From Roridomyces roridus (Eukaryota; Basidiomycota; Agaricomycetes; Agaricales; Mycenaceae), in the NCBI GenBank assembly GCA_029378245.1, contig JARKIF010000013.1:682001-746000 (forward strand): a stretch of DNA of 64,000 nt, in the 5' to 3' direction. The notes under the pieces are model-generated. The model had not been told where the DNA came from. It did no database searches and saw only the letters and a program-made list of their open reading frames with translations. Every line of letters starts with the position of its first letter. Positions within the stretch are counted from its first letter, which is position 1. Below, in pieces: positions 1-64,000 of the stretch. The position numbers and the translations under genes are program-made.

Positions 1-1307
1 AAGACATGCCAGGTACATTCGATGATCCTACCGTTTCCTACGTTTACTCCACTGTCGTCCATGACATCCGGATCGCGTCGGCAATCTCTCGATCGAAGGA
101 CGAACTTACTTGCGAGTCGCCTGACGATCCTGCGAGCAGAACTTCTTCCAAAGTGGGGAATTGCCCTTGCGTTCAAACTGCCTTTCAACAAACGGCAGTA
201 AATCCATATGTCGTGTAGCCCGTTGTGGCCTGCTGGGAATAAGCAACTTGTTCGAAGCACCGATCACTGGCGAAGCACCTTCGACGATTAAGTTCAGTCG
301 GTTCACGAAGGAAAAGTTGTACGTTTGGAGTCTTGACAATGATTGTCCCCGTAGCTCCACAGGTTGTCCACAGGACGGACATTGACGGATCAGGAGTGAG
401 TGAGCCCAATCCTCCCTCAATGCGCGAATCATTGTCAACGCAAGAATCGGCGCTGGTCGGCCCTCTCAAAAAAAAAAAAAAAAAAAAGTCGCGAAGTCGA
501 GGACGTAATGCATTTGAACCAAAGAGGAGTCAAGGTCCCAGATATTTGGTAGCGAGGCCTGGGATGATTGATGGCGAGTCAGTGCCGAGAGGCAATAGAG
601 TCTAGTGCTAGGTGCCAACGGACTGGAACGGAAATCAACTTACAGCGTGGAGACACCCGTCTTTCTCGGAATCGCGCCATTGAAATATTTTCTTCTTTTT
701 CACGAAGTTTAGTGGCGTTGAGACCGGCGGCGGAATGGCCGGTGGGAGTGCGGGTAGGGGATCAGGGTGTCTTCCTGCCAACGAACACAGAACGTAGTGT
801 ACACAGTGGTGGGTATAATTGTCACTGTCCCGAGTCTGGCTTCCAGACAAGTGCGATTGACACGGCAGTCAGCAAGCATAAAAATACTTGCCTGGTTGAA
901 TGACATGGTTGTACCTAGAAGGCACAAACGAGCTTCTACGCCAGATGGATTCCATTCTCCAAGGATCCAGTTTCTGCCGTGAACAATAAATTCCCATCGG
1001 GAAAGGCACAGAAGACTCGCGTAGATGCTAGAAGCCCTTCTAGGAGTTTCACCTGGCGATCTCTGCAGGAAGCAAGTTCAAACCCCGCTTGTTTCGTCCT
1101 GGGTTGGAACCTGGGCTTCGATCGAACAACGATTCCGAGTCTTAAAAAAATATTTTTAAGCTCGGTCTTATCGGCCCGTTTCCCGCCAAAGTGGGGGTCC
1201 AATTTTTACCGATGACATCTTTGAGCCCTGGTTGTTTGGCTCTTACAACTTCCTTATAAGGTAATTTTGGCGGTGTTCTGGCTCCATTTGGTTGCTCTTA
1301 GTCAATT
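1..1307. other. Left flank of the transposon, no gene recognised
   Basis: Only short overlapping open frames are present on both strands and none shows a recognisable domain or consistent splice structure. There is an 18-nt A-run at 470-487. Around 1098-1115 a sequence resembling the T-arm-like motif of the 50-55 kb repeats occurs (ending AACCTGGGCTTCG), followed about 37 nt later by a short T-run. This stretch is probably intergenic or decayed. Confidence 0.4.
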
Positions 1308-1310
1308 ACT

Positions 1311-1744
1311 CACACCGCAGGACCCCGATTAAAAGGCCGCCCAAAGCTTCATTTTTTTGCTAGATATCGTAGTACAAAACAATGTTCTAGTTACTCACAA
1401 TAACAGTGTAAAAAAAAATCTCCTTCAGTTGCAGCCTGATACCTGTAGAAGTTAGATGTGAAAACGGGTCGGTGATATGCCGAGTAAAAAGCCGGGAGCC
1501 GAGCGAGCCGTTTCAGTGTGTATTTGATGTGATATCACGGCGCCGTTGCGCTGCCGTGCTTTTAGCCATATTGATCAGCCAATTTTGATACATGATATCA
1601 CTTGAAACAGGCCAAGCCACAGATGCCGAATTATTGCCGGTAAAAGGCCCGAAATCAATGAGCCCGATTTCTGCGATAAAACGCACCTTTTTGTGCATCG
1701 GTGGATGATCCACCGACGGTCGCGCGCCCGTCCGACGCTCATCG
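1311..1744 (+). repeat. Left terminal inverted repeat of the transposon
   Basis: 434 bp matching the reverse complement of 17263-17696. It contains local palindromes: CGGTGGAT/ATCCACCG around 1699-1715 and, at its inner edge, CGTCCGACG (1729-1737) with CGTCGGACG (1743-1751) around a 5-nt loop. Flanked on the left by ACT (1308-1310). Confidence 0.9.
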
Positions 1745-4664
1745 TCGGACGTACAGAAAACAAATCATGCAGTGTATTATAGTAGGTAAAAAATGTACAA
1801 GCGACTACTGAGATGTTGCTGCTGAGGCAGACTGATGATCCAAGTAGTCGGCACAGACACTGTCGAGGTTCTTGGCAGCGCGCAAGACGGCGTTATACCC
1901 GCGAATCCGCCTGGCCCAGCGCGCGTTGTTCAAGACGACGGCCTTCCCCTCAGAAATCTCGCCCAGGATGCCCTGGAACCACGACTCGCAGTCTGGTGAC
2001 CACCAGCCGACGTTCATATCAGAGTTGTAAAACGCGCCGGCCTGCGGCCACCATGAGACACGCTTTTCTTGATGTCCACTGGCGTCGACGTGTCTGAGCT
2101 GGTCTGTGGTTATGAGTTAGCCTGTAGACTGAAGTAAGAAAATGAAGATACTCACTCATCTGGATCGAGTACACCCCCAAAATGAGATCCTCCTCTTCCT
2201 TGGTCAAGCAGTGGTAGTAGACCGTAATGCCGTCCGCGCGGAAGCTTTCCTCGGCGGTCTCGACATCGACATCTTCTGTCATGAGTTCCAGACGAGAATC
2301 GGGGATGAATAAACGCGCTAAGCGAGCAATGATACCCCCAGCTTGAAGAGCGAGCCGGCCACGAGAGGAGCAGAGGAAGCGACGGAGCATGTGGAGGTAC
2401 TGCTTGGCATCGTGTTGATCTGGTCTATATCCCTCGGGACGGACACCGAGACTGGCACAGCGGGGCAGCGGGATATACGAAGAAGGCTGGAAATCGGTGT
2501 GCTCGACGGCAATCTGAAAGGGAGCGCCCAGATCATACAGCTGCGAGACGATATCACGCCAATCTTTGCATTGGAGGCGAACAATTTGCATTGCCGTGGC
2601 TCCGCTGTAGACAACGATCCGGCGCGCGCTTTCAACACGAGGCTCGAGAACATACGCGGTGGAGCGGTGCTTTAGCGCGCTCACCTTCTCGAAGATATCG
2701 ATGGTGACCCCTGAGTTGTCCTCGATTTCAAGGAGCGCATCAGGGTTACAGAGATCGAACAGTTGCGCGGGCATTTCCTGCACCGTTGTTGCAGAGGCAA
2801 GGGAGTGCACTAACGCCAGAGCTGCCTGACCCAAGGTTGCCGCAGGTTGACTCTTGTCTCCTAAAAAGCGAGAACAAATTTCAGGGCGGGAAAGCTGGTT
2901 GGGGGAGAAGCCAGCGCCTGGCGCATCAACCAGGCCAACGCGACACTCCAGAGTGTTCTTGAAAGTGAAGTTTGCAGCAGGCTTTTCGACTTTGTAACCG
3001 TGGTCGTTTCGCTCGGCGTCGTCGTCGTAATTGTAATCGTTGTCTTCAAAGTACGCGTCGACATGCTCGAACGTGGCAGCAGCCGAAACTGACTGCACTT
3101 CGGCGGGGGCAGAGGGCTGCGTGGCAGAGGTGTCGTTAAACCAGTCCTCCCAGCCGGGAGGATTGGGTGTTTCGTCCTCATCCGAGTCGTAAGAAACGAC
3201 TGCTTGAGGGTCGAGAGGCTCGCAGAGGTCCCATTCGTTTTTGAATGGGTCAAAAACTCGCTGTGAATGGGCGAAATTATCCCATTCATCCTCGACCATG
3301 TTTCTTTGCAGCAGCTTTCTGACCCAGAAATCTTCGACCTTCTCCCAAATGAAAACCCGCGCGCCTCTTTTGGAGGGGCAGAGTTGTTTCTCTGCAGCCT
3401 GAAGGCGAGAGACACGCCTCTCTCTGTCCTGGGCTGTTTCTGCAGCAATTTTTACGCTGTTGCGCTCCTCCCGTCGCGCGAAGAATTCAGTAAACGTTTG
3501 TCCCTCGCTTTGGTCGCTGTGTCTTTCTACAGGCGGAAACTGAGGTTGGGGTTTGACCGTTGCCAGATATTCGGGGTTGGGGAGGATGCCCCATCGGCGG
3601 AAATTCGACTTGATGTAGACATATTCGGTCAGTTTGACAGGGGACGGAGGAAGATCTCCCAGCGTTCTTGCCTCATGCTGAACGTATCCGGCAATACGGC
3701 GCATGAACGGGTAGTCCTCGAGCCATGAAGCCCTGTTGGCCGCGGAACTGCCGTCTTTGCCTAAGAAAAAGTAGATTGGGACGTGGATCTTAACCTCGGC
3801 ATCCAGAATGAGAGTGAATAACCACTTGATGTCGTTGATTGAAGACTCGGAGGTGTCAACGATCATCCCCGCTGGGTGTCGGAGTACCATTTCGACGGCG
3901 TCTTCCAGCGAGTCCATCATTCTGTACGGGAGGCGTGTTCTTTCCACAAACTCAGCACGCCAGTCTTTCTGTTGGACACTACCGTCGAGGATGATAAAGT
4001 GCATTGCGATGGCCGCAAGCATTGCGATGAATGCGTCCCGGGAGCGGGCCACGGCTCTCAGAAGCTCGTCTTTGATGCGATAGGACGCGGCATAGCCGCA
4101 TTGAAACGGACGAGCAGCACTGGCGCAATACTGTTGCGGGTAGAGCACTTTGAAGACAAGTGCTCCAGCACATCAGTCAAAAGACCCTCCAAACTTGACC
4201 ACCGCTCTTTGAGGTCTCGGCCCACTGTCCAGTACTTGTCATGAGAATATGTGTGTGACGCTAGATGAATTGAGGGTATTGAGACATCAAGAACTTGCAG
4301 CAATGGGCTGTCGTACACCGGATGACGCGGAGCCAAAGCATAATGAGACGCGCCAACACGAGTCCATGTCGTTGTGTACATGGTTCCATCCGTATTGGAA
4401 CCCTCGCGGGTGGGGATGTTGAGGAGAGCGGTGCGATTGGCATTGAAGACGAGAAATACACCATCGTCATTGCGGACGACGCCATGGAAGTGGTCGGTAG
4501 GCTGGAATTCCCTATTAGCACCAACACAAAAGCTGGAGAGTAGACTATATACTTACACTAAGGGTGCGTTTCTCTTCCTCAGTAAGAACGCCCAGGGGAA
4601 CGAGGCGGTAGGCGCCATGGTGGAACTCCGGCGGGCTTCCGAGATTGGAGGTGAAGGGTGTCGG

Positions 4665-4908
4665 AGCAGCAGTAGGGCCTGGCGGCGGCTGCCTTGGCTC
4701 TGAGAGCAGAGTATTCCTCGAGAAATCGGGCGGCAGACGCCTCGATTCCTGTCCGCGACTCATGGCGTTTACGAGATTGGAGCTGGAGGGTGTCGACGAC
4801 CACGATGACGAAGCAGCAGCAGGGCCTGACGGCAGACGTCTTGGCTCTGAGCGCGAGGTGTGCCTCGAGGAATCGAGCGGCAAACGCTTCGATTCCTCTC
4901 GGCGATCC
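4665..4908. repeat. Imperfect tandem duplication (~148-bp period) inside exon 1 of the 1805-4910 gene
   Basis: 4665-4760 and 4812-4908 align over about 95 bp with the same order of landmarks: an AGCAGCAG run, GGGCCT, a hairpin core, TTGGCTCTGAG, and a second hairpin core flanked by AATCG/CGATT arms. The duplication gives the protein two similar N-terminal segments (ESKRLPLDSSR and ESRRLPPDFSR) and carries two core hairpins per unit. Confidence 0.75.
4724..4898. repeat. Constant-core hairpins inside coding sequence (two clear, one weaker)
   Basis: 4724-4747: arms AATCG/CGATT around core GGCG-GCAGA-CGCC. 4867-4898: arms GAGGAATCGA/TCGATTCCTC (10 bp) around core GCG-GCAAA-CGC. A third copy at 4828-4840 has the core GACG-GCAGA-CGTC with imperfect outer pairing. 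These lie in the N-terminal coding exon of the 1805-4910 gene. Confidence 0.75.
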
Positions 4909-5055
4909 ATGTGTTCGTCAAGGAGGGTGAGTGGACTGAAAGAAAAGAGAATGGATGTGATAACGTGATGTGAATGATGTGGCAAGCGATGATCGGCCAT
5001 CAGCGGACCATCGCTTGTCAATCATCGCTTCTCTCTCTCTCTCTTCTCTCATGTC

Positions 5056-5253
5056 CTGCGAGGCGTCTGCCGCCCGCAGTGCTCTGGGCTTTCTCTCCAT
5101 GCCACTCTGTCCACACTGCGAGGCGTCTGCCGCCCGCAGCGCTCTGGGCTTTGGAGCTCTCGATGCCATCGTCCGTTGGCATTGTCGGCATATCTTCGTG
5201 TCGATGATTGTCTAACTCTTTCGCTACTGCTACCAGGCGTTTGCCGCTGGTAG
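5056..5253. repeat. Three constant-core hairpins upstream of the 1805-4910 gene
   Basis: 5056-5079 and 5116-5139: arms CTGCG/CGCAG around GGCG-TCTGC-CGCC; these two are a local duplication 60 bp apart. 5230-5253: arms CTACCA/TGGTAG around GCG-TTTGC-CGC. They lie in the intergenic space between two minus-strand genes, 5' of one and 3' of the other. A (TC)n tract precedes them at about 5028-5049. Confidence 0.8.
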
Positions 5254-5332
5254 AACATCTTTCGGCTTCGTCTTTTGCACAAGGTTTCAGGCACACGAGA
5301 AGCGTATATTGAGCTGGTACTTAAGTAACTAA

Positions 5333-7485
5333 TTACATTGCCATACGCTCAGTTGCCGCCACAAACAACGCAAAGACCTCCTTCGACACCTTCAACTCCT
5401 TCACCTGCTTTGGGGAGAGCGAATTGAACCAGTTGCTATCGTACAAGCATCTGGGAAGACCCTTCGGAGCAGCTCTGTTGCCGGTGTCCTTGCTTCGTTC
5501 ACGAACGGCGGACTTGGTCCCGTTATGAATATCCTCGAAACGCTGCTTCTGCATGTCCACCAAGCGCATTATCTTCGCAATGTCGGGCTCGCGCCAGACA
5601 CACAACAGGATCTGGAACGCCTTTACCTTTTGACCGCTAATGGTCTTGGGTATTTCTTCTTCCTCCGACATCCCGTCACTCTGGAGATGATCGAGCAACT
5701 CGAGTATGCGGTTCCACGTCGCAAGATCACTCGCACCCTCCGTCTCCTTCATCGCAATTACCGCCTCGGTGGTGTTGCGACGAACCAAGAATTTCTGGCA
5801 ACTTCATTTAGCCAGTGCGACCGTGAAGCAAAATTACTTACTCTTCTCTGTGCATTGATGGATTTGGAGTTCATGCGCCGCATAAACACCATGACCTTCC
5901 CGCGAGCAACCGCTTCGGCTTTCGTCTCAGCACGATCCTTGTCTGGCAACCATCTGGGCTGGAACAGCTTCCAATCCCCCCGGTATCGCTCCAACTGCTC
6001 CGAGAGGACGAACTCCAAAAACTCACGGTGAATTTCTCCCTTTCTAATGTACTGCATCCCTTTCTCATCCTCTTTGATAGCCGCATTGATAAGTCTTTCC
6101 ATCTGGACTGCATTCCACGCGGAATCCAAGTAGCCCGTATTGAAGTCCCACTGCCAATGGGAAAGGGTTGCGTTCTCGGCCTCCGCAAAATCCTCGACCT
6201 GGCGCTCGGTCGCCGGCGAATGGAAGATGAAGTCGCTGCCCAACTCGACTTTAAACTTCTCAAATGTTACTCTGCGCAACAAGGACTGTAACCTGTAAGT
6301 CTCTTTTTTGTTACAAGCCTGTTTGTTTCACTTACGTGTGTATGGAGGACAAGTTCTTTGGTCTCGGGCGCGCAGGCCTTCTTCATATCCGCCTTGGCGC
6401 TGGACTTGCGCGGGCGGGCTTTTGTGTTGACGGCCACCTGCACATTATCGTCCTGCAGTGCAAGCTTCAACACACCCATCAACTCGGTCAAGCCGACTAC
6501 GTCCATTTCCATCTTTGCGGCAAAACGCTCAACAAGTGGATTCACCGGCACAACAGCCGGCTCCGCGGGACTCTCCGCTGGAAGCGGAGCGGGATTGAGT
6601 GCGAGAGTGGGGAGCAACTGTGCGGAAGGATCCTTTCCAAAAAGCTCGTTTGTGACGCGTCCACGACGCCGTATGGGCGTAGCCTTGGCTTTGGCACGCG
6701 CTGCTGCCTGGATCTGCAAGCGAAGATGATTGACTTCATCATCTTGCTTATGGACCTGCGCGCGAAGCTGGTGGAGCTCAATATCACGCGCTTGCTATGC
6801 TCGTGTTAGAATGTTCACGAGTTAGACATTGATTTAAATACATACCATTGCTTGTTGCACCTGATACGCTTGCGCAGAAGCCTCGGCAGCCTGTCTCTGT
6901 GCGTTGTTCACTTGTTGCAACTACAAGATTGTCGTCAGCATACCACCTCGTTTACTGTGCAAGGGAATTTACCAAGTTACTCAGCCGTTCTTGGTCGTGC
7001 TGGATTTGCGCATGCAAGCCAGTCTCGTCGTAATCCATCCGCTCCATCTGCGCTTGACATTCAGCAATCTGCACCTGCAGTCGATGCACCTCCTCTTGAC
7101 GGTCCTTGATAACGATTTCCGCCTGGGTGAGGAGCACACGAAGGTTTTCGTTGTCTTGAGCGGCCGCGCGGTTTTTGGCGCGGGCATCCCTGTGTTGCTC
7201 CTTGTAAAATTTCTCGTTCTCGCGAACCTGGTACAGAATCAGCATATCACAAAATTGAAACACACCACGTACCTCATCGAACGCATTCCGGCCGGGACCA
7301 CCAATAACCGTTCTCTTAGCGCGGGAACCTTCAGTATCGTCCGTCGTAACCCTGCGGCGCTGCTACAACCAATCAACATTAACAGAAGAAGCGCGCGTGA
7401 ACAACAACATGTACAGGGGCCTGGTACGGTGTGTCTACGGGCGTGTCCACGGGTGGTGTGTCCATCGTCTTGTCGATGTTACTCA
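5333..7485 (-). CDS. Transposon-borne coiled-coil protein, unknown function
   Basis: Starts at 7485 (MSNIDKTMDTPP) and reads through about seven exons to a TAA at 5333-5335. Introns are short: 52 bp after PYQAP, then GTACGT…CAG after RNAFDE, GTAAAT…TAG after QERLSNL, GTATGT…TAG after VQQAM, GTAAGT…CAG near 6300, and GTAAGT…CAG near 5790. After a Thr/Pro-rich start, roughly residues 45-170 are Glu/Gln/Arg-rich with heptad spacing (KEQHRDARAKNRAA, QEEVHRLQVQIAE), indicating a coiled coil. The C-terminal half is mixed alpha-helical in character, with no motif I recognise (for example KFKVELGSDFIF and GLPRCLYDSNWFNSLSP). All exon joins keep frame, so the gene looks intact. A structural or oligomeric accessory role for the transposon is inference only. 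Confidence 0.75.
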
Positions 7486-7840
7486 TTGAAGATTGGTGCT
7501 GGCTGTTCCCGCGGCAGACGCGTGGAGCAGAAGTTGGAAGGGGGAGATGGAGAATTCTGGAGACGGACAGACGTTCTTTATGAGGCTGCTTCAGTCATTG
7601 TACTCATTGTTGCTATTGTTTTCCGATGGAGAACGAGTAACAATCAAGCATCTCGTTATACAATAACAAGCGCATCCAAACTGGGAGCTCTGTCCCAAGA
7701 CGTTTGTATTCTGACGAAAATCAAAACCATACAATGAGGTAGTATCTAGATTGTTGTAAAGCTAACAGTAATATCACTGAATTTCGAACGGCGACCTGTT
7801 CTTTGCGAGCGCACAATCTTATCTCCATGGCCAATGGATT

Positions 7841-7870
7841 GTCGGCCGATGATCTTTGGCATCGGCCGAC
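7841..7870. repeat. Perfect 11-bp-arm hairpin, copy 1
   Basis: Arms GTCGGCCGATG and CATCGGCCGAC around an 8-nt loop, followed by GATCTTTCGCTTAT and a CTCGG. The same arrangement recurs at 8139-8168. Confidence 0.85.
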
Positions 7871-8138
7871 GATCTTTCGCTTATCGTCTCGGTTTTTGCT
7901 TTGGTGGATTGGTTTCAGTGTTGCTTCTTATGTAATGCGCCTTGGTTCTATTCCGCCTTGGTGCATCCTTTTTCCTTTTTGAAAGTTTACTTTTGAACAA
8001 ATCTGCTTCTATAGGAACTCTTCAAAATACCCTCAAAGGTGATCCCCATCATGAATCCGTGCCAGGTTGTGAATTGAGGCAGGTTAAACGGTGGGGGAAC
8101 ACCTTCCCATCAGTTTGATGTAACCCCACCTCCATTTC

Positions 8139-8168
8139 GTCGGCCGATGATATTTGACATCGGCCGAC
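8139..8168. repeat. Perfect 11-bp-arm hairpin, copy 2
   Basis: Same arms as 7841-7870, with loop ATATTTGA instead of ATCTTTGG, and again followed by AATCTTTCGCTTAT and a CTCGG. The two are direct repeats 298 bp apart; the sequence between them is not otherwise repeated. Confidence 0.85.
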
Positions 8169-8313
8169 AATCTTTCGCTTATTGGCTCGGTCACTTTCAG
8201 GCTCAAAAACAATGAGTTTTATTGCAGCAAGGTTAAGTACATGTATCAGTAGCTACAGCGCCGTGTATTGGTAGGTACAAAACATGTAGTAGTGTAGCAA
8301 ATACTACACTACT

Positions 8314-9104
8314 TCAAGTCTTGCGGTTCTGAAAAGTAATGTGTCAGAGCAAACAACGACAGAATAATACGCGTACAGAGCGTAAGGTCCTAGCGGCGGC
8401 CAGAGTTGCCTTCTCGTTCGCCTTCGTTTCTTTGGCAGCTGAATTCTTGCAAGTTCGGATCAGGACCTTCTCGAGAGGCCAATACTCGACAAACTTGTCG
8501 ACAACGGGATACATGTGCAAGATCTGCAGACAATTAATGAGACCACATGCATAGGGAGCACGAGACTATACCTCAGCCACAATCTCAGCCTTGGCGTTTG
8601 GATCCTGATCAGACAGTGACAAGCTGGGCTTGAACTTCTGGGCAATCAGGGCCTCGACGGCCCCCTGATGAAAGACGAGGACAGAGTGAGATGAATAGTT
8701 TGAGAACCAGAAACCAAACCACTTACCTGGAATTCCGTCACAAACTCGGATGTCCACCCGGTTAGAATCCGAAAGTCCGCGTCCTTGACGTGGGAAGCGC
8801 CACCGAGCGGGACAAGGAGCGATATTTTCGAGAGGCTGAGGTCCTCAGAGTCATACTCTGGGCTGTTTGATCTTGAGAGTGGGCGCGAGAAAGCGACCTT
8901 CATGGGTGCACGCGCCTTGGGCGCGCTGTTCTTGAGCACGCTGGCTTTTGGCTCGACAGGTGGCAGAGAAGGGCTGTCGTCCAGATCCTCATGCATGAGA
9001 AGCTGAGGGAACCGTGGCTTGGCAAAGTCCGTGTGCGCGAGGGGAACAATGAGAGGGAGAGGCGGTTCTGCCACCTCAGCGACGAAGCTTGCGACCGAAG
9101 GCAT
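8314..9104 (-). CDS. Small transposon-borne protein, unknown function
   Basis: Begins at 9104 (MPSVASFVAE) and uses four exons. The splice pairs are GTAAGT…CAG after FVTEFQ, GTATAG…CAG after KAEIVAE, and GTACGC…CAG after TLRS, ending NRKT and TGA at 8314-8316. The product is about 210 residues: a Pro/Ser-rich first half followed by a helical part (LHMYPVVDKFVEYWPLEKV) and a basic tail (KETKANEKATLAAART). No domain is recognised. It is divergent from the WD40-like gene at 9322, with about 217 bp between the starts, so they may share a promoter region. All joins are in frame. Confidence 0.65.
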
Positions 9105-9321
9105 GGTCGGGGAGGGTGAGACGCGTTGGTGGAGAGTTTATCTCCGTTGGGCTGAAGGCGCAATTGTTCTTGATGCCTACCTCCGCACCGACGTGCAACG
9201 TACACGAGCCTTTTGTGTTTATTGTATTTCGTCAAAGTCGCTGTTTATTGTATTTCGTCAAAGGAAAGGCGCCGAGTACTAGTATAATACAAGAAAGGCT
9301 CACCTTGTCCGCGTCAAAAGC

Positions 9322-10724
9322 ATGGATAACCACCCAGCAGATAAGAAGATCGACTATCGCCTCCAAGGCAAGCTTGTCGGCCATGCAGGTGCCATTTTCG
9401 CCCTCTCGGTGCGCGAAGACGGCAAATTTGCGGCCAGCGGCGGTATGGACCGTTTGCAGCCTCTTGCAGCCTCTTCCCTGTTAACGGGAGCACCCATCTA
9501 GGCACTGATGGTACCAAAGTCTGGGACTTGACAACGTTTCACAGCATTGCCGAGGTTCCAGCGGCGCCCGATATCCGAGGGGCCACGACATGCCTGAAGT
9601 GGATCAAGCGCGATGACGATGTGAGCGAAGCGATGGTGTACGGTTCCCAAACTGGGTATTTGGTTTGCTGGCAGCAAGACGACATGGTGCGTGCCCATTG
9701 GACTTGAATACGACCGCGTCTCTTCTAATTGGTTTCGTCCAGCGCACCAAGGATGGCAAGACCGCTCGCTTCAAAGAGATCTGGTGCCGCCAATTGAACG
9801 ATCCCTCCGAGATAACCGGCATTGCGTTCGACGAATCGACTAATCGCCTCGCTGTGTGCCATCTTGGCGGGGTTTTTCAGATCTACAGCTTGAGCGCGAA
9901 GATGGTCTTGAAGGAGGTGCTGTCGAAAAAGATCGCCAAGTGCACTCCCGCCGCTATTGCGTTTGGGGAGATTCACGGAAACGAGCGCGAGCTGCTCATA
10001 TTCGGCGTCCACTGTGGGCTTGTGTCAGTTTTTTTTGTACATTGTCCAGAGAGCAAATACTCACCCCAGTTTTCAGATACACGGTTCGTGGACTCGAGGT
10101 CTCCACCGCTGCCGAGGCATGGAACCTTGGGTGCAAAATGTAAGTTTGTGCTGTATTTCGGTTGTGTGGAATCTGATTACCCTGCTCAATCCAGCTCGGC
10201 GGTCGCAGTAGACCATAGCAAGGGCATCATGTGCATCGACGATCCCTCCACCGGCGTGCATCTCTACCGCCTAAACGGAGCCGAACGCGAACTCCTGAAC
10301 AGTTTTCCTGTTTGCGTTAAAAAGCGCCGCCGTGTCCGCCAGGTGGCGCTTGCGGATGCGGGTCGTGTCATTGTGAGCAGTAGCGACCATGGTACGGTCT
10401 ACGTGCGGAGCCGTCGTGCTGGCAATTTGCTAGCCAAACTGCAAGTCGACACTGATGAGTTTGTCCAGACGGTGACGGTAAGTGTTCAACTCACTGCTGG
10501 TACGGGCTCATGGATTACAGGCATCCGACATCGCGGGCATTCCCACCATCTTCGCGGCCAAGTCGTGCGATATGAGTGGCAGCAACGACATTTTTGTCTA
10601 TCTCCAGACAACGAAGACCACGCATCGTTTTGTAGAGAAGATTGGCGCAATGTGCACCTCTCTTGTGTGGTATATAGTAGTATTCGCAGCGATGGCATTC
10701 GTATACGACAACTGGGGGATTTAG
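9322..10724 (+). CDS. Transposon-borne WD40-repeat protein with hydrophobic C-terminal tail
   Basis: Starts at 9322 (MDNHPADKKIDY). The N-terminal blade LVGHAGAIFALSVREDGKFAASGG, interrupted by an intron (9443-9501), continues GTDGTKVWDLTT, a classical WD40 repeat ending in WD. Further beta-propeller-like segments follow (YGSQTGYLVCWQQ; ITGIAFDESTNRLAVCHLGGVFQIYSL; VIVSSSDHGTVYVRSRRAGNLLAKL). Five introns of 44-59 bp keep frame. The last exon (from about 10523) ends with a stretch of about 20 hydrophobic residues (LVWYIVVFAAMAFVY) and DNWGI before TAG at 10722-10724, so the protein may be tail-anchored. WD40 proteins are scaffolds for protein contacts. Similar WD40-like proteins are, to my knowledge, numerous in mushroom genomes; their role in a transposon is unknown. 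Confidence 0.75.
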
Positions 10725-11244
10725 CTACTTTGAAGTATCTTCTGCCTATGTAGTCTGTAACAAGGCGGCCAAAGTGTCCATCCCAGTGAACGGCAGATGT
10801 AACGAATGCCTAAGATGTAACGATCTCGACGGCAAACGTCTGAGATGACAGAGAATGAGAGGATGTGACAAAAATGAAAGATCAAGCAATCTCGACGGCA
10901 AACGTCTGAGATGGGTGAGAGAACAGTGCTCTTCTACCAAAGGAGTAAGGCAGCACAAGAAAGCAACTGATACCAAACCATCTCGACGGCAAACGTCTGA
11001 GATGGTGGAGGCTGAAGATGAGACGACGGTGTTGTCACTGCTTTGACGATGATTTGTCAGCCATTGCGGGCACATGATGCCCGGGTTTTGGGACGTAGAA
11101 AGCGTCGTTTCATGGCAACACGAGCAGATTCGAGTCTGGATAATCAAGGAGGTTGTATTTAATTCCACTATACTACTACATAGACCGTGTACGCTATCAC
11201 ATGAATAATTGTGCCGTCTTCTCGAAGATCGAGTCTTCATAACG
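10725..11244. other. Non-coding stretch with three constant-core hairpins
   Basis: Lies between the 3' ends of the WD40-like gene and the minus-strand 11245-12113 gene. It carries three near-identical hairpins within 185 bp. A minus-strand open frame crosses it, but codons look arbitrary and it encodes the hairpin repeats, so I do not call it. Confidence 0.55.
10823..11005. repeat. Three constant-core hairpins with ATCTC/GAGAT arms
   Basis: 10823-10846 and 10889-10912 have arms ATCTC/GAGAT; 10978-11005 has arms CCATCTC/GAGATGG. All share the core GACG-GCAAA-CGTC followed by one unpaired T. Confidence 0.85.
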
Positions 11245-12113
11245 CTACAACTCCACTGAGCTAAAGTATACACGATGTAAACAGCCAGAAAAACTAACCG
11301 GAAGACAAGCAGACGTGTTTTGAGCACGAGCGTGTTGAGCGCCCACCTGCGCGTAGCCGTGAGGGCATAAGCGCACAGACTTGAAACCGTGCATACACCG
11401 GACAGAGTTGCGAGGGGAGTGAGTGAAGTGAGTGGATTGAGCAAAGCCGTGAGGGCAGCGGGGCTGTAACCGTTTTGAGTCTCGAGGCGTAGTGCAATCC
11501 GTTTGCAACTTACCGTGGGATGTGATTTATGTGAGGGACGATCGCGCTTTTTTCTGGTGGAGGTGCGCGGCGAAGTTGATGGCGCAGAACGAGCAGAGTT
11601 TGAGGACGCAGTGGAAAGAGATGCGCCGAGATGGGATTGCGACGGCTGGCCGGCGTGCATGGGCATTGACGCATATTTTGAGACTATGGATGACCGAGAT
11701 ATTGATGATCGTGAATGCGAAGAAGACGTAAAGAGAGCCTGGCAGTAGGATTAGCAGCATGAAAAAAACAGTTTAACCATCGATACATACTTCGGAGAGC
11801 CGTATGTTTTCAAGCTTGGTGATGAGGCGCTGAACTCGTTCCTCACTCGAAGGAGACCACGCTGCAGAGCGAGAATGCTGAGCAATATACAACTGGAGGA
11901 TGAGTTTGAGTAGGGAGAAAATACGGAAGTACAAACCTGCGCAGGCAGCCCATTGCTTTTTGAGAGGAGTAAAGTCGACTCCAGCATGGGAAGCAACGGA
12001 CTTGCTGATTGTGTACGTCTCAATTGATAGGGATACTTGTAGGGATTGCTGAGAAGGTTTGGTGTGGTGGGAAGGGATTTTGAGCCACGGCGGTCGGAGG
12101 TCAAGCGCTTCAT
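11245..12113 (-). CDS. Hypothetical Ser/Arg-rich protein with C-x2-H-G repeats
   Basis: Low-confidence model. Starting at 12113 (MKRLTSDRRGSKSL), frame is kept across introns GTTTGT…CAG after SNGLPAQ, GTATGT…CAG after ENIRLSE, and GTAAGT…CAG after SHKSHPT. The middle exon is Ser-rich and basic. The last exon carries three related units, CPHGFAQ, CMHGFKS and CPHGYAQ, that could bind metal, but they are encoded by repeated DNA (GCCGTGAGGGCA), so they may simply reflect local duplication. The end at 11245 is an in-frame TAG. No homologue is recognised. It lies between two clusters of constant-core hairpins. Confidence 0.35.
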
Positions 12114-12357
12114 GACCGATACTTCAAGGATTGTAGCGGCTTAAAGAGGCTTGGCTCACAGCGCGCAAGTCGATAAGCCCGAGACGATAAGCGCAACACA
12201 ATGGAGCACTTGAAACGGCTTGGCTCCCAGCGCGTTGGAACAATAAGCCTGCCAGTGAGACAAAAGACGGGCAAAGATCTATGGAAGCGAGTGTGTCGCA
12301 GTGGAGTAACGAGGTCACCGCAGCAGATGTCGGCCAGCAAAGGGGATGGGTACACAG

Positions 12358-12583
12358 CTCACGACGGCAGACATCTGTGAGTAGGTACCACGCTCACGAC
12401 GGCAGACGTCTGTGAGCGCAGGTGGGGAGGACGAAGAGGGCGGTGGATGAGGCTGTGCAAAGCTGTGCCGTGGATCAAATTTCGTCAAGTCCACCACCAC
12501 CAGCACACACACCGGTGTCAGACGTTTGCCGTCGACACCGGTGGTGCTGCAGATGCTTCTACAAGACGTTTGCCGTCTGTAGA
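12358..12583. repeat. Four constant-core hairpins with four arm pairs
   Basis: 12358-12381: arms CTCAC/GTGAG, core GACG-GCAGA-CATC (one pair lost). 12391-12418: arms CGCTCAC/GTGAGCG, core GACG-GCAGA-CGTC. 12511-12542: arms ACCGGTGTC/GACACCGGT, core GACG-TTTGC-CGTC. 12558-12583: arms TCTACA/TGTAGA, core GACG-TTTGC-CGTC. The arms differ from one another but each pairs with its own partner. Confidence 0.85.
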
Positions 12584-12752
12584 GCTCACCTCCCGCGCCG
12601 GCGCCCATCGCCGAGGGCTTATTGTTTCGCGGATCGTCGCTTGTCCAATTGTCGTATCTGTACCGTCTGTAGAGCTCACCTCCCGCGCCGGCGCCCATCG
12701 CCGAGGGCTTATTGTTTCGCGGAACGTCGCTTGTCCAATTGTCGTATCTGTA
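12573..12752. repeat. Tandem duplication of a 90-bp unit
   Basis: 12573-12662 and 12663-12752 are nearly identical, starting CCGTCTGTAGAGCTCACC. The first copy begins inside a constant-core hairpin, so the duplication breakpoint falls in the hairpin. No gene is seen across it. Confidence 0.9.
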
Positions 12753-12847
12753 TCCATCGAGGCTAGTCACTCTATGCTCCAAATGTACGCTTTCTATTGT
12801 TCCCAGCGCTTAAAACTCACTTGGCTTTGCAGATTGTCCGCATCGTT

Positions 12848-13304
12848 ATGGCCTACTGCCGCGCAAATCACCACCACCATCGCCAATCTCATTCCCGCTC
12901 GTCCTCCAGGACAGCATCGTACGAGCATATCAAGAATCGCAATTTTGCGTCCTCCGCTGACTGTAAGTCTCAATTTCCGTCGTTCTGTACTCGGAACTCA
13001 GTGCTTTTTACAGCAGGCCCTCCGCACCTTTGTCTTGATTGCAATATCTGTCCCATCTGCAGCCTGCCTTCGACTGAAGCTCCGGCTGTGGCTCCCGAGC
13101 CCATTCCCGTAGCAGCAGATCGTCGTAAGTATCTTCTTGCCTCACTCAGTTCCTCGTCTGACGCTGACAATTCTCTTAGGGCGCTTTTTCCCACAGATTT
13201 CGCCGCAGCTCCTCTTCACACTGTTTCTTCTCGAGGCGCACATCAGCGGCAACTGGCTCCATGTCGTTGCTTACGTTCTAGTCCTCGGAATTTTTGCCTG
13301 TTAA
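12848..13304 (+). CDS. Small Cys-cluster, C-terminally hydrophobic protein
   Basis: Translation from 12848 (MAYCRANHHHHRQ) joins three exons in frame, with splice pairs GTAAGT…CAG near 12964-13013 and GTAAGT…TAG near 13125-13180. The product is about 120 residues: a His/Ser/Arg-rich start, a compact cysteine cluster (CLDCNICPIC) that could form a metal site, a Pro-rich linker, and a hydrophobic C-terminus (LLFTLFLLEAHI, WLHVVAYVLVLGIFAC) ending in TAA at 13302-13304. It lies about 130 bp upstream of the transposase on the same strand. The start is uncertain; an upstream exon is possible. The hydrophobic end parallels that of the WD40-like protein of the same element. Confidence 0.5.
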
Positions 13305-13410
13305 TTGTGTCGGAATGGGGATGTACAGAATACAATAAGAACACCGGTCTTTGTACTCGAATATACATATAAGACGACTTCCTCACCCACTTGCGCTCAC
13401 ATTCGGCCAA

Positions 13411-13434
13411 GCGTCAGACGTCTGCCGTCGACGC
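13411..13434. promoter_or_regulatory. Constant-core hairpin one base before the transposase start codon
   Basis: Arms GCGTC/GACGC around GACG-TCTGC-CGTC, ending at 13434; the transposase ATG is 13436-13438. As RNA it would fold directly against the start codon, so an effect on translation is possible, but this is inference. It belongs to the same family as the hairpins between 4.7 and 12.6 kb. Confidence 0.6.
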
Positions 13435-13435
13435 A

Positions 13436-16400
13436 ATGCCCGCTTCTTCCACGTACCCATGCAGACAATGCCCCTTGAATCATAATCGTCTCCATCATGT
13501 GCCCAAAACCATGCGGGTGATACACAATGCAGATATTGTTGCCTACTGGGAGCGGCAATCTGCACCCCCTGCTATCGAGCGCGGTGCCGCTGTGGAGCTC
13601 GAGGCTGCTGACTCCTCGGGCATGGCGAACACATCTGCGCAGCTACCGATGGTCGAGGACAAGGTTATGCCAGTTTCTCAGCCAACACCGTTGGCCGGAG
13701 TCGAAGTAGAGGATGCGGAAGCTGAGATTGCACGACTTTCCAGCCTCTTTACTGGCTTGGTCGTTGTGGACGATGGTGCTCCTTCTCATCAACAGATCCA
13801 CTCGAAACTCTTCAGCTCGCGCGAAGATTTTCAATCCGACGCCCCAGTGGTTCCAACGGCTTTTACACCAGTCTCGGCCGCGCAAGTCCTCCAGAGCTGT
13901 CAAGCTGTTGCTGGGTCGCTGCCGCTCCAGCCGGCTGCTCTGCAGGTGCGGGAGAACGATGGAGCTCTCCTGCGATCCATGCTGCAGCGAATTCGTGACG
14001 CGCAAACAGAACTCAATCTGCAGCGCGCACTACAGGCCGGCCCTCAAGCGGCTCTTTTGTTACGCGGCGCTCTTGAGGACGCAACCTCCATTGTGATCGA
14101 GGCAGGCCGGCTTCTCTCCAGCATCAATCCTCCGAGTAATCGAAAGCGAAAATCTGCGCGGAGGAAGTCTCGTCTCGACGAGGATCCGAGCTTTGAGGAG
14201 TTGCTGCGTAGTCTTCGAGAAGAAGCCACGGTTCTCGATAAATCCATTGACGTCGTTGGACGTCTCCTTCCCCCACCTTCCGATGAAGTTTTTCATGACG
14301 CTGGTATGTCCTTTCTGCTCATCTGCCTTGACCTTGACTGACCAAACACTTAGAGCATCATTTCGAGAATCCTATCGCCAAGTACAGCATTGTCGCTCAA
14401 CTATCGATTCTTCTTGCTGTTATTTGCCACATCGTCATTGGCATCAGCATTCTAGATACCGATTTTATTGTTGCTTTTGTCAATATGATAATAAAGGCGA
14501 CGATGTCCGCATGCTCTCCCGGAGATCAGACGCAGGCGAGTGCGACACAGGAGCAAGTCCTCAAACAACTTCCCACGTCCCTGGACGCCGCACTGCGAAG
14601 TTTCAAAATTGATCCCGCAACCACCATCTACGCGACTTGTCCCTCTTGCCATCATACACACTCGCCAACGGAGAACCGGCTCACAGGCGAAACCTCCTAC
14701 CCCGAATTTTGTCAAGGTTATGTGTACCCTGAGCGTGGTCCTCGCGTTGCATGCGGCACACGTCTGCTTGAGCTGCGCCAGGAAAAATTACGGCCTATCA
14801 AACCATTTGTATTCCCTTCGTTCATTGATTACATTGCGGCCATGCTCTCTGACGCAGATGTCGAACGAATGTGCGAGGCAGCCTGTGACAATGCCTTTGC
14901 AGCGGTTCGTGAGGCTCTCTCAAAGGACCCTCACGCGCCCGTCTCCGAAGAGCGAGTCAACAATATTTTTGAGGCTGAGTTTCTGCGCAGCTTCAAGGGC
15001 CCTGTTCCAGACCAGCTGTTCATACAGCAGGACGGTCGACTGCGGCTCGCTTTCGAGGTCATGCTTGACTTCTTCAATCCGGATGGGACACGGAAACGTG
15101 GAAATCACAATTCTATCGGCATCTTGGCGGTGGTCAATCTCAATCTCAGCGAAGATATCCGCTATCGCCCAGAGTTCATGTGGTTGAGCATCATCCTGGG
15201 CCCTAATGAGCCTAACCACGACCAGATCGACAACTACTTTCGCCCTCTCATCGACAAGTTTGCCTTGGGATGGGAGCGAGGATTCCGGCTTTCCCGCACT
15301 GCCCTCCATCGCTCAGGTCGTTCCGTCGACATTGCACTAGCAATCAACGTCAACGACTTACCCGCTACACGAAAAGCCATCGGTCTTGCTGCCGCAACCT
15401 CACATGACTACTGTTCAATCTGCGAATGCCACGGTGTGAAGACGATGTATAACACGGAGTTTGCAACTTGGAAGCGACGAGACATTACATTGCTGCGTGC
15501 TCAAGCGTATGCCTACCGAGATGCCCCGTCGCAAGCTGCCCGCGACGCGATATTTGCCAAGTATGGTGTTCGGTGGTCTGAGTTTTGGCGTCTTCCTTAC
15601 TGGGATCCCACTCGCATGGCCGTTGTTGATTCAATGCACTGTATATTCGAAGGCCTGGTGCATCATCATTGTCGTCGAGTACTACGAATCGATACAAAGT
15701 TGGCAAAACGCAAAGAAGCGATGGGTGCTGCTTTTGAGCAGGATTGGTCAGAGTATGACCCAGAGAATTGCCATCCTTCGGCCTGCTTGAGGAACGAACG
15801 GAACGAGCCTCCCATGATTCGCGCCATTCAGAATACACTTGTGCAACCTTTGCTGGAGGAGGACAGTGATGATGAGGACGCGTCAATGCCTGAATCCGAC
15901 GAGGATGAGTTGATGCCCGACGTTGTCGATCCCAAGCTTGTCCCAGCTCTCACTGAGGCGCAGATGCACAAGAGTTTGATGAGTAACAATCTCCAGCCGC
16001 TTCGCTGGGTCATTTGGTCGCTGGGACTGGACATGGCGCCTGAGCGCATCGCTACGAAGAAGCTCTGCTGCGACGAGCTTATCGCTTGGGTGAGTCCAGG
16101 ACTTTTGTTCTTTTGTTAGTTACTTAGACATTAATCAAATGCATCTAGCGTCGCACTAAGCCATTCAGTAGCGGCTTGTACATCCCTCGCTCAATTAATC
16201 TCTCAAACATCCACTTCATCCAGCGCGTCATTGCCCAAACCGACACGCCTGGGTGGGTAGGTTCAGTCCCTCACAATTACGGTGATAGCAACGCGGGAAC
16301 GATCAAGGCTGCTGAATGGCGAATCCTTGCCACTATCTATCTGCCCATCGCCCTTATCATTCTTTGGGGTGATTGCGACACACCGTCGCTGCGACTGCTC

Positions 16401-17216
16401 CAGTTGTTGGACCACACGATGGCACTCTTCACCGCCGTCATCCTTATCTGCCGCTACACCATGACACGTGCACGTGCGATTAAATATCGTTCCCTCCTCA
16501 AGCGATGGGTGGATGGCCTTGGCGAAATTCATCCCCACACCCGTTCCCATGCTATGCGGCCCAACGTCCACATGGCTTTCCATATCTACGACTTCCTCTT
16601 ACTCTTCGGCCCCGTCATCTCGTGGTGGACATTTCCTTTCGAGCGCATCATCGGATTCCTCGAAAGAATCAACACCAACAATCATATTGGCGGGGAGCTC
16701 GAAGCCACGCTCTCCAGATCTTTTTTGCGTGGGGCAAGCATACGTCGCTGGCTTCGCAGGCCCGACTGTCCAGCAGTCTTTCAGGAATTGAATTCCCTCT
16801 TCGAAAAGACCTTTCCGGCTTACAATACACCAACGGACTCCCCGCCGCTCGCATCAGATGGTGAGCGCGCTCACTATCGGCGAGACGGCATTACTTTCTC
16901 CCGAGCGAGCACGCACCAGGGTAATAGCCTCGTGCTGTATTATCCGCCAAACTCTCGCGAGGTCATTCCCGGGAGCATTCAGAAGATACTATCCACTGGA
17001 GCAGAGGTGCAGTTCCGAATCCGACGTCAAGCCCCATTGGAAGTGGGGATGCGAGATCCGTTCGCGCGTTATAGGCCTCTGTTTCCCGCACATACCTACT
17101 CATCAAAGATGAGTGATATTGTAGATACTGTCCCACTGCACGATATTTCCTGCCACTTTGCTCGCTTCAAGTTTCACGGTGGCCGGTGTGTCGTTCTAGA
17201 TCTCTCCAATAGCTAG
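13436..17216 (+). CDS. Tnp2-type (CACTA/Plavaka-like) transposase
   Basis: Three exons: 13436-14303, 14354-16089 and 16149-17216, with introns GTATGT…TAG and GTGAGT…TAG, giving an uninterrupted 1223-residue protein. The N-terminus has a Cys/His cluster (YPCRQCPLNHNRLHH) that may be a zinc site. A hydrophobic segment after the first intron (IVAQLSILLAVICHIVIGIS) is followed by a CPSCHHTH motif. The catalytic region shows features of fungal Tnp2 transposases: YCSICECHGVK followed by an FATWKRRD, then DSMHCIFEGLVHHH, then in exon 3 PFERIIGFLERINTNN. The enzyme would cut and join the inverted-repeat ends in the nucleus. No frameshift or stop is seen, so it may be active or recently active. Family membership comes from motif resemblance recognised by eye. 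Confidence 0.9.
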
Positions 17217-17262
17217 TATAGTCGGTATTGGTGGAATACACATTTTTTTCCCTTTACCTCGG

Positions 17263-17696
17263 CGATGAGCGTCGGACGAGCGCGCGACCGTCGGTGGATC
17301 ATCCACCGATGTACAAAAAGGTGTGTTTTATCACAGATATCGGGCTGATTGATTTCGGGCCTTTTATCGGCAATAATTCGGCATCTGTGGCTTGGCGTGT
17401 TTCAGGTGATATCACGCATCAAAATTAGCTCATCCATATGTCGAAAAGCACGGCAGCGCAACGGCGCCGTGTTATCGCATCAATTACACACTGAAACAGC
17501 TGGTTCGGCTCCCGGCTTTTTACTCGGCATACCACCGACCCGTTTTTGCATCTGACCTTTACAGGTATCGAGCTGCAGCACAAGGAGCTTTTTTTTCACA
17601 CTGTTATTGTGGGTAACTACAACATCGTTTTGTACTAGTATATCTACAATAAAATTGAAGCTTCGGGCGGCCTTTTAATCACGGTCCTGCGGTGTG
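17263..17696 (-). repeat. Right terminal inverted repeat of the transposon
   Basis: Inverted partner of 1311-1744, ending in GGTGTG at 17691-17696 and followed by the ACT target duplication (17697-17699). The match stops close to the transposase stop codon (17216), leaving about 45 bp between gene and repeat. The inner hairpin seen in the left copy is only partly preserved here. Confidence 0.9.
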
Positions 17697-17701
17697 ACTA
17701 T

Positions 17702-17876
17702 TAAGGTAGAGGACATGCACGTACGCTTCACCTGTCAAGGGAACACGGGGACAGTCTATATATGGCAGGTTTGCATTGTTCTGCTGGCAATCCGCTGGCA
17801 CCTGGCAACCAAACCTGCCATATATGGTGTGTCCCCGTGACCTGAGGTTAACCGTACGTGCATGGCAGCTACCTTA
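17702..17876. repeat. Hairpin MITE-like element abutting the transposon
   Basis: About 175 bp whose two halves are imperfect inverted copies. Ends TAAGGTAG/CTACCTTA; matching inner blocks include CATGCACGTACG/CGTACGTGCATG and TATATGGCAGGTTT/AAACCTGCCATATA. It begins 3 bp after the transposon's right target duplication. No clear target duplication of its own is seen. Confidence 0.75.
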
Positions 17877-19433
17877 TGCCTGCTCACTTCTGCCAGCCTC
17901 CGTGTCATTAACATCTCTGCCGACGGCGAGTCGGACGCGGAACGGGACCGGAGGTCTGTTTGACAGCCGACGACAGTTCCGTTGACAGGCACGCCTCTTG
18001 TTTTCTTGGTTTTCCACCAGCTTCGGGTTCCCACCGCCACGCATCGACTGTTTCAACAGCCCATTCCAACTCCCTCGTCTCACGTATGTAGGCCTGGCGC
18101 GCGTCTCCTGTGTCTCTCTCCTTGGCATCTCACCCAATTTCTTGGTTTTCAGCAAGTTTTCAGCTCACTTACAACGGCCCTTTGGACGACGGACAGTAAA
18201 TATAGTGACTTGTACCCATCCTCTCTCGTGGTGTGCGGAGGAAATACCACCTTTCTAGCATCTTTTTCGCATCTGGCTTGTAAACCATCCCCCGGGACTC
18301 ATTGTCACCCGTGGGCCGTGACCCGTCATCTCACCTCACTTTGTCAGTGCGAATGCCTAAGTAGTACGAAGAAGAAGCAACACCTCCTGTTATCATCCCC
18401 AACTTCTTGTGGCCACGGGAATCACAGACTTCACCAGGCTCAACCTACAGACTCGGATTGCCATGCACCCGCAATGGCCCTCAAAAGCAGGTATTTTGAT
18501 ATCTACGCGCGCACCGTAATCCACGTAATCCAACAGAGCTTAGCATGGTGAGCAAATGATCCACCCGTTCCACCGGCCAGGCGCCTCCGAGCGCTGAAGA
18601 CTGCTGAAGACACAATGAGAGCTTTGGACGCCGGAGGAATCCAGGATTTGTACATCATAAACGATGCTGTCGCAAGTACAAGTGGGCCTCCCAGCCATTT
18701 TGGCCGTCGACGATGCAGGCCGAGCCGCCCAGGTGCGGGATTCGACGTTCCTTGCGAGCGAGGGATGTGCTGAGCTGAGAGGGTGGACTCGGACTGAGAC
18801 GACGATGGGTGTCATTGGGCCAGAGTTGTTGCGGATCTGATGCCGACGCAAACCCGAATGCCGAGTCGAACGGGAAGTCTACTGATGCCAGACACATTCG
18901 GCGTACTGTTATTTGCAGCAGCCTCTAAATTTCAGCTGGTGTTAGCCGTGTTTTATCACAGCAATCCTAAGTAAGACTGGACGGACAGCTGTAGACGACG
19001 ATGCCGAACCGCCGGCACTCGGATCATGAGCTCGCTCGGTGATGGCATCAATCACGTCATGCCTCTTGCTCCTTGCCATCCCGGACACTCCAAGTCACCA
19101 GCGACGATCTTGCGCATCCGACCGAGCCCTGTACTTCAGTCTGATTTTCTCTACTAATGTCGAGGCTCCGATCGGCATCGGTCGTGTAGTGCTCACTCGA
19201 GCCCGAGCTCTCCCAGTACATACTCGTGGAGCATTGTGTATCCAAACCAGTGCCGGCTCGATCTCCATGTCCATTACTTATGCTCCCGCCCCGCCTCTAA
19301 CCGAGACTCCCTACGGTCGCAAGAAATCAAGACATGTCGATCGACTGGTATAAAGGGGATGCTTCCGCGGACACAAACACCCCTCTTTCCTCTTGCCTCT
19401 TTCCCTTCTACCACGACCACTACTACGACCAAC
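17877..19433. other. Gene-free stretch
   Basis: Pyrimidine-rich on the plus strand, with short overlapping frames (the longest at 17982-18551) lacking a recognisable domain or consistent splice structure. The last 100 bp before 19434 look like the 5' leader of the next gene (TATAAA near 19350 and a C/T-rich tract). Confidence 0.45.
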
Positions 19434-21075
19434 ATGACTATTCATCACCACTCAACACAATTCCCCACCCGCTTTCTTCAATTCCTCAGCTCCTTCATCT
19501 CCTTCATCGGTGCGTCCCCGCCCCTCTCCCCTCCTCGCCCGCTCTAACATCCTCCAGGTGTCACGATCCTCACGTTCTTCATCTCTCGCCGCCTCGCCGC
19601 AGAGAAGCTTACCACAAGGGAGGGCTGGAGGCGCATGCCGTGGAGCCGACTCTGCATGCTCCTCATCCTATTCGATTCGTACCTCTTCGTGCTATCTGGT
19701 GCGTCTCTCCTATTCTCGGATGTCTCACCTCACCTCACCTCATTTCATTCCCAGCGGGCCTCCTCATCTTCGGTATCGGGCTCCAAATGGACCACGACTC
19801 GTGCGAGACGGGGATCTTCATCTGCGTACTGTTCTACACGACGTCCAAGATTCTCATATACTGCTTCCTCAGTGCGGGGTTATCTCTCCCGCTCGATATA
19901 CGATAACTAACGATGGCGCGCTCAGCTGAGAAAGTCTACATCGTATGGGGCAATGGCAACCGACGACTGAGGTCTCCGGTGTATCTGGCGTGCATGGGCG
20001 TGGTGGGACTATACGTCGGCGTCATTATTGCCATGATTCTGGGTGCGTTGTTCTCCTTTCTCACTTCGTTGTCCACGCTGACTCGAATTGCAGAGCGAAT
20101 CGCTGAATTCCGAGCGGGCGACAACGCCTGTGAGTGTTCTCCTTCCATAGCCTCGGTGCCCTGACTCACAATCGTCCTAGGCGTCATTGGTCTGAAGCCC
20201 ACGGCGTCGCTACCCCTCCTGGCGTACGATCTGTACGTCGTCTTCTTCCTACCATGACCTCTATCCGCTAATTGAAACCAGATTCATCAACGTCACGTTG
20301 ACCTGCCTCTTCATCTGGCCCATCTTCCGTCTTCGGGGATCTCGGAGTGCTACCTTGCGTCGTGTGGCTTTGCGGACGTTCATGTGAGTTTCTCTCCTCG
20401 GATTATCACCGCACACGGGAGCTCATATGGTTCGTCGAACAGCGCATCGCTGGCAGCTCTCACCACTTCAACGGTCAACATTGCCGTTCTGACTGCCCTC
20501 CACGGACGTGAGTTTGGGTGGATTTGCCTCGAAAGCTGCGGTGCGGATGTACGTGGAATCTTGCTCCCATTCACTCCTCGCATATTCAACGTCCCCATTA
20601 CTTTTTTCAGGTCATCTTGAACGCAGCCGCCCTCTTCTGGGTTACCACAGCCCCGCCTGTGCCGTCCAGCCCTCCTCCTGAACTCGCTATAGAAAGCCAG
20701 CAACCACAACAGAGTCAGACCCGTCCCTCGCAATTTGTGTCCAAGGACCCGGGGATGGTCGAACGTTCGGGCTCTCAGTTGAAGTCAAAGTTGAAGCCGT
20801 TGCAGTTGTTGACTGGCGCGCGGGAGAAGGCCACTACAGGGAGTCTGCGGAGTGCACCGAGCGAGTTTCAGATTCATGTTTCTACGACGTCGATGACGGA
20901 GACGAGCCCGAGGAGTAGGACGGGGATGCTGCCCCCTGTGGATGTGCTCCCGCCGCTCTCGCCGGTTGATAATGCGAAGCGCGAGTCGGGGGTCTCGACG
21001 ACGACGATTGATGTTTCCGAGGTGGAGGAGGGGAAGAGGGTGTCGAATGCGGATTCGGATAAGACTGTTTTGTGA
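19434..21075 (+). CDS. Multi-pass (about 7 TM) membrane protein of unknown function
   Basis: Starts at 19434 (MTIHHHSTQFPTRF) and is cut by eight or nine short introns (for example GTGCGT…CAG near 19510 and 19700, GTACGT…CAG near 20230 and a last one near 20550-20611), all keeping frame. Hydrophobic helices appear in order: FISFIGVTILTFFI, LCMLLILFDSYLFVL, GLLIFGIGL, GIFICVLFYTTSKILIY, LACMGVVGLYVGVIIAMI, LFINVTLTCLFIWPIF, LTTSTVNIAVLTAL and VILNAAALFWV. A hydrophilic Ser/Thr/Glu-rich cytosol-like tail of about 140 residues ends at TGA 21073-21075. The layout resembles the 7TM-like membrane protein families that are numerous in Agaricomycetes. A receptor role is possible but not shown. Confidence 0.75.
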
Positions 21076-22319
21076 TTGGGGGTTATATGTATACACGATG
21101 CCACGACTTGAATGAATGAATGAACAAGGTTTTGTTTTCACTAAATTTCGAGGACACGAAGCTGTCAATGAATGCCTCGAACGTACTATGCACAAGTCAT
21201 GGAGGAAATATCACACACAATCGGCCCGAATCGAACGAGGTTGCGGATTCTAGCTCCCGCATCGCTGAACCTAAACAAGTTCAGCTGCGTGCTCGATCTT
21301 GGTCCGAAAGTTGCAACAAATTCAAGTACGACAGGGCAAAGTTCCGACAAAACAGATGTACATTGTGTCCTCATGGACCCAGGACCCCTCCCGAATCGAA
21401 CGGGTACTTAATTCATTCACTCGGTGAAACCGCATGAGTGCTGTGGTCCGCTGGGGCTTTGAGCTCGAATGGATGCATAGAAGTTAAGCTGTGGATTCAC
21501 TCAACGATCTTGCAGAGCCGGTTGGTCGGCGCAGAGCCAAGAGGGTCGTGCTTGTTGCTGTTTGGCAGATGACTGTCAATCCGAGTCTACCGTTTTCCTC
21601 CGACCAATTGCAAGCAGCAATTGCGCTGGATACATACCTCGAGCTTCGAAGCTTCGACCCTCCTTCAAGTTCCGAGGCCGTGCGATGATCTCGTCTCATG
21701 GCCCAGCCGGGAGTCCGCTGGAGGTGGCGAGCGCTCGTGTACAAATTGCGACACTCTTTGCGTCTTGCTGCCTGTGCTTGCCCATCTCCAAATACGTCCG
21801 TCCGGCACGACTCTTCCTCTCCCACACTCGTCGCCCGACACCTCGGAGCTTATCTTGGACGCCAGACCCTGCAGGCTGCGACGCTGGCCAGTGGCCATGC
21901 TATCACCAACTGCTCCTAAGAGTTGGATGCGTGCCCCAGAGTACTCCAATGATTTGGGAGCAACTCCTGGGACTCGCCAAGCCACTTTCTTGGGTTAAGA
22001 TAAGACTGGGAACTTTGACTCGCCACCGGTTAACGGAACCTCTTCAAGCTGCCTTGTCGTGTGACCTAGATCCCGAAAACAGCACCGACCAGGTTCTTAT
22101 CCGTCCAACGAACATGCTAGCACATCTTCCGAACTACAGCGATTAGCCCATGCTGGCAGGATAGTCCCAGGTATTGGCCGTGTATCTACCCCTTTCCATG
22201 TGCACACCTCCCACTGAACGCCATAGATTCCAATATTACCGTCGGCAGGAACGCATTAAGTACCCTGGTTTATTGGTGCTTGTGATTCTACGGTATCGCG
22301 CTCGCGCCACCTACCGCAC
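21076..22319. other. Gene-free stretch with two T-arm-like motifs
   Basis: Minus-strand GTTCGATTCGG occurs at about 21219-21229 and again at 21392-21402, resembling tRNA T-arms, but the remainder does not fold as a tRNA. No coding gene is supported; short frames at 21562-22146 have no recognisable feature. Confidence 0.4.
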
Positions 22320-25300
22320 ATGGAGACAGAGCTCAAGCACGACGAGAAGGGGTCTTCGCACTCGGTCCTCGATGAGAAGACTGCTTTGGCAGATCTAGTA
22401 CGTGCTGTGTTGGGATGGGCGCCTGTAGCGAAAGCTGATCGACTCCAGGACACCGTCGCCCTTGGTACCGAGATCGAGGCCGTTGCAGATGACATCCTCG
22501 AGGCGGCCCAATACGCGCAGACCATGACGGCGGAGGAAGTAGCGCAGACGATCCAGCTCATTGTCGATGAGGTGCGTCTGTCGTTTGTGAACACCAGGTC
22601 TTATCTCACTACCACTTATCGTAGCACGCTGACGACCCCAACTTCCCGACCCACGTCCTGGCAGCCGCAAAGTCAGAGCCCTCTGGTTATTCCCGCCGTA
22701 TGTTAATGCAAGTCTGATCAGACGCTACCTCTACGACGAGGAGCTCAAGCAAGATCCAGCACAATACGCTCATCTTTACGAGGAGCTCAAGGTCGAGGCG
22801 GCCATGATCGTCATCGTAAGTGCTCTCTATGGTCCTACCGTTGGTCCAGATAGCTCACTGCGCTTAGAACTCGCCCTATGCGGAGGTCCGTACTAGCTGT
22901 CCTAAACCTATCACATCGATTCACATCTGACGCAGGTCCGCGCCGCCGTCTCCAATCACGACGACGTCAACGTTCCGGCGGGTACATTCAGAGCTTGGGT
23001 CATCGGGACGATCTTCGTCGCTGCGGGGTACGTCGTCCTTCTTCTCATCGCTGAACTCTAGATCTGGCACTGGCACTCACGACACTCCAGAGGATTCATC
23101 AACCAATTCTTCTCGATCCGCTTCCCCGGTATCACCGTCGCCTCGAACGTCGCACAGGTCCTCGCCTACCCGGCTGCCAAGCTGATGGAGCTTCTCCCTA
23201 CGACTGAGTTCACGACTTTCGGATATACCTGGACGCTCAACCCTGGCCCGTTCAATCCCAAGGAGCATATGATCATAACGGTAGCTATCGTGGAGATTAT
23301 TCTGCAGTATGAACACTGAATCAAGTCCGGTAGATTATGGCCAATGTGGGATTCAACACGCCGTATACGTGAGTCCGCTTTCGGTTTGTTTGTTGTTCCT
23401 TGCGAGCTCAGCGCTCCACTACAGAAACAATGTGAGTTTTCCCATTCCAATACCCTGGGAGGGTGAACCGATTCCGCATAGATTATCTGGGTTCAATACC
23501 TCCCTTTGTATTTCAACCAGGTTCGTCGTTTCTTCATTTTACTGCAGCTAAGCCGACATAGAAACATTTTACAGGGATGGGCAACTAGTTTCGGTTATCA
23601 GAGTACGTCTTCTCCTTGGTCAGAGAATACGATTCGCTGGCTCAACTCTCTCCCAGTCCTCGTAGCCCTCTCAACAAACTTCATCGGCTACGGACTCGCC
23701 GGCCTCACGCGTCGATTCCTCGTCTATCCGGCCTACGCCGTGTGGTACTCGAACCTCTCTGTGCGTTCATCTCCCGGTCGCGTCTGTTTCGTTGATTGAC
23801 AAAGCATTGACTTTGTAGATTATATCGCTCAACAGGGCGTTTCATGTGGAGAAGGAGACTGTCGCCAACGGGTGGAAGATCTCGAGAGTGAGTCGCCACC
23901 ATTTTTCATTCCGGCCTGCATACCGACAGACAAACCCACCAGATGAGGTGGTTCCTGTACTGCTTCGGCGCCATGTTCGTGTACTTCTGGTTCCCCGAGT
24001 AAGCGAACCTGTCTCATCCTCAAATTTTGACTGATTCATCGTTTTCCTCAGCTATATATTCCAAGCCCTCTCCTACTTCAATTGGATGACATGGATCGCA
24101 CCGAATAACGTCCATCTGGCTGCTATCACGGGCGCTGTCAGCGGATTAGGGTACGTGCCAGTCTTTGAGGTGTATTTGAATCGTGGCTGACTCGGCACAG
24201 ATTCAATCCCATTCCGACTTTCGACTGGAATCAGTTGGTGTATTTCTTGGATCCCCTCATCTACCCTTTCTATGTGCGTACTTTCGCACCCGCTACTGAC
24301 TACCCTGACTGGTCGTCCACAGAGCACGTTCAATGTGAGTGAATCTGTGGCTGTTTCGAGGTGTCGACCGACTCTGCGCAGTCTTTCCTCGGGGTACGTA
24401 CCCATGATTGTCAGGACCAGACTCGAGCTCACCCGGATTCATCTACAGACTCTCATCACCTTCCCAATGATCGTCGCACTGTGGTATTCAAACACCTGGA
24501 ACACGGGGTATCTACCCATCAACTCTAATGTACGCAATAGCTCCCTTCCTCGCAGTCCTAGCTGAATGCATAACTTCACCAGCGTGTATACGACAACACT
24601 GGCGCGCTTTACGACGTCTCCAAAGCGGTGGGCAACAACACTCTCTTCGACAAGGCGCTCTACGAGGATTACTCTCCGGCCTATCTCGCGGCAGGGAATA
24701 TCCTGCTCTATGGTGTCTTCTGTTAGTCCCTCCGCGTCATCTCATTTGTCCAAACAATTTCTCATGCCGAGTAATACGCGTAGTCGCAGTCTACACCGCA
24801 ACAATTACCCACACCATCCGTGAGTCTCACTCCGAGTTGTCTCCCCAGCACTGACTAACTATGACCACCCACCTCAGTCTATCATCGCCGCGAAATCTCA
24901 CACGGACTCAAGAGCCTGATCAGCCGCAAGAAGACCTCCGAGATTCACAAAGACGTACATGTCCGGCTTATGATGAGCTATCAGGAGGTTCCAGAGTGGC
25001 AATATCTCATGTGCGTACATCCTGTCTTGAACCGTCGGAGACTTCATTCTCTCCAGTGTTCTGGTTCTTGCCATCGCCCTTGGCGCTGTGGGTATTGGTA
25101 TCTACCCCACGGAAACATCGCCGGCTGTCGTGCTCTATGGAGGTCAGGTGTTCTTGTTTCTCCATGTCCGATATTCGTCTGACTGGGGCACAGTCTTCTT
25201 GGCGGCGATTTTCGTTGTTCGTGCGTGAATCTCGTTTCGATATGGTCGATGGGTTGCTGACGCTCCTCTCGACAGCTATCGGAATCATCCAATCAATCAC

Positions 25301-26534
25301 CAACGTGCAAGTGACTTTGAACGTCCTCGCCGAATTATTCGGTGGATTGTGGTTCCCTGGTAATGCCGTCGCCATGTCCGTTCTCATATTGACTCCGCAA
25401 TATTGCTCATTCTGACTCCTATTTCAGGAACTATTTCAAGAGTTATGGATATGTTACTACTGGTGAGCGGACCTAGCTTTGTATGGCTCTCATCTCACTG
25501 CGGTAAAATGTAGCACACACCCTCAACTTTGCACAAGACCTCAAATTAGCTCACTACATGCACATCAGTCCTCGTATCAGCAAGTTATCATTGCGCTGAT
25601 GACGTCCAACATACTCATCTCCTTGAAAAGCATTCTGGGCACAGGTAAACCTTTCCACACGAATCCCTAATTTTCTCTGATCAAACTATGCAAGAACTAC
25701 GCCACGGTGGTCTCCTCCTTCGTATGCGCCGCTATCCTCAACTTCCAGATGACCAAGATTTCCGGTGTCTGCACCCCAGACCAGATTGACCACTTCACCT
25801 GCCCTGGGATCAACACATTCTTTACGGCTTCTGTCCTTTGGGTGCGTAACTCTGGCCCACCTTGCTCCCAATTCTAAGGACTTGATGTCCAGGGAACTCT
25901 AGGGCCGAAGAGGATGTTCGGAGCAGGTGGTATCTACAATGACCTCCTTTACTGCTTCCTCATTGGTGCCCTTCTACCGATCCCATTCTGGTACCTCCGA
26001 AAACGGGTTAAGCTGTTCGAGCATGTGCATATTCCCGTGCTCATTGTTGGCGGGTTGATCTGGGTGTGTACTTGACCCTTTCTTATTATCCATGACTTGT
26101 TAACTGGGAGTACTCATAGGCTCCGGGTTCGCTCGCAAATATCTGGCCTGCTGTTCCGGTGGCATATTTCTTCAATGTGTTTGTCAAGAAGCGGTACCTG
26201 CCTTGGTGGAGTAAATACAACTAGTAAGCATCAAGCTCTCACTCAATTCCAATTTCTCATGATTTGTCTCCTCTTCTCAGCATCACTACAACGGCGTTCA
26301 GCGCAGCCATCGCTATCTCAGCAGTTGTGATCTTCTTTTCACTGGAATGGCCTGGTATTGCATTTTCCGTTGATCTTCATAATGGGAGGGATATTTACTG
26401 TGCAATGTCTAGGTGTTGTGATTAACTGGAGTGGCAACACACGTCCGTTTGATGGGTGCGATGGGAATGCGTGCACGCGGTTGGTTCTTCCGGTGGGCGG
26501 CACATTTGGGCCTGTTGTTGGGCAGTTCCAGTAA
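22320..26534 (+). CDS. Oligopeptide transporter (OPT family)
   Basis: A many-exon gene (about 20 introns of 45-60 bp) from ATG 22320 (METELKHDEKGSSH) to TAA 26532-26534. Recognised by the order of OPT features: hydrophilic N-terminus, NSPYAEVRAAV, the first membrane part (FRAWVIGTIFVAAG, FFSIRFPGI), the OPT signature NPGPFNPKEHMIIT, MANVGFNTPY, IIWVQYLPLYFNQGWATSFGY, YPAYAVWYSNL, GWKISRMRWFLYCFGAMF, later VQVTLNVLAELFGG, NAVAMNYFKSYGY, and the C-terminal EWPGVVINWSGN with GGTFGPVVGQF. OPT proteins are plasma- or organelle-membrane proton symporters for tetra/pentapeptides, glutathione or metal chelates. Each splice junction I checked keeps frame and no stop was seen, so the gene looks functional. 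Its 3' end faces the CFEM-like gene on the other strand. Confidence 0.9.
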
Positions 26535-26871
26535 TATGTACCCTTGAAGCACGAATGCGAATCTATTTCTTGGCTTGAGTTGCACTGAACCTAGTGTTCG
26601 ACTGAGAGGCTTTCAGATTCTCTGGACTAGTGGCATATGTCCTCTCTGCCTGTGCTCGTAAGCCATCTCCTCAAGATTCGAGCTCCACATCGGCAACTAC
26701 GTTGGATTCTCAACTGAGTCAACTCTCACGGCCGTTACTGTCCACGGCGGTAACAACTGGTAATAATTGTAAGGCGTTCGAACGGATGAGCACTGAGTAT
26801 GTCAAAAGTCCCGTGCTAGATGCCGGAGCATGCCCCCTCATCAGGAAATCCTGATGACATCACGGAATCGG
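26535..26871. other. Convergent intergenic spacer
   Basis: Lies between the 3' ends of the OPT gene and the CFEM-like gene. It holds a short open frame at 26630-26854 on the plus strand that looks incidental. No other structure is seen. Confidence 0.5.
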
Positions 26872-27495
26872 CTACAATGCGATGCTGAGCAGTACGAGGA
26901 AGGAGGCCACAGTGGCTCCCATCACAGCATTACTCTGAGCCTGGATGTGGAACATCCGAGCCGAGTCGGCGCCGGAAGACTGCGATGGCGACACGGCAGG
27001 AGCCGAGGGTGTGCCAGAGCTCGGAGTCTGACTCGCCGATGATCCGCCGGTCTGCGACATGGCGGAAGAGAACCCAGGAACTAGAATAGGTTTCAAACTC
27101 GAACGAAGCCGAATTCCGGAACAAGCCACGCACCTGTAGTGCTATTACACTGATCCACAAGCGGGTTCGCAGTTATATTGCACCCTCCTGTGGTGCAGAT
27201 GCTGCATTGCGTACTCGCACACTGCGTGACATTCGACGTGTACGCTGTGGAGGCGCAGAAGCAGCTTATGGAGTCAGGGAGGTCGTTTCTGAGGACAGTC
27301 ATTTTGTTTATTCCGCACAATGGAAAACACATACGGGTCGCAGTTGGATGCTGCCGGGATTCCGAAGAAAATGCAATTGGCGAGGCATGTCTGTTGCCCA
27401 TCGGTGATTCCGGGGATGGAAGAGTTGCCTTGGGCGAAAGCTTTTTCAAGCAAAAGTGTGCATATGAGGAATACAAGTGAGCGGATGGATAGCAT
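26872..27495 (-). CDS. CFEM-like GPI-anchored cell-surface protein
   Basis: Three exons on the minus strand from 27495 (MLSIRSLVFLICTLLLEKAFAQ, a clear signal peptide) to TAG at 26872. Introns: GTATGT…CAG after SNCDP and GTGCGT…TAG after CNSTT. The mature part is Cys-rich (TCLANC, SNC, ISCFC, TQCASTQCSIC, GGC, DQC), matching the spacing style of CFEM domains. A Ser/Pro/Thr-rich linker (SSASQTPSSGTPSAP) follows, then a hydrophobic end (VMGATVASFLVLLSIAL) typical of a GPI-anchor signal. CFEM proteins sit on the fungal wall or membrane and several bind haem or serve in host contact. Ten rather than eight cysteines are visible, so the domain call is by resemblance. Confidence 0.75.
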
Positions 27496-28421
27496 GGCTA
27501 GTAACGAGCGGTGGGAGCAGGGAGAGAGAGAGAAAAGAAGATTGCCGGTACCAGTGAGAAATCGATGTCAATGTCCAAGTGATTGACATATTCGAGGGAC
27601 ACGCGGTTGTCGTGCCTGAAAAGTATCGGAGGCATAATAATAGCTGATCTCGTTTCTGACCCGTCAGTTGGGTTGCTTCGCGCGACGAGTGCCTGGGCGG
27701 CGCTCTGCTCTCAACGTTGGGACCTTGCTGATTGTCTGTAGACGTACTTAGAGGCTAGAGTACGTAGGCTACAGAGAGGCTGTTGTTCCTGAATGGGACC
27801 GCTCGGCCTTTGAAATACACACTCTCTCTCTCTCTCTCTCTCTCAAGTCAAGAATCAATTGAATCCGGACGACCATCAGGCTCCCTATTGACAACGGATA
27901 GATGTTCTGACGAGTCCGGAAGTGACTCGGAACAGATTGATGAGAGGTTATTACAGTATGTACACAGTGTGGAAACCGTCCATCCGAACCTGACGTCCCG
28001 CAAAAGCTTCGGAGAGATAGTTGCTCCGCTTCAGATGCCACGACGAGCGCTAGGTTATAGACGGCGGAGGAGGTCGGAGAATACGGATATGAACTGCTAG
28101 CTGTTGAATCCCGGACCAGACACGTCATTGGGAGAACACCGTGCGGGTCGAGAGAGTCACAGACTCACAAGGCGCAACAGACTCTCCAAATTGCAGGCAA
28201 TGGAAACGTTCGAGTGGCAGAGTTGGATTGTCAAGTGTTGGGACAGTTAAAGAGGACAGAGAGAGGCACAAGTGACAGTACGGTGTGGTGGAGACCCTGG
28301 GCCGAACGCAGTTGAGGGATATCCGCTTCGAAGGCATGGGCGGGTGGAGTGATAGCTGGCTGGCGACGGGAGCATGATAGCAAAGAGGCTGTACCAGGAG
28401 AAAGCGGCGGATGTGAGACCT
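27496..28421. other. Gene-free stretch with a (TC)n microsatellite
   Basis: 27822-27844 is a run of CT dinucleotides. Short frames on both strands show no domain. This region is 5' of the CFEM-like gene. Confidence 0.45.
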
Positions 28422-28429
28422 GCATAAGT

Positions 28430-28842
28430 CAGTGATGGCCTAGGGGGGATAGGGCCCTACGCGATAGGGCCTATCCATGCCCTAAAATAGGGCCCTACAG
28501 ATCACGACCTTCAGCGGTAGGCCCTACCTAGGCCCTATTGATACCATCAAAACCGGATCAAACGCCGCCGAAGTCTCGTCACCTCCTCCGATGGGGCTCT
28601 GGGCACAGGGATGTGGTCTGCAAGCTCAGGGAGCTCATCCATGTCCCTGGAAAGTTGAAAGATTGAAGAGTGCTGTGGAAATGAACCAACCAAGAACCAA
28701 CCACTGGTGTTTAGTGGGGGCTCGGAGTATTTCCTTTTTTGGAAATAGGCCCTATGCTGGAGGCCCTATTATAGGGCCATAGGGTCTAATAGGGCCCTAT
28801 CGGTCGGCAGGGGTCGAAATAGGGCCCCTATGGCCATCACTG
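28430..28842. mobile_element. hAT-type MITE, 413 bp, with 8-bp target duplication
   Basis: Ends are CAGTGATGGCC… and …GGCCATCACTG, an inverted pair of the CAGTG/CACTG type seen in hAT elements. GCATAAGT occurs directly on both sides (28422-28429 and 28843-28850), a perfect 8-bp target duplication as expected for hAT. The inner part contains many copies of the palindrome TAGGGCCCTA and variants, probably subterminal transposase-binding repeats. It has no coding capacity and must move with a transposase from elsewhere. Confidence 0.9.
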
Positions 28843-28850
28843 GCATAAGT

Positions 28851-29164
28851 TCGGGCGTCAGGACCAAGAGAGATTGATCTCCATCAAACTCAGCCGGCAC
28901 CACATTGCCGTTTACCCGAGACATGAGCATGTCAGCCGATATTACGAACTGGTCAGCCATGTTATCCCGGTTGAAGTTTTTCTAGGCTGCGCAATCCAGC
29001 TCACCACGGAGTGTTAATCTCTCCGGCAGACGTTCGTCCCTCATTGAGGTGAATTTCTCCGATTTGGCACCTCAACTGAAATCACCGTGCTGTGTCTTGC
29101 GACTAGTTATAAGTGAAATCGCTGGGGATGCAACGAAACATTTCACCCATAATCTCTAATCGCA
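28851..29164. other. Spacer upstream of the 29165 gene
   Basis: No gene or repeat is seen. It probably contains the promoter of the plus-strand gene starting at 29165. Confidence 0.5.
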
Positions 29165-30131
29165 ATGTCTGGTATAATATTCAAGCCTTTTGAAGACTCC
29201 TCTCAGTTCTACCCCGGCCTCGTCGTCTGGTGCGATCCCAACTGCCCCGACATGGACATCACCCTCCCTCAGCCTGCTTCCGACCACCATCAGTCCAGCA
29301 CTATTGGGAGGGAGCTCAAACCCTGTCTAGTCGTCTCTGTCGATCGCGCCGCGCAGACGTTCCGAGTCGCGCATATCTCGGCCCAGAAGGTTGGTTGGTT
29401 GGTTTGCTTCTCGGTTGAACTGGTCAAGTACTGATTTACTTGCTTGAATTTCACAGCCAATTGACACCCGCCAATGGGTCCAAGTGGGCTCAAACCCGCG
29501 CATGAAATGGAGGATGAAGAATGCGTGGATGTGGGTTGGCGAACCCCCGAGCGTGGCTATGATATTCAATGATCTCAGGGCTCAACATCGTGCGTCCAAC
29601 TCTTCCCGGCATCTTCTTCCAACAAATTCACGGGCCTATTTTCAATGACTAGCGCACATGGACGAAGCGTACAATAACGATGCCCTCTCGACCAGTAATC
29701 TGAGCAATTATTGGGTGCACCGTCAGAATCATATTCTAGCTCAACAAACCAGCGCCGCCGCCGCCGCCGGCAAGTCCATTCAAGTTTGTGTGATGAGGCC
29801 GGGTCTGAATGTGTGTCTTTTTCAGATTCAAACACCACAAGTAGCTCAACGGATCAGGTACTCCTGTACGGACAAAGCCTTGAACTTGCCGAGTTGCCGA
29901 ACATGGCCATGGATGCCGGATCACACCTCGATCCCGATCCCGCCCGCGAAAATCCTGTTGGATTCACCGAACAACACCCACTTCAGGGATGGTGGCGTAA
30001 TCCTGCCACTGGGTGGTGGTGGCATGCGCAGCGCGGGTTCCGAGCGCCCTAGAGCCCAATATGCTGGTCCCTGGGGCAGGCGGCAGGTAGAACTCAGTAG
30101 TAGTGTACACACTGATACGCCTGCAAAATGA
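29165..30131 (+). CDS. Hypothetical protein
   Basis: Starts at 29165 (MSGIIFKPFEDSS). The first exon (about 75 residues, including FYPGLVVWCDP and KPCLVVSVDRAAQTFRVAHI) has alternating beta-strand character. It splices (GTTGGT…CAG, about 67 bp) to PIDTRQWVQVGSNPRMKW…WVGEPPSVAMIF, then across a second intron (GTGCGT…TAG) to HMDEAYNNDALSTSNLSNYW. A possible third intron (29786-29827) is a multiple of three and may be retained. The C-terminus is Pro/Gly-rich (FRDGGVILPLGGGG) and ends at 30131. I do not recognise a named domain. Exon limits near the C-terminus are uncertain. Confidence 0.55.
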
Positions 30132-32180
30132 ACACGCTAGGAATACGTGAAATTTCGCGATTTCTCTTATAACCAACAGTAGTATCATCTCACGAGAGCG
30201 CTAGTGCTGAGCCCAGAAGCAGCTAGTAGGATTACGATGCATGGTGTACTGTACGGGTCGAAGGGGAACCTAAGATGACTGACGGACCCACTCCGAAACA
30301 CGTAGGAGTTCGTGCTAGTCCTCTTACCAATGGGAATATCTTATAACCAAGTCGTTGAGCTCTGGTTCAATCCGATGGTTACAAGGGAATTAGCAGCAAT
30401 TGGGAATAAGCGGACGGTTGAGTCATCGATCACGATCGAGGCCTCAGCTGGAGTCATTACCAACCGGAATGATGGCGCCGGAAGATCGTGTGCCTGGTCC
30501 GTGATATCGGAACACGGGAGCACTCTGGAATCACTACTTGCGGACTTCGGAATGGTGTCTTTAACGACGGGATACCCAAGATGTGGGTATCGAATTAAAG
30601 CTACGGGCCAGTACTATCCGGTCCTGGAACGATAGCGCAAAGAAGGAAAGATGGGAATAATGGAACTCGACTTCCGACCCTCGGCATCAGCCTTACCAAA
30701 CTGAAACATGATGGATCGACGGCTGACTGAGCTTGGGATGGTGCGAGGATGGCGCCATCCAACCTGTAGACCAATGAAATAGCAAGGATACCCTAATTGC
30801 GTTGCGAAGATCGCATTCCTGTATTATTTATTAGATTGCCGGACTTGTATATAACTAGGTAGAGTGTTCCCTTGGGAGCCGAACAATCACCCCCATCTGT
30901 TGTACGCATTAGCGTCTCTAAAGGGTTGTGCTTGGGCTTTCGAGGTGCACTGTGTTGGACAGTGGCTTCTTAAAGTTTGTACTAGTTGGAATCATATTAT
31001 TTTGAATCGGAATCGTCATCATCGTTGAAACCAAATCGTCGTACTCGCCTCAATCAAGAATCTATTAAGCAATCAGTCAAGTCAAGTTGTTGGAACATCG
31101 TCGTATTTGGCTAGGGAATCTCAGTACCAGTCGGGAAGAAGAATAGAATCGAGTTGTGAAGTTTCGGAATAAGGAATACGATCGGTGTTTGACCACCAAC
31201 CCACCTACTACATCAATCTTATCAACTACAGCTGAGAAGCTATACAATCTACCAAAAGGGTTGCTTGTTCCAGTCTCGACTGAACCTAATACCCGTCCCT
31301 TGGAAATACCACTTTCCTTCGGAATAAACTTATTACTTTCTCCCTCCACAACCTACTACCTGTATAAGGACCTGTATTGGGACTTTTACTCGTCTGAACA
31401 CTTGATTGAATACACTCGCTACGAGCTTGTGTCTGTGTTGGTTATCTAAATAAGCTACTTGCTTATTCCTGTGTACCACCGTATACGATACAGTGGTGTT
31501 GGGTTTCTCCCTTGGGTTTAGAGCACATTCGTCAACACTTCAGACTTCAGTGGTGGACGGACGACTTGGACTTGAAATATTATTTGATACATACAGAGGA
31601 GTTCCGTGCCAGTTCCGTAATACGTATGCCCAGTGCCGAGCGCTGATCCAAGCGATGGTACCGCATGTATCTTCTCAGACTTCTGAGTTGACATGGTACA
31701 TATTTTGAAAACAAACCTGACGGATGTCTCCCGCTCTGGCAGCTGGATAATTGACGGGCAACTTTTATCTGACGGCGGAATGCAGGCGGAATTTCTCCCT
31801 TAAACTCTCATCCGAGCTATCGGCCAACGGGCTGGGATGGCCGCCAGATCAACGCGCTTCGGGCTCTTTCCTGATCACCTAATGTGAAGTTGAAACACGT
31901 TGGAGCAGCGAGCTCATGTCAAGTTCAACCCTCCAGCCTGCATCTTTATGCATGCCCTGGTCTGTATTCTACGTACTGATGCTTTGCTTCACTGGGTCGA
32001 CCAGATTTTATCCACCTGAGTGCCACTGAGGTTTGAAATTTGAAACAGGAGCCCGCCATCAGTGTCGATCAGCGCCAAGAGGATCAGCATTGATGCGTCC
32101 CTGCACAATTACGCAATGCGTTCGACAGGAGGGAGTATTTTGCTCCCGGCTGCCGCATTCTCCTCTCGCCCTCTCCCAGC
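30132..32180. other. AT-richer gene-free stretch, possibly old retroelement remains
   Basis: The composition between about 30900 and 31500 is clearly more AT-rich than the neighbouring genes, with short frames of unusual codon use (31156-31449). A TATA-like run (TGTATATAACTAGG) near 30846 followed by a GAGTGTTCCC resembles an LTR promoter, but I find no matching second LTR or coding domain, so this is not called as an element. Confidence 0.35.
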
Positions 32181-33521
32181 ATGTACACCACTAAACACAC
32201 ATTCATTTCATGCCTATTCGCCGCCCTCACGGCCACTGCATCGCCCGCGGCCGCGTCATCGACGCCCTTTGACCCTGGCTTCGACATCTCCTCCGTCATC
32301 GCCCTCGCTCAGCAGCTCCCCAGTCATTCTTGGGAGTATGGAACCGCCGCCGAGATGTTGCTCGAGCTCCAATCTACCAACATCTCCGTCTATGGATCGA
32401 ACCCGTTCCCTGTGCCTACACTTGATCCATCTACGGTCCCCGCCATGGCGTACGCCGAGCCACGCACACCCATCGGCGCACACGGACTCGCAAATGGCAA
32501 CGGCGCCGTCGGGGACCCGGCGAGTCTCGGAACAACGGCGGTTCTCCTCGGCAAGACCAACGCCACTTTCGCTCAGGCCGCGGCGGACGAGATCGAGTAT
32601 GTCGTGGGCCCAGAGGTACCTCGCTGGGTCAATGGTGCTATCTCGCATCGCGCAGACATCGCAGAACTCTGGTGCGTAGCACTTCTCCTCTGCTCCTCAT
32701 GTAACTCGCTCAAAGAAAATTCCAGGGCGGACTTTATCTACATGGCGCCGCCCTTCATAGCGTACTACGCCAGTGATACAAACAACGCGTCCCTGCTCGA
32801 GACCGCATACATCCAATGTGGCCTCTACCGCGAAGTACTCCTCTTCAACTCCTCCGCCTCCACCTTTTCTCCCCTCGGCACATCCCCCACCAACGGCCTG
32901 TGGCACCATATCATCGGCCCACAAAGCCAAGATCTCGGTTTATGGAGCACATCCAATGGCTGGGCCGCCGGCGGTATGGCTCGCGTCCTACAAACCATCA
33001 TCAAAGCCCCCGTCGCACTCGGCACCTCCTGGCGCTCTTCCGCGATCTCAGACCTCACGGGGTGGATCAAAGAAATCATCGACGGCGCGCGTGCTTCGCC
33101 TATGCAAGGCGGCCTCCTGCTCAACTACCTCGACGATACGAGTGGCGACGGACATGGGTTTCCCGAGATTTCGGGGAGCTCGATGCTGGCTGCAGTCGCC
33201 TACCGGATGATGGTTACGGCGCCCGACGCCTTCCCTGCGCCAACCTATCTCCCGTGGGCGGATGGGATTCGGACGACGTTGGGTGGTGTGGACGCTGATG
33301 GGAACCCACACATTACGGTGAATGGGACCGCCACGCCCGCGGTTAACCCGCTTTCTTGGCAGTCGACTGTGCCCTGGACGGCTGGGAGGTGCGTTTTGTT
33401 GTGTTTCGCGTTTTGAGTGGATGAACTAAGGATGGTGTGTAGTCCCGAGGGGAACTGCTTTGTCGTTCTCATGTACAATGCGTGGAGGGATTGCGTATAC
33501 GCTGGGATCTGCAACACCTAG
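32181..33521 (+). CDS. Secreted six-hairpin glycosidase, GH88/GH105-like
   Basis: Starts at 32181 with a signal peptide (MYTTKHTFISCLFAALTATA). Three exons joined by GTGCGT…CAG (about 32672-32725) and GTGCGT…TAG (about 33389-33442) end at TAG 33519-33521. The length, about 410 residues, fits the family. The segment WVNGAISHRADIAELWADFIYMAPPFIAYYA matches the pattern of unsaturated glycuronyl/rhamnogalacturonyl hydrolases (W…G…SHR…W.D..YM..PF); GLWSTSNGWAAGGMARVL and GSSMLAAVAYRM are further family-like positions. Such enzymes act outside the cell on unsaturated uronide-containing oligosaccharides from pectin or similar polymers. Several N-glycosylation sequons (NAT, NIS, NAS, NGT) agree with secretion. 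Family assignment is by motif resemblance. Confidence 0.8.
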
Positions 33522-33856
33522 ACTAGAGATGCGTGTGTTCTTACTCAATCGGATCGCATGGACAACAATTCGACTACAACGGCCTTGGTTTGAGTATATG
33601 CCGCCGCATGTCGAGATTACAATACAAAGTCACTGCATCACCACTTAAGTAGTATAATTATTGAATAGGAGCGTCAAATGTCCGCAACAGAGACTAACTA
33701 TTGAACTGATTGTTCGCCGTTATCAGCATACAAGGAAGGCCCCTCCAACTCATTACTCAGCGTCCAGGAGCTTCATCATAGATTTATCTCTGGGATACAC
33801 CGAAATTGATCATGAACTGACGGGTTAGACTAAGTAGTACGAATTGGATTCTCCAT
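33522..33856. other. Short intergenic spacer
   Basis: AT-richer sequence between two convergent genes; nothing recognised. Confidence 0.5.
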
Positions 33857-34099
33857 CTAGCCAAAGATGGAGTGGAAGGTGTCGAATTCCTCTGAGGGAC
33901 AAGTGCCGCTCACTACGGACGTCGCGATCAGAAACGGACTATGAACTGAAGATGCCGAATTTGACTAACCTCCGGTCTTGGAGCACGGCTGCTCACGCTT
34001 CATCCCCGAGATCGCGGCCGACGGCTGGCCAGGACTTGGAGCAGCGACGACAGCGAGTGCGATCGATAGTGCAAGGATTATGTGTTTGATGAACAACAT
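33857..34099 (-). CDS. Small secreted peptide (about 61 residues)
   Basis: From ATG 34099 the protein begins MLFIKHIILALSIALAVVA, a strong signal peptide with a likely cut after AVVAA. A 57-bp intron (GTTAGT…TAG) follows CSKTG, and the second exon ends SIFG with TAG at 33857-33859. The mature part is short, has two cysteines and a Lys-Arg pair (MKREQP) that may be a processing site. Fungal small secreted proteins of this kind can be effectors, pheromone-like or of unknown role. The gene is too small for confident calling by coding statistics alone; the signal peptide and the clean splice support it. Confidence 0.5.
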
Positions 34100-35018
34100 G
34101 TGGCGAGTGAGGGGAAGTTGAGTTGGTCTATGTTGGGATATACACTTGGGACTGCGTCCTATTTTATACCGCAAGCCCTCGCTGAAAAATTGATGCGAAC
34201 ACGGGCAAAGTGTCCAGCTTACCCGGGCTACTACCCGGGGTTGGTCCGCCTATTTATATTTGACCCAGGCCACACTCAGAATGTTGAGTGGACTGCTGTC
34301 AGATTCTCCCTGAGCTCAAAGCAGTACAGATTTTCAGAGAATGGGACAGGCAGGTACGGGGCTCCACCCGAGTATCCTAAATCTGCGGGCGGTGTCATAA
34401 AAATCCGGACGTCGTTTATGTAGCTCGTCGGCCAATCATGTTTGTGCCTCGCCGTGACAGGTGCTGTACGTCGATATCCAACTGGCCAGAACGGGAATAT
34501 TCAACACAAACTCGGATCCAGGCGAACTGTCGGCGGAGTGAATGGTGTGGTTTAGCGGTGTTCCCTTCGCGTGGGTATTCATTCATTCCAACAAGCGATC
34601 CATATTCACTGCCCGTCTATGACAATCGGCACAGGCGGGACGCAGGTAAACGTCTGTGTGTGGCGTTGTAATCCCGATTCACAAGAAAGGCGAGGGAGAC
34701 GCACAGCAGGCTCTGGAAGCATCGTAAACCCAGCGGCGGACCCGAATGTACTCTGTCCCCATATGAAGAAGGCATCTACACGATGGTCAGTCCTGGCAGA
34801 CCCCAACGTCATACTGGGCAGGCAACTCACGATTGTAAATGTCATAATGTTCGATTGGGTTGAAGGGGGAAAGGGGAACCGGGGCAAGCAGACGTATTTG
34901 ATCGGGTTTTGAATTACGAACGCGAATGGGCAATGAATGGGCTAGAGCAAGGCGAGAGGAACTTAGTCGGGGAGATCACCTCTCTGATGCCATAGACGGA
35001 ATGATACAACTTGAAGTA
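34100..35018. other. Intergenic stretch
   Basis: A minus-strand open frame at 34606-34887 and a plus-strand one at 34082-34423 have no recognisable features. A spliced small gene here cannot be excluded, but I cannot support one. Confidence 0.4.
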
Positions 35019-37652
35019 CTACACAGCATCACGCAGGGCGAGTCCAAGGGCAACAAGAATGAGAAAGAACTGAACTTGAATGATGACCATTCCAGTGCGT
35101 GAGGTTTCAATGTCGTTGAGCTGGTTCGAAGGGACGGAGACTGGGGGAGATGAGCTCAGAGATAGAATTTGTTAAAGGCTTTTGAATGACACTTACGCTC
35201 GCCAGAATCATTGATGTCTCGGTTGTAACTGGCTGCTTCAAGTGGCAGTGAGTCGAGAGGACTGTTACCAGCGCCGACTGCCGCCAGGGCGTCACTTTCT
35301 GGGGCCCAAAAGGATCAAAACAGGAGCATCATGAGGTAGGGGATACTCGCCGTCATTCTCTGACTGGCAGTCAGCGCGTCCCGTTGGGCTTTGGCGAGGT
35401 GAACTTTCGTTAGAATCGTCATAGTCATCCTCTGCTTCAAGTTCCCTCGCTATTACTCTCTCAGATGAAAGATTTACATTTACTGCAATGACTCACAATG
35501 CGCCTGGAAATCCTCCCTGCTACAAGCCAATTCATAGAGTGGACATCCCAGTTCAATCGCCACATCAAACCCATCCGGGTCATAACCTTTCGCAGTATGA
35601 AATTGGCGGATTCCCTCGTAAACGGTTTCGCTCCAATACAGTGCCATTACCCGCAGTTCGAGTTGAATTTGCGGGAATCCCAGACTTCTGGCCTCTTCCA
35701 CAGTAAGCCGCTCTGCGCCTGATGGATCGGTCAACCAGTATGCGGGGGAGTCAGGCCCAGTGTCACGTCGAAAGTTATCGACGGGACCCAGAAAGAGATA
35801 TCCCGTGGGCACATCTTCAAGTGGGCCCAAAAAAGTCAGCGAGTGTCGTACAGTGTGAATCAGGACTGTGCGGGAAATTGAGTTTTATTCGTAGCTGTCC
35901 AGTAATATACGCCCTCACCATATTCTCCAAAGTACATAGGACTCGATGTCGAGGGCAGTGAAAAAATGCCAGGCTTGTGCAAGCCAACCATTGTCTGGAT
36001 CGTCGGAAACCACGATGTCGTAGGAATAGTTGTCAATAACGTAGGCAGAGTCGATACTAGATCAATTTATCAGCTGGAACGGTGGGACCGAGACAAGAGG
36101 TCCTACCGAATCCAACCGCGTGGCAAAATCACAACTCCTTCGTCGGACATTAACCTACAGAGTAGATCTGAGACGACGGTGGCAAATGATGGACATGGAC
36201 GAACGGGGACCAAAAGTCCTCGGTGTGAGGATCCTCCGCGCACCAGCCGTGACGCAAAATACTCGGATTTGGAACGAACGCAATTGCAAAGGGTTGGTCA
36301 AATTCGTCCCAAGGTGCGTGGAAGACAGACCCGAGCAGGATCTGTGTCTCAGGTGGAGCGGTGAACCAGTGGTGCATAACGAGGTTCCGAGCGCAAATTG
36401 GATGATACGACTGCATCGACATTGAGTTGAATATGTCTGATGCTGACAAAGGTGTAAGGAGGGAGAGAGTTGACTGGGGCTCGCGAAATATGAGTTTTCC
36501 AGAGGAGATAGAAAGGTTCTCCACGATGTGGGTGCTGTGAGTTCCAGGTGGAGAATCCCTTTGGATGGTCGGATCCATGCCGTGTAGTCGTCCCAGGACT
36601 ATAAAGGTCTAAACGCCGGTGAGCAACAACAATCTGATGTTCAATACCATTGTTACTTATTACATACCAGTGCTCGTCCTGAAACGGAGGCCATATAGCG
36701 ATAGGCTTTCTACAGCACAAAGATTAGATAGCTAGCGAGCGGAAGGTACTCGATAGTTATCAACTGACTTGCAGTTGTTCATTCTAAAGGTGCTGAGATG
36801 TGAAAAATGCCGCTTCAGCCAAACACGTACCAGGCATGCACACAAAGATACTTGCGAGAAGTGCGATTGGTCGTATTGCTGCCGAAAGTTTCTCCATGGT
36901 ACCAGATCTAATATCGATTATATTCCAACATTGTAGGAGCCGAAATACCGACCATCATGGAAAATCAAAGCATGAATCCCACCGGCGGAGTGCCCTAAAC
37001 CGAATAGCTGCAGAAAAAATGGATGCCCGCAAAAAAAACATCAGTTTTTCTTTCTTCGCAAGTGCAGCGTATTCTCACCGAAGGTGGGAATATCGAGATA
37101 TTTCCATTTTCCATGCCTAGTATGAGAAATATGTATCCGGCCACAGGGGGAAGTAGCGACGGAAGTGACTATAGTAACTTACCTTTTCAGCATCGGGGCC
37201 CTCGAGCAAGACCGCTGTCATTGGAGTCTGCGAGCCCATAATCTCGGCGGAGTACAGAGTCCGTCGCACACATGTCCGAGCTTGACGTTGGCGACCGACA
37301 TTCGACCGTATTTCGGTATTGAAAATGAGCTCGCCGATCGGTATCTCGCGAAAGTCTTTCAGGTACAGTCAGTTGGATGAAACAGGTATGAGCGACTGCA
37401 GTACGCACTGGATGGTTTGCTCGGAGGGGGATTGTTGATGTTGGTAAAATTTCCGCCTTGGATGACAAAGTTACTTGCGTGCGCGAAGAGAGCCCCGATG
37501 GAGCTGTATCCCCGGCTCCCGGTCATCGCCTGGCTAGTCGAGGGACTTGATAGCACGTACGGCTCTGAAGCAGCGTCACTTTCGCCGCTGCGCACAAGTT
37601 GAGCACGGCATTGGGAGTCGACGAGTGGATTCATGATGGTGGTAGGAAGCAA
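35019..37652 (-). pseudogene. Agaricomycete kinase-like protein with C-terminal hydrophobic tail, probably decaying
   Basis: Reading from 37652 (MLPTTIMNPLVDSQ), exons include SNFVIQGGNFTNINN; DFREIPIGELIFNTEIRSN with VRRTLYSAEIMGSQTPMTAVLLEG, resembling the N-lobe beta-strands of a protein kinase; then AWKMEISRYSHLR and HPFFLQLFGLGHSAGGIHAL, resembling the region after helix C. Later exons carry FTALDIESYVLWRI, GYLFLGPVDNF, YWLTDPSGAERLTVEEARSLGFP and CPLYELAC. The end is an acidic linker and a hydrophobic tail (VIIQVQFFLILVALGLAL) with stop at 35019-35021. At the junction before HPFFLQL the expected 3' splice AG is absent (the sequence reads TTTTGCGGG), and catalytic-loop motifs are not visible, so it is either a pseudokinase-like protein with a moved splice site or a pseudogene. 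Confidence 0.5.
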
Positions 37653-38261
37653 GCCGGGAATGCTGTGTCACGGATGCTGTGTATAGAATAAGCATCTTCG
37701 CCGTTGGAATCATTAGAGGTACAACCAGTGATGCCCATCAACGATCCGTGTTCTAGTAACGGCTGGCAAGCTTCAAGGGGCTTACATACCTTTCTCATTC
37801 ATGTTTCCCAAGCAGCCCATCTCCCCGATAAGTCTCAGGCACGGCGATATTTTCTGCAAGTCCGCCGCCGCGTGTTTGAACCAAGTTTGAACCTTTCCCG
37901 CGTGATATGATGTGTGAACATCGTGTCCGACACGGGTATCCGCTGTCCGCACCAAGTTTGCTTGGCTCTTTCAAAAGGATTCATCGGGACACGCAGCGGG
38001 GGGCCGCGCGTCGATGTCTCACACTCGGGTCTAACTATGTCGGGTTTCTAGATATAGCATTGTGTCCCCGTATACGTGAGACTCGGAGGCTGTTGAGGCG
38101 GGAGACGGAACCTCTGTGAATCTGTGCAAGTATGTATTATGTGTGTGTGGCACTATCAGAACCTCAACAGTCAATCGGCCAACAATCGGCTGTCCCTCCC
38201 ATCAGTGATGAAACATCGACAGGCGTGACACGTGTGACCCTCGTCTTTTTAACCATCCACC
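37653..38261. other. Intergenic stretch upstream of AP-2 sigma
   Basis: No gene recognised. It includes the 5' regions of the divergent kinase-like gene and the adaptin gene. Confidence 0.5.
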
Positions 38262-38985
38262 ATGATTCGATTTATCCTTGTTCAGGTCCGGTTACGGCGC
38301 ACTGAATCAAGACTGCCACGAGCTGACACTTTGAATCCCTCAGAATCGACAGGGCAAGACCCGCTTGTCCAAGTGGTATGTGCCGTACGACGATGACGAG
38401 AAGGTCAGATACCGCAGAGACCCTTCGTCATACCACAGCTCATGCCGTCCAGGTTCATCTACGCGGCGAGGTGCATCGGCTAGTTGCGCCCAGGGACCAG
38501 TCCAACTTTGTCGAGGTGGGTAGAATCTAGGCCATCGCCCATCAGCTCAATTCTATCCCCCAATAGTTCCGGAACTACAAGATCGTCTACCGCCGGTAGG
38601 CAGGCCTGTTCTTCTGTGTCTGTGTTGATGCAAACGACAACGAGGTGGGTCTCTCCTCCATTCGGTCCATCGTTCCTACATCCATCGACAGTTGGCGTAC
38701 TTAGAGGCAATTCACTTCTTTGTCGAGGTCTTGGGTCCGTCGCTATATATGTGACCATACAGTATTCTCACGAGCCTCCACAGACACCTTCTTCGACAAC
38801 GTATGCGAGCTAGACCTCGTCTTCAATTTTTACAAGGTACGTCCGTATATTTGCAAGCCTTTCTTTTTCTCCAGTACGGCAAGGTGTATGCCATCGTGGA
38901 TGAAATTTTCTTGGCAGGGGAGATCGAGGCGACGAGTAAAGACGTGATCCTGGCGAGGCTGGAGGAACTCGAGAAGCTGGAGTAA
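38262..38985 (+). CDS. APS2: AP-2 clathrin adaptor sigma subunit, with an in-frame TAG
   Basis: Seven exons from 38262 (MIRFILVQ, then NRQGKTRLSKWYVPYDDDEK, FRNYKIVYRR, AGLFFCVCVDANDNE, LAYLEAIHFFVEVLD, FFDNVCELDLVFNFYK, VYAIVDEIFLAGEI) to TAA at 38983-38985. This is the full small-adaptin fold at the normal length of about 143 residues. The sigma subunit is part of the AP-2 core that recruits clathrin and cargo at the plasma membrane. One codon is abnormal: after IVYRR the conserved Tyr is replaced by TAG (38597-38599; TAC would restore the family residue). Everything else, including all splice sites, is intact. The final intron offers two 3' sites 9 bp apart (CAG at 38878, AAG at 38882-38886 region), the second giving the family-standard FYK-VYA. 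Confidence 0.85.
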
Positions 38986-39829
38986 GCGGTGGTACTGCGG
39001 TGCGTTTGATACTTTTTCTCACCCGGCGTCCCAATGTGGTCAGTTTTCATTGCACGCAGGTGTTTTTTTGACACTCCATACCCCACATGTACTCGAGCCG
39101 GCATCCTCATATTGTCGCGCCAGTCTCGTTCCTTCAGGCCATGCAAGAACCCAACCGATTCTGGAAACAATGCCCGGTCCGCATGTCAGTGCTTCTCCAT
39201 CCACAACCTTGAATTGCCGGCAACGGTTTCCACGACCTCGGGGGCCTGTCTATTCCACGCCGACAGTTGGGTCGATTCTTGGTCGATTCTCCCAGAGTCT
39301 CCCAGACGACCGCAGCCCGGAATGTCCGCCCAGGGCCACGCGAGACTCGCGTGGTTGCTACTCGTCCAAATTGCCCTCCCCGGAAAGGAACATTCTCCCA
39401 CGTCCCGCTGATGTCGAGTCCTGCTCTCGGTCATCATCAACATATACTTATCCGAAAAGCCTCCGCTCCGTCGTAAGCGAAATCTTCGATTTTCTCGAGC
39501 CTCACATAAATAGGACCCGAAGCTCCCCCGTATGCTTTTCACTGCCGGTAGAAAAGCCGCCGTGCACTTTTGTTTCCTCTTCCCTTCCAGCCAGCTCGTT
39601 CATCAAGTTCGGCCACCACGACACTCGTTCCGCCCCACGGTCTTTGTCTGCCTTTCGTCCTTATTGTCCGGGCGGCGATTTATTGAGAGTCGACCCACCA
39701 TTTTCCCGTTCTCTCCCAGCGTCCACTCCAGCCTTTCCCACAGTAGTTTCCCTCCATTGGTGCGCTCCATCCTCGTTGTGAAATCATCCACCGACATCGT
39801 CTGACACAGCAGGGGGATGGCTTAATCTG
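38986..39829. other. Intergenic, pyrimidine-rich leader region
   Basis: A 243-codon open frame (39050-39781) crosses this stretch but consists of low-complexity Ser/Pro/Arg typical of C/T-rich promoter DNA, so it is not called. It probably contains the promoter of the gene at 39830. Confidence 0.5.
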
Positions 39830-41048
39830 ATGGACGTCTCACCCGAAGTCTACCGCGACATCGTACGCAATGTCGGGAGACGGAGTGACATCGCTACGCT
39901 CGCCCGTGTCTGCAAAGGCTTCCGGATCGCCGCCCAACGCGCGCTTTACAACACCCTTATCGTCGGCGAGGCAGACGTCGAGCTCTGCGGCACACTCGTC
40001 ACCTCACCACGGCTCGCATCGCTCGTGATCGCACTCACAGTGCAGATGGGACGCTTGGAGGAAGAAGAGGATGAGGAGGATGACGCTCCTGTGGAAGAAA
40101 CCGAGGCAGAGGAGCGGACCACGAGGAGTAGTTCCGACCGACGGCGCAGCGGTGAGAAGTCCTCTCCCAGTCCAAACCCCGCTTGGACTACCATTGCAGG
40201 CGCGCTGCGCAATACAACGCGTCTCCGCCACCTGACGGTCGACATCGCAGATCTCGCGGATTTTCCGAACGCGTGGGTTCTCGCTGGATGTACTTTCCAG
40301 CTGCATACGTTTCACTGCGATTTCGACTGGGACCAACCGCTTCTCGAGTTCCTGGCCACACAAACGGAGCTACACGACCTTTTTATCCGGGATTACGTTG
40401 ACCTTGGGACCGCTCAATCGCCCACACTCCCATCCCTTAGTGCCCTAGAATGCACGTTCACAGAGGCTGCCGCGACACTTACCCCGGGTCGCCCGATTTC
40501 CCGCCTAAAAACGTGTTTCTCGCACACAGACGCTGTGGGGCGGCGTGCGGAGTTGGTGGCTGTTCTCGCGGCTCTCCGTCTTTCAACAGGTCCCATCTAC
40601 GCGCTTGACATTGCCGATGGCATTTACACGGAGCCCGCCTCGATGGAGCTCCTGCATAAAATAGCGCATACACCGGCTACAGCCAGCGAGCTCCGCTATT
40701 TAGGCACGCTTGCTCTCCCCGTTGGCGGGCGGAAGGTGTGTCATTGTCTCCCATGAAACTCTTTCTGTTTCGCTAATCCGAATCGTGCAGCGCCTCCAAT
40801 TCTATGGGCTGCTGATGCGCCTGCGGCGATTGCGCTGCCTCGAAGTGGACATTAGCCAGTGGAGTCCACCGCCGACCTCATCCCCGGCTCTACGCGCGTT
40901 GGCAGCAGAACTGCGGCTCTACTGTCCCGACGTGTCTACCGTCGTATTCGTACACGAATTCGAGCGCACGGTCGTCAACACCACGCTCGGGTCTGTCCTC
41001 AAAATCGACGACGCAGCCGCACCTGAATCGATGTGGCGCGAAATCTAA
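39830..41048 (+). CDS. F-box-like protein
   Basis: Two exons: from 39830 (MDVSPEVYRDIVRNVG) and from about 40792 after an intron GTGTGT…CAG, ending TAA at 41046-41048; about 385 residues. The first 45 residues (LPEVY-like start, SDIATLARVCKGFRIAAQRALYNTL) match the F-box helix-loop pattern of Agaricomycetes. An acidic loop (EEEEDEEDDAPVEETEAEE) separates it from leucine-spaced segments (LRHLTVDIADL, LHDLFIRDYVDLG, LRRLRCLEVDISQW) that suggest degenerate LRRs. F-box proteins select substrates for SCF ubiquitin ligases; the target here is unknown. Such genes are greatly expanded in mushroom genomes. Confidence 0.75.
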
Positions 41049-42347
41049 TTTAACCTGAGAAGGTTTGTCTATAATCCCGTCTCGTGACGCTCCCTACGCA
41101 CGGAACGGATGACCACGGACTTGACGGCAAGGACCCTTTCACGCTCCCTCAAATAAGCTTCACCCAATTATACATCATCCGCTGTTTTCTTCATATTCGT
41201 ACATACGCGTATCTTTGGACCAAGTACTAATTAACTGTTGTTGTGGGCCATCTCTTTTGTTCGTGCACTGTATTTTTACTATGCTTTGTATATCATGTAT
41301 TTCTATACGATATGTGGGTCGTAGACCTGACTTGACGAATGGACTGTTTCGTACGTACCCCCGATAAAATTCGGAGCGAAGATGACGGAGTCTTGAATTC
41401 TCGACAGATCCGGGCTCAGCACCCGTCGTTTGAGAACCTTCCCCGCACTAAAGGTTGGATTCATCACCTCGCTTGGAAAATGAATGGCATACGACCACAC
41501 GGTACCGTATACAGACTGCGAGCGGAAGCCGACTTGGGGCATGCAAATCTGCCCCGTACATGTGCTTCAGAGTGATTGACAGTGTTCATTTCCTTAAGGC
41601 AAACTTCCGAGTATAGAGAACCTGAACGTTCTGCAATAGTATCATCCGAAGTTTAGCACCAAGCCAACCAGGATGTCATCTCTCCGAATGGCTGGCCACA
41701 CTCCAGGCTCCGAGCGAATCCCCACGACCAACGCTGAACCACTGGATGATTCTCCGTTCAATAGCGGAACGCGGGAAGGTCGGAGTATTGATCCCCCATG
41801 CGGTTCCCCGGCTTTTTGGCGCGCTGTCAGTCAGTGGCGATCGTACGTTCAGCATCCGAGACCCCGGCGAGGAATTAGCTCAATTGTTGGCGATTCGGCC
41901 CCGTGAATGAAAATCGGGAAGGTGAAATCCATCAGGTATGTGCATGAGGGCTGGGGCGTGAGATTTGCGAATTCTCGTCCGCAGGTCGTCTAACTCTAAG
42001 CCAGGTATACATTGGGTTGAACTTGTAGCGGAGGGTTCTTTGAAGCGCGCCACACGAGGAAATTGCAAAGTCAGTCAGTTCGCAATCGACGCCGATCTTT
42101 GTACGGATGGAGTGTTGGTTCAACCTTTTCCCAGACATTACACAAACCTTACGCGCTACATCTCGGACGATGACATACCTGATACGCACAATTCCTTGCT
42201 GAAACTCGTTGTACACCCAGTGTGAGCGGCAGAGCCGCGAACGAAGCGTAAACAAAGTAGTAGAATTACACCAAAGTTGAGGATACAGCCATATTCAGAC
42301 CCACCAGACATTGCTTGAATTGAACCCAGAGAAAAACGCTCCATCCA
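41049..42347. other. Intergenic stretch, nothing recognised
   Basis: Short open frames on both strands (for example 41673-41906 and 41965-42225) show neither domains nor consistent introns. Confidence 0.45.
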
Positions 42348-43199
42348 TCACACCGACTGTGTCTTCTGCGACAGCTTGCCTTGCTCCAGGCCCTCAAACA
42401 AATTCGCCTTGGACTTGGTGCAATGGAAAGCGGAGCGGTAGATCTTCCACGCCGCCTCGATGCCTGGTAGCGATACCGGTTAAATCAGCCCTTTGCGCCA
42501 GAGAAGTCAAACTTGAAAGCAACGCACATATGAGAATATTCGCGATGGGGAGGATGAATGTGTGTGCCCCGATGGACGCGCATTTGAGATTGGTCGCGAA
42601 CCCGAGGGGCGCGTCCGCACAAGCTGATATCAGTCGCCAAAATGGGCTTGTCGGCATCCGCATTAACAGCATCCCGGCGCCTGTAGCAATTGGTAAGGAT
42701 TATAAGGGAGAGGGAAAGAGAGAGCGAGAAACCTAGATAGAGCCAAAATACAGCCGCGCACGCGAGGAGTGCTATGTGCGAGCTGGGGTGGTTGAGGGAT
42801 GATTTGGATTTGGAGCCCGTGGTGCAGATTCTGCCTCTCAAATGTCAGAATGGTTTGACTTATACAGGTAGTAAAGGAAACGCACATTATGAGCCAGTAG
42901 ACGCAAGTTGTCGTGGACGTCACGAGAATCATGCCCAGAAACCCGACGATCGCTACAAGTTCTCGTCTTTAGCGAGGGTCATCGGTGAGGAACGAGGTAC
43001 CCACTGGGTCCGGGAGTCCCATCCTGCAAATGCTCCGGGCGCGTGGGGAAAAGGGGTATGAGGAGGCACGCCGAGACAATTTGGAGCAGCGCGATCGCAA
43101 GGCCTGAATCTGGTATATATTGAGCATCTTCACGACATAGTCCACGGCGAGATGGAATGAATGGGACGGAGACTTACAGCTGAGTACCGGGATGGACAT
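42348..43199 (-). CDS. Four-helix membrane protein, MARVEL-like architecture
   Basis: Six short exons from 43199 (MSIPVLS). Joining GTAAGT…CAG, GTGGGT…TAG, GTGCGT…GAG, GTTTCT…CAG and GTGCGT…CAG introns keeps one frame. Helices follow in order: GLAIALLQIVSACLLIPLF, IVGFLGMILVTSTTTCVYWLI, IALLACAAVFWLYLGAGMLL and FATNLKCASIGAHTFILPIANI. The basic C-terminus (AAWKIYRSAFHCTKSK…) ends in TGA at 42348-42350. Size (about 190 residues) and four-helix layout resemble MARVEL-domain or small tetraspan membrane proteins. No function is assigned. The complete gene is invisible in single open frames because of its short exons. Confidence 0.65.
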
Positions 43200-44611
43200 G
43201 GAAGGGAGAGTGAAGGGTGAAATATAGGGGAAATGAGACGATCGTGCTCAGGCCCGAGATCAGGGGCAGGTAAGTATGTCAGTCTAAGGGGGGATGGGAC
43301 GGAATCGAAAATTGACACCACCGGGTTTTCATACAAGGCGCCGAAAGCCTTGGACCTGCAAGAGAGTGTGGTAGATCACGAGGCACGAAGAAAGATATTC
43401 GCCCAAATTCCATTGAGCAGTTCCCGCTGTGCTTCTCACCATTGCTTCTTCGGCCTTGCAGTGTTGGACTCGGAGGAGTTGCGCGGAGAGACTGACAACT
43501 GTAGGGTGTGAATTGGGTGTGAAGAGGAAGCCTACACGTGGGACAACAGATCTGGAGTACCTGCGTCTTGGAAGGCCTACCGCACAGCGATGTCGATATG
43601 TGGGTACTTTGTGGGCCGAGGTTGCACAGAAGGCGCACTTGCGATGTGAAGATGGTGGTGCAGAAAAGTCTGGAACACCGCCACGGTCCCGGAAGCAATC
43701 CTTAGTCACAAAGTCACGGGATCAGTCTCTCTTCTCTTCCACCATCACCTCCGATGGCCTCAGACGACGGGCCAGCCACGATATCTCACCCATCCTCTTA
43801 TATACGACTCCCGCTTGAACTGAAACCCACGATCATCGAGCTCTTGCTGATGTCGGTCCCAGGTTCATCTCACTCGTAGTGTTATCCCACTTTCGGTGTG
43901 CCACGGATTGCTTGTCTCGGCCCTCAGTCTCGTCATCAACCTAATCCGTCGGTCTGGCGTCTGGCGCCCGTATAGATCTTCTGTGGAACAATGTCCAAGA
44001 TACCAACTCGAGTCGACCGGGAACGCTTCTACAGACAAAGGCGATGCTCTCAACGTGGAGGAAAACTGAAATCAAACATTTTTATTCATCACCACCTCCG
44101 TGTCCCTCAACATGGCCCTAATCTGCTCACTCGACCCCATGTCCATACACAGGGGCGTCTCGATATCGTCCTTTCAGTGGGTGAAGCCGCGATCCAACGA
44201 AAGATGGCTTGACTGGCATTCCTAACTTCTCCTCCTTCCAGCCTCATGTCATTCAACGACTCTCTCCTCCTCCCTTGATCCCTCTCCGCTTCCTCGGCGC
44301 GAACCGACTGGGTCTCTCGGGCACTTTGTGTTTCGCGGCCATAGTGCGGCGCTGGCTTGTCGAGGGCTAAGTGGTTTTAGACGCTGTTCCACACCGCCCG
44401 ATGAACTTCAATGCCCGCCGCAGTTGCTCAAGGGTTCCAAAAACTTCAATCACCGCCCGAAAGTTGTTGCATTCTTGAAATTCTGTTGTGGTTTCACACG
44501 TACTCGCAAACTCGGCGGTTCTCTGTCGCATTGGCCCGGGGATCCGGTCTCGGGGTTACACGCTCTCGGTATTTAAACAACGCATGACGTGGAATTTCTG
44601 TCTAGTCCCAC
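43200..44611. other. Intergenic stretch with possible F-box gene remains
   Basis: Around 43740-44230 the plus strand reads, with frame breaks, pieces that resemble the start of Agaricomycete F-box-type genes (PLELKPTIIELLL). No intact frame exists, so this is at most a fragment. Confidence 0.3.
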
Positions 44612-45840
44612 ATGTCGTTCCTCCACACATTGTGGATCACAGTAAAACTGATTCCGCTGCGTAAGACTATTTCATATCTTGCGTATCCACACGGCAGTCT
44701 CACACGCTAGATATAGCTTTCGTAGTCCTATGGAAGGTCCTCACGACCACGCACGCCTCATACAACAAGACGCGGAGCTTGCAACGCATTTGCGCTGACG
44801 CCACTTTCAGGTATAACCTCTCGACATTCACGATCCCCGAACTGCGGGCGACGCTGGGGAGTTCGCTGAAGGTGTACACGAAATGGGCCAAGGAGGCGAA
44901 TGTCCCGTCTGTCGTGGATGAGCTCGGTGAAGATGCGAGGCTGCTCTGGATTGGGCCGAAAAGGTTGGACCGCGTGATCCTCGTCGCTCACGGTCTGTCT
45001 CTTTCTCTCAGGTTGATCCAAATGAATGACGCCTCTTAGGCGGCGCCTTCGCATTACCCGCACTTCCTCCATACTTCACATTCTGGCATTACGTTCGCTT
45101 GGAGATGGAGAGGCAGGGAGTCGAGTGCGGAATCGCCATGTTGAGTTATTGCAAGTCGAAGTCAAACTTGATCGAAGCGGCGAAACTAACACTTTACCTC
45201 AACAGCTCTCTGGCCTGAAGCCTCTTTCCCCCAGCCCCTGAACCAACTACGCATGGCCGTCGCATTCCTCCTGAGTGCAGGCCTCCAGCCCCATCGCCTC
45301 CAACTCGCCGGTGACTCAGCCGGCGGAAACCTCACCATGCAACTCTTATCACACATCCTCCACCCGCACCCTAACGTCCCTCCTCTCACTCTGGTGGAAC
45401 CCATTTCAGCCGTACACCTCCTCTCACCCTGGGTCGGGCTTGTGGGCGAAACTGCATCTTGGGACGAAAACGCCTCGATCGATTGTACCTCTAAGGAGTG
45501 GTTGGTACGAATTGGCAGGGAGATCCTTAGTAAGGGGTTCGGAGAGGATGATACCTACAGGGCGTTCGCGGAGGCGTGCAAGGCTGACCCGACGTGGTTT
45601 CATGGCATCGAGCAATTGGTTAGTGGTTCGATTGTCATCACTGCCGGTGATAAGGAGTGTCTGCGGGACGATGTATTGAAATTCGGGGAGATTCTGGAGA
45701 GGCATCATCCGAAAGTTGAAGTTGTCGTCCAGCCGAGGGGTCTACATGACGATATGTTTCTAGATGCTGGAATCGGGAAGCCAGAGGTCGGTGTGTTGAC
45801 GCCGTTGATAATTGACCGTTTGTTGTCGGGGTTCAAATGA
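44612..45840 (+). CDS. Alpha/beta hydrolase (esterase/lipase-like)
   Basis: Starts at 44612 (MSFLHTLWITVKLIPL, a likely N-terminal membrane or signal anchor) and runs through four exons to TGA at 45838-45840. The hydrolase features are in order: oxyanion-hole HGG (VILVAHG joined across an intron to GGAFALP), YSLWPEASFPQPLNQL, the nucleophile elbow LAGDSAGGN, an Asp in SIVITAGDKE, and the His in PRGLHDDMF. The third intron (45151-45205) starts with GC instead of GT (GCAAGT…CAG), and using it restores the YSLWPE motif. Length about 340 residues fits the family. Substrate cannot be told from sequence; relatives act on acetyl or other carboxylic esters. Confidence 0.85.
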
Positions 45841-46208
45841 TAGTTGAATATTCGGCTTCTATGGGAACAACCAGCGGCTGCAGGTACTAATCTCGACGCG
45901 TGCAGCTAGTATTCGGCTTTGATTCCCGCCGCCCCAATGGTATGTACATTTTTTTTTTTCTACGTTTGCGGCCTTCTCTAATATACACAGCCGCTCGTGC
46001 TTTCGAAGTTGTCTTGCATTGCTCTGAGTTCTCGTGCCGAAAAACTGTATCCTCCAGACCCGAGACTCGACAGCGCCGTTCGAGCACCTTGGAAGAGTTC
46101 GACATGACAGACATAACATTCATTGAAAGACATAACATAACATCCGATCCATCCATATTCACTGATACGCCCAAATTATAGAGAAACACAAGAAGCCCGG
46201 CGACGAAT
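45841..46208. other. Convergent intergenic spacer
   Basis: Lies between the 3' ends of the hydrolase and the thaumatin-like gene. It contains a short T-run near 45950 and CATAACAT repeats near 46110-46140. No gene seen. Confidence 0.5.
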
Positions 46209-47279
46209 TTAAGCAGGGGGGCAGAAGGTGACGGTATACTGGGCCTGCTTGGAGGCGAGGCAAGTCCAGAGGGCGCTCTCGGACGACTCGTCGTAGGCGT
46301 AAGCGTACGCGTTGGGGCAGGCGTTCTCTGCAAGGGAGAACAAGCATTAGTAATAGCACCGACGAAGGGAAGGGAGGGATACGCACTGAAGTACGAGTAG
46401 TCCTCGACGCCGCTGGGAGGGCAGGTGGCGGCGGTGTCGTGGATACCGGTGCAGCAGTTGGGGTTGTCGTCTGCGGACGTCATTAGAAATAAGGTGAAAG
46501 GGAGGACTGAGAACGCACTGATCCAGCCGTCGAGCGAAGTCTGGTAGCAAGCGCTCTTGCAGCCAACGGGGAAGCCGGAGGAGTCGAAAGGGCCCTTGAG
46601 ATCGCTGGGGCAGTTGGGGCCGAGGTCGACGGCGCAGCCGGGCTGGGGGCAGCCGACGTTGTTCGTAACGGAGATGCTGTATTGTTTGATGTTGAACACA
46701 GGCGCGGATGAACGAGGAGGAGGACGCACGGCAAGTTGTACCCATCGACGAACGAAACGTCGTACCAGTCGTTGACACCGTCGCCGTCGAGGTTGAATTC
46801 AGCGAGAGACGCGGGAGGGACACCGGTACCGGTGCTGCGGTCGCACTGCAGACCACCGTTGCAGCCACCGTCAAGACAGGCGGTGGGGCCGTTGTTGTTG
46901 GAGAAATCGCAGTTGCGACGGGCCCAGATGCGGCCGTCCTAATGTGCAAGAACGTCAGAGGTGGGATGGAATGAACGAGGGGAGCAGCGTACCCAGCTGC
47001 TCGGCACGTCAAACGTGACGGCGGTGAAGGCATCGGCCTGCCAGCCGGTCACTTGGCTGGGGTTTCCACCGCTGGAGGTGAAGTATGCAGGCCAAACTAA
47101 GTTTCGTTAGACGTAGGTTCACTGAAACAAAGGAAACGAAAAAACCGGTAAAGGGACATCCATTGTAGACCTATGAGCAGCGTAAGCGGGGAACGAGATG
47201 AGGAGGACGAAGGACGAACCGTCATGGAACGGGCGGCGGCGACAGAGGCCATGGCGAGGGCAACAAAGGACTTCATCAT
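46209..47279 (-). CDS. Thaumatin-like protein (GH152-type)
   Basis: Starts at 47279 (MMKSFVALAMASVAAA, signal peptide). About seven exons joined by short introns read MTVYNGCPF, WPAYFTSSGGNPSQVTGWQA, FDVPSSWDGRIWARRNCDF, CLDGGCNGGLQCD, EFNLDGDGVNDWYDVSFVDG, CAVDLGPNCP, GCKSACYQTS, NCCTGIHDTAATCPPSG, YAYDESSESALWTC and YTVTFCPPA, ending TAA at 46209-46211. The REDDD-type acidic cleft (R…E…D…D…D, seen as ARRNC, EFNLDGDG, DWYDVS, YDESS) and about 14 cysteines define the thaumatin fold. Fungal members can cleave beta-1,3-glucan and are secreted to the wall. The divergent neighbour is a GH16 glucanase, which supports a wall-glucan role for the pair. Confidence 0.92.
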
Positions 47280-48673
47280 CGTGGATCGAGAGGGGGATGC
47301 GATGGGTTCTTGTCCTTGGATAGGGTTGGCTTTTGTACCAGGTCTACGCAGCGATCAAAATTCCCCATTCGGGGCGATTGCATGGTGACAATGTGGTCGT
47401 GATCAGCCACGCGGACACCGGAACTGTTGGCCGAAGAACGTGACCGTTCTTGAAACTTGCAACCGGGGAGTTGAAATTGTATCTACTCTGATTATTCGTA
47501 CGAGGACTCCAGTCCAAGCCTGGAATCAAGGGATATCAGAGGCCATACACACCGTGCAGGTCGACGAACGTTGAACGCGACCATCGCTCGACTCGGCTCG
47601 TGATAAGGTCTGCGGTTGATCTTGATGAACGCTGTGCCCACCGTAGTACCATTCCTCAGCAGGCGTCGAGAGTGGTACCTGAATGATGGGCTGTCTCGGT
47701 CCCTCGAAGTCCGAAGGCCTCGGTAAAGTTGATTGTTGCCCGGGACGAGCCAGCTGAGAAAGGCTGAAAACTCGAAAAATTCTTCTCAATTGTCCAATGT
47801 AAATGGCAAAGTGCAGAATCCCGTCTTTGCTTCTTCCATTATAATTTGAGTTGGAAGCAAATACTATTGGAGCTGGCTAACCCGTGAACGGATCGCGAAT
47901 CCGTTGAAAAACGAGCGAGTAACACTTTGAATCATCGCAAGTCGGAGTAATCGGCCGTGATGTTTCTGTCCCCGTCGGCTGATCCGCTGATAATCTATTT
48001 GGCCGAGTCCCACATGCCGTATCGCAACTTGTCATTCTGCCTTGCCCACTCCGAGTGTGGCTCACAGGACCCCTCCCGACTGTCACAAGACACCTACTCC
48101 GAGGTCAGGATTGGGTCAGGAAGACAATGGTCTGCACAAATCAAACGGCACCGAATCCGCCGACTCGTAAGGTGTGGAGCCACACCACGCGGAGCTGGGA
48201 CACGAGATTTTCCGGTGATTGCTATCACGAGATTGTAAATCGCTGCCGCGTTTCCAGCCGCGTCGTCAGGGGGTCACACGGCCCACGCCGCGATGATCGA
48301 CCGAAATTGTCCGCGGTTGCCATTGGCATCAGTGTCATTTCACCTTCTCCGCAAACAACGACTCGACGACTCCTCCGATAAGGATGATGTCCGTCCCTGC
48401 CCGTCCGAGCCTTGGCTGGTTTTGGGCGCGGAATTCAACCAGACGTGGGCGCTCATGGCATGCCTGCCGAAGGTTTACATATTTCTCCTTCCTAAATCTC
48501 CGTACCTGCTCACATGGTATCACTCGCTCGAGCTGGTGACGGCGACCAGATGATGGTCGCATGTGTGTGCGGATTATATTTAAAGCAAGTCTCTCGGTTC
48601 GGTACTCTAAGTTCCTTCCCTCCCCTTCCTCTCCTTGTTTTCTCGTTGCCCTTCGCCGTCGTCGCATCCCACC
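47280..48673. other. Bidirectional promoter region of the thaumatin-like and GH16 genes
   Basis: The two genes diverge from this 1.4-kb spacer. No coding sequence is seen. Just before the GH16 ATG there is TATATTTAAA (around 48575) about 100 bp upstream and a C/T-rich leader. Confidence 0.5.
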
Positions 48674-50061
48674 ATGAAGGCCTCCGTCGCTGCCCAGCTC
48701 GTCTCGCTCGCTTCTGTCATCTCTACCGTCCATGCCGGGACCTACTCGCGCACGGAGAACATCGTCGGCAGCGGGTTCTACAACGCCTTCAACTTTGAAG
48801 CGATCCCGGACCCTACTGACGGCCGTGTGTCAGTCCGCCTCTTCCATTCTTCATCGCGTGTTCTGAATTCTTGCAAATCGCAGCAACTACGTCGACCAGG
48901 CCACAGCCCAGGCGCAGAACCTCACCTTCGCATCCGACAACACGTTTATCCTCCGCGCCGATTTCAAGACCGTGATCAGCGACTCTAGCCCGACCGGGCG
49001 CAACTCCGTGCGGATCCGCACCAACAACGCGTACACGACCCATGCTGCCGTGTGAGTCTCCTCACATATTTCTGTTTCACTGACTGAACATGTATATAAT
49101 TATAGGTTCGATATTGCTCACATGCCCCAGGGTTGCGGGTGAGTATTTTTTGTCATATATGCGAATTTCCCATTGACTTATGGGTGTAGCACCTGGCCCG
49201 CTGTGTACGTGGCGTTTTCTTTGCGGAATACATACAGATGTTCATCATCGTAGGTGGGAAACAAACGAGGCGGCCTGGCCCAACGGGGTGCGTCTCACGT
49301 TTCCTTTTCTTGCCGGTTGCTAATCACTGTTTTGTGTCGACAGGGTGAGGTCGATATCCTCGAAGGAGTAAACGATCAAGGTGCCGACCAGATTACTCTG
49401 CACACCGCGCCTGGTACGTGTCATCCATACAATTCTTGACGGCGTGGATCTGAACTCCCGAGTCTAGGCTGCTCGATGCCTGCCTCGCGCACCGAGACGG
49501 GTTCAGCCCTCCAATTGGACTGCAACACCCAAGTGAACGGTAACGCCGGCTGTGGAGTCAACGCAGTCGTGCCCACAAGCTTCGGGCCCACGTTCAACAA
49601 CAACGGTGGTGGTTGGTATGCGATCGAGCGCACCGACACGTTCGTCAACGTTTGGTTCTGGCCCCGCAACGGCAACGTCCCCGACGACGTGCGCTCGGGC
49701 GGTACCAGCGTGAACACGGCCAACTGGGTGCGCTCTCTCTCTCTTTGGTTATTGCAGTTCCTCAATTTGATATACCCGCAGGGCACCCCCACGGCCAACT
49801 TCCCCAACACGCAATGCAACTTCCCGCAGTTCTTCGACAGCCACAACATCATCATCAACCTCACCTTCTGCGGCGACTGGGCCGGCGCCGTCTACGGCGC
49901 TTCTGGATGTCCTTCAACTTGCAACAGTGCGTCTCGCTGCTCTCTCTCTTGCTTCAGATATCCATCTCACACCTTGACCTTGATCAGGCTACGTCGATGC
50001 GAACCCCGCTGCCTTTGTCGACGCCTACTTCCAATTCAACTCGATCAACGTCTACCAATGA
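48674..50061 (+). CDS. GH16 endo-beta-glucanase (laminarinase-like)
   Basis: Starts at 48674 with a signal peptide (MKASVAAQLVSLASVISTVHAG) and uses about eight exons, ending TGA at 50059-50061. The catalytic GH16 motif GEVDILEGVND (E-x-D-x-x-E) is present, and upstream are the typical GTWPAVWETNEAAWPNGG and RNSVRIRTNNAY. Downstream GWYAIERTD, VWFWPRNGNVP and CNFPQFFDSHNIIINLTFCGDWAG follow the family order. The protein is about 310 residues without an added binding domain. GH16 members of this type hydrolyse beta-1,3 or mixed-linkage glucan in or on the cell wall. The frame is intact. Confidence 0.92.
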
Positions 50062-51314
50062 GGGAAGGATCGTAATAATTTTTTTTTTGAGTGGAACCAC
50101 TGGTTATTTACTTATTTATTTACTATATCTGCTATCGATCCTTGCATGTAATCAACTAACACGGTCTTTTCTTGCATCGAGTCTAGAATGTTTGAAGTTG
50201 GAACGCGCATTGATGCCAATTTCGAACCACCCGTGACGGCGCCAGTTCGAATCTGGGTCTTGTCATATGGAATTGCGTTCTTGGTTTTCCTTTTTCTCGG
50301 CCAATCGTGATAGAAGCAAAAACCGAAAGAGGCAACATTTATTAACAGACCCAGGTTCGAACTGGCGTCGTGACTCGTCACGGTGCTGGCTTGCAAACAG
50401 ACCTCCAAGTCAGGCTCGTTTCTGCTCTTCTCGTATCCACTGCATTGAATTTCACCCATAAAAAGGATGGAACGGCCATACCCGCGGAAAGCTTGCAGCG
50501 CGAAGGGCGAGAATCCAGCCCTTCGCTAGGGTACAATAGCGCGAGCAAAAATCTACGCCAAGTAGACGTAAGTAAGTGCTAGTTAACTTGAGTCTTGAAG
50601 ACTCTAAGAATCTAAGAACAAGCACGGGAGCGTCGGAGTTGATTATAAACATTCCAAGAAGTAGCTACTCACAAGAAATCACCGGTGAAAGACAAGTCGG
50701 TTCTGAGAGCACTTGATTCCAGTTGTGATGTATAGTGGTTTTTTTTTTCCCGGACGGAGGCGCACAAGAAATTCAAGTAGCTAGGTTACTCGTTCTCAAC
50801 CTCGCCCTGAGCGGGGGATCCTTTCGCAAGTCCTGAAGCCAAATTCGTTTGACCGTACCAATTTACCAGTGTTGAGGACGCCAACTCGGTTCTGGGTGGA
50901 CCAGGGTAGGAGCATACCGTGCTTTTTATAAACATTGGCGGTTCCCTTCTTCTGCGATGCGCGAATACGCAATCAGGATGCGGATGTGAAAATCAGAAGG
51001 CTCGAGATGGCCGAGCTCCCAGTTCGAACCTGGGCTCGGTTCTGTTATGGCAAGCCGCGTGGTCTTTTTGTCACGTTGAACGTCCAGGATCGAATGTCAT
51101 CCAGAAGATCAGCTCAGGCCCGCGACGAGAGTTGAAGCTGGTGAGTTCTGCACCCAATCATGCTCATGCTGTTTAGTACCACTTTCAGTTCGTCCGCGGC
51201 CACTAGCATTCCATCGGATCCGAAAGACCCCGGCCTCCCATTGATCAAGACGTCTTATTACCGGGATTGTTGACGCGTGTTTCGAGCTTCCTTTGTTCTT
51301 TTCTTCCTCCCACC
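50062..51314. other. Repeat-rich spacer
   Basis: Contains T-arm-like motifs at 50242-50257 (plus), 50350-50365 (minus) and 51019-51034 (plus), and the left copy of the inverted ~350-bp repeat. No protein gene. Confidence 0.6.
50341..50682 (+). repeat. ~350-bp repeat, left copy (inverted relative to 52950-53314)
   Basis: Matches the reverse complement of 52950-53314 over most of its length. Shared blocks include AACAGACCCAG, CACGGTGCTGGCTTGCAA, TATCCACTGCATTGAATTTC, AATCTACGCCAAGTAG, TTAACTTGAGTCTTGAAGAC and CATTCCAAGAAGTAGCTACT. One end carries a T-arm-like motif. Confidence 0.85.
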
Positions 51315-52930
51315 ATGATCTGCCTCCAGCCACGATACGAGTTGATGGCCAAGAACCTGGAGACCACGCACAGAGGCTATCTGCAGGCCGAGTGGGACCG
51401 CATAAAAGGCCAACCTGGCACCCCTCGTTTCCAGGTCATGATGACCAAAGGCACTGGAATCGGTCCTGGAAAGCAGTGCTCTTTCACTGCGTGCTCGAAG
51501 CCCGTGGCCGAGCACAAGGTCCGGTTTTTCGTCACCGTCTCTAATAGCTGTGTTCCTCACTCAGAGTGATACAGGGAAAGGTCTGCGGAGCGTGCAGGGT
51601 AGTCATCTATTGCTCGGAGGCGTGTCAGAAAGAGATGTGGTGGGAACACAAGAACTCGTGCGCGGCGTCAAAGGTCAGTGGCTCCTCGCTCTACTGCGAG
51701 GTTCTCATCGCAATCACCAGCGTGACGGAGAGCTGGTTCCGGGATACCAGGCCGTTGTCGAGCAATTCCCATGGACCAAGGCATACGACATGGACGACGA
51801 CTTCCATACTGAGCTCATCCTCGTCCAGCATGGTCTTCTGAGCATGGACCGCGAGCAAGTCGGATATTGGGCAAAGGGAGTGAGGGGAAACGAGCAGATG
51901 GGGACCGTGGATGCACTTCGAGCTCCGTGGCGTGTGCTCAGTGAGGAGGAAGGATGGCGGCTTCCCAAGGACCATATTCCCTCGCTTGTCCGTCTGCATG
52001 AACCCGATGCGGTGTGTCCCACCTTCCCGCCGACCTTTGGAGAGTCCTGGACGAGCTACTACGAATGGCGCGGACTTCCCATCGACTCGATCGCGGCGCT
52101 CTTGCTGCATTGGCCTTTGGCTGTCAACGCGTGTCTGAAGGAGCTCGGGTTCGTTTCTGTTGCCGAGGAGAGGAGGAAGTTGACTGTTTTCTACCTGGGT
52201 GCGAGGGTGCTTCGTATTTTGTTTCACACTTTCGTTCACTCACATCAAGCCTTCCAAGGACGAGATTACCTTTATACCCATGTGCGCTTACTCTCATTTT
52301 TCTCCCCTTTCATCCGACTCCTTGATCTCTCAGATTCGGCGAACTCGCACTACTCTTCCCCAACAACCTCGTGTACACGAGTCCCACACGGTGCGGCGCT
52401 GGCCCCGTCCGCGTTTTTCTTGATTCCAAGTCCGAGTACTACCGCCCTTCTCGCAACACATCCGAACATCCCGACGCGCTCGTCGCGTTGAACGCGGGGC
52501 TGGGCAGCTTCCGGTCCTGGATGCCTGTCATTGTCCTCGCGGCGGAGTTCAGTATCCCGTTTGCGGTGACGGATTATAGCGAGAGTTGTGCGGTGCAGCT
52601 GCGGTTGGATGTGATGGAGTAGGTGTTGATGAATCCGGGGATAGTGCGCCGACGAAGAAGCCTGGGGCCAAGGAATATTACGTGCGTTTTTTTTCTTCTT
52701 CAGCTGAATTCAACTAATTTTATTCTTTCTAGTCGCAGATGGTGGACATACTGAGGGAGATACACGTCGTGGACGTGGACCGGACGTGTACAGCGTTGAG
52801 GAAGGCGCGCAGTCGAACTATGAAATTCAACGCGTTCATGTATCCTGAGATGCGGCCTCATGGTGGGTGTCTGTTCCCTGGAGCGGGTAATCGCTGTATT
52901 CAAGTTGTGGTATCAGGCCGCGTGGTGTAG
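51315..52930 (+). CDS. MYND zinc-finger protein, MSS51-like C-terminal region
   Basis: Starts at 51315 (MICLQPRYELMAKNLE). Exons 1-2 form a MYND zinc finger (CSFTAC…VCGACRVVIYCSEACQKEMWWEHKNSC). A third exon gives the conserved middle (SWTSYYEWRGLPIDSIAALLLHWPLAVNACLKELG), then short exons PSKDEITFIPM and FGELALLFPNNLVYTSPTRCG. Near 52618 the frame reading LDVME meets TAG, while the continuing sequence (DESGDSAPTKKPGAKEYY, then SQMVDILREIHVV and KFNAFMYPEMRPHGG) is in another frame; a one-base loss there would explain it. The end is TAG at 52928-52930. MYND domains bind proline-rich partners; fungal members include Mss51-type translation regulators, but the role here is not known. Treat the C-terminal part as interrupted. 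Confidence 0.7.
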
Positions 52931-55095
52931 ACCTCGGATGGATGGAGATTTCTTGTGAGTAGCTACTTCTTGGAATGTTTATAATCAACTCCAGTCGATT
53001 CTCGACGCTCCCGGGCTTGTTCTTAGAGTCTTCAAGACTCAAGTTAACTAGTACCCACTTACGCCTACTTGGCGTAGATTTTCTCTCGCGCCATGGTACC
53101 CTGGGGTGCGAAGGGCTGGATTCTCGCTCTTCGCGCGCTCCAACTCCAAGTGCACAGTGCCAAGCGTTCTATCCATTTCATAGGTGAAATTCAATGCAGT
53201 GGATACGAGGTGCGAGGCACACACCACAGCAGAGAAGAGCCTGAATTTGACGCCTGCTTGCAAGCCAGCACCGTGACGAGTCCGACGACGCCAGTTCGAA
53301 TCTGGGTCTGTTAAATGGATATTCTTTCTGTCGGTTTACATAATACTTCTATTCGTTTTTGCCTGCATCTGTACTTTGAGATCGCCGATCGTCGGGGATG
53401 CAGACAAACAGTTCGAGCCCGAAGAACGCCGCTTGAGCTCATTTCTGCACCTGGTCCCAGTTCAATTCTGGTCCGTGGTCATTGCGTGTCTGCTGAAATC
53501 AATTTTTTTTTGGTCCTCTCTCCCAACGGTGGCGCACAAGCAATGCGAATGCCGAAGTTCCTCAAGCTGAGCACTCAGCGCCAACCTCTAAACTAGTTGT
53601 CCCCACGCAATCATTTCAAGTCCAGAATGCCAATGCATTTAGTAATATAACCGTCATGCATGTACCTTGGCCATGGTGTACACACCAAGCTGTATGACAC
53701 CAGTTCGAATCTGGGCCACGTACGCCGGGCTTCGCGGTGATTGGTCATGACCTCTTGAGCCTTTTTTTGGGACCTATCATGGGAACATAAGTTCTCACTC
53801 CCGAAAATCTGCGGACAGGCCTGTGCGGAGTCCAGACTCAGTCACCAGTTCGAATCTGGGCTCGACCGTAGGGACCCCGGACGGCGTTATCCTCTTTTTG
53901 ATCGCTTGTCAAGTTGGAAGAGTTGTTTTTCTATCTCCCGCCACCTGCAAGCTCGAAGGACCTCATCCAAGCGTGCATTTTGGATGGCATTTTCCCCCGA
54001 CGGGGCATAAGAAATCAAGTACCTAGGGTACTTGTGCTCAGCTCCAGCTCCACCTTGGTATCGACGGGATCCTTTCAAGACCTGACAGCCAACGTATGTA
54101 TGGAGCGGTCAATGGATGTACACAAGTATCTTGGTCACTGTGGGGCACCCAAACCAAGTCGTCGACGCCAGTTCGATTCTGGGCTACATCGGGCTTCACG
54201 GTGGTGGCCCTCTTGATCGGCATTTTGTTTTGTTTTGTTTGGAAAATATGAGCATCGAGCCATGGGCAACACAGCCAAGAAGTTGCTCACTACTCTCGAA
54301 ATATGCGAACAAGGCGAAGTTCCAAGTCCACATCCAGTTGACGATCAAAGGCAAGGAACAACCGGCCTTGGATTCAAGCCACTACCAAGTTCCAACACGC
54401 ACGCTGTTATCAAGTTAGGCACCAGTTCGAATCTGGGCTCGGCCGTAATTGGGCCGTAAAAAGAGGTTATCGTGATTTTTTTTGGAGAATTCTTTCTCCA
54501 TTGGCAATGGAACCGCTCCATGGGCATAGAAATCCTAAGCACCATAATCGATAACCCAACTCTGCACTCTGCTTTGTCACTCTGCCTCATCCCCCCTTTC
54601 CCGCGCCATTCATCTTCAAAGATTGAAGTCCAACATGAGCAGCAGACCGAATGCTGCCAGCTTTGCGCCAGACCAAATTTCACGACGCCAGTTCGATTCT
54701 GGGTCTTGGTCATGAGGCGTCTAACTGCATATTTTTTTCCCGCCGGATTATTTAGGGTTCGTTGTGGGATCCTCAGATCTATTTCCCATGCGAATGGGAT
54801 TGTTCCAGTGTTCGATGCAGAATAAACAGTCGACCCAAGGTGAAGAACTACCGACCTTGACTTCCAGCCAGGCTACCAAGCACCTCGTGCTCAAGACCGA
54901 GCTCCCCAGTTCGAATCTGGCTTCGGTCCTCTGCGGTCGGCCTGTTCCATTCTTTTTCTCCAAACAAGTCCAAGGTCGAAGGGAATCCACAAGCAAATCG
55001 AAAGCGTTAAAATGTACATAAAATAGTCGTACAAAAACTCATAAATCGCTGGCCGAAGACAAAAGGCGCAACCACATCCACACCCACATACGCAC
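52931..55095. other. Gene-free repeat region
   Basis: Apart from the inverted repeat copy it contains most of the T-arm-like units, with long T-runs (for example 53506-53514, 53762-53768, 54476-54483 and 54731-54737). No coding gene is supported. Confidence 0.6.
52950..53314 (-). repeat. ~350-bp repeat, right copy (inverted relative to 50341-50682)
   Basis: Inverted partner of the left copy, starting about 20 bp after the MYND gene's stop codon. It has an extra segment near 53200-53230 compared with the left copy, and ends with the T-arm-like motif at 53291-53306. Confidence 0.85.
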
Positions 55096-56969
55096 TCAAA
55101 CCTTCTCATCCTCCCTCACACTCCCCTCATTACTCCTCTTGACATCCGCACCACCATGCATACCCAAAGCATCCTCCGTAGCCCTAATATGCGCATCCCT
55201 CTCCTCCTGCGTCTTGGATCCAAAGATGACATCCATATCCTCGAGCGAGCGGCCCTTGGTCTCGGGTATGAGGAGCGAGAAGGTGGCCATGGCGCCGACG
55301 TTGATGGTAGCGAACATCAAGAACATCTTGTATCCCAGGGCGTTGACCATCCGCGTGCCTTCGTAGGAGACGACAAAGTCTGTGGTCCGAGATCAATGAT
55401 GGTGCACACAGGCCGAGAGGAAACACGTACTCCACAACCACTGCGATCCACTAGCGACGGCCATCCCATAATGCCTCGTCCTCGTCGGGAAGATATCCGC
55501 GCTATACACCCACGGCAACGGACCCCACCCCATACTATAAAAGCACACATACAAATACAGCATCGCCGCCATAGCCTTGCTACTCGGGGCCGGGGGCGGG
55601 ATCTGATCCGCCGGCGTCGACGAAGATACAGCGGGGGGAGGGACAGTCTTGAGGAGCGCGCCGATGATGAAGAAGAACGTGCCCATGCCCATGGCTGAGA
55701 TGAACAGGGACCAACGACGCCCGAGCGAGTCGACGAAGAGTGTCACGAAGATGGTCGTGGCGACTACTTTGACGACACCGTAGATGCCGGAGGCGAGTAG
55801 CGAGTTTTTGGTACCGACGAATCCGAGGGAGGCGAAGATCTGTGGGGCGTAGTATCCGACGGTGTTTTGTCCGCCCCATTGTTGGAGGAAGAAGATGAAG
55901 AACGCGATCAGGAAGCTGTTGTTGTGATGTGTGAGTTGAATGTGCGGAGGGGGGGAGAGTAAGGGACGCACCGGACCAAGTTACCCTTGCCAAGGAACGC
56001 CTCGCGTAAGCCCAAACCCACACGAGCTTCCCTCTCCTCTGCGATGGCAGCCTCGATCTCGGCGAGCTCGTGGATGACGCTCTCGTCGGTGGGTGGTAGT
56101 CGGCGAAGGTAAGCGAGCACCGCGAGTGCTTCTTCATTTCGGTTCTTTGATGCGAGGTATCGGGGGGATTCCTGTGCGGCGGAGAGTTAGTTCGGCGTTG
56201 AGGGGCACTGTGGGAGGGTGTGGCACGCACTTTGACCGTAAAGAGCCCGATGAGCATTAGGCCCGCGGGGACGAGCTGGAACCCAAAGGGGATACGCCAG
56301 ACGTTGGGCGTTTTGGCGATGCTGGGGTTGAGGGAAATCCCGTCTACGATGCCCTCAGCCTCTGTGCAGAACGAAAAAAGAAACACTGCGACGCACAGTT
56401 GATAAAGTACGAGATCATGACGCCCACAGCGACGGTGATCTGGAAGAGCCCCGTTATCCGCCCACGAGCCTCCTTGGGAGCGCACTCGGATACAAAGGCA
56501 GGAGCGACAGCACTAATAGCGCCGATGCCAACGCCGGAAATGACACGACCGGCATAGATCATAGCCAACCCGGTCCCAGGGTCCTTCGCAGCGGTGGTCA
56601 GCGCTGCACCGACGCTGAAGATGAGGGTGAAGATGATGAGCGTCCACCGCCGGCCGATGGCGGCGGACATGGGGGCGCTGCCGAGGGCGCCGAAGAAGGC
56701 GCCAGCTTGGAGCACCGAGACGATGTTGGACGTTATCGCAGCGACCTTGTCCTTGATGGGATTGCCCTTGTCGTCGAGGAAGCCAAAGTGCTGGCGAAAG
56801 TACGTCTGGGCGACGACACTCCCAGCGACCCCAGTGTCGTAGCCGAAGAGCACGATACCCTGACAAAGAGGGTGAGTCGGGGGGCAGAGAGGAGAGACGG
56901 AGACTGTCTGACCCAATAAACAACAAAGGCAAGCCAATAAACACGGAACGAGGAAGCTCGTGGGGACAT
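55096..56969 (-). CDS. MFS sugar transporter
   Basis: Exon 1 starts at 56969 (MSPRASSFRVYWLAFVVYW) and joins across GTCAGA…CAG to GIVLFGYDTGVAGSVV. Further exons carry the sugar-porter signature elements: IGRRWTLII, AGRVISGVGIGAISAVAPAFVSECAPKEARGRITGLFQ, ESPRYLASKNR, QQWGGQNTVGYYAPQIF, VDSLGRRWSLF, and the C-terminal PETKGRSLEDMDVIFG; the stop is at 55096-55098. Twelve helices fit the length of about 520 residues. It would be a plasma-membrane proton symporter for a sugar or related polyol/acid; substrate is not predictable. The GT-AG introns I could follow keep frame. Confidence 0.9.
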
Positions 56970-59223
56970 GTTGGGGAAAGGTCGACGACGATACCGATCA
57001 CGTCGTGCGCTTTAAATGCGACGTGGTTGCTGCGGGCCGGTACAGCCCGAGCATGATCAGACACGGGGTCGCCTCATCATTCATATACATTACCTGGGCT
57101 GCTGCGCTTGGCAGGCACAATTCCAGCTCCTGATTCGTCTCCTTGGATGGTCACCATGTATAACTACTGCATCAATGAATTGTCCCCATGTACCGCTTTT
57201 GAGATTGAATTTTGCGAATTTTCTTGCAATATGCATGCCTGCCGACGCGAGCCGAAGTAGCGCCGGCCGATCCGCCAGGTACTTAAGGCCAAGGCTCTCG
57301 TACTTGGCGAATATGTGCCACTAGCTAGCGCCCACACCAAAAAAAAGAAAAGAAAAAAACTTCGGCCACCATGGCCGTGCCCCGGCTCGGGCATCTCACT
57401 GTTACAAGTCAGAAATTCCGACAATCAGCCGGCAGCAAGGTCATGGGGTGGTCTTTTGATGGCAAAGGGGCACAAAAAGAACGACTCCCAAACAGGTTAG
57501 GAATCGTAACCTTGCTCTGTTCCATCAGCCTGGCTATGAGAGAGCTGCCGCGCACACTTGGGCCAAGCTTCGTCGGACCCCTGCACGTCGTCGTTGTTGA
57601 AGAAAACCAACCGAACCTCACAAGACAACACACTCTATGCGGTACTCTCTCGGTAAATTGCTCATCGCAAGGGTGAATTTGCGAAAACTCCACCTCAGGC
57701 TGTTTTGTGCCCAGTTCGGTTCCAACCTGGAACCGCAATGTTTCAATTCCGCGTCTTGTCAGACGCGTTCTGTCTGGGCAAACGTATCCACTCCGCCCTC
57801 ATGCGCTGTGCCAACTCTTTATCCCAGGATAATGGCTCGCTTTGTTCGTCCTACATCCGCCCTTGAACTCACTCTGTATACCCACATTTATTTGTTCTCC
57901 GACTCACGTCTGCCCTGATACTTCTACCCTCCGTAGTTCAAATTACAGATCATTTCCACCTCTGTATGTGGGAAGGACGACCAGGGAAGTATGTACGAGC
58001 GTGATTGAAACGATCGGAGACTCGACGGAGAGACAGTCGTGCCCTTCTGAACGAGCCATATCGGAGTCCAGACAGAGTAACTCTCCCGACGAACATACCA
58101 GAGTTCACCATGTGACTCGTTTTAAAGCAATTCCGAGTGCGATCAGTTGTCTGAGATTGTCCGATGCATGGATGTATTCGCCAGTGCTTGCTTTCTCTCT
58201 CTTCTGCGCCGAACTTTCCGTTCTTCCCCAGGTCCTCGCGGGCACCAACAACGAAGCGGTCCCCGTTAATCATTTCGCGTCCACTCCTGGACCGGCATTG
58301 CTGACAGTTGGGCAGAGCGGCCCTGTTGGTATCAGCCATGCAAAAAAATCAACTCCATCGTATCCTCTTGGACGTTATAGCTTCTCATTGTGCGACCATT
58401 GCTCATGGATGTACGCAGTATTTTCCCGCCGTTGCCCCCACTTTGATGACGCCGGACTCTCCCAGCCCCTTGCAACCGCCTCGCCCGCGCCCCGGGACGA
58501 CCGAAACGCAGAGAGGGAGGAGGAACAGGCTGATGAGGTGCGAGTGCTAACCACCACGCTAAGACATCGAGGGCGGAGTCTGGGCGATGACGGTGATGAC
58601 GGTGATGACGTGCGATGTATTTCTTGTGATTTCTTGCTGCCTATGTACCTATCTGCCTCGCCACGCACATGGGTAACCAGGCCTTAAGACCGAGGACTTT
58701 TGAACCTCAATATAACCCTTTACGTCGAGCGGCGCAAGAGCGGTGATGAAATTCAGAGAAGCAGGACGGGAACGTTTATCCTCCGACACCCATTTTCGGC
58801 ATTCGCACCGGACAGTGACAGACGCTGCTGTGTGCTTTCGTAAATGTGGAGCCCCACCGGAGCTTCACCCCGCGGTGCTATTTTTAGGTGTACCCTGTTT
58901 TTTTTGGTGTAGATAGACAATTTTGCGTACTGTCGGCGTACTGCACCTTTTCGACAGGCATAACATAACACACCAAGCATGTTCGCTGGATGACATGTTC
59001 CCGCAGCAATCAGATCCAAATACTAGACTGCAGCCGCAATCACTCGGATCAGACGGTACTTCGGCGGAAAACCCGGACGCTTTGATTTTTCAGACTGAAG
59101 AGGAATTGCAAGCTTCGTGAATAGTGTACACTTATATGATTTAGGCTACCACACTGGCCACTTTTCCAAGAATTTTGAGCTACTAAGCAACATGCCAAGA
59201 TTCTAAACGAATATCCCAACCCT
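56970..59223. other. Gene-poor stretch
   Basis: Open frames such as 57842-58687 (plus) have arbitrary composition and no domain. A T-arm-like variant lies at 57711-57730 (CCAGTTCGGTTCCAACCTGG). A GGTGATGAC triplet-like run occurs at about 58590-58610. No gene can be supported. Confidence 0.45.
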
Positions 59224-61147
59224 TCACAGCTCACCGTTTTGCCACATGAGCACCTTGTCGAAGACAAATGTGGTATACGGTGACAGTCCCTGGACTCTGC
59301 ATGCAACCGGTGAGTCACTGATCGCCTCCAACGAGAAACAGGGCCGCCCGTCCGCGGCATGGAGGCACAGCATATCCTTCGCATGTTGACGAAGCTGACC
59401 GGATACGCTGTTCGGGTGGGCGGATTTATGCTCCTCAACCAGGCCGTGCAACTAAAGTCAACAAGTCGTTAGCGAGTCAACCCTGCCAGGAATCTCCACT
59501 CACCCGCGCTAATCCTCTAACTGGTGTGGTCCGTTTCCAATAACTTGGCCTGAATTGAAATCTGGACGGTCACATGGACAGTCGAGCGGAAAATTGAAGT
59601 AACACACCTTGCCGCGTCCCGTGCGTGGGGTCCGAGAGGGACGACCTCGTCCTTGAGAGCCAGATCGCGCGAGTGTGTGGTGCCGTTAATGTACATGTTG
59701 TTAATAAGCAGTCCGTTCTCGTCGTAGTCCGTCAGTGTAAAGAAAACGGGGCGCTGATCATTCGCCCAGGTTCGTTCTTTGAAGTCTTGTAATAGGACCC
59801 TGGTATTCGAGTCGGGGAAACCACCGCCCTGAGATATTCGTCAATGCTGCGGAGCATAGGGAAAGTTGACCGCACCGTCACGATCAAACCAGTTCCACCT
59901 CGGACGAGCATCAAGTCTGACGCCCCGTCTTGTACCATCTCATGGAACGTGCACTGAATGGAAGACGTCTCCGACACGGTCTGGCAAGCATCATGAGCAG
60001 TACGCACCTCTTTTTCCAGGATGAGAATCCAAGTGATACTCCGATGTAGCTTAATCTTGACGACGAGATCCATTTGCGGGATACGCACTCCCTAAATGAG
60101 GATGTTCATGCGTACTTTCAAAGATGGATGAATGAACCTACCCCGGGCCCGTCAGCGGTTATCACCTCACCCGTGCTGAGGTAGAATGTGATTCCCCGCC
60201 CCGCCACTCGGCCTTTCCGTTGCGGTATCTGCGGCCACAAGTCAGATAGACGTGTGGGACATGAGCGAGATACTCACAATATTCAGTTGTGTGATCGTCG
60301 AAGCTCCAAGCGTCCGCATCACGATGTTGAAGCCGTCGTCGAGATACTTGTGGTATACATTGTAGGGGAGGCGCCCGTTGAGTAGATATTGAATTTGTCT
60401 GCAATAATTACCTATCAGTCGGGACTAAAGAAATGATGCTTGTGCATACCGTGGACGCCTGGTCTTTGCCGTTCTGAGAAGGGCAGCGACGATCTCGAAC
60501 ATCATAAAGATCCGCGCTGGGCTACGTTAGCCGACAGGCACTAGTCCATAGCGGCTTCAACGTACCGAAAATACGAGACTCTGTGCCATTCTGGTCACCA
60601 GGCCAGCAAAGGTGGACCCATCTGCAGGAGAGGTTCGGACCCGGAGAAAGAAGCACGCATGGCTTACATTAGGTCACCATCCCCGTCATTTTCGAGACCG
60701 TCCCCGGCCCACTCCGCCTCGGAGGGTTTGCTTTCCTCATCTTCCTCATCTTCCTCATCTTCCTCATCCTGCTCCTCATCCTCATCCTCGGGTTCTTCGC
60801 GCGGTTTGCGTATTCGAATCGGCAGTTCCACGGCTGGGAAAAGGCCGGCGTGGAATTCGCGGAATTGCTGGGCGACCAAGCGCAAGATAAATTCCGCTTT
60901 TTGTAGAAGACTTGGCAGGCCGTTGGCGATCGTCTATGAACAGAGATAGGTGATTCGCTTACGTCCAATCATCGTACCCGACTGGAGGCTGCCAGTCCGG
61001 TCGCGACCTGATAGGGTCCACGGGAGGTCGTTCCTCTTCGACGGGGAGCAAGTCTTGGAGGTTGCCCTGGCGAAATTGGTGAATATATTCGAGCAGGTCG
61101 CTGTAACTTTTCTCCAGGTCCGCGTCGTTGTCGTTGTCGTTGTCCAT
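59224..61147 (-). CDS. SPO11/TopoVI-A-like DNA cleavage protein
   Basis: From 61147 (MDNDNDNDADLEKSYSDLL) about ten exons join in frame. After an acidic stretch, a winged-helix-like region reads ARIFMMFEIVAALLRTAKTRRPR-QIQYLLNGRLPYN; the Tyr of QIQY sits where SPO11 proteins have their active-site tyrosine. Next are VYHKYLDDGFNIVMRTLG and KGRVAGRGITFYL. The Toprim domain follows: WILILEKE (catalytic Glu), LIVTGGGFPDSNTRVLLQ (family GKGYPD) and FFTLTDYDENG (D-x-D). The C-terminus ends QNGEL with TGA at 59224-59226. SPO11 makes the double-strand breaks that start meiotic recombination; related TopoVI-A-like genes may have other roles. GGG instead of GKG and the tyrosine context differ from standard SPO11, so this may be a divergent paralogue. 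It shares a 100-bp head-to-head spacer with the gene at 61248. Confidence 0.8.
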
Positions 61148-61247
61148 GATGAATGGTGGCGGTAAGATGAAAAATGATAAGATCAGTTTGGGACTGTGCT
61201 GACATGCTTGCCATCGCATCTTTTTCCCCACATCTTCTCCCCACACC

Positions 61248-61894
61248 ATGGCGTACCCCGGTCTTCCCAGTCTCGAGGTAATCGCAAAAACGATGGACGA
61301 TATCATCAAAAAGGCCAGAGTGGGTATTGTCCGTTCACTCCCCAACCGTAACTCATACCCATGGACAGGCTTCCGACGCGGAAACTACTATGGACGATAT
61401 CGCGCAAGATATCAAGGATATCCCTACGGATCTCGAGCCGCAGGCGTACGCGATGAAGCTCGCGTTCCATGTCGAGCAAGCCCGGCTGCTGGTGGAGCGT
61501 GTCAAAGTGCGTCGTCTGCGATAAACTCTCGGCTAACTTATTGATTGAGCCCATGCAGCGCCACAGCCAATTGCTCTCATCACTGAATTCTGTCTTGGAC
61601 TTGCAGCGCGGCGTCACGGGCGCTGGCGCGCTCCCAACCCACTCGCATTCCGACAAACTCAATCCGCTCAATCATCTCAAACGCGGGCACTCCCCAGGAT
61701 CTGACGTAGACGACACGCAGCTTTCTCGTGCGGCAAGGAAGAGGAAGGAAAAAAGGCGCAAAACGGACGACAACCAGGAGGGGGAGGAGACGGAGGCGGA
61801 GCAGAAGGAGGCGGAGGTGGGCCCTTCATCGGCGAAAACGGGCAAGGCCAAACCCGACGCCAAACGCGGCGATGAGGGGAACTCGGGATCCTGA
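61248..61894 (+). CDS. Small charged protein of unknown function
   Basis: Three exons from 61248 (MAYPGLPSLEVIAKTM), joined by GTGGGT…CAG after DDIIKKAR and GTGCGT…CAG after ARLLVERVK, ending TGA at 61892-61894; about 180 residues. The first half is helical (MDDIAQDIKDIPTDL, AYAMKLAFHVEQARLLVERVK), with coiled-coil character. The second half has a strongly basic cluster (RAARKRKEKRRK) that looks like a nuclear localisation signal, then an acidic Glu-rich tract and a Lys-rich end. No domain is recognised. Its divergent 100-bp promoter with the SPO11-like gene suggests possible co-expression. Confidence 0.65.
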
Positions 61895-62138
61895 AGTGAC
61901 GTTTTTTTGTTTATTTCTTGGCGAATAAAATGCCACTAGTTTATTCCATATGGGGCACTCCGACCGCAAGAAAGCACGAGAATGCGAGGACCCGCCTGTC
62001 AGTTGGACACACAACGGCACGGGTGCTTCTTCGCCTATCAACGGACAATTTCCATTATCGGGACGTCCATCTCCAAAACCCAATCTCCCTTCCCTCTTTC
62101 TTTCTCTCTCTTCCCGCACCTCTCTTCCCGCACCTTCC

Positions 62139-64000
62139 ATGGCTGAAAACACCCAACCCTGCAAAAAGTCCGTCCCTTTGCGTATCTCCCATGAGCGAAA
62201 ACCGACTGATCCGTCCCCAGACGTAGACGGAACGCCGACGAGCGTCGCCAGTTGCTCGAAAGTGCAGTCGACGTCGAGATCATCGACGCTCTCCGTGTAC
62301 ACTGCACGCTGTGTAACAAAACGTTGCACCGTTCCGACCGCTGGGACGGGCACTGCGGCTCCTTCAAGCACCGGTGCGTCCTGGTCTTCTCCTGGTCCTC
62401 TCCTTACCTAAACGACGTTTAGCGCCCTGGTATACGCCCGAGACGATCCCTCCCTCGCCCAGCGCGCCGGTTTTACCGACTCTTCCCTCAAAAACAAGCA
62501 ATCGATTTCGCACCTTCAGACGCAAGAGGAAAGGCTGCAATATCTTCGAAGCGATCCCAGCGTTGAGGTCCTGGCCCAACCATTTCGTGTCAAGTGTCTC
62601 CCCTGCGGGCGAGAGGTCACCCTGCCGGGTTATCGATTGGACGGATGGAATACGCACTTCACGGGGGACAGGCACGGGTCAGTTCCTTTGCGTGCTCGTC
62701 TTCTTGAATGCTAAAGATGGCCAGGTACCACGCCGTGATCTGGTATGCAGAGAACAAGCCCGACGCCTCCACACCGTACGCCACCTTTCTGCTTTTCCGT
62801 TTGCCCAATCTAAATTCTTTTCCTAGAAGCGGATCCATCCCCTCCACGTCGTGCGTTGCTTGCTTATGCATTGTCCGTTTTCTCACAGGTCTTCCGCAGT
62901 GCTCTCGGCGACAGAGTGTCCAGCTTAGTTCCACAGGGCGCTCGTTCATCCACGATGCCCGCCTTGTTCGATATGGGGCGCTTGAACGGCAGCATCGTCA
63001 ACGGCGACGAAGTCCTCATGGACGTCGGCGCGGGTGGCCTCTCACACACGTCCGCTTCAACTCCGTACGTCGATGTCGCTCTTAATCGTCTCCCTCTGCG
63101 TGTTTAACGAGTGCGGTTTACAGCATCTTGACCCTTGCGCCTCTCTTGCCGCAGTAAGTCGTCTGCGCTCTTCTCCGTTCAATTGACTTGATTTCCCTCA
63201 GCGACATGAGCTCTGGCGTCAAGGACTCCCCCGCTCTGACTCTTCTACCTCCCCCGCGCGACGAAAATGGGTGTACCATTCCGGGACTGGGTCACAACAG
63301 CCGAGATCGCCGCAAATTCTTTCGCCAACACAAGCATGCGAGAATCATCGACTCCAATAACATATTCTGCACCCTATGCTCGCGTAAAATCCATTCAAAT
63401 GCCGCAACGTACGATCCAGCGACCTGGCGCGGACATTGTGAATCCCTTATGCATGAGTGTGTTCAGTTGCTCTTCTCATCGATTCCTTCCTGAACGAATA
63501 TTAGAGCCAATCTTGCCCGATACGGCAATGCATCCTGCTCCGTGGACGAGCCTTCTTCGTCCGCAACCGCGTGCGTTGTGTCTTTCTCGCTGCAGCCGTC
63601 GATATTGATACTCCCTTATAGCCCCAGAATCCCGCTCGAAGGCGAAGAAGGTCGACGAGCGCAGTTCGAAAGCCACCCTCACATCAGTGAGGTCCAAGAA
63701 TATGGCGTTTTCTGCCTTCCCTGCCAGGCAACGGTTCATCTTGATCGAGGTCAGAAATATGATCACAGCAAGTGGAAGGCCCATGCCCTGAGGACCCGCC
63801 ACCGGTAGGTTTTCTGGCCTGCTTGTCTTTTTCAATTCTGAATAATGCTAGCGATCGGGCCACGATTTATGATGCCAAGAAGAAGAAAAATCCGGTTTAC
63901 AGCCCGTACGTCCCCCTTGATCGTCGGCTTTCGACCAACCTCATTTCGTTTGTCAGCGGCGCTGTCGGAGACGACCGCGTGTCTTCCTCAGTTTCGCAGA
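62139..64000 (+). CDS. Multi-zinc-finger protein, 3' end beyond the window
   Basis: Partial gene starting at 62139 (MAENTQPCKK) and joining by a GTCCGT…CAG intron to RRRNADERRQLLESAVDVEI. It contains at least four similar modules of about 50 residues: CTLCNKTLHRSDRWDGHCGSFKH, CLPCGREVTLPGYRLDGWNTHFTGDRH, CTLCSRKIHSNAATYDPATWRGHCESLMH and CLPCQATVHLDRGQKYDHSKWKAHALRTRH. The common pattern is V-x-C-x2-C-x(8-14)-W-x2-H-x(5-6)-H, a C2H2-like finger with a fixed Trp, each preceded by a helix with xxRRxxL and hydrophobic residues. Such modules bind nucleic acid or protein. Exons between 62700 and 63180 are not resolved. The frame appears open to the right edge of the window. Confidence 0.65.

Follow-up and report, generated by a model that had tools for sequence, protein, structure and literature searches.

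The boxB RNAs that work with the N proteins of lambdoid phages are leader hairpins with a fixed pentaloop and variable but paired stems, particular to each phage, and in these respects they resemble the hairpins described here, although they serve transcription antitermination and occur in one or two copies. To our knowledge, little is known of how eukaryotic DNA transposons of large size and low copy number restrain their own transposase. The operators of single-stranded RNA phages (MS2, PRR1 and phage M) are analogous hairpins across phages, short and located at an initiation codon, with a stem purine left unpaired and a loop letter that does not vary (PMC3561173). The IRE is a UTR hairpin with one bulged base, a short upper stem, a fixed loop and a paired lower stem, and it is carried by several transcripts (PMC4977773). 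Transposase initiation in bacterial IS10 is likewise limited at the mRNA, there by Hfq at the ribosome-binding site and by antisense RNA, and the abstract mentions no dispersed hairpin family (PMC5006887). VANC proteins of VANDAL transposons recognize a short motif that is dispersed within one transposon family and differs between related elements; it is a double-stranded 9-nt motif, often in tandem repeats in non-coding DNA, and the text of that source contains neither "hairpin" nor "palindrom-" (PMC5735166).

Here we analyze a family of 15 hairpins within a transposon (the window element) in a 64,000-nucleotide stretch of the Roridomyces roridus genome (the window). Like the phage operators, these hairpins combine an unpaired stem purine with fixed loop letters, but they belong to a eukaryotic DNA transposon, occur in many copies per element at two or three genes, and lie before the codon rather than around it. 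As in phage coat-type operators, a hairpin is found at the initiation codon in 8 of 8 starts of the transposase gene (T) and a second gene (B) across four related elements, although just two of the window's 15 copies are next to a start codon. The architecture is that of an IRE with an A bulge and a 4-bp upper stem in place of the C bulge and 5-bp upper stem (PMC4977773); IRE identity was rejected, as the CAGUGH terminal loop used to recognize IREs in that source is absent and TYTGC is present in 15 of 15 copies, and, unlike the IRE, the exact core is confined to one transposon. As with VANC, the motif is element-specific and changes between relatives, the window-element model having no match in sister elements; a VANC-type motif free of any pairing constraint does not fit, since the arms covary. 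We found no description of such transposon hairpins in the part of the open-licence literature consulted.

The host transposon and its genes

The window element is a complete CACTA/EnSpm-type transposon of 16.4 kb (1311..17697; termini CACACCGCAGG...; TSD ACT), bounded by a left terminal inverted repeat of ~455 bp on the plus strand (1311..1765), which is 88-89% identical to the right repeat on the minus strand (17242..17697). A second copy on contig C279 is ~99.65% identical, with unrelated flanks and the TSD AAA (both 3-bp TSDs were read by eye). The assignment follows from the CACACC..GGTGTG termini with TSDs ACT and AAA, set against published criteria (PMC12730594), and from a Transposase_21 (tnp2) domain that passes its cutoff (E 1.2e-8; 34.9 bits against 28.6). 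A Plavaka identity was rejected: the TGT..ACA or CATCA..TGATG termini of Plavaka transposons (PMC12730594) are absent, and the Pfam Plavaka model scores 14.5 bits against a cutoff of 26.3.

Genes A (1808..4910, minus strand; inferred ATG at 4910) and B (5333..7486, minus strand; inferred ATG at 7486) have no assigned function, and both have relatives in the three sister elements read, here called C368, C486 and C480. They are accompanied by the small gene D (8347..9104, minus strand), matched in C368 and C486; a WD40-like gene (9322..10753, plus strand); the small gene E (12848..13301, plus strand; exons approximate), with a related stretch in C480; and T (13436..17216, plus strand), which has several exons and encodes the Transposase_21/tnp2 domain. 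The T start is supported by two annotated Mycena citricolor proteins (P0028 and P0030) that share the same Cys-rich N-terminal start. A minus-strand ORF at 10749-11750 had no sensible match in the sisters read and was treated as a non-gene. D and the WD40 gene start from a shared divergent region with B, A and T downstream, and the B-D-WD40 block is inverted in C368. No RNA-binding domain was recognizable in the element exons scanned, and the predicted fold of gene A (mean pLDDT 65) had no PDB match at E <= 0.001. A search of IMG/VR with one sister protein returned no transposase relatives.

Structure and covariation of the hairpins

A preliminary description of this DNA had listed 13 hairpins and two weaker ones at 4828 and 7511, and all of them were recovered, giving 15 copies. 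Three lie on the minus strand in the apparent first exon of A: one with the arm AATCG (4724..4747), one with weak arms and a mismatch adjoining the bulge (4818..4851), and one with a 9-bp arm just downstream of the ATG (4867..4898). Upstream of A, on the plus strand, are a CTGCG hairpin 145 nt before the ATG whose loop orientation is opposite to that of A (5056..5079), its local duplicate with the same arm (5116..5139), and a CTACC hairpin (5230..5253). A hairpin with the arm CTGCTCC and one mismatch stands in sense orientation 16 nt before the ATG of B (7503..7530, minus strand). Downstream of the WD40 gene, the minus strand carries an ATCTC hairpin (10823..10846), a second ATCTC hairpin that is interrupted by an insertion in the C279 copy (10889..10912) and one with the arm ACCATCTC (10977..11006), followed on the same strand by hairpins with the arms CTCAC, with one core wobble (12358..12381), and CGCTCAC (12391..12418). 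The remaining copies are on the plus strand, with the 10-bp arm CACCGGTGTC (12510..12543), the arm TCTACA, 264 nt upstream of E's putative ATG (12558..12583), and the arm GCGTC, in sense orientation and ending 1 nt before the transposase ATG (13411..13434), which bears out the earlier report of a copy beside a start codon, the observation on which the interpretation turns. All copies stay clear of the outermost 3.4 kb on the left side of the element and 4.2 kb on the right.

The build common to these copies, with variants, is arm-A-GACG-TYTGC-CGTC-arm'. Read in the TYTGC orientation, a bulged A directly 5' of the 13-nt core is found in 15 of 15 copies; this A, the loop T-Y-T-G-C (in which only Y varies) and the closing pairs are invariant, and covariation is seen in the outer pairs of the core (GACG/CGTC, GGCG/CGCC, AGCG/CGCT and CGCG/CGCG). 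Because local duplication has given copies of one cluster the same arms, we count about ten independent arms rather than fifteen. In a subset of 10 sites that represents each distinct arm once and includes the weak 4828 and 7511 hairpins, Watson-Crick pairs occupy 47 of 50 inner positions, compared with a mean of 19.4 and a maximum of 43 in 200,000 permutations of the 3' arms, and other bulge offsets pair just 7-13 of 50. This upholds selection on structure, one of the two explanations that the earlier description offered for differing arms with preserved pairing. When the whole set of 15 sequences is scored at 14 pairs, 81.4% of the cells are paired, compared with 56.9 +/- 2.5% after shuffling; changes on both sides affect 56 cells, compared with 21.7 +/- 3.6, and none of 500 shuffles reached either value. 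Two coarser measures are weaker (reached by 18/500 and 7/500 shuffles), and slid registers pair 29-54% of cells.

A scan for the strict build found 14 hairpins in the interior of the window element, against 1.1 +/- 1.0 in 20 shuffles, and 2 in the 46 kb of host DNA beside it, against 3.8 in shuffles. Mismatches on the TYTGC strand, judged by eye, comprise five internal G.U (one each in 4724, 5230 and 12358, the other two in the outer arm of 12391) and two A.C or C.A (4818 and 7503), and the sisters are mixed; mismatch types thus do not assign the hairpins to a single strand. Rfam gave three matches up to E 10 in the window element, all under gathering scores.

Confinement of the core and hairpins of sister elements

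The exact 14-nt core AGACGTYTGCCGTC, the form present at 8 of the 15 window sites, has 15 matches in the 90.8-Mb assembly, 8 in the window element and 7 in the C279 copy. A looser form of the core, GRYGTYTGCYGYC, takes in 12 of the 15 sites but behaves as genomic background: it has 166 matches, those in the element copies counted, and its reversed pattern has 149. The earlier claim that the family occurs only inside the transposon stands for the exact core. A check of arm pairing around core matches, also proposed there, was made on 27 sources with a covariance model built from the window element: the 29 strong matches comprise 15 in that element (the training set) and 14 in the C279 copy, two further marginal matches (E 2.7) fall in the same element, and none of the sister elements in these sources is matched.

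The transposases of C368, C486 and C480 are 55-60% identical to that of the window element, and these sisters, devoid of its hairpin family, carry families of their own. Sister hairpins have larger internal loops than the strict build, and the strict-build scan finds no excess in their interiors (1, 3 and 2 hairpins against 1.5, 1.8 and 1.6 shuffled). In C368, a family of nine pairs 27 of 36 cells at outer arm positions 5-8 against 18.4 when permuted, a value reached by 161 of 100,000 permutations, with all nine copies kept, including the poorly pairing 8598, and positions 1-4 too uniform to test. The C368 pattern also has four outlying matches, in C1, C21, C257 and C471, and C190 is a further sister. 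Two sister elements have few copies, and C480 has only three listed family hairpins. The word RYGT-TGT-ACRY occurs 4, 8 and 3 times in C368, C486 and C480, never in the window element, once in 46 kb of host DNA, and once each in loci L044, L045 and L049. Nine loci with a distant transposase or terminal inverted repeats only (L026, L027, L028, L032, L033, L044, L046, L048 and L049) show no repeated hairpin family, their five isolated hairpins being spread over four loci. Between related elements, loop and core have changed while positions have been kept.

Hairpins at start codons

Hand-drawn hairpins end 1, 0, 0 and 0 nt upstream of the T ATG in the window element, C368, C486 and C480, respectively (0-1 nt in RNAfold), and 16, 5, 6 and 24 nt upstream of the B ATG, so that all eight starts have a hairpin 0-24 nt ahead of them. 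Random placement of the 39 hand-listed hairpins never reached more than 4 of the 8 starts in 200,000 trials, a comparison that ignores shared ancestry and hand choice; since the lists were assembled by hand, weak sister copies may be missing from them. Gene A has a hairpin 145-189 nt before its inferred ATG in all four elements, flipped in orientation in the window element. No hairpin was found at the four D and WD40 starts examined (D in the window element; WD40 in the window element, C486 and C480). The eight T and B starts belong to related elements and do not count as independent cases.

Loop orientation at the eight T and B starts is uniform within each element, reading TYTGC in the window element and TGT, TGTT or AGT in the sisters, where the orientation corresponding to TYTGC was judged by eye. 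Eight of the 15 window copies (5056, 5116, 5230, 10823, 10889, 10977, 12358 and 12391) lie outside leaders or have a loop orientation opposite to the nearest gene. Ahead of the T ATG, TATA-like words, which are loose and were counted without a control, stand at a distance of 68-101 nt in all four elements, the window element having a TATAAG box at 68 nt (13368..13373, plus strand). Ahead of the B ATG they stand at 83-96 nt in two of the four, and none was seen at the seven other starts scanned. The T and B hairpins are therefore probably parts of short leaders. A ATACAATAA-type box also lies 105-137 nt upstream of T in the window element and of B in C486 and C480.

Possible functions of the hairpins

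Hairpins of other sequence at the same places in three relatives suggest switches in transposon mRNAs, and we give about even weight to the reading that the family consists of cis-acting RNA elements in 5' leaders that serve as translational operators. The pairing and its covariation, the restriction of the exact core to this transposon and the retained positions are observed, whereas we infer that the hairpins are transcribed, that they have a protein partner, and the sign of the effect. Each hairpin is a stem broken by a small bulge or internal loop beneath a short loop of fixed sequence; the stems need only pairing, with bulge and loop held fixed as in a protein-read site. A candidate protein, probably element-encoded, would bind the hairpin at the T and B start codons and limit initiation, or the stem alone might do so, and limited initiation would set the dose of transposase and B. 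Intergenic and 3' copies could act as extra binding sites for the same putative protein. Because loop and core changed while positions were kept, each element or small group appears to have its own operator type. It is conceivable, if rather less probable, that each element encodes an RNA-binding protein matched to a private hairpin family, which controls translation of the transposase and its partner gene, hairpin and protein co-evolving; if so, related elements of one genome would be regulated separately. A structure-selected hairpin at the transposase start of four diverged elements offers a concrete candidate for a post-transcriptional switch that can be tested, and with families specific to each element, related transposons of one nucleus could be controlled independently.

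The hairpins may instead be DNA sites, extruded or palindromic, at which a transposon factor binds to keep the element active, as VANC does in VANDAL. Copies in both orientations, intergenic clusters and element-specific families are in keeping with this, and VANC motifs likewise differ between related transposons (PMC5735166), but we consider it unlikely: a double-stranded site needs no pairing between freely varying arms, three copies sit in the apparent first exon of A, and ATG-adjacent positions at all eight T and B starts would be odd for a DNA operator. That plain stems lower transposase and B translation with no partner seems a poorer prospect. Predicted folding of the 50 nt before the eight T and B starts is -11.6 to -19.5 kcal/mol, against -0.6 to -7.4 kcal/mol at nine other starts and -8.0 at the C480 E start; however, these minimum free energies fall in the 2nd to 32nd percentile, not unusual for these GC-rich elements, and a simple barrier would neither conserve bulge and loop over 15 sites nor spread copies through intergenic DNA.

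Hairpins placed between the cistrons of polycistronic transcripts, for re-initiation or processing, would account for their absence at the examined D and WD40 starts and their presence at the downstream B, A and T, also in the inverted C368 block, and such mRNAs are reported in mushrooms (PMC4503453). The TATA-like words belonging to T in every element and to B in two, together with the ATACAATAA-type boxes, make this explanation improbable. Among the roles suggested in the preliminary description, RNA structure is the best supported. Small foldback mobile units, or the inverted copying of flanking DNA, would produce arms that vary between sites around a constant core, yet such an origin is hardly plausible: outside the two element copies the 90.8 Mb contain no exact core, inverted copying leaves the constant bulged A unexplained, and hairpins hold the same start-codon positions in four diverged elements, a pattern that speaks for vertical inheritance. 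TnpA-type binding sites cluster in subterminal regions, and accessory-protein sites of that kind are unlikely here because the hairpins avoid both subterminal regions of the element.

Hairpins of the window's CACTA/EnSpm transposon

The 15 hairpin sites of the window's 16.4-kb transposon (W) are of a single build, arm-A-[4 bp]-TYTGC-[4 bp]-arm', in which all ten distinct arms leave just one base unpaired on the 5' side of the stem, an A every time. Across these arms 47 of 50 inner positions are paired, a value reached in 0 of 200,000 permutations, and alternative registers pair only 7-13 of 50. The core pairs covary too (GACG/CGTC, GGCG/CGCC, AGCG/CGCT and CGCG/CGCG), while arms common to neighbours inside clusters arose through local duplication. 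In the second copy of a 90-bp tandem duplication (12573-12752, 98.9% identical), hairpin 12558 is represented by its 3' half only.

W (1311-17697) is about 99.65% identical to a second copy on contig C279, with unrelated flanks on either side and target duplications of ACT in the window and AAA in C279; its inverted repeats of about 455 bp have the termini CACACCGCAGG. We assign W to CACTA/EnSpm rather than Plavaka because it has a detected Transposase_21 domain, CAC..GTG termini and 3-bp duplications, following the terminus and duplication criteria in the excerpted text of PMC12730594. Hairpin 10889 is split in C279 by a 1.84-kb insertion (at window 10897-10900), which, read by eye, has CATCA..TGATG ends and a GG duplication; the ends fit the PlavakaB terminal rule as excerpted from the same source.

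Eight of the 15 W sites have the exact core, which occurs 15 times in the source assembly (90.8 Mb, 501 contigs, genes with introns), every time in the two element copies; a looser core, counted by core sequence match, gives 166 genome-wide matches versus 149 for the reversed control. A covariance model trained on the 15 W sites and run over 27 sources recovered that training set and 14 sites in C279, and none in sister elements or host DNA. Five further loci (C458, C328, C223, C157 and C124) have in common 46 bp of terminal repeat alone (91%) and are possibly short non-autonomous relatives; the model found no W-family hairpin in their examined stretches.

Hairpin families of the sister elements

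Genes A, B, T (transposase) and the WD40-like gene have relatives in all three sister elements read (C368, C486 and C480), with transposase exons about 55-60% identical to those of W. Gene D matches in C368 and C486, the small gene E only in C480 among the three, and the B-D-WD40 block is inverted in C368. Gene A of C486 is 91% identical to a Roridomyces roridus protein over 61% of the query.

The C368 hairpin AACG-TACT-GTGC-GTA-GCAC-CG-CGTT and its variants number nine copies, with outer arms paired and variable in eight; this pattern has 22 genome-wide matches (18 in sister elements, 4 elsewhere) versus 0 for the reversed control. Hairpins with the core ACGT-TGT(T)-ACGT or GTGT-TGT(T)-ACAC are common to C486, C480 (three only) and C368, and all eight genome-wide matches, one site being counted on both strands, lie in sisters (control 0). 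Read as ACG-TTGTA-CGT, the sister core aligns with ACG-TYTGC-CGT of W, which is our own reading and not a computed homology. A strict-build scan gave no excess in the sisters, because the internal loops of the hairpins there are wider; the sister families rest on the repeated core, C368 arm pairing and positions. A further sister, C190, has two additional C368-pattern matches (118479 and 122497) inside some 6 kb of sequence that, from the spacing of matches, seems absent from C368.

Positions relative to start codons

A hairpin stands immediately 5' of the T ATG in all four elements (gaps of 1, 0, 0 and 0 nt in hand-drawn structures and 0-1 nt in those from RNAfold) and 5' of the B ATG in all four (16, 5, 6 and 24 nt). 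The T start is backed by M. citricolor proteins sharing the N-terminal region, and in each element TATA-like words at 68-101 nt 5' of T suggest short leaders containing the hairpin. For gene A, the nearest upstream hairpin lies 145 (W), 176 (C368), 159 (C486) and 189 nt (C480) from the inferred ATG; the W copies there are in opposite orientation, and three more lie just within the apparent first exon. The start of E in C480 has a hairpin of different sequence 4 nt 5' of its ATG, and none was found at the four D or WD40 starts examined (D of W; WD40 of W, C486 and C480).

A putative RNA element at translation starts

These observations agree with an RNA element that would be read by a protein and act on translation initiation: arms vary with pairing kept, bulge and loop are fixed, the exact core is confined to one element, and start-codon positions were kept as the hairpins themselves changed in sequence from one element to the next. 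The main objection lies in the placing of the 15 W copies, of which only 2 adjoin a start codon and 8 are either outside leaders or turned the other way. These eight may be binding sites in putative 3' or divergent transcripts, and the site may also be active as DNA. Leader folding energies by themselves are not unusual, and mismatch types point to neither strand consistently.

Two known systems resemble the way of working proposed for the W hairpins. In ssRNA phages, as excerpted from PMC3561173, the coat protein of the phage itself binds a hairpin located at the replicase start, whose stem contains an unpaired purine; the W hairpins are not placed with this operator, their partner protein being putative. 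Nor are they placed with the iron-responsive element (IRE), from whose loop, bulge and stem length, as given in the excerpt of PMC4977773, they differ.

Other repeats and hairpins in the elements

In three elements a repeated ATACAATAA box lies 70-148 nt 5' of the starts of T, B, D and WD40 (window 9226, 9252 and 13331; C486 11746 and 12978; C480 9996 and 10005, in concatenated loci). For TACAATAR, the four elements (about 62 kb together) give 11 matches, C368 having none, and host DNA gives 2 in 46 kb. GC-rich hairpins occur at or near inner terminal-repeat ends in three elements (window 1729-1751, C486 and C480), and between B and D (7841-7870 and 8139-8168) stand two hairpins of almost identical sequence, GTCGGCCGATG-N8-CATCGGCCGAC, which are not related to the W family.
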